Shown: piece after piece, positions 1 to 36,168 of the stretch
Layout: each line of letters starts with the position of its first letter
How positions within the stretch are numbered: position 1 is the stretch's first letter
Origin: Candidatus Magnetaquicoccus inordinatus
GTDB lineage: Bacteria > Pseudomonadota > Magnetococcia > Magnetococcales > Magnetaquicoccaceae
NCBI RefSeq assembly: GCF_004217665.1
Contig: NZ_RXIU01000012.1
Coordinates: 1 to 36,168 of the forward strand
Length of the DNA stretch: 36,168 nucleotides
Reading direction: 5' to 3'
Program-made: the position numbers and the translations under genes
The notes under the pieces: model-generated
The model's database searches: none
What the model saw: only the letters and a program-made list of their open reading frames with translations
What the model was told of the DNA's origin: nothing

Positions 1-20
1 GCGCGCCTAATGGAAGCAAG

Positions 21-60
21 CTGTGCGGATTGGCGCGCATTTTTGCGCCAATTCGCACAG
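21..60. repeat. Long near-perfect inverted repeat downstream of the metal ATPase gene
   Basis: Two 16-base arms (21-36 and 45-60) are reverse complements at 15 of 16 positions around an 8-base loop. It lies 60 bases beyond the stop codon of the minus-strand P-type ATPase gene, so it would fold at the 3' end of that transcript, but no clear T-run follows on either strand. A further small palindrome (CCCCATGGGG, 65-74) sits beside it. It may be a bidirectional terminator or an mRNA-stabilising hairpin. A plus-strand frame is open from base 1 to a stop at 100-102 and could be the tail of a convergent gene. Confidence 0.6.
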
Positions 61-119
61 CATCCCCATGGGGGTAGAGCTGGCGAGCCAGCACGAACCT
101 GAATAGTTACGTATGCGCT

Positions 120-2345
120 TTAGCTTGTCTGGGGCTTGCGCAACAGGCGCAGACCATTGGCAATCACCAATAAACTGGCACCCACATCGGCAAAGAGGGC
201 CAGCCACAGATTGGCCAGGCCAAAGAGAGCCAAAACAAAAACCCCTCCCTTGAGAAAAAGGGCCAGAAAGATATTCTGGCGCAAAATGCGGTTGGTCGCC
301 CGACTCAATCGTAAAAAGAGTGGCAGCTTGCGCAGATCATTTTGCATCAATACCACATCGGCTGTCTCCATGGCAGTTGCTGTGCCTTGCCCCATGGCAA
401 AAGAGAGCGTGGCCTGGGCCATGGCCGGAGCATCGTTGATGCCATCACCAACCATGCCGACATGCGCATGTTCTTGCAACAGTTGTTGGATGATCTGTCG
501 CTTGTGCTCCGGCAGACATTCGGCATGGATCTGCTGAATAGGAGTCTGCTGGGCGATGGCTTGGGCTGTGGCCTGGTTGTCGCCGGTCAGCAGAACCAGA
601 GCGATATTTTGTTGCTGCAGTTGCTGCAGAGTCTCTTTGCTGTGGACTCGCAATTGATCGGCAAAGGCAAAAATGGCCAAGGGAGTCTCGGCGTGGGCAA
701 GAATGACTATTGTTTTTGCTTGTGCGCTCAACTGCTGCATGGCCTGCTGACAGGATGCGAGATCCAGAGAGAGGGAGCTGATCCAGCGTGGGGTACCCAG
801 ATAATAGGTTTGTTGCTCGATTTGGGCGGTGACACCCTTGCCGGGAAGGGCGCGAAAGTGGCTGATGTCGGGCAGGGGAGCAGCCTTTTCTTGCCAGGCT
901 TTGCTGATGGCTTGTGCCAGGGGATGTTCGGAGTGGCTTTCCATGGCGGCAGCCAGGCGCAGCAGCTCTGCAGCAGGGAGAGAGTCCAAGGGGAGCAGAT
1001 CGGTCAGGGTCAGTGCGCCGTTGGTCAAGGTGCCGGTTTTATCGATAGCCAGGGCCTGCATGCGGTAGCCATTTTCCAGATGGACTCCCCCTTTGATCAA
1101 GATTCCTTGGCGGGCAGCGGCGGTCAGGCCGCTGACCAGGGTGACCGGGGTGGAGAGTACCAGGGCGCATGGGCAGGCGACAACCAGGAGAACCAGAGCA
1201 TTATACAGAGCAAACTCCCAGGTGTGTGCAGAGAGCAGGGGAGTCAGCAGGGCGGAGAGCAGGGCGCAGAACACCACAGCCGGCGTATAATAACGGGCAA
1301 AACGATCAATAAATTGTTGCATGGGGGCCCGTTGCGCTTGAGCCTCCTGGATGGTGGCGATGATGCGCGCCAGAGTAGTATGATCACGATCGGCGTTGAC
1401 CTGGCACTGCAAAGCGCCATATTGATTGATGGTTCCGGCATACAAAGGATCACCGGGCTGTTTTTCTACGGGCTGACTCTCTCCGGTGATGGGGGCTTGA
1501 TTGACACTGGAGTGGCCAGAGGTGACGATGCCGTCCAGGGGGATACGTTCTCCGGGGAGGATGCGGATGATGGCCCCGGGTTGGATCTCTTTGACCGGAG
1601 TGCGTTGCCACTGGTTGGGGGAGATTTGCAGCAGGGCCTCTTCTGGGGCCAGGGTCAGCAGTTCGCTGACGGCGCGGCGGGCCTTGGCCAACGATTGGGC
1701 TTCGATTCGCTCTGCCAGGCCAAAGAGAAAGATCACCATGGCGGCCTCCGGCCATTGACCGAGGATGATGGCGCCGATTACCGCCAGGCTCATCAAAAAA
1801 TGGATATTGAGGGTCAAGAGACGCAGGGCGCGCCAGCCTTTGCGCAGGGTGTTTTGGCCGCCGCTGACGATGGCAAACAGGGCAAGCAGGCGAATGGGCC
1901 AGCTTTGTTCATCACTGCCACTCCAGGCCAGCGCTTCAGCCGCCAGAGCCGCTGTACCAGAGAGCGCAAGGGGCAGGCTGTTTTGCCAGGTGAAGAGAGG
2001 TTCCTGGTGAGCAGAGGTGTGGTGGTCAGCGCTCTGCCTTTCAATGGCCGGCATGGCAATGGCTTGCAGGGCAGCCAGGATCTGTTCGCGTTTGCCTCCC
2101 TGGTGGGTGACAGTCAACTGTCTGTGCAGAAAATCAAAATGCAGTTGGCGGATTCCCGTACAGCTTCGCAACTGGTTGCGAATCAGCTCCTCTTCACTGC
2201 TGCAACAGAGGTTGGCAATATGAAAAACATAACGGTCAGCGCTGCTCTGCGCAGACTCCAGAGTCTCCACAGAGCTGTTGCTGTTGTTGGTTGTGGCGGT
2301 ACAGGTAGCCAGACGACAACAGGAGGAGGTGGCATCTTGGGCCAT
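120..2345 (-). CDS. cadA: Heavy-metal translocating P1B-type ATPase (Cd/Zn/Pb exporter)
   Basis: An inner-membrane pump that exports divalent soft metals (Cd2+, Zn2+, Pb2+) using ATP. Visible family motifs are the TM metal site CPC (391-393), TGES of the actuator domain (287-290), the phosphorylation motif DKTGT (435-439), the P1B signature HP (474-475), TGD (587-589) and GDGINDAP (633-640). An Asp in the last membrane segment (about 720) fits the Zn/Cd/Pb subclass. The roughly 110-residue N-terminus is a degenerate metal-binding domain in which a CC-x2-EE motif (C47, C48) replaces the usual GMTCxxC. A Cys-rich stretch precedes it (C9, C10, C15). Length (741) is normal. It is divergent from a PbrR/CadR-type regulator and should be induced through the MerR promoter at 2388-2418. 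Membrane and catalytic parts are intact. Exact metal preference cannot be read from sequence. Confidence 0.95.
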   Translation of the reverse strand: MAQDATSSCCRLATCTATTNNSNSSVETLESAQSSADRYVFHIANLCCSSEEELIRNQLRSCTGIRQLHFDFLHRQLTVTHQGGKREQILAALQAIAMPAIERQSADHHTSAHQEPLFTWQNSLPLALSGTAALAAEALAWSGSDEQSWPIRLLALFAIVSGGQNTLRKGWRALRLLTLNIHFLMSLAVIGAIILGQWPEAAMVIFLFGLAERIEAQSLAKARRAVSELLTLAPEEALLQISPNQWQRTPVKEIQPGAIIRILPGERIPLDGIVTSGHSSVNQAPITGESQPVEKQPGDPLYAGTINQYGALQCQVNADRDHTTLARIIATIQEAQAQRAPMQQFIDRFARYYTPAVVFCALLSALLTPLLSAHTWEFALYNALVLLVVACPCALVLSTPVTLVSGLTAAARQGILIKGGVHLENGYRMQALAIDKTGTLTNGALTLTDLLPLDSLPAAELLRLAAAMESHSEHPLAQAISKAWQEKAAPLPDISHFRALPGKGVTAQIEQQTYYLGTPRWISSLSLDLASCQQAMQQLSAQAKTIVILAHAETPLAIFAFADQLRVHSKETLQQLQQQNIALVLLTGDNQATAQAIAQQTPIQQIHAECLPEHKRQIIQQLLQEHAHVGMVGDGINDAPAMAQATLSFAMGQGTATAMETADVVLMQNDLRKLPLFLRLSRATNRILRQNIFLALFLKGGVFVLALFGLANLWLALFADVGASLLVIANGLRLLRKPQTS

Positions 2346-2387
2346 AAGAAGAGTCCTGTCAAAAAGGGGTCAGAAGGATTATAAACG

Positions 2388-2418
2388 AGTAGACACCCTG
2401 AAGTAGCTATAGGGTCAA
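2388..2418 (-). promoter_or_regulatory. MerR-type promoter/operator for the metal ATPase gene
   Basis: On the minus strand a -35 TTGACC (2413-2418) and a -10 TCTACT (2388-2393) are separated by 19 bp. This over-long spacer is the hallmark of MerR-family promoters, where the regulator untwists DNA on metal binding. Inside it lies a dyad ACCCT-N11-AGGGT (2395-2415), the expected operator. It points into the P-type ATPase gene and lies 28-58 bases before the regulator ATG, so the regulator may also repress its own promoter. Confidence 0.85.
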
Positions 2419-2445
2419 GCAAAAAATGGCTTAGGGAGAAGAAAA

Positions 2446-2886
2446 ATGCGGATTGGTGAATTGGCACGACGGACCGGCTGTGAGGTGGAGACGGTACGCT
2501 ATTATGAGAAGGAGGGGTTGTTGACCATACCGCAGCGGGATGGCTCTGGTTATCGCAGCTATACGGGGCAGCAACTGGAGGAGTTGCAATTTATTCGCCA
2601 TTGCCGCTCCTTGGGGATGCCGTTGGCAGAGATCAAAGCGCTGTTGCGTTTTCGCTATCATCCGCAGTGGGATTGTGCAGGGGTGAATGCGATTCTGGAT
2701 ACGCAGATTGCCCGCGTGCAGGAGCAGATGCGTGGGCTGCAGAGTTTGTTGGAGCAGTTGCATCTGTTGCGCATGGAGTGCGCACATCGGCAGCAGGCCG
2801 GGGAGTGTGGAATTATGAAAAATCTCAATCAGGCAGCCAAGGGGGAGCCTTGTTTATGCCATCCGTTGCCGGAGGGGTGTGCTTAA
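2446..2886 (+). CDS. cadR: MerR-family Cd(II)/Pb(II)-responsive transcriptional regulator
   Basis: A metal-sensing activator expected to control the divergent P-type ATPase gene. The N-terminal winged HTH begins MRIGELARRTG and contains the family motif TVRYYEKEGLL (17-27). It is followed by a dimerisation helix and a C-terminal metal site. Cysteines 77, 112 and 121 reproduce the C-N34-C-N8-C spacing of PbrR (C78/C113/C122), which differs slightly from CadR (C77/C112/C119). An extra Cys/His tail (C136, C138, H139, C145) resembles the accessory metal-binding tail of CadR. GGGAG at 2434-2438 supports the ATG. The start is 100 bases from the ATPase start, with the shared operator between them. 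Family assignment is firm, but Pb versus Cd versus Zn preference is inference. Confidence 0.92.
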   Translation: MRIGELARRTGCEVETVRYYEKEGLLTIPQRDGSGYRSYTGQQLEELQFIRHCRSLGMPLAEIKALLRFRYHPQWDCAGVNAILDTQIARVQEQMRGLQSLLEQLHLLRMECAHRQQAGECGIMKNLNQAAKGEPCLCHPLPEGCA

Positions 2887-3241
2887 ATTTTATGTATATC
2901 AGGGATAAATAGCCAATTAGTGATGGCGCAGTTCCAGTAGCTATTCCGCTTGCGCAAAGCGGTATGATTGCCCTCTTCCAGCTTCAAATATATCCAACCC
3001 CTCCGGTCTTAGCATACTGCCATTTTTGCTGCTTCGACACAAGAAAAATTTTGCTGCGCTGCAAAAAAATGCGTTGGCACATCAGAGTATTTGTTTATAA
3101 TCACATCGATGAGAGGGTGGGGTTTGGGGCTATCATTTATTTTTATAAATGTAAGTATTATCCGGTTATAATATTAGGGTTTCATAATATGCAATCCGGT
3201 GTCAGGATTGGGATGATTGCACTGCTCCAAGGGAGGAGAGC
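2887..3241. other. AT-rich intergenic region upstream of zapE
   Basis: No convincing gene is seen in these 355 bases, which are visibly more AT-rich than the surroundings. They hold a short GC hairpin (arms 2946-2951 and 2957-2962) that could end the merR transcript, although no T-run follows it. There is also an AT palindrome CATTTAT-TTTT-ATAAATG (3134-3151) and a perfect -10 hexamer TATAAT (3167-3172) with no good -35 at 16-18 bp. The zapE promoter probably lies here. A strong GGGAGGAG ribosome site lies directly before the zapE ATG. Confidence 0.5.
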
Positions 3242-4378
3242 ATGACAGGAGTAAACCAAGCCGGAAGAGGAGAAAACAGCGCCCAGACAGGGACAAACCT
3301 TGTCGCCACTCCGCAACTGCCCAGCCGGATCTGGCAGCAGGCTCTCTCTGCCGCAAAAATCGAACGGGATCCGGTTCAGGAACAGGCTTTGCCTTTGCTT
3401 GATCAGGTGGTCAACCAGTTCATGCGTCCTGTGCAGCGCACCGTTTGGCGGGGAGTGGAGGTGTGGCGTGGTCTGCTGGAGAGCCAACCAACCATGCGTG
3501 GCATCTATCTGCATGGTGATGTGGGACGCGGCAAATCCTATCTGATGCAGCTTATTTTTGAAGCCGTGCCCATTGCCGAAAAACGGCGCGTCCATTTTCA
3601 TCCTTTTATGGAGGAGCTGCATCAACGCTTGCATCAGGCCGAACCACCGGCCAATGTGGATCTGATGCTCTATATTGCCAGTCAAATTGCCGCGCAAGCA
3701 CGCTTGCTCTGTTTTGACGAGTTTTATATCACTACCATTGCCGATGGTGTATTGTTGGGTCGTTTGCTGGAATCGCTCTTTCTTTGTGGTGTGACTGTCT
3801 GTGCCACCAGCAACTGGGCGCCCGATGATCTTTTTCAAGGCGGATTTAATCGAGGGAGTGTTTTACCGTTTATTGCCCTGATCAAAAAACGCATTTTGGT
3901 TTGTGAACTGACCCAGGGCAAGGATTGGCGCCGCCAGGCGGCTATTCGCAGCGGTTGTACGCTGCTTGGCCCGGAACAGCTTTTTCTGCGTTTGACCAGC
4001 AGACAGCCCGAAAATACAACCCTGATATTGCGACATACTCCGGTCCCGGTGTTGGCGATGGCCGATGGGGTGTTCTGGTTTGGCTTTACCGCTCTCTGCA
4101 GCAGTATGTTGGGCAGAGCGGAATACATTACTCTCTGCAAACAAGCAAAAATTTTGATTGTCAGTGCACTGCCGCGTTTGAGTTGCGAGGATGCCGATAC
4201 TGCCATGCGCTTTGTGGTGTTGGTGGATCTGCTCTACGAACAGCGCATTCCGCTGCGGGTCTACAGTGCGATTCCGTTGGAAGAGATCTGTTATAACGAT
4301 GAGATTGCTTTTGCCTGGCGGCGAGCGGTCTCACGTGTGCACGAACTTTGCCGGACCGGGGTGATTCCTCTCGAATAG
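3242..4378 (+). CDS. zapE: ZapE/AFG1-family P-loop ATPase (divergent)
   Basis: A member of the AFG1/ZapE family, cytoplasmic ATPases linked to cell division (FtsZ ring destabilisation in E. coli) and, in mitochondria, to protein quality control. The P-loop is GDVGRGKS (92-99), close to the family GPVGRGKT. Walker B is LLCFDE (155-160), followed by FYITTIADG where the family usually has F-V-T-DIADA. The TSN motif follows, then the conserved PDDL and LPFI elements, and the C-terminal helix with FVVLVDLLYE. Length (378) is normal. The start is set by a strong GGGAGGAG 6-8 bases upstream. Oddities are TSNW for the usual TSNR and the altered Walker B neighbourhood, so the enzyme is a diverged paralogue or lineage variant. 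It lies ahead of gltA with a gap of about 96 bases. Confidence 0.88.
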   Translation: MTGVNQAGRGENSAQTGTNLVATPQLPSRIWQQALSAAKIERDPVQEQALPLLDQVVNQFMRPVQRTVWRGVEVWRGLLESQPTMRGIYLHGDVGRGKSYLMQLIFEAVPIAEKRRVHFHPFMEELHQRLHQAEPPANVDLMLYIASQIAAQARLLCFDEFYITTIADGVLLGRLLESLFLCGVTVCATSNWAPDDLFQGGFNRGSVLPFIALIKKRILVCELTQGKDWRRQAAIRSGCTLLGPEQLFLRLTSRQPENTTLILRHTPVPVLAMADGVFWFGFTALCSSMLGRAEYITLCKQAKILIVSALPRLSCEDADTAMRFVVLVDLLYEQRIPLRVYSAIPLEEICYNDEIAFAWRRAVSRVHELCRTGVIPLE

Positions 4379-4474
4379 CCCGATTCTTGGCATCATTGTT
4401 GTTACGCCTCCCCCACAAGGTGTTGGCAGGTTGCTTGTTTTTTTACACACTCCTGAGCCGCGAAGGAGCGACTT

Positions 4475-5770
4475 ATGACCGCACAAACGATCACCATTCG
4501 TGACAACCGCACCAACCGTGAGGTGGATTTTCCCATCATGCACGGTAGTGAAGGGCCTGATGTCGTTGATATCAGTAGCCTCTACAAAGAGTTGAACCTT
4601 TTTACCTATGATCCCGGCTTTCGTTCTACCGCCTCCTGTCAAAGTCGGATCACCTTCATCGATGGTGAAGAGGGTGTTTTGTTGTATCGCGGCTATCCCA
4701 TCGAAGAGTTGGTGGAAAAGTGTGACCATCTGGAGGTCTGTTATCTGTTGCTCAACGGCGAGCTGCCTAGCAAAAAGCAGGGGCTGGAGTTCAAAAAAAC
4801 AGTCGCAAAGCATACCATGATGCACGAACAGTTGTTAAAACTGTATAATGGTTACCGTCGTGATGCCCATCCCATGGCTATTGTTTTGGGTGTGGTGGGT
4901 GCCCTCTCCGCCTTCTATCATGACTCGTTGGATATTCGTGATCCCCGTCATCGTTTGATTTCCGCCTTTCGGATTATCGCAAAAATGCCTACCATAGCGG
5001 CGGCGGCTTATAAATATTATACTGGTCAGCCGTTCATGTATCCGCGCAACGATCTGGGCTATGCCGAGAACTTTCTCTATATGCTCTTTGCAGTGCCTTG
5101 CGAAGAGTATAAAGTGTCGCCCACCTTGGCGAGAGCTTTGGATCGGATTATGATTTTGCATGCCGATCATGAACAGAATGCCTCCACCTCCACGGTACGC
5201 TTGGCCGGATCGTCACAGGCCAACCCCTTTGGGGCCATTTCTGCAGGGGTTGGTTCGTTGTGGGGACCGGCACATGGGGGGGCAAATGAAGCGGTCTTGA
5301 AAATGTTGCACACCATTGGATCGTGTGATCGCATTCCCGAGTTTATCAAACGGGCCAAGGATCCCAATGATCCTTTTCGTTTGATGGGGTTTGGTCATCG
5401 GGTCTACAAAAATTATGATCCACGGGCAAAAATTTTGCGTCAGACTGCGCATGAGGTGTTGAACGAAGTGGGATATGGCAATGAGCCATTGCTGCATATT
5501 GCCTTGGAGTTGGAAGAGTTTGCTTTGCGCGATGAATATTTTATCCGCAAAAAACTCTATCCCAATGTGGATTTTTATTCGGGTCTGATTTTGTCGGCCA
5601 TGGGCATACCGGTCAACATGTTTACGGTGATTTTTGCTGTATCGCGCTGCATTGGTTGGATTACCCAATGGAACGAAATGATCTCTTCCGATGAAGGTAT
5701 CGGGCGTCCGCGCCAGTTGTATGTCGGACATCAACGCCGGTCGGTTCCGGATGCAGAGCAAAGAGGATGA
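4475..5770 (+). CDS. gltA: Citrate synthase (type II)
   Basis: Condenses acetyl-CoA and oxaloacetate to citrate, the entry step of the TCA cycle. Recognisable blocks are the N-terminal beta-sheet domain with [32 protein letters not shown] (about 228-241, with a catalytic His), [14 protein letters not shown] (about 305-318, second catalytic His and substrate-binding Arg) and VDFYSG (about 363-368, catalytic Asp). The start follows GAAGGAG about 8 bases upstream. Length (431) matches hexameric, NADH-sensitive Gram-negative enzymes. The last roughly 12 residues after RPRQLY differ from the usual ending (TG...PxxxR), but the fold should be complete. The next gene begins 10 bases later and may share the transcript. 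Confidence 0.97.
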
Positions 5771-5780
5771 GGAGAGGTGG

Positions 5781-7496
5781 ATGAGTAGAGCGGGGAGCAC
5801 TCGATTGGTGGTTGGCGGCAATAGGCTTGCTTCAATAATAGCACTCTGTTGTGCGGCCACTGTGGCGGGTCAAATCTCCCCCGCTCTTGCAGCATCTTCT
5901 GTTGTGGTGGGGACTGGGCAGGATCACTGTTATAACTATCGCAGTGAGATTCCCTGTCCCCGCCGAGGCGAACCCTACTATGGGCAGGATGTGCAACACT
6001 CCGGTAAACCGGCGCAATATCGTGATCCTGGTGATGGTACTATCATTGATTTGATGACAAATCTGACCTGGAGCAGAGCGGTAGACAGCCGCAAACTGAC
6101 TCCAGAGGAGGCGCAGCAACAAGCGCAACAACTGCGCATCGGTGGTTTTAGCGATTGGCGTGTGCCGACTATCAAGGAGCTCTATTCCTTGATTGATTTT
6201 CGCGGTTATACCGGTTTTGAGATCGACAATGTCGAGATGAAACGGGTTCCAGCCAATGCCATTCCTTTTTTGAATACTGATTATTTTAACTTCCGCTATG
6301 GCAATATTCGTGCTGGCGAGCGTTATATAGATGCGCAATGGCTTTCCAGCACCCCTTATGTCAGCACCACCATGCGTGGCGATAAGACCATTTTTGGGGT
6401 TAATTTTGCCGATGGTCGGCTCAAGGGTTATGGCTATCTGCCTCCCGGAAAAAAGGCAGAGGCAAAGCGTTTTTATGTACGCTTTGTCCGTGGTGCTCCC
6501 TATGGTCTCAATCAATTTCAGGATAATGGCGACGGTACCATTACCGATCACTCTTCTGGGTTGATGTGGAGTCAGCAGGATAGTGGCAAAGGGATGAAAT
6601 GGGCCGATGCTTTGCAATATGCGGCCAACAGTCAATTGGCTGGTTTTCGCGATTGGCGTCTGCCCAGTGCCAAAGAGTTGCAATATATCGTCGATTATAC
6701 CCGCTCCCCGGAAACCAGTAATTCCGCTGCCATTGATCCCATTTTTCACTCTACGCCGATTCGCAACGAAGCGGGCAAACGTGACTTTGCCTATTACTGG
6801 AGCTCCACAACCCATCTGGACGGCCCACAACCGGGTCGTGCTGCCGTTTATGTCGCTTTTGGCCGGGCCATGGGGCAGATGAAGGGCAAATTTATGGATG
6901 TGCATGGCGCTGGAGCACAGCGCAGTGATCCCAAGGAGGGAGAAGCTCGGATCCAGGGACCGCAAGGGGATGTGCAGCGCATTCTCAATATGGTCCGTCT
7001 GGTGCGGGGCGGAGAAAAAGTGGTACCGGAGATGTTGCCGGTGCGCGATGGCAAAGGCTATCCAGAGGTGCGGCGCATTCTGGAGGAGGAGGGGGATGAT
7101 CTGCCCAGCGAAACCCTGGTTCCCCCGCGACCGGTGGCACCGGTTGAGGGCAAAGCTGCTGCCGGCAAAGCGGCTGCACAGCACCATAAAAATCCCGCTC
7201 CCCGCTCAGAAGCAGATGCCGCTGTCAACAATAAAAATCCTCCACTGCGTTCAGAAGCCGAAGGCGCTGCACCTTCGCCGCCACGAGTGGAGCCAGAGGG
7301 GCGTCCTCCTGCACCGCGTTCAGAGATGAACTCCCGTCCGCCACCACCGCCACGTGCTGAAGGACAGATGCGTTCGTCACCACCGCCGCGTGCTGAAGGA
7401 CAGATGCGTCCGCCACCGCCGCCGAGGGTGGAGGGAGATTCTCCGCCGCCACCACGTGGTGAAAGCGAATCCCGTCCTGCTTCCCCTGAGCGTTAG
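5781..7496 (+). CDS. Secreted DUF1566 (Lcl-type) protein with proline-rich tail
   Basis: Function unknown. From the ATG at 5781 (GGAGAGG just upstream) a typical signal peptide runs through a hydrophobic stretch to an ALA-AS cleavage site near residue 38. Two DUF1566 domains follow. Each starts DxGDGTI and carries a GFxDWRxPxxKEL motif: GFSDWRVPTIKEL near 117-129 and GFRDWRLPSAKEL near 288-300. This fold is related to C-type-lectin/FGE-like domains and is common in surface or lipoprotein-like proteins of proteobacteria. The last 120 or so residues are low-complexity, rich in Pro, Arg and Glu, with a 12-residue repeat (PPPRAEGQMR). The gene follows gltA by 10 bases, an odd partner for a secreted protein. 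The mature protein (about 530 residues) probably resides in the periplasm or on the surface. An extended start at 5691 would overlap gltA and is unlikely. Confidence 0.85.
   Translation: MSRAGSTRLVVGGNRLASIIALCCAATVAGQISPALAASSVVVGTGQDHCYNYRSEIPCPRRGEPYYGQDVQHSGKPAQYRDPGDGTIIDLMTNLTWSRAVDSRKLTPEEAQQQAQQLRIGGFSDWRVPTIKELYSLIDFRGYTGFEIDNVEMKRVPANAIPFLNTDYFNFRYGNIRAGERYIDAQWLSSTPYVSTTMRGDKTIFGVNFADGRLKGYGYLPPGKKAEAKRFYVRFVRGAPYGLNQFQDNGDGTITDHSSGLMWSQQDSGKGMKWADALQYAANSQLAGFRDWRLPSAKELQYIVDYTRSPETSNSAAIDPIFHSTPIRNEAGKRDFAYYWSSTTHLDGPQPGRAAVYVAFGRAMGQMKGKFMDVHGAGAQRSDPKEGEARIQGPQGDVQRILNMVRLVRGGEKVVPEMLPVRDGKGYPEVRRILEEEGDDLPSETLVPPRPVAPVEGKAAAGKAAAQHHKNPAPRSEADAAVNNKNPPLRSEAEGAAPSPPRVEPEGRPPAPRSEMNSRPPPPPRAEGQMRSSPPPRAEGQMRPPPPPRVEGDSPPPPRGESESRPASPER
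7336..7476 (+). repeat. In-frame 36-bp tandem repeats encoding a Pro/Arg/Glu tail
   Basis: A 21-base element beginning CGTGCTGAAGG occurs at 7353-7373 and again at 7389-7409, exactly 36 bp (12 codons) apart. More degenerate copies flank it, encoding PPPPRxEG-like units. It lies wholly within the 3' end of the DUF1566 gene. The copy number is likely to vary between strains. Confidence 0.8.
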
Positions 7497-7510
7497 GAGT
7501 CAAGCAAGAA

Positions 7511-7562
7511 TCTTTTGCGCCGCTTGTGCCGGATTGTACTTGCTGTGCCCGGCGCAAAAAGA
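7511..7562. terminator. Possible hairpin terminator after the DUF1566 gene
   Basis: TCTTTTGCGCCG (7511-7522) pairs with CGGCGCAAAAAGA (7550-7562), apart from one extra A, around a 27-base loop. It begins 15 bases past the DUF1566 stop. No T-run follows the stem on the plus strand, so intrinsic termination is uncertain. It could instead be a 3'-end stabilising structure. The remaining bases up to 7731 show no gene. Confidence 0.4.
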
Positions 7563-7731
7563 TGCGCTGTCAGTATGTTCAGCTTTGCCCAACACTGCGG
7601 GTGGAGCAATGGTGAGGCAATAGCGCCAAGTTGTTTGTACCGGGTTCCTCTGTGCCAGATGTGGGCTTGCCGAGAGGTGCATTGCGCTGGCCTCGACTTG
7701 ATTGCTCTGCTGCTTTCGGGAGTTTGTACCG

Positions 7732-10700
7732 ATGATTGCTCTGCTGATTCGTTGGTCATGCCGCAATGTGGTGTTGGTGTTGTTGGCAACGCTGCTGTTG
7801 CTGGCTGTGGGCAGCTATGCTTTGCTGCGAATGCCTTTGGATGCCATTCCCGATCTGTCGGATGTGCAGGTGATTTTATACAGTGACTATCCTGGACAGG
7901 CACCACAGGTTGTAGAGGATCAGGTCACTTACCCTTTGACCACGGCCATGCTCTCTGTTCCTCGTTCCAAACTGGTGCGGGGATTTTCCTTTTTTGGGGC
8001 CTCCTTTGTCTATGTGATTTTTGAGGATGGCACCGATATCTATTGGGCGCGCAGCCGGGTCTTGGAATATCTTAATTTTGCGGCACGGCGCCTGCCTGCC
8101 GGGGTCAGTCCAACCTTGGGTCCCGATGCTACCGGGGTCGGTTGGGTGTTTCAATATGTTTTGCAGGCCAAGGATCGTACCTTGGCCGAGTTGCGTACCC
8201 TGCAGGATTGGTATCTGCGCTACCATTTGGCCAAGGCAGAGGGGGTGGCGGAGGTGGCCAGTGTAGGCGGCTATGTGCAGCAGTATCAGGTGGTTGTCGA
8301 TCCACAGGCCTTGCAGGCCTACAACATTCCCCTGTCGCGGGTTACCCAGGCCATTGCCATGAGCAATCGTGATGTGGGTGGTCGGGTGGTGGAGATGGCG
8401 GAAACCGAATATGTGGTGCGTGGACTCGGTTATCTGCGCGGCAGCGAGGATATTGAAAAAATTGTCTTGAAAGAGGAGAAGGGTATTCCGATACGGGTGC
8501 GCGATATTGCCCGTGTGGAGTTGGGGCCGGATGAACGGCGTGGCTTGGCGGAGCTCAATGGCGAAGGAGAGGTGGTCAGCGGCATTGTTTTGCAGCGTTA
8601 TGGGCAGAACGCCTTGGCGGTAATCGACAATACCAAGGCCAAATTGGCCGAATTGGCTGGGGCACTGGGTGAAGGTGTCGAGGTGGTGGCCCTTTATGAC
8701 CGTTCGCAATTGATTCGTCGAGCGATACAGACGCTCGAAAAGACTCTTCTGGAAGAGAGTCTGATTGTGGCAGTGGTTTGTATCCTGTTTTTGCTGCATT
8801 TACGCAGTGCTTTGGTGGCTATTTTGCTTATGCCGGTTGGGGTGTTGATTGCCGTCCTGCTGATGCAATGGTTGGGGATGACCTCCAATATTATGAGTCT
8901 GGGTGGGATTGCCATTGCTGTGGGGGCGATGGTCGATGCAGCGATTGTGATGATCGAAAATGCCCATAAGCATTTGGAACGGGCTCCACCTGGTGTGGAT
9001 CGCAAACAGTTGTTGCTGACTGCCGCCAGTGAAGTGGGGCCGCCTCTCTTTTTCAGTTTGTTGATTATCACCGTCTCTTTTTTACCGGTGTTTGCCTTGG
9101 AGGCGCAAGAGGGACGTCTGTTCAAACCGTTGGCCTTTACCAAAACTTTTGCCATGGGTGGGGCGGCATTATTATCAATCACCCTGGTCCCGGTGTTGAT
9201 GATCTTGTTTGTGCGCGGAAAAATCATTCCAGAGGCAAAAAATCCTCTCAACCGTCTGTTGATTTGGCTCTATCGCCCGCTCATCAAACTGGTGTTGCGC
9301 TTTCGTAAAAGTGTGATTCTCTTGGCGCTGTTGTTGATGGTGGCGACTGTGCCGGTGGCACAGCGTCTGGGCAGCGAGTTTATGCCCAACCTTAATGAGG
9401 GTACCTTGCTGTTTATGCCTACAACCCTTCCAGGATTATCGATGAGCAAGGCGGAAGAGCTGTTGCAAACCCAGGATAAGATCATCAAAAGCTTTCCAGA
9501 GGTAGAGTCTGTCTTGGGTAAGGCGGGACGTGCGGCTACCGCTACCGATCCGGCTCCGACCGAAATGTTTGAGACGTTGATCAATTTGAAACCGGTGGAG
9601 GAGTGGCGTCCTGGCTTGACCCAAGAGCAGTTGGTTGCAGAACTGGATGCAGCCTTGCAGATGCCGGGGGTCAGCAATGCCTGGACCATGCCGATGAAAG
9701 CGCGCATCGATATGCTATCGACCGGGATTCGCACGCCGGTGGGGGTGAAGGTCTTTGGCAAGCAGTTGCAGGCTTTGGAAGAGGTGGCTCGGCAAATTGA
9801 AACCGTGGTCAAACAGGTGCCGGGAACCACCAGTGCCTATGCCGAACGGGTCGGCGGGGGCTATTATTTGACCATTGAGCCGGATCGTGATTTGTTGGCT
9901 CGCTACGGTTTGAGCATTGCCGAACTGCAGGAGGTGATATTGACGGCGTTGGGTGGCGAAACGGTGACCACTACGGTCGAGGGACGCGAACGTTTTTCGG
10001 TCAATGTGCGTTATCCACGTGATTTTCGTTCCGACCCGGAGAGTATTGCGCGCAGAGTTTTGTTGCGTACTGAAAGCGGTATGCAATTGCCGTTGGGGCA
10101 GGTGGCGGCAATCCGTCTGGAGCAGGGACCGGCCACCATCCGTACTGAAAATGCCTTGTTGGCGGTATATATCTATATTGATATTCGTGATCGGGATATT
10201 GGCAGCTTTGTCGAGGAGGCACGCCAGGCGGTGCAACAACAGGTGATCATGCCTGCTGGCACCTCTTTGCAGTGGAGCGGGCAGTTTGAATATATGGAGC
10301 GGGCCAAAGCGCGCCTGCAGGTGGTGGTGCCGTTGACCTTATTTATTATTTTAATATTGCTCTATCTCAATTTTGGTCGTATGACCGAGACCTGGATTGT
10401 CATGCTCTCCTTGCCATTTGCCCTGGTGGGAGGGATTTGGCTGATGGATTGGTTGCAGTTTAATCTCAGTGTGGCGGTGGCGGTGGGTTTTATTGCCTTG
10501 GCTGGGGTGGCAGCAGAGACTGGGGTGGTAATGTTGATCTATCTGGATGGGGCATTGCAGGAGAGATTGCGGCACTGTCATGCGGCAGGTCAGCCGTTCC
10601 AGCAGATTGATTTGCATGCGGCGATTATGGAGGGTGCAGTAGAGCGGGTACGTCCAAAAATGATGACCGTGGTGGCCATCATGGCTGGACTGTTGCCGAT

Positions 10701-10887
10701 CATGTGGAGCACAGGAACAGGCTCCGAGGTGATGCGCCGTATTGCTGCGCCAATGGTAGGCGGCATGATCTCCTCGACTGTGTTGACTTTATTGGTGATT
10801 CCGGCGGTCTATGCCGAGATCAAAGGCTGGTTTCTGCAGAAAAATTCCACTTTGATCCCAGCAAGTGCAGACTCCTCAGGGAAATAA
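7732..10887 (+). CDS. cusA: CusA-type heavy-metal RND efflux transporter
   Basis: Inner-membrane proton-driven trimeric pump of the HME-RND family, which moves Cu(I)/Ag(I) from periplasm or membrane through an adaptor and outer-membrane channel. The 12-TM, two-large-loop architecture is complete (1051 residues from the ATG at 7732, GGGAG 8 bases upstream; E. coli CusA has 1047). Three methionines at 562 (FMPTTLP), 612 (EMFETL) and 661 (IDMLSTG) match CusA M573/M623/M672 with identical spacing (50 and 49). The proton-relay Asp in TM4 is near 402 (AVGAMVD). The C-terminal block with PFALVGGIWL and AGVAAE is strongly CusA-like. No CusB adaptor or CusC channel gene lies beside it, so partners must be encoded elsewhere. 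The stop overlaps the end of a convergent small HTH gene by 12 bases. Confidence 0.93.
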   Translation: MIALLIRWSCRNVVLVLLATLLLLAVGSYALLRMPLDAIPDLSDVQVILYSDYPGQAPQVVEDQVTYPLTTAMLSVPRSKLVRGFSFFGASFVYVIFEDGTDIYWARSRVLEYLNFAARRLPAGVSPTLGPDATGVGWVFQYVLQAKDRTLAELRTLQDWYLRYHLAKAEGVAEVASVGGYVQQYQVVVDPQALQAYNIPLSRVTQAIAMSNRDVGGRVVEMAETEYVVRGLGYLRGSEDIEKIVLKEEKGIPIRVRDIARVELGPDERRGLAELNGEGEVVSGIVLQRYGQNALAVIDNTKAKLAELAGALGEGVEVVALYDRSQLIRRAIQTLEKTLLEESLIVAVVCILFLLHLRSALVAILLMPVGVLIAVLLMQWLGMTSNIMSLGGIAIAVGAMVDAAIVMIENAHKHLERAPPGVDRKQLLLTAASEVGPPLFFSLLIITVSFLPVFALEAQEGRLFKPLAFTKTFAMGGAALLSITLVPVLMILFVRGKIIPEAKNPLNRLLIWLYRPLIKLVLRFRKSVILLALLLMVATVPVAQRLGSEFMPNLNEGTLLFMPTTLPGLSMSKAEELLQTQDKIIKSFPEVESVLGKAGRAATATDPAPTEMFETLINLKPVEEWRPGLTQEQLVAELDAALQMPGVSNAWTMPMKARIDMLSTGIRTPVGVKVFGKQLQALEEVARQIETVVKQVPGTTSAYAERVGGGYYLTIEPDRDLLARYGLSIAELQEVILTALGGETVTTTVEGRERFSVNVRYPRDFRSDPESIARRVLLRTESGMQLPLGQVAAIRLEQGPATIRTENALLAVYIYIDIRDRDIGSFVEEARQAVQQQVIMPAGTSLQWSGQFEYMERAKARLQVVVPLTLFIILILLYLNFGRMTETWIVMLSLPFALVGGIWLMDWLQFNLSVAVAVGFIALAGVAAETGVVMLIYLDGALQERLRHCHAAGQPFQQIDLHAAIMEGAVERVRPKMMTVVAIMAGLLPIMWSTGTGSEVMRRIAAPMVGGMISSTVLTLLVIPAVYAEIKGWFLQKNSTLIPASADSSGK

Positions 10888-11061
10888 TTTTTCTTTGACT
10901 GGAGCCAATGATTCCCGAGAATAGAGGTTGCAAATTCCTTTTTTGGCTGTGGGTTGCAGATCCAAATCTTTGATGAGTTTTTTGACCTTTGCTTCGGAAA
11001 GACCACACTCTTTGGCAAATTGTGTAGCGCTCAGCAACCCTTCTTGCGGATGATCGGCCAT
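10876..11061 (-). CDS. Small MerR/excisionase-like HTH protein (61 aa)
   Basis: A short DNA-binding-like protein. Residues 9-31 (LLSATQFAKECGLSEAKVK) form a helix-turn-helix like that of MerR/HTH_17 proteins. A short wing and terminal helix follow (LYSRESLAPVKEKL). The ATG at 11061 has a strong AGGAG at 7-11 bases and lies about 45 bases from a good sigma70 promoter (11109-11138). The frame stays open upstream to an ATG at 11370, but that extension has no ribosome site and would cross the promoter, so the short form is preferred. It converges with cusA, overlapping its last 12 bases. It might regulate neighbouring genes, but the target is unknown. Confidence 0.7.
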   Translation of the reverse strand: MADHPQEGLLSATQFAKECGLSEAKVKKLIKDLDLQPTAKKGICNLYSRESLAPVKEKLFP

Positions 11062-11088
11062 GGCTATGCTCCTGGGATAAACTGTTTG

Positions 11089-11116
11089 TTGGCAGGCTGT
11101 GGCATCGGTGTATAAA
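11089..11116 (+). promoter_or_regulatory. Candidate plus-strand sigma70 promoter
   Basis: TTGGCA (11089-11094), a 16-base spacer and TATAAA (11111-11116) form a plausible promoter reading toward a terminator at 11242-11263. Its -10 overlaps the -10 of the opposed minus-strand promoter, so the two would exclude each other. Confidence 0.4.
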
Positions 11117-11138
11117 AAAGAATCCCCCTGTTTGTCAA
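11109..11138 (-). promoter_or_regulatory. Sigma70 promoter of the small HTH gene
   Basis: On the minus strand a perfect -35 TTGACA (11133-11138), an 18-base spacer and TATACA (11109-11114) lie about 45 bases upstream of the HTH start codon. This gives a short leader with its own AGGAG ribosome site. Confidence 0.6.
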
Positions 11139-11263
11139 TCACGAAACACTCTCCAGGGCAAGCGCATTTAAAAATCAGAAAATTATTATGGAGGTCCAGG
11201 AGGAGGTTATCTCCTCCTGTTCGTGTACGCCGCACAGATTTGTGCCCCGCAGGGGCACTTTTT
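11122..11263 (+). ncRNA. Candidate structured small RNA or mRNA leader, about 140 nt
   Basis: Between the plus-strand promoter (11089-11116) and a textbook terminator (11242-11263) lies about 140 nt with no convincing reading frame but clear structure. A perfect 9-bp hairpin CAGGAGGAG-GTTAT-CTCCTCCTG (11197-11219) has arms that are SD-like and anti-SD-like, and GGAGG is also present just upstream (11190-11194). It could be a stand-alone sRNA, an antisense RNA to the upstream extension of the HTH frame, or the attenuated leader of the Sia-like operon that starts at 11436. No known riboswitch family was recognised. Confidence 0.35.
11242..11263 (+). terminator. Rho-independent terminator
   Basis: GTGCCCC (11242-11248), loop GCA and GGGGCAC (11252-11258) are followed directly by TTTTT (11259-11263). 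This is a perfect 7-bp GC-rich stem with a U-tract on the plus strand. It would end the candidate small RNA, or late read-through from cusA, before the Sia-like operon. Confidence 0.8.
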
Positions 11264-11435
11264 GGGAGGGTGGACGCCCGACATGCACAGTTTCGCTTGT
11301 GGCAACAGTGAGGAAATTGGCAAATGCGATTGCCCTGAAACACTCTCTCCTGGTCAATCTCCTGTGACATAGTGTACTGTATTGTCAGGGAGAGTGATCA
11401 GCAGGGTGGTGGAATCTGGGTGAAGGAGAAGCGGG

Positions 11436-11996
11436 ATGTTGGCCAAACAGGTGTTGCATTTTCGTGAGCTGTTGTTTCAGGAGGGGATCTTGTTCTGTTA
11501 CAGCGGCTATATGACTGAGGAGATCCTCTCCAGTATCGGTAATACACTCAAACAAAAGATGGCTTTGGACAAAACAGACAAAAATATTGCCCGAGGTGTC
11601 TTCACTTTGTTTGTTGAACAGGTACAAAATGTGATTCGCTACTCCTCGGAGGTGGAGCCCATTGAACGAGGCGATGGGCAAGCGGATGTGGAGTTGCGTT
11701 ATGGTTTGTTGACCATCGGACAGAAGGAAGGACGCCATTTTGTCTCTTGTGCCAACATGATTGCCCGTCAGGATGTGGAGCGGTTGCGCGGCAATTTGAC
11801 AAAAATTCAAAGCATGGACCGGGAACAACTTAAAGCCTTTTACAAGGAGGTATTGCGCGGAGCCACTCCAGAAGGGAGCAAGGGAGCGGGGGTAGGGTTT
11901 GTCGATATCGCCAGACAGGCGACGCATGGCTTTCAATTTGATTTTCATGATGTCAACGAAGAGTACGCCTATTTTTGTCTGAAGGCCTTTATTTAG
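11436..11996 (+). CDS. siaB: SiaB-family protein kinase (DUF6272)
   Basis: A GHKL-type serine/threonine kinase of the SiaB family, which phosphorylates the small partner protein SiaC. Visible features are the N-box-like FVEQVQNVIRYSS (59-71, with E61 and N65) and the G-box-like SKGAGVGFVDIARQA (148-162). Both suit a stripped-down ATP-binding domain. Length (186) is typical. AAGGAG lies 7 bases before the ATG. It is the first gene of a probable operon with the SiaC-like gene 24 bases downstream, then an HD-GYP enzyme and a PP2C phosphatase. In Pseudomonas aeruginosa, SiaA (PP2C) and SiaB set the phosphorylation state of SiaC, which controls the diguanylate cyclase SiaD. The same logic is inferred here with a different output enzyme. 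Confidence 0.85.
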   Translation: MLAKQVLHFRELLFQEGILFCYSGYMTEEILSSIGNTLKQKMALDKTDKNIARGVFTLFVEQVQNVIRYSSEVEPIERGDGQADVELRYGLLTIGQKEGRHFVSCANMIARQDVERLRGNLTKIQSMDREQLKAFYKEVLRGATPEGSKGAGVGFVDIARQATHGFQFDFHDVNEEYAYFCLKAFI

Positions 11997-12020
11997 TCAG
12001 TGTAATGAGGAAAGCAAGCC

Positions 12021-12401
12021 ATGGAAACTATTCACGTCGAAGCGACAGAGCGTACTCCAGAGATTCATTTTGACTTTGCACGCAACCATTTTGCCATCCG
12101 CGGTGAATCCTATCCTGAGGATGTGGCCGAATTTTATGGTCCAAAAGTCAGATCTTTGGCAGCGCATGTCGGGCAACTGCAGGGCGCCTCTATCGAATTT
12201 CATTTTGAGCTGATCTATTTTAACAGCAGCAGTGCCAAGGTTTTGATCGGCCTGTTTGATCTGTTGGACGAGGCGGCAGAAAAAAATCAGGTAGAGATTC
12301 AATGGCACTATGAAGCGGATGATGCCAACATGGAAGAGTTGGGTGAGGAGTTTGGTGAGGATGTTTCCCATGCCACTTTTCGCATGGTGGCGAAGGACTA
12401 G
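12021..12401 (+). CDS. siaC: SiaC-family regulatory phosphoprotein (DUF1987)
   Basis: A small cytoplasmic partner-switch protein. The family core is intact: an opening IHVEATERTPEIHFD, the GESYPEDVAEFYGP segment (28-41), and FELIYFNSSSAKVL (62-75). In SiaC the phospho-acceptor is a Thr in the YFN-T/S-SS motif, so Ser69 is the likely site here (inferred by position). Length (126) matches the family. GAGGAAAG supports the start. It lies between the kinase gene and the HD-GYP gene and should be phosphorylated by the upstream SiaB-like kinase and dephosphorylated by the PP2C protein encoded two genes on. Its unphosphorylated form would be expected to bind and control an enzyme in the operon. Confidence 0.88.
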   Translation: METIHVEATERTPEIHFDFARNHFAIRGESYPEDVAEFYGPKVRSLAAHVGQLQGASIEFHFELIYFNSSSAKVLIGLFDLLDEAAEKNQVEIQWHYEADDANMEELGEEFGEDVSHATFRMVAKD

Positions 12402-12444
12402 ACCCTTTTGCCATTGTGTGGCTTTGTACAATCAGTGAGGCCCT

Positions 12445-14514
12445 ATGCTGGATTATGATACTTTTCAGCCAGAACAAACGGTGATTGATCAGGCTGAAAT
12501 GTTGCTGGCCAAAAAAGAGGAGGGGCAGGACTATTCTGCTGCTTTTGCGCACCTTCTTGAAGATTATAAACGCCTGTTCAAGGTGTCGCGGCGCCTGGTG
12601 CGCATGAGCGACCGCAGTGATGAGGTGCTAAAGCTGGCCAATGAAAAGATCAAGACCCAACAAGCCGAACTGGAAAAGGCGCATTACAAGCTGGCACTGC
12701 ATGCCGAGACTTTAGAAGAGCGGGTCAAGGAGCGCACCAAGGAGCTGGTCACCTCCCAGGGACGTTTGCATCGCCTGGTGGGGCTGGGCATTGCCCTCTC
12801 CATGGAGCGCAATCAGGCGCGATTTATGGAGATGATTCTGCAGGGGGCCAAGGAGTTGGCGACGGCAGATGGTGGAATATTGTTGGTACGCACTGCCGAG
12901 GAGCAGCTTTGTCCAGAGATTTTGTCGGTGGATACCTTGGAGCTGCGTTTTAATCGTGCCACGGATGATGAGGTCAGTGAACCGCCCTTGCCGATGCGCG
13001 ACCCGCAGAGCGGATTGCCCAACTATTTCAACCCGATGGTGCATGCAGCATTAACCAAGCGTACCGTGCAGATAGACAACTGTTATGAATCGACAGAATA
13101 TCAATTTACCGAATTGCACCGGTTTGATCGTGAGCACCAATACCGCTCTGTTTCCTTGTTGGCGGTTCCGCTCAAGCCGCGTCAGGGTGAGGTGATCGGG
13201 GTTTTGGTATTGATCAATGCGCGCAAGCCGCAAAGCGGGCGGGTGATCTCCTTCTCCGAAGAGGTGATCGGTTTTGTCGAGGCTCTGGCTGCCCAGGCTG
13301 CGGTGGCCATGGAGAATAAAAATCTTGCCGAGGCGCAAGAGCGCCTGTTGGAATCGATCATTCAATTGACGGCAACCGCCATTGACTATAAATCTCCCTA
13401 TACCGGCGGTCATTGTGAACGGGTGCCAGAGATTTGCATGGGATTGGCGCAGGCGGCCTGTGCGGCAGAAGAGGGTCCGTTTGCTGATTTTGAGATGAGC
13501 AATGAAGAGTGGCGTGCCTTTCGTTTGGCAGCATGGATGCACGACTGCGGAAAAATGACGACACCAGAATATGTGGTGGACAAGGCAACCAAACTGGAGA
13601 CCATCTATAATCGGATTCATGAGATTCGCACCCGCTTTGAGGTGTTGCGCCGGGATCGTTTGATTGCCTGTCTGGAGGGAATCATTCACAACCCGGCAGA
13701 GGAAGAGAGTCTGCGCCGTCGCTTTCAGGAGGAGTGTCGGCAGTTGGAGGATGATTTTGCTTTTGTTGCTGAGTGCAATGTGGGCGGCGAGTTTATGGCT
13801 CCCGAACGTCTTGTGCGTCTGGAGCAGATTGCCCAATTGCGCTGGACGCGGCATTTTAATGACCGTCTTGGCCTGTCGCATGCCGAATTGCAGCGTCTGG
13901 CCAAAATCGCTGTAACGCCTCTGCCTGCCCAGGAGCATCTGTTGTGCGATAAACCGGAGCAGGTTATTCCCCGCAACGACAAACAGGTCAGCAAGGATTT
14001 GCTGGTCTATGGGATCACCTTGGCCCCACCCAAGCATTTATACAACCTGGGAGAGATCTATAATCTGCGCATTGCGCGTGGCACTTTGACCGATGAAGAG
14101 CGTTTCAAGGTCAATGAACATGTGATCCAGACCATTATTATGCTGGAGCAGTTGCCTTTCCCCCCCCATCTGTCGCGGGTTCCAGAATTTGCGGGGTGCC
14201 ATCATGAAACAATGGATGGCAAAGGCTATCCGCGACAGTTGCATAAAAAGGATATGTCGATTCCGGCCCGCATTTTGGCGATTGCCGATATTTTTGAGGC
14301 ACTGACAGCGGCAGATCGTCCTTACAAAAAGCCGAAAACCTTGAGTGAAGCATTACGCATTATGAGCTTTATGCGCGACAGTCAACATCTTGATGCCGAG
14401 CTGTTTGATCTGTTTTTATCCAGTGGGGTTTGGCGAGAGTATGCGGAGCGCTTCCTGATGCCCAAACAGTTGGATACAGATGATATTTCCCGCTATTTGA
14501 GTGAGTTTGATTAA
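12445..14514 (+). CDS. GAF and HD-GYP domain protein, probable c-di-GMP phosphodiesterase
   Basis: A cytoplasmic HD-GYP enzyme predicted to hydrolyse c-di-GMP. Residues about 1-110 include a coiled coil with ERVKERTKEL. A GAF domain follows (about 115-290, ending in AVAMENKNL). The HD-GYP domain starts near 310 (TGGHCERV). The metal site HDCGK lies near 365-369. The GYP part HHETMDGKGYP lies near 585-595, followed by DIFEALTAADRPYK. All ligand motifs are present. About 160 extra residues separate HDCGK from the GYP part, compared with classical HD-GYP domains, as seen in one large GAF-HD-GYP subfamily. It follows siaC by 43 bases and nearly touches the phosphatase gene. In Pseudomonas this position belongs to SiaD, a cyclase, so the output here may be reversed in sign. 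Confidence 0.9.
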   Translation: MLDYDTFQPEQTVIDQAEMLLAKKEEGQDYSAAFAHLLEDYKRLFKVSRRLVRMSDRSDEVLKLANEKIKTQQAELEKAHYKLALHAETLEERVKERTKELVTSQGRLHRLVGLGIALSMERNQARFMEMILQGAKELATADGGILLVRTAEEQLCPEILSVDTLELRFNRATDDEVSEPPLPMRDPQSGLPNYFNPMVHAALTKRTVQIDNCYESTEYQFTELHRFDREHQYRSVSLLAVPLKPRQGEVIGVLVLINARKPQSGRVISFSEEVIGFVEALAAQAAVAMENKNLAEAQERLLESIIQLTATAIDYKSPYTGGHCERVPEICMGLAQAACAAEEGPFADFEMSNEEWRAFRLAAWMHDCGKMTTPEYVVDKATKLETIYNRIHEIRTRFEVLRRDRLIACLEGIIHNPAEEESLRRRFQEECRQLEDDFAFVAECNVGGEFMAPERLVRLEQIAQLRWTRHFNDRLGLSHAELQRLAKIAVTPLPAQEHLLCDKPEQVIPRNDKQVSKDLLVYGITLAPPKHLYNLGEIYNLRIARGTLTDEERFKVNEHVIQTIIMLEQLPFPPHLSRVPEFAGCHHETMDGKGYPRQLHKKDMSIPARILAIADIFEALTAADRPYKKPKTLSEALRIMSFMRDSQHLDAELFDLFLSSGVWREYAERFLMPKQLDTDDISRYLSEFD

Positions 14515-14515
14515 G

Positions 14516-17086
14516 ATGGTCAGGTTGGGGCGCATCTCCCTGCGCAGCACTCTCTCCTGGTTGCTGGTTGTGCTCAGTTCTTTGCTGAGCGCCTGGGGGG
14601 TCTTGTACCAGTATGAGCTGTCGGTGCGCCATCAACTGCATGAGGATCTGCAGGATGCGATGGTGGAGTACAAAAGCAAACTGGAAGGGTTGACCATCAA
14701 CAGTCGGGTGATGGGTGGGGCGATTTTGATGGGTATCATCAACGATGCCATCAAAAAGATGGCTGCAGAACAGTTGCCTGTCGATGCCCCAGAGGTGTTG
14801 AGCCTGTTGCGCTCCATGTTGGAAGAGTATGAGGCGGAAGATGTCTTTGTAGCCAATGCCAGTGGGATTATTGTTGCCTATCAGACAATGGCAGAGGGGG
14901 GGAAATCAGGAACGGGGAATAATATTGCTTTTCGTCCCTATTTTCGCCAGGCGATTCATGGCAAACCGAGCGTCTATGCAGCAGTGGGGACGACCAATAA
15001 CAAACGTGGTTTTTATTTTGCTGCACCGGTCTATGCAGCAGCGAGCCATCATTCCCCTGTGATTGGGGTGGTGGTGATCAAGGTCAGGCCGGATGCGGTG
15101 GATCGCTGGTTAAGCAGTGGCAACATGGAGCGTCTGCTCTTATCGCCACAAGGGGTGGTGTTTGCCGCCAACAAAGAGGAATATCTGTTTCGTTTTGTTG
15201 GAGCCATGAATGCGGAAATTTGGCAGGAGTTAAAGCAGGCACGACAATTTGGCAAGCAGTTTGAGCAACAGATGCCGCAACCATTGGCGATGGATCTCAA
15301 CAGCGAATGGATTCAGATTGCCGACCAGGAATATGCTCTGGCCCAGACCTCCATTGAGTGGCATGATCCCTTGGGAGCATGGAAGTTGGTGCTGTTGGAA
15401 GAGTTGACTGACAGGTTATCGACACGGCAACAGTGGCAGGTTTTTTTGTTCTCTTTTGCTCTGAGTTTATTATTGTTCAGTGCTGCTTGGATGGCTTGGC
15501 AAAATTTTCATGGCCGGCAACTGGAGACGCAAGCCAGATTGCAACTGCAAAATCAACTGGCCGACAAGATGCTTTTGCTGGAGACAGTGATCGGCAATCT
15601 GCAGCAGGGGTTGGTCGCTTATGATAGTAATTTGCAGTTGATTTTATGCAACTATCGTTTCAAGGAGTTGCTGGAGGTGCCGGACCATTTGTTGCAACCC
15701 GGCAGCAATTTCCAGGAGCTGTTGCGTTATTATGTCATGCGCCAGGAGTTTGGTCCTGGAGATCCCGAACAGATTTTTCAACAAAAGATGGGGGTGTTGG
15801 AGGAGAGGTATCCCCATCAGTTTGAGCGTATGCGTCCCAATGGCACCATTTTAGAGATCAAAGGTGGGCCATTGCCGGGTGGTGGTTTTGTCAGCACCTA
15901 TTCCGATATTACCCGTCGCCGGCGTTCGGAACAGCAGATTCGCACGCTCTCCAGCGCTGTGGAACAGAGCCCGGTGGCGATTGTTATCACCGATCCCCAG
16001 GCACGCATGGAGTATGTCAATCCTGCTTTTTGTCAGACCAGCGGGTATACACCAGAAGAGCTGTTGGGACAACCGGCGGGGATGCTGCGTTCCGGTAAAA
16101 CGCCGACAGAGATCTATCAGGAGATGTGGCAGGCTTTGCATAAGGGTGAGGCATGGAGCGGGGAGCTGCTCAATTGCAAGAAGAGTGGGGAGCCCTTTTG
16201 GGAGTCGTTGACCATTGCGCCGATCCGCAATCAAGAGAATCAGGTGATCCACTATTTGGCCAACAAAGTGGATATTACCGAACGCAAAGAGGCCGATAAA
16301 CAACTGCGCAAAGCTCTGCAACTGATCTCCAGCAGTATACTCTATGCCAGCCGTATTCAACGCTCCATTTTGGCTCCGGATTGGTTGTTGTCCGCCGAGT
16401 TTCCCGATCATTTTGTGCTCTGGCGTCCACGTGATGTGGTGGGTGGCGATATGTATTGGCACCGGCCCTGGGTGACGGGTACTCTGTTGTTGTTGGCTGA
16501 CTGTACCGGGCATGGCGTACCAGGAGCCTTCATGACCTTGATCGCCAATGGAGCTCTGGATCAGGCCCTGTTGGAGACCCCTCCTGGTGATACTGCTACC
16601 CTGTTGCAGCGTATGCACAATCTGGTGCAATTTGCCCTGGGGCAGGATCGTGATGAGGGAGAAGCGGATGATGGACTGGAATTGGGTGTTTGCTTTCTGC
16701 AAGGTGATCAGCACAAGTTAACCTTCAGCGGGGCGCGCTTTTCTCTGTTTGTGGTCAAGGAAGAGAGCGTGGAAGAGATCAAGGGGGAGCGCAGCGGTAT
16801 CGGTTATCGACGGGTTCCTCGCCGTGTTACCTTTGCGACCCATGTGGTTGAATTGCATCCTGAGTGGGGCTACTATATGAGCTCGGATGGTCTGATTGAC
16901 CAGTTGGGTGGCGAAAAACGGCGGGCTTTTGGCAAACCGCGTTTTATGGAGCTGTTGGCGTCTCTGCGCCCTCTGCCCATGGTTGAGCATGGCCCTCGGA
17001 TCGAGCAGGCGTTGCTTGACTATCAAGGTCAAGAGGAGCGACGTGATGATGTTTCGGTCATCGGTTTTCGCGGGGTGATGGCATAA
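14516..17086 (+). CDS. Membrane Cache-PAS-PAS-SpoIIE/PP2C phosphatase (SiaA-like)
   Basis: A transmembrane sensor phosphatase, predicted to dephosphorylate the SiaC-like protein. An N-terminal TM (about 10-30) and a second TM (about 308-328) enclose a periplasmic double-Cache-like ligand domain. It is followed by a PAS-like domain (about 354-470, ending in DITRRR), a canonical PAS/PAC (about 475-600, ending in DITERK) and a SpoIIE/PP2C domain (about 610-856). The metal-binding acidic residues are intact: DVVGGDMY (near 640), ADCTGHGVPGAFM, SSDGLIDQ and RRDDVSVIGF. The ATG at 14516 is preferred. A GTG at 14501 would overlap the HD-GYP gene by 14 bases. P. aeruginosa SiaA has a HAMP linker, whereas this protein has two PAS domains, adding cytoplasmic sensing. 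Confidence 0.88.
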   Translation: MVRLGRISLRSTLSWLLVVLSSLLSAWGVLYQYELSVRHQLHEDLQDAMVEYKSKLEGLTINSRVMGGAILMGIINDAIKKMAAEQLPVDAPEVLSLLRSMLEEYEAEDVFVANASGIIVAYQTMAEGGKSGTGNNIAFRPYFRQAIHGKPSVYAAVGTTNNKRGFYFAAPVYAAASHHSPVIGVVVIKVRPDAVDRWLSSGNMERLLLSPQGVVFAANKEEYLFRFVGAMNAEIWQELKQARQFGKQFEQQMPQPLAMDLNSEWIQIADQEYALAQTSIEWHDPLGAWKLVLLEELTDRLSTRQQWQVFLFSFALSLLLFSAAWMAWQNFHGRQLETQARLQLQNQLADKMLLLETVIGNLQQGLVAYDSNLQLILCNYRFKELLEVPDHLLQPGSNFQELLRYYVMRQEFGPGDPEQIFQQKMGVLEERYPHQFERMRPNGTILEIKGGPLPGGGFVSTYSDITRRRRSEQQIRTLSSAVEQSPVAIVITDPQARMEYVNPAFCQTSGYTPEELLGQPAGMLRSGKTPTEIYQEMWQALHKGEAWSGELLNCKKSGEPFWESLTIAPIRNQENQVIHYLANKVDITERKEADKQLRKALQLISSSILYASRIQRSILAPDWLLSAEFPDHFVLWRPRDVVGGDMYWHRPWVTGTLLLLADCTGHGVPGAFMTLIANGALDQALLETPPGDTATLLQRMHNLVQFALGQDRDEGEADDGLELGVCFLQGDQHKLTFSGARFSLFVVKEESVEEIKGERSGIGYRRVPRRVTFATHVVELHPEWGYYMSSDGLIDQLGGEKRRAFGKPRFMELLASLRPLPMVEHGPRIEQALLDYQGQEERRDDVSVIGFRGVMA

Positions 17087-17131
17087 CATCGTACAATAGC
17101 ATAGGACAACAGAGAGGGGGCCAGGCAAACT

Positions 17132-17545
17132 ATGGAAGAGGCCACAGATATATTATATTGGGATGATTCACTCGCCCTTGGGGTGGCTGAAATTGATGAT
17201 GACCATCGCAAACTGATCGGATTGCTTAATGAATTGGCCATCAATATCACTGCGCATCAGGCTCGTGAAGCTCTGGCGGTGGTGTTGGAAAATCTGCTCA
17301 ATTATACCGCTTGGCATTTTCGTCATGAAGAGCGCTTGATGCAGACCTATCGCTTTTCTGGTTATGTGGCACACAAACGGGAACATGCCGATTTGATTCG
17401 CGAGGCATCCGCTTTTCAGAAAAAATTTTTGGACGGTGAGCAGGATATGACCATGGACGTGGTGCATCTGCTCAAAGAGTGGGTGCTGCATCATGTCATG
17501 CAGACCGATCGGCAAATGGCAGAGTTTCTTGCCGAACATATGTGA
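17132..17545 (+). CDS. Bacteriohemerythrin (first of a tandem pair)
   Basis: A four-helix, di-iron, oxygen-binding protein. All seven iron ligands are present: H25, H62, E66 (in HFRHEE), H81, H85, H121 and D126. This fits a single-domain bacteriohemerythrin of normal length (137), likely to carry, store or sense O2. It starts 45 bases after the PP2C gene on the same strand and may be co-transcribed. The protein has no output domain of its own. It is clearly related to the next gene (shared NYTAWHFRHEERLMQ block). Confidence 0.93.
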   Translation: MEEATDILYWDDSLALGVAEIDDDHRKLIGLLNELAINITAHQAREALAVVLENLLNYTAWHFRHEERLMQTYRFSGYVAHKREHADLIREASAFQKKFLDGEQDMTMDVVHLLKEWVLHHVMQTDRQMAEFLAEHM

Positions 17546-17597
17546 GCCATTGCGCAGGCAAAGCGGCCAGTGCCAAAAGCAGGTGAAAGATTATTAA

Positions 17598-18002
17598 ATG
17601 CTACAACAATTGCAATGGGATGCCAGCTATCATGTCGGTTTGGCAGAGATTGATGACGATCATCTGCGTTTGGTTGGTTTACTCAATGGTTTGATTGCAG
17701 GCTTGAATGAACAGGCGTCTGTGGAGAGAATTGCGGGTTTACTCAATGAGCTGGTCAATTATACTGCTTGGCATTTTCGCCACGAAGAGCGCTTGATGCA
17801 GAGCTATCGTTATCCTGAGTTTATCGCCCACAAACGCCAGCATACCCAGTTGATCGAGGAGGCCACTTCCTGTCAAAGCCGTTGGCAGAGTGAGGGGTTG
17901 CCGGTGGTGCAAACAGTGGTGGAGTTGCTGAAGGGTTGGTTGCTCAACCATGTTTTGATTGTGGATAAAATGTTGGCTGAATATTTGGCGGAGCGTATCT
18001 GA
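17598..18002 (+). CDS. Bacteriohemerythrin (second of a tandem pair)
   Basis: Paralogue of the preceding gene, 52 bases downstream. The full di-iron ligand set is present: H22, H59, E63, H78, H82, H118 and D123. Conserved blocks such as NYTAWHFRHEERLMQSY are nearly identical to the neighbour, while the intervening helices have diverged, so the duplication is not recent. Length 134. It is the last plus-strand gene before convergent cobQ. A weak AT-rich stem (about 18031-18047) with a short T-run lies 30 bases downstream. Probable role: O2 binding in support of the upstream signalling operon or microaerobic metabolism (inference). Confidence 0.93.
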   Translation: MLQQLQWDASYHVGLAEIDDDHLRLVGLLNGLIAGLNEQASVERIAGLLNELVNYTAWHFRHEERLMQSYRYPEFIAHKRQHTQLIEEATSCQSRWQSEGLPVVQTVVELLKGWLLNHVLIVDKMLAEYLAERI

Positions 18003-18057
18003 TAGGGTTGTTGCTCTTTTGTGCTGTGTCAACATTGTGCAATGTTTTCCACGGCTA

Positions 18058-19533
18058 TCAGTTGCTGCATTTCTGACCTGAAAGTTGCTGCAGCAATCCC
18101 GGTTGCAGATGGTGTTGCAGCATATCGGCCATGCTTTCCAAACTCTTTTCCTGCTCTTTTTGCAGGTCAAAAGGGGTTGCGTGGATGCCAGCCCAGTGGA
18201 GGATGGCAGTCAGTGCCTCTGGCTGATCCAACAGGCCATGCAGATAACTGCCCAGCACTTGACCGTCGGCGCTGATGGCCCCATCGCTATCGCCGTTATC
18301 GAGGCGCACTGCGGGTTGCCGCAACGCCTCCCCAGATGATACTCCCATATGAATTTCATAACCACTCACCAGAGGCTCTCCGGGAAGGCAGAGGCGTCCC
18401 TGATGTTGGCTGAGGGTTTTGTGTGCCGAGAGTGTGGTGTGCAGGGCCAACCATCCCAGACCAGGACTAGAGCCTGGACTGCCTTCCAAACCGAGCGGAT
18501 CATGCAGCCATTGTCCCAGCATCTGCAAGCCGCCACACAGACCGAGAACTTTTCCGCCATAGCGGAGGTGGCGTTGCAGCGCCTTGTCCCAGCCCTGCTG
18601 GCGCAGCCAAGCCAGATCAGCGCGCACGCTTTTGCTGCCAGGCAGGAGAATCAGATCAGCGGCAGGAAGAGCCTCTCCTGCTTCGGCCAGCAGCAGTTCC
18701 ACTTCGGGATGGGCCAGCAGAGGATCCAGATCGGTTTGATTGCTGAAACGGGGCAGGCGTGGGACCACGATGCGTCCCTTTTGGCTATTGGTGTTGCGCG
18801 TGCTGCGACGGGAAAAAAAGCTGTCCTCCTCTGGCAGCAGCAGCCCCTGTTGCAGAGGCAGGACAGCCAAAACCGGTTTGCCGGTATACTGTTCCAACCA
18901 ATCGATACCCGGTTGCAACAGAGTCAGGTCGCCACGAAATTTATTGATGATAAAACCGATCACCCGTGCCTGTTCCGAGGGTGAAAGCAAGGCCAGAGTA
19001 CCGACCAGATGGGCAAAAACTCCGCCACGATCAATATCGGCAACCAGGATGACCGGGCAATCAATCGCTTCGGCAAAGCCCATATTGGCAATATCTCCTG
19101 CACGCAGATTGATTTCGGCGGGTGAACCGGCCCCTTCAATCACAATCAACTCGAAGCGCGCAGCCAAACGGGCGTGGGCAGCACAGACAATAGGCAGGGC
19201 GCTGGTTTTGAATTGCTGGTATTGCGAGGCAAACATGTTGCCAATGGCCTGACCGTTGACAATGACCTGGGTACCAATATCGGAGTTGGGTTTAAGCAGG
19301 ATAGGATTCATGTCGGTGTGCGGGGGGAGTCTGGCAGCTTGGGCCTGCCAGGCTTGGGCACGTCCGATTTCACCCCCTTCGGGGGTGACGGCGCTGTTGA
19401 GCGACATGTTTTGTGGTTTGAAGGGAGCAACCCGCACGCCCTGGCGCTGTAATAGACGGCATAAGGCGGCGGTAACAAAGGATTTTCCAGCCGAAGAGGT
19501 GGTTCCTTGAATCATTATGCTTAATGCAGTCAT
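18058..19533 (-). CDS. cobQ: Cobyric acid synthase (CobQ/CbiP)
   Basis: Amidates four side chains of adenosyl-cobyrinic acid a,c-diamide in cobalamin synthesis, using glutamine and ATP. The N-terminal dethiobiotin-synthetase-like ATPase domain opens [12 protein letters not shown] and includes [10 protein letters not shown]. The C-terminal class I-like amidotransferase domain has the nucleophile motif [10 protein letters not shown], then YEIHMGVS and GSYLHGL. Length (491) is standard. The ATG at 19533 is preferred, because upstream residues in the same frame do not resemble the family. No other cobalamin gene is seen nearby, so the pathway is dispersed or the enzyme serves salvage. It converges on the hemerythrin pair. 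Confidence 0.95.
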
Positions 19534-19648
19534 GAGTATTTTTTTGGATCTAAAGAGAAGCAACGTGAGATTGTGCTTTATTTTAACCGGGCATTGCGAT
19601 AATGTCATCCTGTAGCGGATGGTATTTTTCCAAGGGAGTTTGTGGACG

Positions 19649-19852
19649 ATGATATGTGCTGTGGATGAGATACTGGAAGGGTCAAAGCAGACAATCCAGG
19701 AGGCGACGGAGCGGTTTATGCAGGAGTTGGCGGTGGATTTTAATTTGGAAATCGAAATATCTGGGCTTGCGGCGACCCAGGAGGCTGCGGCATTACGGGG
19801 AGCGCTACAAACCTTTGCGGTATGGATGGTCCAGCACAGCCGAAAAAAATAG
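19649..19852 (+). CDS. Hypothetical small protein (67 aa)
   Basis: Not recognised. A short acidic, helix-rich protein with Glu/Gln-rich heptads followed by a hydrophobic C-terminal helix and a basic end (HSRKK). The ATG at 19649 is preferred because AGGGAG lies 10-15 bases upstream. An in-frame ATG at 19619 lacks a ribosome site. It sits between divergently read cobQ and another unknown gene about 80 bases downstream, with which it may form a transcript. It could be spurious, but the strand and ribosome site favour a real gene. Confidence 0.45.
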
Positions 19853-19930
19853 CCACCAGAGAACACAGGACAAGGAATGGATGCCGGAACCCGGCAAGTT
19901 GGAAATGTACCACAGAAGGAGAGGAAGTCG

Positions 19931-20437
19931 ATGGAAGCACAGTTGGGACCGTATGCCGACAAAGAAGCAATCATGCGGATTATTGAGGGGGCAGAACCCC
20001 ATGAGGCGCTGTTTTTGATTATCCGGGAGTTGTATGGTTTTGAAGGATTTGTCCGCTCCCTGAAAGAGCGCAAAAGCAGCTTTTTTACCCATGATTTAAA
20101 GGGTGGAATCATCCTCATGGATGGGGAGTTGGTGGTTTCCCGAGCGGATGTGGATGAGGATGGTCGTCCAGCCCCGGAGGGAAGTACACGCAGCTTTTCC
20201 TTTGCGGGTTGGTTTCCCGAATATATCTTCAAAAAGCTGCAGGAGAGCTTTTTGAAATTTGATATGCCGTTGGAGCTGTTTTATGTGACGACGCGCTACT
20301 ATCTGCATGATTATAAGATGTTTTCAGGTTTTATGCTCTTTTATCGCAGCATTTGCCTTGAGGTGTTACGCCATTTGACAGTAGAGCAGGCCCAGGATTT
20401 GGGTGGCAAGTTGATTGCCGCACACTGGCGTAGCTGA
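19931..20437 (+). CDS. Hypothetical cytoplasmic protein (168 aa)
   Basis: Not recognised. No signal peptide or membrane segment. The composition is balanced, with aromatic-rich stretches ([33 protein letters not shown]) typical of a folded globular domain. The start at 19931 is chosen because AGAAGGAGAGG lies just upstream, while an in-frame ATG at 19877 has no clear site. Codon use resembles neighbouring genes. The preceding 67-aa gene lies close upstream. Downstream is a hairpin (20450-20493) and a repeat-rich gap. Confidence 0.7.
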
Positions 20438-20449
20438 AAATTGCGCAAG

Positions 20450-20493
20450 GAGAGTGGGCAAGTTATAAAAGCTCAGGATGACGGCCCACTCTC
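20450..20493. terminator. Hairpin between convergent genes
   Basis: GAGAGTGGGC (20450-20459) pairs perfectly with GCCCACTCTC (20484-20493) around a 24-base loop, 13 bases after the stop of the 168-aa gene. A T-run is absent, so it is at best a weak or factor-assisted terminator for either strand. Confidence 0.45.
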
Positions 20494-20624
20494 TTGAGTG
20501 TTGCCTGTGCACGATGATGGTGTCAAAGCGTGGCAGAGGTGCTGCACTCTACCCTGATGGATGCGGGTAGAGATCTACAAGCAGTATATGACAGCTTCTT
20601 TTGCCAGAGCTGCAGAGCTAATCT

Positions 20625-20845
20625 CCAGATAAAGCCGCTGCCATTGGGATCCCGGGCAGTACCGGTGATGAGCGTGCAAAAACAGATTCCCAGATAAAGC
20701 CGCTGCCATTGGTTTTTAGCGCAGTGTCGCCGATTGGCGCGCAGAGCAGATCTCTAGGCAAAGCTACTACCGAAGAGTTTCATCGCAGCGTAGTCAAATT
20801 ACCAACGCAACAGAGCAGATCCCCAGGTAAAGCCGCCGCCAAAGG
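20625..20845. repeat. Decayed tandem copies of the fabH 3' end, about 65-69 bp apart
   Basis: A core of about 20 bases, CCAGATAAAGCCGCTGCCAT, occurs at 20625 and again identically at 20690. It occurs in degraded form at 20754 (CTAGGCAAAGCTACTACC), and the functional fabH version starts at 20823 (CCAGGTAAAGCCGCCGCC). Start-to-start distances are 65, 64 and 69. Short lead-ins such as GAGCAGATC recur just before the copies at 20754 and 20823. Read on the minus strand, the copies translate to degraded versions of the FabH C-terminal [11 protein letters not shown] motif. The rest of the 20438-20798 gap holds no gene that I can support. Confidence 0.75.
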
Positions 20846-21788
20846 CTTCCAGAAGCAGAAGCTGTCCTGGTTGAATGCGTCCATCGCGTACCGCTTCATC
20901 CAGGGCCAGGGGCACACTGGCGGCCGAGGTGTTGCCATGGCGATTCACGGTCAGCACTACCCGATCCATGGTCATACCCAACCGTTTGGCGGTGCTCTGG
21001 ATAATGCGAATGTTGGCCTGGTGGGGCACCAGCCAATCGATCTGTGCTTTGTCGAGACCATTGGCTGCCAGAGTTTGATCCACCACCTCTTCCAATGCTT
21101 TGACCGCCTGTTTGAAGACCTCATTGCCGCGCATATGCAGCAAGCCGCTGCCGGAGCTGGGATCCAGCAACAGGCCGTGCGAAATACCTCCCGGAGTGCG
21201 CAACAGATCCTCATATTGACCATCAGCATAGAGGTGGGTGGAGAGGATGGCATGATCACTCTCTGTAGTGGCCTCCAAAATGGCTGCCCCCGCCCCATCG
21301 CCAAAGAGAATGCAGGTGGCCCGATCCTGCCAATCAATGGCTCGGCTCATGGTTTCGGCACCGATCACCAGAACACGCTGGGCAGAGCCAGAACGAATCA
21401 GACTATCGCCGATACTCAAGGCATATATAAAGCCGGCACAGACCGCTTGCACATCACAAGCTGGCATTTGTCGCTTGGTAGCGCCCAGCTTGCGTTGGAC
21501 GCGCACGGCGGTTGCCGGAAAAACCAGATCAGGGGTGGTTGTCGCCACCAGAATAAAATCGAGGCTGTCTGCGGTAATGCCGGCCATTTGCAGCGCCTGT
21601 TGTGCCGCATTGCAGGCTAAGTCAGAGGTGTATTCTCCCGGCGCGGCAATACGACGTTCGCTGATGCCAGTACGGGAGCGGATCCATTCATCGGTGGTAT
21701 CCAAACGACTGGCCAATTCGGCATTGCTCAGGATCTGTTCTGGAAGATAAGAGCCAGTGCCGATAATACGTGCTGCACGAATAGGCAT
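20799..21788 (-). CDS. fabH: 3-oxoacyl-[acyl-carrier-protein] synthase III
   Basis: Starts fatty-acid synthesis by condensing acetyl-CoA with malonyl-ACP. The catalytic triad is clear: Cys117 (QAVCAGF), His256 (VPHQANIRI) and Asn286 (RHGNTSAAS). The C-terminal [13 protein letters not shown] loop is complete, so the functional copy is intact although partial copies of its 3' end lie downstream. Length (329) is normal. Its ATG overlaps the plsX stop (TGATG), so the two are translationally coupled in the usual plsX-fabH arrangement. Confidence 0.97.
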
Positions 21789-22873
21789 CAGCCGTTGTTC
21801 TCCTGAATCTCTGGTAATGAGGGAGCAGATGCGCCCGAGGTGCTGGAGGTCATGGTCTGCATTTTCAGAGCAATGACCTGTGTTTTTTCATTGACGCGAT
21901 TGGCGACCAGCTCTTCAGCGGCTTTGATGGCATGGTAAAAGGCAAAGCCATCGGCAGAGCCATGGCTTTTGACCACCACTCCATTCAAGCCGAGCAGCAT
22001 GGCCCCGTTGTAGACACGGGGGTCAAAACGGTCGCGAAAGCGGCGGAACGCGGTACGGGCCAACAGATAGCCCAATTTGGCCAGCCAGGAGTGGTTGAAG
22101 GATTCGCGCAGAAAATGCACCAGCATACTGGCTACTCCTTCAGCGGTTTTCAGGCTGACATTGCCAACAAAACCATCACACACTACCACATCCACCTTGC
22201 CTTGAAACACGCCGGTGGCTTCGACATTGCCGACAAAGCAGGGGGTGATGGTTTTCAGGCGTTCCCCGGCCTCTTTGACCACTTCGTTGCCTTTTTCCTC
22301 TTCGGAACCAATATTGAGCAGCCCCACTTTGGGATTATGGATATTGAGTACCGCGTGGGCATAGACCTCACCCATCAGGGCAAACTGACAGAGGTGCTCG
22401 GCGGTGCAGTCGACGTTGGCTCCCAGATCAAGCATGAGCACCTGCCCACTGATAGAGGGCATCAATGAGGCGATGGCGGGACGATCAATACCGGGCAAGG
22501 TTTTCAGGACAAAACGAGCAGTTGCCATCAATGCTCCGGTATTGCCGGAGGAGACAAAGGCATCCACCTTTCCCTCTTTGACCAGATTGGCGCCCACGCG
22601 CAAAGAGGAATCTTTTTTACTGCGCATCGCCTGGGCAGGCTTTTCACCCATTCCCACCACTTGCGAGGCGGGTTGGATGCGAAAGTCGGCGGGATCGGCG
22701 CCAATTTTTTGCAATTCCAGTTGGATGACATCTTCCCGTCCAACCAGAGTGAACTCAGCCTGGCTCCCAGCCTTTTTGGCACGCATGGCCCCTTCCAGCA
22801 CGGAATGGGGGGCATGATCCCCCCCCATGGCATCCAGGGCGATGCGAATTGGCGAGTGCAGTGTGGTGGACAC
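21788..22873 (-). CDS. plsX: Phosphate acyltransferase PlsX
   Basis: Makes acyl-phosphate from acyl-ACP for phospholipid synthesis. The N-terminal family signature [12 protein letters not shown] (11-22) is intact, followed by blocks such as [22 protein letters not shown] and [14 protein letters not shown]. Length (361) is typical with a C-terminal extension of about 20 polar residues. The start codon appears to be GTG (22873), because no in-frame ATG lies before the signature. It is 21 bases downstream of rpmF in the conserved yceD-rpmF-plsX-fabH order. Confidence 0.96.
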
Positions 22874-22894
22874 GGTCCAGAGCGCCAGAGAAGG

Positions 22895-23074
22895 TTATTC
22901 CTCGTTGCGAATTACCTCACGGCCATCATACCAGCCACATTTGGGGCAAATACGATGTGAAGGACGCATCTCTTGGCAGTTGGGGCATACAGCCAGATGG
23001 GGAACAGCAAGGGCATCATGTGATCTGCGATGTCCGCCACGAGAAGAGGAACTTTTCTTTTTGGGTACAGCCAT
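22895..23074 (-). CDS. rpmF: 50S ribosomal protein L32
   Basis: A 59-residue ribosomal protein. It opens MAVPKKKSSSSRGGHRRSHDAL, the standard L32 start (MAVPK-K-S-R-RRSHDAL). It carries a zinc ribbon of two CxxC pairs (C30-x2-C33 and C43-x2-C46, the second as CPKCGWYDGR). It lies 16 bases after yceD and 21 bases before plsX, the canonical position, and the typical KKK-S-R basic N-terminus is present. The zinc-binding (C+) form is retained. Confidence 0.96.
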   Translation of the reverse strand: MAVPKKKSSSSRGGHRRSHDALAVPHLAVCPNCQEMRPSHRICPKCGWYDGREVIRNEE

Positions 23075-23090
23075 GTTTTTTCTCCCAGAA

Positions 23091-23693
23091 TCAAACCTTG
23101 TTAAAATTTTTCAAAAGAGCAAAAGGAGTGTCACGATGTGTCGGACGACACTGACAATCTTCTTGATTGCGGTCTGCACCACACTCCGGGCATAAACCGG
23201 CACACTCCGGTTTACAGAGCGGAATCATGGGCATGGCCAGCAGCAACTCCTCTTCAATCAGCGCCGCGATAGAGATGTGATAATCGGGCAGATAGGTGAC
23301 CTCTTCGACCATCTCCTGCTGACTATCGGCCTCTGCTGGGTCGGAACCAGGCAGATAAGCGCACTCCACCTCTGCATGCAGCTCGGTAGCAAACTGTTCC
23401 AGACAGCGTGCACACTGCAAACGGACCGGACAACGGATCTCCCCTGCGATGCGCAAGACACCTTTGGCGAGAGTGGCAGTCAGATCTGCTTCTGCTGCAC
23501 CGATCACTTCGCTTTCGCCGGCCAGTTCCGACAGACGGTCGCCCGGAACAAAACCAAGAAACCGCCTAGATAACCGACGAACCCCCTCCAAGTCAATCCC
23601 TGCTTCGCTTAAATTGTGTCGCGGGACAATTTCTTCTGTCGTCGCGCTGCTCAAAGCGGGAGCAAAAGGGATATGTGGACTGGATTTACCCAT
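23091..23693 (-). CDS. yceD: YceD/DUF177 family protein, putative 23S rRNA accumulation factor
   Basis: DUF177 family, usually encoded before rpmF and linked to 23S rRNA/50S biogenesis. Family marks are CPVRLQCARCLEQF (C-x5-C-x2-C, near 133-146), the hydrophobic IEEELLLAMPMIPLC segment, and a C-terminal CAGLCPECGADRN with a following Cys pair that may bind zinc. ATG at 23693 with GGAGAT just upstream. Length 200, slightly longer than E. coli YceD (173) because of an N-terminal extension. Confidence 0.9.
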   Translation of the reverse strand: MGKSSPHIPFAPALSSATTEEIVPRHNLSEAGIDLEGVRRLSRRFLGFVPGDRLSELAGESEVIGAAEADLTATLAKGVLRIAGEIRCPVRLQCARCLEQFATELHAEVECAYLPGSDPAEADSQQEMVEEVTYLPDYHISIAALIEEELLLAMPMIPLCKPECAGLCPECGADRNQEDCQCRPTHRDTPFALLKNFNKV

Positions 23694-23696
23694 GAT

Positions 23697-23882
23697 TCAT
23701 CTCCGTACCAGATAGATGACCAGCAGTCCCAGACACATCATAAAAAAACCGGTGCGTCGCAAAAAAGAGTCCGGCAGTTCGGTGATGTGGATGACCAAGC
23801 GACGCATACGATCGGGAAGGGCAAAATAGGGAATCCCTTCCAGAATCATCACCAAACCGAGTGCAGTTAAAAAATCATTCAC
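23697..23882 (-). CDS. DUF2065 small inner-membrane protein (YjeT-like)
   Basis: A 61-residue protein with two membrane helices (LTALGLVMILEGIPYFAL and TGFFMMCLGLLVIYLV) typical of DUF2065, which often follows hflC in proteobacteria. A GTG at 23882 overlaps the hflC end (stop at 23875) and has a G-rich site upstream. An alternative GTG at 23897 would add five residues. It lies between hflC and yceD, joining two otherwise separate conserved clusters. Function unknown, possibly an HflKC accessory. Confidence 0.88.
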   Translation of the reverse strand: MNDFLTALGLVMILEGIPYFALPDRMRRLVIHITELPDSFLRRTGFFMMCLGLLVIYLVRR

Positions 23883-24792
23883 TGCGCCCCGCCCCACTCA
23901 AGCGATTACCCACAGCGCCCCCTTTGGGATCCATACTGTGCATGCCTTGTAGATAGCGGAAAAAGCCGTTGGATTCCAGGAGCAGTGTGGTCTCTTTGCT
24001 AAAAGCTTTTTCGTAGGCATCCAGAGTCCGTTTAAACTCATAAAACTCTGGATCGCGGCGATAGGCATCGGCATAGATGCGGGTGGCATCGGCATCACCC
24101 TGACCGCGCAGCTCTTGTGACTCCTTATAGGCATTGGCCAACAATACTTCGCGTTCACGAGCGGCATGAGAACGAATTTTGACTGCCTCTTCCTCACCCT
24201 GAGCACGATAGGTTTTTGCTTGCCGTTCCCGTTCGGTCTGCATGCGCCGGAACACCGCTTTGGAGTTTTCCGGGGGCAGATCGGTGCGTTGGATGCGTAC
24301 ATCGACAATTTCGATTCCATACTGAGCCGCTTGCTGATTGGCTTGATCACGAATGCGGGTGACCAGATCGGCACGAGAACCCGCAACAATCTCCATCATG
24401 GTATATTGTCCCAACACCTCACGGATGTTGGAATAGATGATGTCGCTCAAGCGCGATGTGGCACCCTCCTCATGGCGGACAGTCTGAAAATAGCGCAAAG
24501 GATCGACGATGCGCCATAGCGCATAGTTGTCTACCTTAAGATTCTTTTTGTCCGAAGAGAGTACCTCTTGGGGATCCTGGTCAAAAATCAACAGGCGACG
24601 GTCAAACGAGAGCACCTCTTGGATGAAGGGAATCTTGAAATGCAGTCCGGGTTCGGTGATCGGACGGATGGGTTTACCCAACTGCACTATCAACACCTGT
24701 TCGACCTGATGAACAGTGAAGGCGGATTGAAAGAGAATGGCCAACAAGGCAACAACGAGCAGGGTCGCTCCTTTGAGCAGTTGCAGTTTCAT
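23875..24792 (-). CDS. hflC: HflC, SPFH/band-7 membrane protein
   Basis: A subunit of the HflKC complex that surrounds and modulates the FtsH protease. An N-terminal membrane anchor (LLVVALLAILFQSAF) is followed by an SPFH domain. A coiled-coil C-terminus has the TERERQAKTYRAQGEEEAVKI stretch and the DADATRIYADAY motif characteristic of HflC. Length (305) is typical. Its ATG overlaps the hflK stop as ATGA and has AAGGAGT upstream, so translation is coupled to hflK. Confidence 0.95.
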   Translation of the reverse strand: MKLQLLKGATLLVVALLAILFQSAFTVHQVEQVLIVQLGKPIRPITEPGLHFKIPFIQEVLSFDRRLLIFDQDPQEVLSSDKKNLKVDNYALWRIVDPLRYFQTVRHEEGATSRLSDIIYSNIREVLGQYTMMEIVAGSRADLVTRIRDQANQQAAQYGIEIVDVRIQRTDLPPENSKAVFRRMQTERERQAKTYRAQGEEEAVKIRSHAAREREVLLANAYKESQELRGQGDADATRIYADAYRRDPEFYEFKRTLDAYEKAFSKETTLLLESNGFFRYLQGMHSMDPKGGAVGNRLSGAGRSE

Positions 24793-25859
24793 TGGCCGAC
24801 TCCTTTTTCCGTTGCCGAGGTGTGCCGACCAGGAAGGGGCAGGTAGGGCAGAACTCCCTGATGCACACCAGGTTGTAGCACCATTTTATTGATGTCTGGG
24901 AGAATTTTTTCCATGGTTTCCAGATAGAGTCTGGTTCGGGTAATATCTTTGGCTTTGGTGTATTCATTGAGCAGGGAGAGAAAACGGTGCACATCTCCTT
25001 CTGCCTTGGTTTGTTTGGCTGTTTTGTAGGCTTCCGCTTCCTGGATCTGTTTGGCCGCTTCACCCTTGGCTTTGGGAAGAATATCGTTGGCATATCCTTC
25101 CGCTTCATTGATGGCCCGTTCCCGATCTTCGCGGGCGCTGGCAACATCCTTGAAGGCATGAATCACCTCTTCTGGAGGAGCCACCTGTTGCAGTTGGACG
25201 GCGATTACCCGCAAGCCACTGCGATAGCTATCCAGAATATTTTGCAGGGTCTGTTTGGTGTCGGCCTGGATCTTTTCTTTGCCTGCGGTCAGGGCGGTAT
25301 CGATACTGTTGCGACCGATGACCTGACGGATGGAGGCTTCCGAAGCGTTGCGTACCAGCATGTTGGGATCACTGCTGGGATTTTTCACATTAAAGAGAAA
25401 ATTGGCTGCTCCTGCCTCTTCCATGCGATATTGCACGCTGAGGTTGATGTCGATGATATTTTCATCACCAGTCAACATCAAAGCCTCTTCGGCGACACTC
25501 ACAGTCGTCCGGCCACGGGTACGATAACCGATCTCGATCCGCTGTACTTGCGTGACCTTGGGGGTATAGACCGTTTCGATAGGATAGGGCAGATGGTAAT
25601 GGGGACCGGAATCGGTGGTCTCAATGTAGCGACCAAAGCGCATCACCACCCCTTTTTCATCGGGGGCAACCAGATAGATACCGGTCGCCATCCACAGCAA
25701 CACGATCAGGGTTCCCAGCAGCGGCCAAAAGCGCGCACCACGCATCTTGCTATGCAGGCGTTCGCGCATTTGCTCAATCAATTTTTCAATATCTGGTGGT
25801 TGGGGCGGAACTTGGCCGCCTCCCCATGGGCCGTGACCACCGCTATCGTTCCAAGGCAT
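24789..25859 (-). CDS. hflK: HflK, SPFH/band-7 membrane protein
   Basis: Partner of HflC in the FtsH-regulating complex. The Gly/Pro-rich cytoplasmic N-terminus (MPWNDSGGHGPWGGG) is characteristic of HflK. One membrane segment (FWPLLGTLIVLLWMATGIYLV) precedes the SPFH domain, and a coiled coil ends the protein with a short tail. The ATG at 25859 follows AAGGAG. An upstream in-frame ATG (25886) lacks a site. Product length is 356. It lies 33 bases after trmJ. Confidence 0.95.
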   Translation of the reverse strand: MPWNDSGGHGPWGGGQVPPQPPDIEKLIEQMRERLHSKMRGARFWPLLGTLIVLLWMATGIYLVAPDEKGVVMRFGRYIETTDSGPHYHLPYPIETVYTPKVTQVQRIEIGYRTRGRTTVSVAEEALMLTGDENIIDINLSVQYRMEEAGAANFLFNVKNPSSDPNMLVRNASEASIRQVIGRNSIDTALTAGKEKIQADTKQTLQNILDSYRSGLRVIAVQLQQVAPPEEVIHAFKDVASAREDRERAINEAEGYANDILPKAKGEAAKQIQEAEAYKTAKQTKAEGDVHRFLSLLNEYTKAKDITRTRLYLETMEKILPDINKMVLQPGVHQGVLPYLPLPGRHTSATEKGVGQ

Positions 25860-25892
25860 CTTATGCTCCTTTACTCCTTCAGGCATCCAGTG

Positions 25893-26714
25893 TTACGAAT
25901 GAGGGGGTAGTATCCCTGGTTCTTGATCATCCGTCAATAATCGATCGTGGGCTGCCAGATCAAGAGAGGCAATACGTTGGCGACGAAAGGCCAGCATCTC
26001 ATTGAGCATGCCACGCAAGATAGCCACTTCCCGTCGATCGGGCACCGCCCGCAGGAACAGGGCTTGCATACTTCCCATCATATGGCGATTTTGTTCATCG
26101 CGCAAAAAACCTATGGTCAGCAATGTGTCACGCAGATGGATAAAAAAGCGCTCCATCTCGGCGCTGGTGGCCCGTTCTCCGTCACGGTGGGGATCAAAGG
26201 CAAAACTTTGTGCCTGTTCCTGGCCGAGCAATATCTCATAAGCCACCAGCAACACTGCCTGAGCCAGATTGAGGGAGCCGCTGCCTTGATGGGTGGGAAT
26301 GTTGCAAATCCAGTGCGCACGCTGCAAGTCGCTGGTTTCCAGGCCTGTGCGTTCGGTGCCAAAGAGCAGACCCACAGTGCTGCCGGGTTGTGCCAGAACC
26401 CCAGGAAGCTGTTGGGCCAGTTGTCTGGGGGTCAGCACTGTATGTCGTTGCCCACGGGGACGATTGCTGGTGGCTACCAAAAAGTGGAGATCGGCAACCG
26501 CAGCAGAGAGATCCGGATAGAGCTCTGCTGTGTGGAGAATCTCTTGATGTCCGGCAGCAAATTGTCGTGCATCCTCATGGGGAAACTGTCGCGGATTGAC
26601 CAGACGCAGACGAGCCAAACCCATATTGCCCATGGCACGAGCCACAGCACCAATATTACCGGCGTGCGCAGGTCGGTCGAGAATGACCACAATCTGCTGC
26701 TGCAGGCTGACCAT
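25893..26714 (-). CDS. trmJ: TrmJ-like SPOUT tRNA (cytidine/uridine-2'-O-)-methyltransferase
   Basis: Methylates the 2'-OH of nucleotide 32 in tRNA anticodon loops (TrmJ activity), using AdoMet. The SPOUT signatures are present: VVILDRPAHAGNIGAVARAMGNMG at the N-terminus, LLFGTERTGLE in the middle, and CNIPTHQGSGSLNLAQAVLLVAYE for the knot. Length 273. The ATG at 26714 has an AAGGA site. It probably starts the minus-strand cluster through fabH. A 6-bp inverted repeat (26729-26743) lies just upstream. Confidence 0.9.
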   Translation of the reverse strand: MVSLQQQIVVILDRPAHAGNIGAVARAMGNMGLARLRLVNPRQFPHEDARQFAAGHQEILHTAELYPDLSAAVADLHFLVATSNRPRGQRHTVLTPRQLAQQLPGVLAQPGSTVGLLFGTERTGLETSDLQRAHWICNIPTHQGSGSLNLAQAVLLVAYEILLGQEQAQSFAFDPHRDGERATSAEMERFFIHLRDTLLTIGFLRDEQNRHMMGSMQALFLRAVPDRREVAILRGMLNEMLAFRRQRIASLDLAAHDRLLTDDQEPGILPPHS

Positions 26715-26728
26715 GCAAGGATCCTTCG

Positions 26729-26743
26729 TTGATTATCAATCAA
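26729..26743. promoter_or_regulatory. Short palindrome upstream of trmJ, possible operator
   Basis: TTGATT-ATC-AATCAA is a perfect 6-bp inverted repeat located 15 bases before the trmJ start codon. It could be a regulator site or chance. A TACAAT -10-like hexamer lies nearby on the minus strand. Confidence 0.25.
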
Positions 26744-26913
26744 ATTGTAGCCATTGTCTGCCGGGCAAGAAACAGGCAAAATAGCACCGCAGCAGAAAAC
26801 GAGACACTCTACGTGTTTCCTGGGCAGCAGGTCAAGCCCTTTGCCTGCTGTTTGCACCTGCCGGGGAGTAAAGTGGTATCCTCTCAGAGGTGGATTTTCA
26901 GGGAGAGAATGGA

Positions 26914-27975
26914 TTGAATTTACGCAACACACCATCCACACCCCAGCGGCAAGCGCACCGCCAGGGCTCTTTGCCACGCCGTTTTGCGACGCGCGGCCAA
27001 CAACCAGCAGCGGTCCGAGTCAGACGCACCACCGGTTCTGAGCAAGAGTCTCCTCGGCAGCGTCGGCGTATAGTTCGGTTGTTGCTGGGAATGTTGCTAG
27101 TTGGTGTGGCTCTGTTGCTGCTGCGCATATCCATACTCTCTATGCCGGATCTTCCCGCAATCTCCTGGCCGAACTGGTCTCTGCCAGAGTTTTCTGTTGG
27201 CAACTGGTTTGCGGGAAGCTCTTTTTTTACCCGTCCCGCTGAACAAGGGGAGAGCGTGCCCGCACAGGTTGCCGAGAGCTCCTCATGTGTCATGACGGTT
27301 GGGGCAGGTCAAAAAACCGTAGTGGGGCCCTTCAACATGTTGACCATTCCCGCAGGCCAGTATGAATTGCCATTGCCCGCATCGCCATTATATCCCTTTC
27401 TGCACCCACAGCGTCTGGGGAGTATTGTCTTGCCGGAAGCGATTCTGCTCCAGGAGCAACCGGTTTCCAGCAGCGTGTTCAAACAATATGTCGAGGATGT
27501 AGGAAAGATGCCGGATGGCGAGGCAAAAGAGGAAAGACTCTCCCATATTGGCATGTTTTGGAACAAAAAAGAGAGTGTCTCCCCGGCAGTGCGCGGTATC
27601 TCTCTGGAGGCGGCCATGGATTTCAACCGCTGGTTGTCGGAAAAAACCGGTTGCGAATTTCAGATTCCTTCCCGCGAAGAGTGGGCAGCGGCGGTGATTC
27701 ATCTTTTTCAATCCGGGGTGTCGTTACCCAAACCCAGCGATGGTTTTGATGCCACACCTTTGAAGTCGTTGTTGCAGGGGGGCAGCGAATGGACCCGTTC
27801 CACCTGTCCCATGGGCTATTATCTGGTGGGCGAAGAGGATTGGGGGGCAACTATTCGCGATGGTCATCCCTCCTGTATGCCCAATCTCTTTTCGGTGGCC
27901 GGATTTCGTACCGTTATCCATCCTGCGGCAACAAATAAACGGGATAGTGCGGAAGAGAGAAAAAGCAACCATTGA
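26914..27975 (+). CDS. Membrane-anchored FGE/SUMF1-like domain protein
   Basis: A single-pass protein with a basic cytoplasmic N-terminus (about 50 residues with many Arg), a TM (about 53-74), a Pro/Ser-rich linker and a sulfatase-modifying-factor-like domain. The domain shows PVSSSVFKQYV, then VRGISLEAAMDFNRWLSEKTG and FQIPSREEWAAAV, echoing the family PVxxVSWxxAxxYCxWL and RLPTExEWEYA motifs. It ends GSEWTRS...GFRTV. Catalytic formylglycine Cys residues are not evident, so it is probably a structural or binding FGE-like domain. GGGAGAG supports the TTG at 26914. A GTG at 26890 is the alternative start. It lies about 91 bases before the vWA gene. Confidence 0.75.
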   Translation: MNLRNTPSTPQRQAHRQGSLPRRFATRGQQPAAVRVRRTTGSEQESPRQRRRIVRLLLGMLLVGVALLLLRISILSMPDLPAISWPNWSLPEFSVGNWFAGSSFFTRPAEQGESVPAQVAESSSCVMTVGAGQKTVVGPFNMLTIPAGQYELPLPASPLYPFLHPQRLGSIVLPEAILLQEQPVSSSVFKQYVEDVGKMPDGEAKEERLSHIGMFWNKKESVSPAVRGISLEAAMDFNRWLSEKTGCEFQIPSREEWAAAVIHLFQSGVSLPKPSDGFDATPLKSLLQGGSEWTRSTCPMGYYLVGEEDWGATIRDGHPSCMPNLFSVAGFRTVIHPAATNKRDSAEERKSNH

Positions 27976-28066
27976 ATACAATTGCAAAAGATCATACCCT
28001 GATCCGGTTATGCGGCAGACTGCCCGCCAATCGGCTCATGAACTTGCCTAAGGGGGATGGAATAAC

Positions 28067-30703
28067 GTGAATAGGAAGTGGATCGATAAGCATCAGACCA
28101 TAGGAATCGCTGTACTGAGCGCTATGCTGGTACTGTTGCTGAGCCTGTCGGCAGGGGCCGAGGAAGAGTCTTCCGGCAGTTGTGCCCGTATGGATTTCAG
28201 CCGCTTTTATGAAAATGGTCGCTTGAAATGGGTTGGGGTTGCCCGTGCCGTGCGCCAGGATACCCCTTTGTTTGCTGAAGCCAATGGCAATCAACGGGAA
28301 GGCACTCTCGATTTTAACCAACAGATGGAGATCAGCGAAGAGGGCAAAGATCGGTTGAAAGTGCGTTCGCACCGCTTCAAGAAAAAAGAGCCGGCTGTGG
28401 GTTGGGTACGCAAAAGTGATCTGTTGTGCCGCAATACCCCGATCAAAAGTGATTCCGGTCTGGAGATGAAGTTTTTCATCAAAACCGATATGGTGGCTCG
28501 CAATAATGACAATCGGGAACCAACCGTGCATGTCTATCAGGATCCCGATTTGAAGGAGTGCACCGGTGGCAAAGAAAATTGTCGTGAGGGTGCCTCCCGT
28601 TTTCATATGTATTTTGTCTTTGATCAGACCGATCATGCCCTGTTGTTGGGAGATCGCTACCGCTTGGAAGAGGATGATGTGTTGTTGGGTTGGGTGGCAC
28701 GCAAGGATGGCTTTGTCTGGAACAATGCCTTCAGTTTGCGTCCCCGTGAAGATCTCAAGGCTCCAGACGGTAAAGGGCGAGGTACTGTTTGTACCTATGA
28801 ACGGCTTCCCGATGCGATCAGCCAGGATCAAAAGAGTTGTCAACCGGTAGAAGGGGGAGCCTCCTGGTTTCAATCGCCGCTGCGGATTCCGGTTTTGGAT
28901 CTGTTGAACAGCAAGGGGGAAAATGTCTCTCCCAACGAGTTGGCGGCTGGTACACACTCCACTGGGCGGCGTTTTTACAAAGTGGCCTTGGCGCGACCTG
29001 GCTTGGTAGCTCGGCGCATCGATTCGGATACTGTGGCCATCGCTCCTTCCCTGGCCAAAGAGATCATGCCGCAGGTGCAGTCGTTGAGCACCAAAAAGCA
29101 GGTAGATATCTTCTTTCTCTTGGATGCCACCGCCAGTATGGAGCCGGTGATCGATGCGGTTCGGGGTACCGAGAAGCAGGCGGGGGTAATTCAGGAGATT
29201 ATCCATTCGTTAAAAAACACACAGGGATTTCGCGAAACCCAGTTTCGTTTTGGTTTTCGGGTCTATCGCGATACCTATGCCGACAGTCGTTTGCCCAACG
29301 GTTTGGGTGATGGCATCGGCGAAGGTTTTCCCTTCCCGGAGGAGTGTGCCATGAATCCAGAGCAGCAAAAACGCTCTCTGGAAAAATTTCAGGAGGCGAT
29401 TGCCAAGGTGCAGGTGACCAGCGACGATGCCGACGATTATGAAGAAAACAGTCTGGGTGGTTTGGAACAGGCGCTCAAAAAGGATATGACTGCCTGCCCG
29501 GACCATTTGAAGCTGTTGTTCATGATCGGAGACAGCGGTTATCGGGAAAACCATCCGGTACGGGGGGCCAAATATCGCCATCCGGTGCGCATGGAATCGG
29601 TGGCACAACTGTTGCGCGGCGGCGAAGCCTCTGGTGGAAAAAGCAACAATATCATTCCCTTTTTTATTCGTACTCCCTCCCTGGCACAGCAGGCCAAAAA
29701 TCCCAATTTATATAAAAATGCCTATGAGCTGTTTGGTGGACAGGCCACTCATCTGTTGACCAGCAGTTTGCCCGCCACCAGCAAAACCAGTGAACATTTT
29801 TTCCAGATGGGCGAGAACAATCTGGTTTCGCGTGTCTTGCAGACTGTGGAAAAGCTGGCCAGTTCCGAGTTGATCAATGAAATCATTCTGGATGTGCGTG
29901 GTGGGGCGGCATTGACGGCGGTGATCGAACGCTTGCGCCGAGAACGGGTGGATATTCCCGGTGTCTATTGGCATATTCTCAAACAGGGCGCTTGTGGCGA
30001 ATTGGGTGAGCAGTGCGAACGGCGGGTATATGATACCACGCAGATTGCCTATATGGAGGCGGACGATAAAATTGTCGAAGAGTTGTGGATCAACAGCGGG
30101 GAACTCTCTTCCTGGATCCGTATTTTGCGTGGTTTTGAGGGCTATTTTGATTTGCCGGAAACCCAGTTGCGCCGTGCTTTGATCAGTGCTTTGGTGTTGG
30201 GCTTGCAGCAAGAGATTCGCCGTCCGCCGATCGATGTGGCCGGTGAAACACCAGCAGAATATGCGCAGCGCCGTGGAGGCTTGCCGGTACGCCGCCACTC
30301 TCCCTTGTTGAGCTACAATGTCAATGCCTTGTCAGCAGAGAATGTGGAACGCAACATGGATGGTCGTTTGGTGGTCATGGACAAAGAGAAAAAGCCGATG
30401 CTGGACAATAAGGGCCAGCCTATTTTAGCCGCTCCTGTCTGTGAGTTGCGCCGTTTGGCCTTGTGGGCGATCAAGTCCAAGGAGATTTTGGAGGTGATCG
30501 AGCGTGATTATTTCAAACCGGTCTATCAGGCCACCACCCATCAGGCACGGAGCTGTCCAGATGCCACGGCCAATGGACGGGCTTTGCTGAAGGTGGAAGG
30601 GGCGATTCAGCGCGAACCGTTGGGACCGGATAAATCCTATCACTATGCCCATACCTTGGGTGGACGGCGCGGTTATTGGATTCCACAGGAATATTTGCCA
30701 TGA
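28067..30703 (+). CDS. Secreted von Willebrand factor A domain protein
   Basis: An exported protein of 878 residues. A signal peptide ends near residue 31 (SAGAEE). The N-terminal third contains SH3/GW-like modules: VGVARAVRQDTPLFAEANG, then VHVYQDPD...LGWVARKDGFVWNNAFSLRP. A vWA domain begins near 345 (VDIFFLLDATASM). Its MIDAS motif D353-x-T355-x-S357 has Thr where Ser is usual. The C-terminal ~300 residues are of unknown type. A GTG start follows AGGGGGA. The stop overlaps the ABC ATPase start (ATGA), so the two proteins are almost certainly made together and perhaps act as a complex. Role unknown. vWA domains commonly mediate metal-dependent protein binding. Confidence 0.85.
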   Translation: MNRKWIDKHQTIGIAVLSAMLVLLLSLSAGAEEESSGSCARMDFSRFYENGRLKWVGVARAVRQDTPLFAEANGNQREGTLDFNQQMEISEEGKDRLKVRSHRFKKKEPAVGWVRKSDLLCRNTPIKSDSGLEMKFFIKTDMVARNNDNREPTVHVYQDPDLKECTGGKENCREGASRFHMYFVFDQTDHALLLGDRYRLEEDDVLLGWVARKDGFVWNNAFSLRPREDLKAPDGKGRGTVCTYERLPDAISQDQKSCQPVEGGASWFQSPLRIPVLDLLNSKGENVSPNELAAGTHSTGRRFYKVALARPGLVARRIDSDTVAIAPSLAKEIMPQVQSLSTKKQVDIFFLLDATASMEPVIDAVRGTEKQAGVIQEIIHSLKNTQGFRETQFRFGFRVYRDTYADSRLPNGLGDGIGEGFPFPEECAMNPEQQKRSLEKFQEAIAKVQVTSDDADDYEENSLGGLEQALKKDMTACPDHLKLLFMIGDSGYRENHPVRGAKYRHPVRMESVAQLLRGGEASGGKSNNIIPFFIRTPSLAQQAKNPNLYKNAYELFGGQATHLLTSSLPATSKTSEHFFQMGENNLVSRVLQTVEKLASSELINEIILDVRGGAALTAVIERLRRERVDIPGVYWHILKQGACGELGEQCERRVYDTTQIAYMEADDKIVEELWINSGELSSWIRILRGFEGYFDLPETQLRRALISALVLGLQQEIRRPPIDVAGETPAEYAQRRGGLPVRRHSPLLSYNVNALSAENVERNMDGRLVVMDKEKKPMLDNKGQPILAAPVCELRRLALWAIKSKEILEVIERDYFKPVYQATTHQARSCPDATANGRALLKVEGAIQREPLGPDKSYHYAHTLGGRRGYWIPQEYLP

Positions 30704-31515
30704 GTTGGGGAGTACAAATCCGCAATGCCACAGTCTCTTGGGGCAATTCGTTTAACCTGGTGGTCGGAGGCTTAAAACTGGAGAGCAATCAGATCTCTGG
30801 TCGTTTACCGGTTTTGGGGCGCAGTGGCAGTGGTAAAAGCACATTGCTGTATCTGTTGACTTTTCTTAAGCGTCCCACTGAAGGGACAGTGCGCTGGAGT
30901 TTTCCCGATGGCCATCGGGCGGTCTGGGGGCCAAAAGGTCTGGATAGCCAGGAGTCAACTTTGGATCTGACCCAAATCCGTCGGCAATGCTTTGGCTTTG
31001 CCTATCAGAACAGTACCTTGACCCCTTATCTGCGGGTGCGGGAAAATTTGCGTTATCCTTTGGAGCTGTTGGGCGGTTTTACCAAGTCGGAGATGGATCG
31101 GCGGGTGCACGCGGCCATGGATCGGGTGTTGTTGCGTGATGATCTGGGGGCGCGGGTCGAAGATACCTCACCGGAAGAGTTTTTGGATCGTTATCCCAAT
31201 GAGCTCTCTGGAGGACAGTTTCAACGGGTGGCATTGGCGCAGGCGATGATACATGATCCGCATGTACTGTTTGCCGACGAACCCACTGGCAATCTGGATG
31301 CCGATACCCGGCAAGAGGTGATGGGCTTGGTGGATCGTTGGTTGGCCAAAGGGGATCGGATGGTGATTTGGGTCACCCATCACCGCTCCGATGCGATCGA
31401 TCCACGGGTCAGTCATTGGCTGATGGTGGCAAACAACCGTTGCCTGTTGCGTTTGAAGGGGGGCAAAAAGAGCTCGAATAATGAGAGCGACAACAGCTCC
31501 ACAGCAGTAGGCTAG
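30700..31515 (+). CDS. ABC transporter ATP-binding protein, LolD/MacB-like
   Basis: A cytoplasmic ATPase with every motif: Walker A GRSGSGKS (40-47), Q-loop FAYQNSTLTPYL, signature LSGGQFQRVALAQ (about 168-180), Walker B VLFADEP (about 188-194) with LDADT as D-loop, and the switch His in WVTHH. The start at 30700 overlaps the vWA stop (ATGA). An upstream ATG (30676) would overlap more. An Ala/Asn/Ser-rich C-terminus of about 25 residues is unusual. It pairs with the permease 21 bases downstream. The class resembles FtsE/LolD/MacB, whose members use ATP to move proteins or signals across the envelope rather than to import solutes. Confidence 0.92.
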   Translation: MSWGVQIRNATVSWGNSFNLVVGGLKLESNQISGRLPVLGRSGSGKSTLLYLLTFLKRPTEGTVRWSFPDGHRAVWGPKGLDSQESTLDLTQIRRQCFGFAYQNSTLTPYLRVRENLRYPLELLGGFTKSEMDRRVHAAMDRVLLRDDLGARVEDTSPEEFLDRYPNELSGGQFQRVALAQAMIHDPHVLFADEPTGNLDADTRQEVMGLVDRWLAKGDRMVIWVTHHRSDAIDPRVSHWLMVANNRCLLRLKGGKKSSNNESDNSSTAVG

Positions 31516-31536
31516 CTTGCGACAGGCAGAGCGACG

Positions 31537-33534
31537 ATGGAAAAAAGAGCAACGCGCCGTTTTATTCCAGTTTGGGCCTCCATGGGGGGGCGCGCCTATT
31601 GGCGCTCCTTTATTTGTGGTCGTTTCGGTTGTGTGGGGGGAGGTCGGGATTTTTTTTGGTTGACCTTGTTGTTGGCATTGGTTATCAGCATGGCCCTGCT
31701 GCTGGTGGGTACGCGCGCCGGGTTGGTAGAACGTTTTACCGATGCCATTCTGGGTACTTTGCGTCCGCATGGGGTGCCCATCTGGGTAACAGCCCATTGG
31801 GAAAACCATGAAGGCATTCAGAGCACCCTTTTGGATCGTCTCAAGGAGTTTGAAAAACGGGTGCCTGGGGAGAATTTTGCTCTTACGGTGCATCCGTATC
31901 GCCGTTTGGCCGATGGCAGTCCGCATGTGCGCTTGCCGGTGGAAGGTATCTGGACCTCTGGGGTGCCTTGGGTCGGCTGGGCAGTGTATGGCAACGATCC
32001 GCTGTGGAATTTGGGTGTGGCCGCCAATGGTGACACAGCGTCAGTAAATGGGCAGTCGAGTGCGCCGAACCAAGAGAGCCAGGAAAAAGATCTTGCCAGC
32101 AAAGGAGAGGAGCGTGATCTGTTGTTGCCAGGAGCCGGGCCGAGTGCAGAGGAGAAGAGTCGGGGCTGGCAGGGTTTGCCGTTGACCGTGGTGTTGAGTG
32201 AATCTCTCTTCAACAAGCAGTTTGATTATAATGCCTATCGCGAGGCGATTCAGCCTCTCTTGCAAAAGAAAAAGCTGCGTAGACTGCCCAGCAAGCCGCC
32301 GCATGGCGATTTGAAAAATGCCTTGAGCACCATTTGGTTGAAGGTGACAGTTGGCAATCGTGAGGATCTGCTGCCCTTTAATGTTCGTTGGGTGCATCAT
32401 ATTCCCAGTATGGAGAAGGTGGCCTTTTTGTTTCCCTTGACCACCTATCATGCCTTGATGGCAGCCTACCATTTTCCTGAGTTGCGTTATGATCCGCTGA
32501 ACATGGGTAAGGGCAATGTCGAGTATCATCGCTGGTTGAGTTCGTCGAGCTTTCCCAAAGATACTTTAACCTCCTATGAGCGTTGTATTCATACTGCGGT
32601 GGCGGCGACCGGTCTGACTGATCTGCCTCGGGTACGTGAGGAGGTGTGTGCCAAACCATCGGCGGCAGAGATCCGGCCTTTGAAGAATGAGGCGAAACCT
32701 TTGGGGCAGGGTGGGCGCACAGAGGGGAGCGCAGAGGTTTGGGATACCCTGAACCATGACAGCAACAATCGCTTATGGTTGCCTTGTCAGCGTCTGCCAC
32801 GCAGCAACGCCATGCGCGGCATGCTCTGTCCAGAAGAGACGAAACCCAATACCGTGATCACCCCGATGTTTGTGCCCTGGGATGTGACCAGTGATGGTAA
32901 CTCTTTGGCCGCAGTGCATGTCTATGTCCCGGATCCGAGCCGATTGAGTCGGGGTATTCAGGGGTTGTTGAGTCTGCGCACTTCGGACGATGTGCGCGCT
33001 TTGAGCATTCAGACCATGTACCAGGATGCCTTGAATCGTTTTAATCTGTTGAGTGATCTGTTGACCACCATGGTTCCGGCTTATGCCCTATCGTTTGGGC
33101 TCTTTTTATCGGCTTTGTTGTTGGCGCAGGTTGGGACTTTGATCGGTCATCGGCGGCACCATTATGGTATATTGTTGAGTCGCGGTTTTACCTGGGCTGG
33201 AATCTATGCCAAATTGATCTGGCAGATGATTCTGGCCACCTCCGTAGGTGGAACGGTGGCGGTGTTTGTGTTTATTCCCCTGTTGCGTCTGCTGCTGGAG
33301 GATGGTTTTAAGGGGATCATCAACCACTATCAGGATTTGCTGCCGCCTGGATATGATTTTGAAATTTTGCCGCTGCCTTGGCAGCCGATCATGGTTACCC
33401 TCGGTGAGGTGTTAGGAGCGGTATTGGTGGTCACCCTGATTTTGTTGTTCCGTTTGCCGTTGCGCTGGGGGACTGCACCGTCGGATCTGCTGCATGGGGA
33501 TGGACGGATGATGGGTCGGGAAAAGGCGCGCTAA
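31537..33534 (+). CDS. FtsX/MacB-like ABC permease
   Basis: A four-TM protein typical of FtsX/MacB permeases. TM1 (about 39-63, FFWLTLLLALVISMALLL) is followed by a large periplasmic domain (about 64-500), then TM2 (about 508-536), TM3 (about 552-586) and TM4 (about 612-640), with the cytoplasmic coupling segment RRHHYGILLSRGF between TM2 and TM3. The periplasmic domain is large and contains a Gln/Glu-rich linker, diverging from MacB. It follows the ATPase by 21 bases. Together with the vWA and FGE-like genes it suggests an ATP-driven mechanotransmission or export system with periplasmic partners. Confidence 0.85.
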   Translation: MEKRATRRFIPVWASMGGRAYWRSFICGRFGCVGGGRDFFWLTLLLALVISMALLLVGTRAGLVERFTDAILGTLRPHGVPIWVTAHWENHEGIQSTLLDRLKEFEKRVPGENFALTVHPYRRLADGSPHVRLPVEGIWTSGVPWVGWAVYGNDPLWNLGVAANGDTASVNGQSSAPNQESQEKDLASKGEERDLLLPGAGPSAEEKSRGWQGLPLTVVLSESLFNKQFDYNAYREAIQPLLQKKKLRRLPSKPPHGDLKNALSTIWLKVTVGNREDLLPFNVRWVHHIPSMEKVAFLFPLTTYHALMAAYHFPELRYDPLNMGKGNVEYHRWLSSSSFPKDTLTSYERCIHTAVAATGLTDLPRVREEVCAKPSAAEIRPLKNEAKPLGQGGRTEGSAEVWDTLNHDSNNRLWLPCQRLPRSNAMRGMLCPEETKPNTVITPMFVPWDVTSDGNSLAAVHVYVPDPSRLSRGIQGLLSLRTSDDVRALSIQTMYQDALNRFNLLSDLLTTMVPAYALSFGLFLSALLLAQVGTLIGHRRHHYGILLSRGFTWAGIYAKLIWQMILATSVGGTVAVFVFIPLLRLLLEDGFKGIINHYQDLLPPGYDFEILPLPWQPIMVTLGEVLGAVLVVTLILLFRLPLRWGTAPSDLLHGDGRMMGREKAR

Positions 33535-33604
33535 AAGGGGCTTGCCTGCAGAGAACCCGATCTCCCTACCATGACTCAGTAGTTGTTTGGCAAATTGGTG
33601 GGTT

Positions 33605-34744
33605 CTACTGACAGCCCCCACTGTGCTGGAGCAGCTCTGTATCGGCGCGCGGCAGGGTAACAATGATGGTGGTTTCTCCCGCTTGTTGACAATCCAACGC
33701 AATACTCCCTCCCTGAGTTTTGGCGGCCAGCCAGGCGGAATAGGTACCCAAACCTGTTCCACCCTGTTTGCCGGCAGTGACATATTTTTCAAAAAAACGT
33801 TCGCGAATGGCGATAGGCACCTCGCCCGGATTGCGGATGATGATACGAATTTCTGTTTGCGTCTGCAGCAGTTGTACTGTGACATTTTGATAGTTGCCGG
33901 CAGCCTGTACGGCATTGAGCAGCAGGTTGTGAAAGAGAGAGTAGCAGAGCAGACGCTCGCCGCAAACCAGTAAAGGCGATTCCGACTGCGGGGTGTGAAT
34001 CTGGATATGCAGTGTCGAGGTGTGCCGTTGCAAATCGAGTACGACCCGTTTCAAGACTCCAAGCAGATCAAACTGTTCCCGCTGCAGAGGATATTGCCCG
34101 CTTTCCATTTTGTAGAGATCCAGGGAGCGGTTGATCATCTCCAACATGGTGAAGCCATTGGTTTCGATAACCTGAATCATGGTGCGCTGCTCTTCACTTA
34201 AATTGCGATCTGCAAGCAGCAGTTCTGGCAAGCCGAGAATACCGACCAGAGGGCCTTTCAGATCGTGACGGGCCAGGTTATCCATGTCTTCACGGATATG
34301 CAGGGTATGCAGCAGCTCTTCATTGCGTTGTAACAGCTCTTTTTTTACCCGGTGCAGTTCGACCAGGTTGGTAACGCGAGCCAAGATAACAGCAGGGTTG
34401 CTGGGTTTGCGGATAAAATCCATGGCCCCAAGGCTTAAACCATAGGTTTCATCATCATAATTTTGTTTGGCAGTCAGGAAGACGACCGGAATTTCTGCAG
34501 TTGCCGGATCGGCTTTCAATTGTCTACAGACTTCAAAGCCATCCATGCCGGGCATCATGATGTCGAGAAGGATCAAATCGATGGGAGGATGTTTGGCCAG
34601 ACGCAGGCCCAGTTCACCGTGGGTGGCGATTTTTACAGTGAAGTGGGCATCGAGAGCGGCTTTGACCACATCGATATGTTCCGGCTGATCTTCTACCAGC
34701 AGGATAGTGCCTTTTTTTAAGGATTTTTGCGGAGGAGTGTGCAT
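33605..34744 (-). CDS. Response regulator-histidine kinase (REC-HisKA-HATPase)
   Basis: A soluble hybrid kinase. An N-terminal receiver domain has the acidic site ED and phospho-Asp in LLDIMMPGMDG (about 61-62). A HisKA helix has the phospho-acceptor His in LARHDLKGPL (about 160-161). An ATPase domain has the N-box LFHNLLLNAVQA and the G-box GGTGLGTY. No membrane segment or PAS is present. Its ATG overlaps the stop of the preceding REC-PP2C gene (TGATG; a GTG 3 bases earlier is the alternative), so the two are translationally coupled. The receiver may be controlled by another kinase, making this a relay node. Confidence 0.9.
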   Translation of the reverse strand: MHTPPQKSLKKGTILLVEDQPEHIDVVKAALDAHFTVKIATHGELGLRLAKHPPIDLILLDIMMPGMDGFEVCRQLKADPATAEIPVVFLTAKQNYDDETYGLSLGAMDFIRKPSNPAVILARVTNLVELHRVKKELLQRNEELLHTLHIREDMDNLARHDLKGPLVGILGLPELLLADRNLSEEQRTMIQVIETNGFTMLEMINRSLDLYKMESGQYPLQREQFDLLGVLKRVVLDLQRHTSTLHIQIHTPQSESPLLVCGERLLCYSLFHNLLLNAVQAAGNYQNVTVQLLQTQTEIRIIIRNPGEVPIAIRERFFEKYVTAGKQGGTGLGTYSAWLAAKTQGGSIALDCQQAGETTIIVTLPRADTELLQHSGGCQ

Positions 34745-35862
34745 CACAATTCAATTTCTACCAGGGTAATATCATCGGCAAAGCTATCGTTACCAGTGTG
34801 GAGACTCAACTGTTCCAGAATCAGTTCCAAGGGGCAGTTGTCCAGACTGGTACGGCAGAGAAAGTCACGCAAACGTTCATAACCAAACAGGGAACCCTCT
34901 CTGGAGCTGGCTTCGATTACCCCATCGGAGAAGGCGTACAGACGATCTCCGGGTTGCAGATCGAGAGAGAGCATTGCTGGTTCCATTTCCAAGTTGTTCA
35001 GAATACCGAGTGGTGGCATGTTGGAGGCAAGTTCGTGTTGCAGAGTTCCCTGACGGATTAAATAGAGGTTGGGCAATCCGGCGTTCCAGAGTTGGGCTCG
35101 GTGGCGCTTGGGAGAGATTTCGATCAAGGTGGCGGCCAGAAAGATACCAGTGGGCAGACGGGCACAGAGTTGTTGATTGATGGTATGCAGGATCTGCAGA
35201 GCCGATTGGTTGCGCAGGGCCATATCGTGAAGAATAAAATCAACCAAGGGGCCGCCAATGGCAGCAGGCAGGCCATGGCCGGTAAAATCGCCGAGAAGGA
35301 CCAGTTGCCGTTGATCGGGGGTGAAGAGCGAGAGCAGCAGGTCACCAGCAGTACGTTCCACGGGTGAGACAAGGGAGCGTATGGATTGGGGTTGAAAGAG
35401 GTTGGGTTGGCGCATTTTCAACAGGATGCTTTCGATCAAGTGTCGCTCTTCAACCAGGAGTCGATTTTGTTCTGCCAGTTGTCTGGTGGCTTGACGCAGC
35501 GCCATGTGGGTAGCGATACGCGAGCGCACGACGGCGATACGGAAAGGTTTGGTGATATAGTCAACAGCGCCCAAATGCAGGCCGAGCAGTTCATCGGTTT
35601 CGCTGCTGCGGGCGGTAACAAAGATGATAGGGATGTCACGGGTGGAGGGATTCTCTTTCAGTTGTCTGCAGACTTCATAACCATCCATTCCTGGCATCAT
35701 GACATCAAGCAGGATCAGGTCTGGAGTAGGGGAGAGGGCAGCAATTTTCAGAGCCACAGGGCCGCTGGTAGCCGGGCGAATGGTATATTCCGGGGTGAGA
35801 GCTCCTTTCAGGACATCGATATTTTCCGGGGTGTCATCGACGACCAGGATAGTAGGTTTCAT
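34744..35862 (-). CDS. Response regulator with PP2C/SpoIIE phosphatase output
   Basis: An N-terminal receiver (ILVVDD, phospho-Asp in LLDVMMPGMDG near 53, TKPF near 102) is joined through a coiled coil to a SpoIIE/PP2C domain (about 160-372). Metal-binding acidic blocks are AGDLLLSL, LGDFTGHGLPAA, AFSDGVIEA and FADDITLVE. It belongs to the RssB/RsbU-like class that controls anti-anti-sigma or partner-switch proteins by dephosphorylation. The ATG at 35862 is chosen because residues upstream in the same frame lack similarity and a divergent gene starts at 36014. It is coupled to the downstream REC-histidine kinase. Confidence 0.9.
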   Translation of the reverse strand: MKPTILVVDDTPENIDVLKGALTPEYTIRPATSGPVALKIAALSPTPDLILLDVMMPGMDGYEVCRQLKENPSTRDIPIIFVTARSSETDELLGLHLGAVDYITKPFRIAVVRSRIATHMALRQATRQLAEQNRLLVEERHLIESILLKMRQPNLFQPQSIRSLVSPVERTAGDLLLSLFTPDQRQLVLLGDFTGHGLPAAIGGPLVDFILHDMALRNQSALQILHTINQQLCARLPTGIFLAATLIEISPKRHRAQLWNAGLPNLYLIRQGTLQHELASNMPPLGILNNLEMEPAMLSLDLQPGDRLYAFSDGVIEASSREGSLFGYERLRDFLCRTSLDNCPLELILEQLSLHTGNDSFADDITLVEIEL

Positions 35863-36013
35863 GAGTTGCTTGGATCCTGTCGGTATGGAGCAATCTGAAA
35901 GCAGTCGGGTATGGCCAGGTAAAAGTGGCTTTTTTCCTGAACACAGAATACTCTTTTCTGGTTGCAGTGGAAAGTGCAACGATGATCTGTTTGGGTAAAT
36001 AGCGGTGTGTGCA

Positions 36014-36168
36014 ATGGAATTTACAGTCATAAACAGGTGGCTGGGAGACCCTCAGCAAGCCGGTTGCAAGAATTGGGCACTGTTTGTTGCTGCATTTGCA
36101 GGTAAGCCGATTGGTTGGGCGAACCAGATTATGTATCCTGTTGAAGGAACCAAGTTTGCTTTGTTTGA
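36014..36168 (+). CDS. Partial gene running off the window, function unrecognised
   Basis: A plus-strand frame opens at ATG 36014 and has no stop to the window end (51 codons visible). The peptide starts MEFTVINRWLGDPQ and continues with aromatic, balanced composition (WALFVAAFAGKPIGW, MYPVEGTKFALF) that looks genuinely coding. It is divergent from the REC-PP2C gene with 151 bases between. The ribosome site is weak. The family is not recognised, and no function is proposed. Confidence 0.45.
   Translation, partial: MEFTVINRWLGDPQQAGCKNWALFVAAFAGKPIGWANQIMYPVEGTKFALF

Follow-up and report, generated by a model that had tools for sequence, protein, structure and literature searches.

A Sia-type partner switch with a probable HD-GYP phosphodiesterase target in a Magnetococcales bacterium

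The SiaABCD system of Pseudomonas aeruginosa (PA0172-PA0169) has a GGDEF protein as its target; what does SiaC serve at a locus where a GAF-HD-GYP protein, of the degrading type, stands in its place? Such a locus lies in the window, a stretch of 36,168 nucleotides (contig NZ_RXIU01000012.1) from Candidatus Magnetaquicoccus inordinatus, a magnetotactic-type bacterium of the Magnetococcales whose genome is 95.7% complete. We propose that a Sia-type Ser/Thr phospho-switch probably controls the HD-GYP phosphodiesterase here, by way of a docking helix equivalent to that of SiaD.

Open reading frames and family matches agree with the original prediction of one tight plus-strand run, its four genes separated by gaps of 24, 43 and 1 bases. 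The run opens with a SiaB-like kinase (DUF6272/SiaB family; 11436..11996; 186 aa; PF19788, E 5.8e-41) and a SiaC-like phosphoprotein (12021..12401; 126 aa; PF09345, formerly DUF1987, E 4.3e-39). These are followed by the candidate SiaC target, a stalk-GAF-HD-GYP phosphodiesterase (12445..14514; 689 aa; HD_5 E 2e-46, GAF E 2.4e-12), and by a membrane Cache-PAS-PAS-SpoIIE (PP2C-type) phosphatase (14516..17086; PAS_7, PAS_9, SpoIIE E 4.8e-16; dCache_1 below threshold). The phosphatase frame starts at ATG 14516, GTG 14501 being also possible. Two bacteriohemerythrin genes (17132..17545 and 17598..18002; NF033749, E 3.7e-37 and 1.6e-34) lie next on the same strand and probably extend the run; both are probable input components. 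Promoter and terminator scans gave no more matches than shuffled sequence.

All four proteins keep their motifs, as had been claimed: Glu61 in the kinase, Ser69 in SiaC, the invariant HD-GYP residues and the SpoIIE domain. The kinase scores above the cut-off of the SiaB family kinase model (NF038262, E 1.1e-56), and alignment with the P. aeruginosa SiaB of 6kko (E 1.8e-19) puts its catalytic Glu61 opposite the glutamate of that protein. In SiaC (E 7e-18 to the SiaC of 6kko/7e6g), the predicted phosphosite Ser69 (codon 12225..12227) indeed falls on Thr68, the phosphorylated site of the P. aeruginosa protein (PMC8457831). In the same alignment the contact residues Tyr66, Asn68, Ser70, Asp80, Leu107, Glu110 and Asp114 are kept, and one contact is changed (R103 to N103). 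The SiaA model NF038263 matches residues 594-857 of the phosphatase, its C-terminal 264 residues, at E 5.2e-70 and below the equivalog cut-off. The locus holds the features of a Sia partner switch (SiaABC): a SiaB family kinase with its glutamate, a SiaC with Ser/Thr at position 68 and a nearby SiaA-type SpoIIE/PP2C phosphatase. None of the three reaches the curated, Pseudomonas-type equivalog cut-offs for SiaA, SiaB and SiaC (236.7 of 700, 98.9 of 225 and 88.4 of 150 bits, respectively), and the slot of a SiaD-type GGDEF cyclase, the target in SiaABCD, is occupied by HD-GYP.

The catalytic region of this protein (residues 314-653, with an internal insertion; 13384..14403) follows a GAF domain (residues 125-290; 12817..13314). 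It carries the HD...H...HH...D metal ligands and GYP motif of HD-GYP phosphodiesterases; H366, D367, K370, H559, H586, H587, G594, Y595, P596 and D615 are invariant in 16 homologues. The structure model of the protein is closest to the HD-GYP structure of PmGH (4mcw, E 8.9e-16), and the cGAMP enzyme V-cGAP3 (5z7c) is a close sequence relative of the domain; both share the catalytic HD...HHE...GYP core and the fold. To our knowledge, these two enzymes have no stalk for SiaC and no siaC gene beside them. Glu185 of PmGH, the ligand of the third metal in the tri-iron type, is absent from the aligned position, where Tyr319 stands and suggests a two-metal centre. Because of this missing ligand and the resemblance to V-cGAP3, c-di-GMP is not certain as the substrate, which could also be 3'3'-cGAMP.

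The clue to SiaC control lies at the N-terminus of the enzyme, where a helical stalk of about 120 residues bears the motif by which SiaC holds on to SiaD. In the SiaC-SiaD structure, SiaC contacts K77, R80, S82, D83, R84 and Q86 of SiaD (PMC8457831); against the 7e6g stalk sequence, these correspond to R50, R53, S55, D56, R57 and D59 here. Together with a table of stalk conservation, this delimits the predicted docking motif RLVRMSDRSD (residues 50-59, SiaD 77-86; 12592..12621). Another SiaD contact, D91, is replaced by Leu64, and a single SiaC motif was recognised in the stalk where SiaD has two. AlphaFold2 and the stalk profile place the motif on a predicted single helix of 90 residues (31-120; 12535..12804; mean pLDDT 77) that runs continuously into the GAF domain. 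The contact positions are kept whether the partner of SiaC is an HD-GYP protein, a GGDEF protein, a class III cyclase or a histidine kinase.

The stalk profile matches the HD-GYP protein at E 6.8e-28 in a whole-genome search. A profile built from HD-GYP stalks alone finds 31 of 38 stalk proteins with other outputs at E 2e-5 or better, and matches Pseudomonas-type SiaDs weakly (E 1.9e-4 to 0.13). A broader profile of 21 rows, built without any Pseudomonas SiaD, matches the Pseudomonas-type proteins over the SiaC motif at E 7e-6 to 4e-9. Searches of the PDB say less: phmmer returned no match there for the first 128 residues, and the HD-GYP-only profile, run against every PDB chain, reached 7e6g at E 2.7. 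The homology is shown by intermediate stalk proteins and genome-wide co-occurrence, not by PDB searches alone, and the assignment of the HD-GYP stalk to the SiaD-like, SiaC-binding type is supported at the level of sequence.

Co-occurrence was surveyed in 299 genomes of the phylum. SiaC is found in 47 of them and the stalk in 40, each of which also has SiaC; no stalk occurs in the 252 SiaC-less genomes (Fisher 7e-43, uncorrected for kinship). Likewise, 11 of 80 GAF-HD-GYP homologues bear the stalk and eight of these lie beside siaC, against none of the 69 without it. Could the stalk be a generic signalling coiled coil that says nothing on SiaC binding and leaves only the neighbourhood as evidence? 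Weak spurious profile matches, with lamin and designed coiled coils ranked above 7e6g, point that way. However, bacterial genomes are generally rich in coiled coils and those lacking SiaC still gave no stalk match; the stalk-less homologues stay away from siaC, and conservation in the stalks peaks exactly at the structural contacts S82, D83 and R84. We thus regard this explanation as very improbable.

The association is not due to chance, since the same gene set recurs in many genomes. The operon is present in 18 other related genomes from 8 families, and outside these relatives in two Desulfobacterota, Solidesulfovibrio aerotolerans and Desulfamplus magnetovallimortis, and one gammaproteobacterial MAG. 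The replacement of the cyclase by HD-GYP is not a one-off, since HD-GYP is a common output at the SiaC loci of Magnetococcales, where its adjacency to SiaC is the commonest arrangement. One locus (L063) keeps siaB, siaC, the phosphatase and hemerythrin, and its HD-GYP gene is missing. On a SiaC tree the output labels cluster, yet they need at least 21 changes, many forks being weak; outputs were therefore swapped repeatedly or lost.

From these results we infer binding, phospho-control and their outcome as follows. SiaB would phosphorylate SiaC at Ser69. The membrane SpoIIE phosphatase would remove the phosphate in response to its Cache/PAS sensors and, probably, to the two hemerythrins (oxygen). 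Unphosphorylated SiaC would bind the RxxRMSDR motif and stabilise a parallel stalk dimer, activating the GAF-HD-GYP enzyme, which would then lower c-di-GMP or another 3'-5' cyclic dinucleotide. Activation by unphosphorylated SiaC is the most likely sign: SiaC stabilises the active parallel dimer of SiaD (PMC8457831), and the continuous stalk-GAF helix of the model favours the same effect. Neither point is decisive, as the stalk match speaks for docking rather than effect and the contact positions are alike in messenger-making and messenger-degrading enzymes. SiaC might instead inhibit the phosphodiesterase, or recruit it, so that the Pseudomonas sign is kept and unphosphorylated SiaC raises c-di-GMP; we hold this to be unlikely.

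Another question is whether the operon's SiaC mainly serves other stalk proteins, HD-GYP being a secondary target or one among several. The genome encodes four stalk proteins: besides HD-GYP, a class III cyclase with PilZ (C257) and two SpoIIE phosphatases (C170, C53), all three of them possible competitors of the enzyme. It also has two siaB-siaC pairs, the second (C5) having no adjacent stalk gene, and elsewhere (L177) three stalk proteins surround one SiaC. Against this, the HD-GYP gene starts 43 bases after siaC and their adjacency is the commonest in the order. We consider this reading possible, if somewhat doubtful. A SiaD-like GGDEF partner encoded elsewhere would have undermined the original prediction, and none was found: none of the 26 GGDEF domains in this nearly complete genome bears a stalk. 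The wiring of SiaC to HD-GYP is supported by the SiaD-like stalk, its co-occurrence with SiaC and the conserved operon; given the other stalk proteins and the second siaB-siaC pair, HD-GYP may not be the sole target.

By output, the stalk proteins comprise 33 HD-GYP, 12 class III cyclase, 11 GGDEF, 8 histidine kinase (L026 and L145 by Pfam), 6 SpoIIE and one other. Because it is found on all these classes, the stalk looks like a portable SiaC plug. There is an even chance that a single family of SiaC phospho-switches governs five or more classes of enzyme (GGDEF, HD-GYP, class III nucleotide cyclase, histidine kinase and SpoIIE), several per cell. SiaABC in Magnetococcales would in that case form a hub tied to oxygen and influencing two or more second messengers, c-di-GMP degradation being one arm.

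We regard the system as a Sia partner switch that departs from the known one in having an HD-GYP output. It shares with SiaABCD the SiaB kinase, SiaC, membrane SpoIIE phosphatase, stalked target and tight operon, but differs in its target, in serine for threonine at the phosphosite, in the Cache-PAS-PAS region of the phosphatase, in the downstream hemerythrin genes and in the gene order B-C-target-A. The HsbA/HsbD and BgrV/BgrR switches (PMC8457831) also control a c-di-GMP enzyme through a phospho-switched adaptor, but with STAS-domain adaptors and GGDEF targets in place of SiaC and HD-GYP. The sigma-factor switches SpoIIAA/AB/E and RsbVWU likewise combine a kinase, a SpoIIE-type phosphatase and a small antagonist protein; here an enzyme bearing a docking helix is the output, and no sigma factor is present. 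In the literature searched, studies of SiaC concern solely its activation of a single Pseudomonas cyclase. The structural paper surmised that modulating neighbouring proteins is a general role of the DUF1987 family (PMC8457831). This idea can now be tested in molecular terms, by way of a recognisable docking helix that predicts SiaC targets genome-wide, c-di-GMP-degrading enzymes included. A stalk search lets such targets be proposed in many uncharacterised genomes, and the system offers a simple test of a single adaptor switching enzymes of opposite effect.

As for the input, an oxygen signal probably enters through the two hemerythrins. Hemerythrin genes recur at Sia loci, in the same order in L062 and fused to the phosphatase in L033.

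The original prediction read four consecutive plus-strand genes of the window as a Sia-type switch wired to an HD-GYP protein instead of a diguanylate cyclase. We confirm genes for a SiaB-like protein (11436-11996), a SiaC-like protein (12021-12401), a GAF/HD-GYP protein (12445-14514) and a Cache-PAS-PAS-SpoIIE phosphatase (14516-17086), separated by 24, 43 and 1 bases with ATG 14516 as the last start. Domain searches returned the SiaB family, SiaC, GAF with HD_5, and PAS-PAS-SpoIIE, in line with the families first named, with Cache below threshold. The motifs are indeed intact: Glu61 of SiaB and the predicted Ser69 of SiaC align with functional residues of their P. aeruginosa counterparts, and every HD-GYP signature residue is invariant among the 16 homologues compared.

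SiaC of P. aeruginosa, in the crystal structure of its complex with SiaD, grips the long helical SiaD stalk at R74, K77, R80, S82, D83, R84 and Q86, and inserts its own Thr68 beside S82 and Q86 (PMC8457831). The SiaD stalk sequence, taken from 7e6g, is LRRLEKVARISDRYQQMMRDLN. For the N-terminus of the window HD-GYP protein, AlphaFold2 predicts a short helix (residues 8-22) followed by a single 90-residue helix (31-120; mean pLDDT 77) that includes LFKVSRRLVRMSDRSDEVLKLAN. Across 45 pairs of SiaC and its effector neighbour, the positions equivalent to SiaD 80, 82, 83, 84 and 86 are almost always R, S, D, R, and Q or E, whatever the output domain. On the other side of the contact, window SiaC aligns with identical Tyr66, Asn68, Ser70, Asp80, Leu107, Glu110 and Asp114; Arg103 of the P. 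aeruginosa protein is replaced by Asn.

The stalk follows SiaC across genomes. When whole genomes were searched with a 21-stalk profile that drew on HD-GYP and other proteins but on no Pseudomonas SiaD, the presence of SiaC and stalk was concordant in 39 of 41 relatives (both in 30, neither in 9). Among 299 genomes of the phylum at least 90% complete, SiaC occurs in 47 and the stalk in 40, all 40 within the SiaC set (Fisher P = 7e-43, uncorrected for kinship). Some loci of SiaC genomes without a stalk match were inspected; several hold a Pseudomonas-type SiaD slightly below the genome-wide threshold, whose profile match covers the SiaC motif when a small locus set is searched. When built from HD-GYP stalks only, the profile picked up the other stalk proteins in 31 of 38 cases (E 2e-5 or better) and ranked almost nothing else. 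As a control for a coiled-coil artefact, 80 GAF-HD-GYP homologues from GTDB genomes were split by stalk presence: siaC adjoins 8 of the 11 stalked proteins, counting L177, where it lies about 2 kb off past a second stalk gene, versus none of the 69 stalk-less ones (Fisher P = 6e-9). The remaining stalked loci are L174, L175 and L240; the last two belong to related genomes G010 and G012, both with siaC on a different contig, and L174 and L240 begin close to a contig end.

A search for siaC beside HD-GYP found a stalk-GAF-HD-GYP neighbour in 18 further genomes of the order, from 8 families. Outside it, the pair occurs in two Desulfobacterota, Solidesulfovibrio aerotolerans and Desulfamplus magnetovallimortis, as well as in one gammaproteobacterial MAG; Desulfamplus keeps the window's order of siaB, siaC, HD-GYP and phosphatase. 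Some of the matches outside the order come from magnetotactic or related lineages (Desulfamplus, Solidesulfovibrio), possibly through horizontal transfer or sampling bias. Over all collected loci, where Magnetococcales dominate, the stalk occurs on HD-GYP (33), class III cyclase (12), GGDEF (11), histidine kinase (8), SpoIIE (6) or other (1) proteins. Output labels must change 21 or more times on the SiaC tree, many forks of which are weak, so outputs appear to have been repeatedly exchanged or lost. At L177 (Rhodospirillaceae MAG NORP116), one siaB-siaC pair has an HD-GYP protein, a histidine kinase and a class III cyclase around it, all three stalked. In D. magnetovallimortis, an 817-aa protein with a stalk-like N-terminus (L225, 1314-3767) shows, by eye, a metallo-beta-lactamase-like fold and cyclic-nucleotide-binding-like regions, possibly a sixth output class.

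No stalked, SiaD-like GGDEF partner was found elsewhere in the genome (4.14 Mb, 546 contigs, 95.7% complete). Of its 26 GGDEF domains, none lies on C24 or on any contig with a stalk match, although the missing part of the genome might encode a stalked cyclase. Its four stalk proteins are the window HD-GYP, a class III nucleotide cyclase with PilZ (contig C257; L128, 6820-8559) and two SpoIIE phosphatases (C170 and C53; L129, 1514-2596, and L130, 5070-6113), the last three being candidate extra SiaC targets. Another SpoIIE phosphatase, siaB and siaC group, with PotD-like and outer-membrane-like genes in between, lies on contig C5 (L003, 3797-9156) with no stalk gene nearby; the target of this pair must be encoded elsewhere. 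As the GGDEF proteins found lack the stalk and the HD-GYP protein is the adjacent stalk protein, the latter is the most likely target of window SiaC, which may have more than one, given four stalk proteins and a second siaB-siaC pair.

By analogy with SiaD, unphosphorylated SiaC would act as a clamp on two parallel stalks and so set the GAF-HD-GYP dimer, and phosphorylation of Ser69 by SiaB would break the contact. SiaC could possibly inhibit the phosphodiesterase; our first choice is that it would activate it, because the predicted stalk enters GAF as one helix and SiaC activates SiaD. The HD-GYP core has Tyr319 at the position of Glu185 in the tri-iron enzyme PmGH (4mcw) and the KSPYT.GH signature in common with the cGAMP phosphodiesterase V-cGAP3, which together make a two-metal centre likely from sequence. 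We take c-di-GMP as the prior for its substrate, since the genome encodes many GGDEF proteins; 3'3'-cGAMP is a possible alternative.

In the literature searched, with most subscription papers outside it, DUF1987 is mentioned by one paper, which proposes DUF1987 proteins as general modulators of adjacent proteins (PMC8457831). We found no Sia system described there other than that of P. aeruginosa, nor any account of SiaC paired with HD-GYP or of one stalk common to several output classes.

Two bacteriohemerythrin genes (17132-17545 and 17598-18002) lie 3' of the phosphatase gene, the first 45 bases beyond it and the second a further 52 bases on. The sister genome (L062) has two at the same place, L063 has one after the phosphatase, and L034, L056 and L061 carry them within or next to the Sia genes. 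At L033, a single gene (10099-14844) upstream of siaB-siaC-HD-GYP encodes a phosphatase that ends in two hemerythrin domains, the same parts as three separate window genes. With 18 hemerythrin domains in the 4.1-Mb genome, the association exceeds background. This gene arrangement suggests a signal from oxygen, or from a related ligand, to the window phosphatase. After siaC at L028, a hemerythrin protein (1416-2024) begins with MEFDGFQIEQAVIDEGVLL, which matches the first residues of the stalked HD-GYP protein; it looks like a stalk-protein remnant fused to hemerythrin once the remainder was lost. A 186-aa ORF at 19877-20437 of the window matches no Pfam or NCBIfam family, and a similar ORF occurs in the sister genome (L062, 1034-1549).
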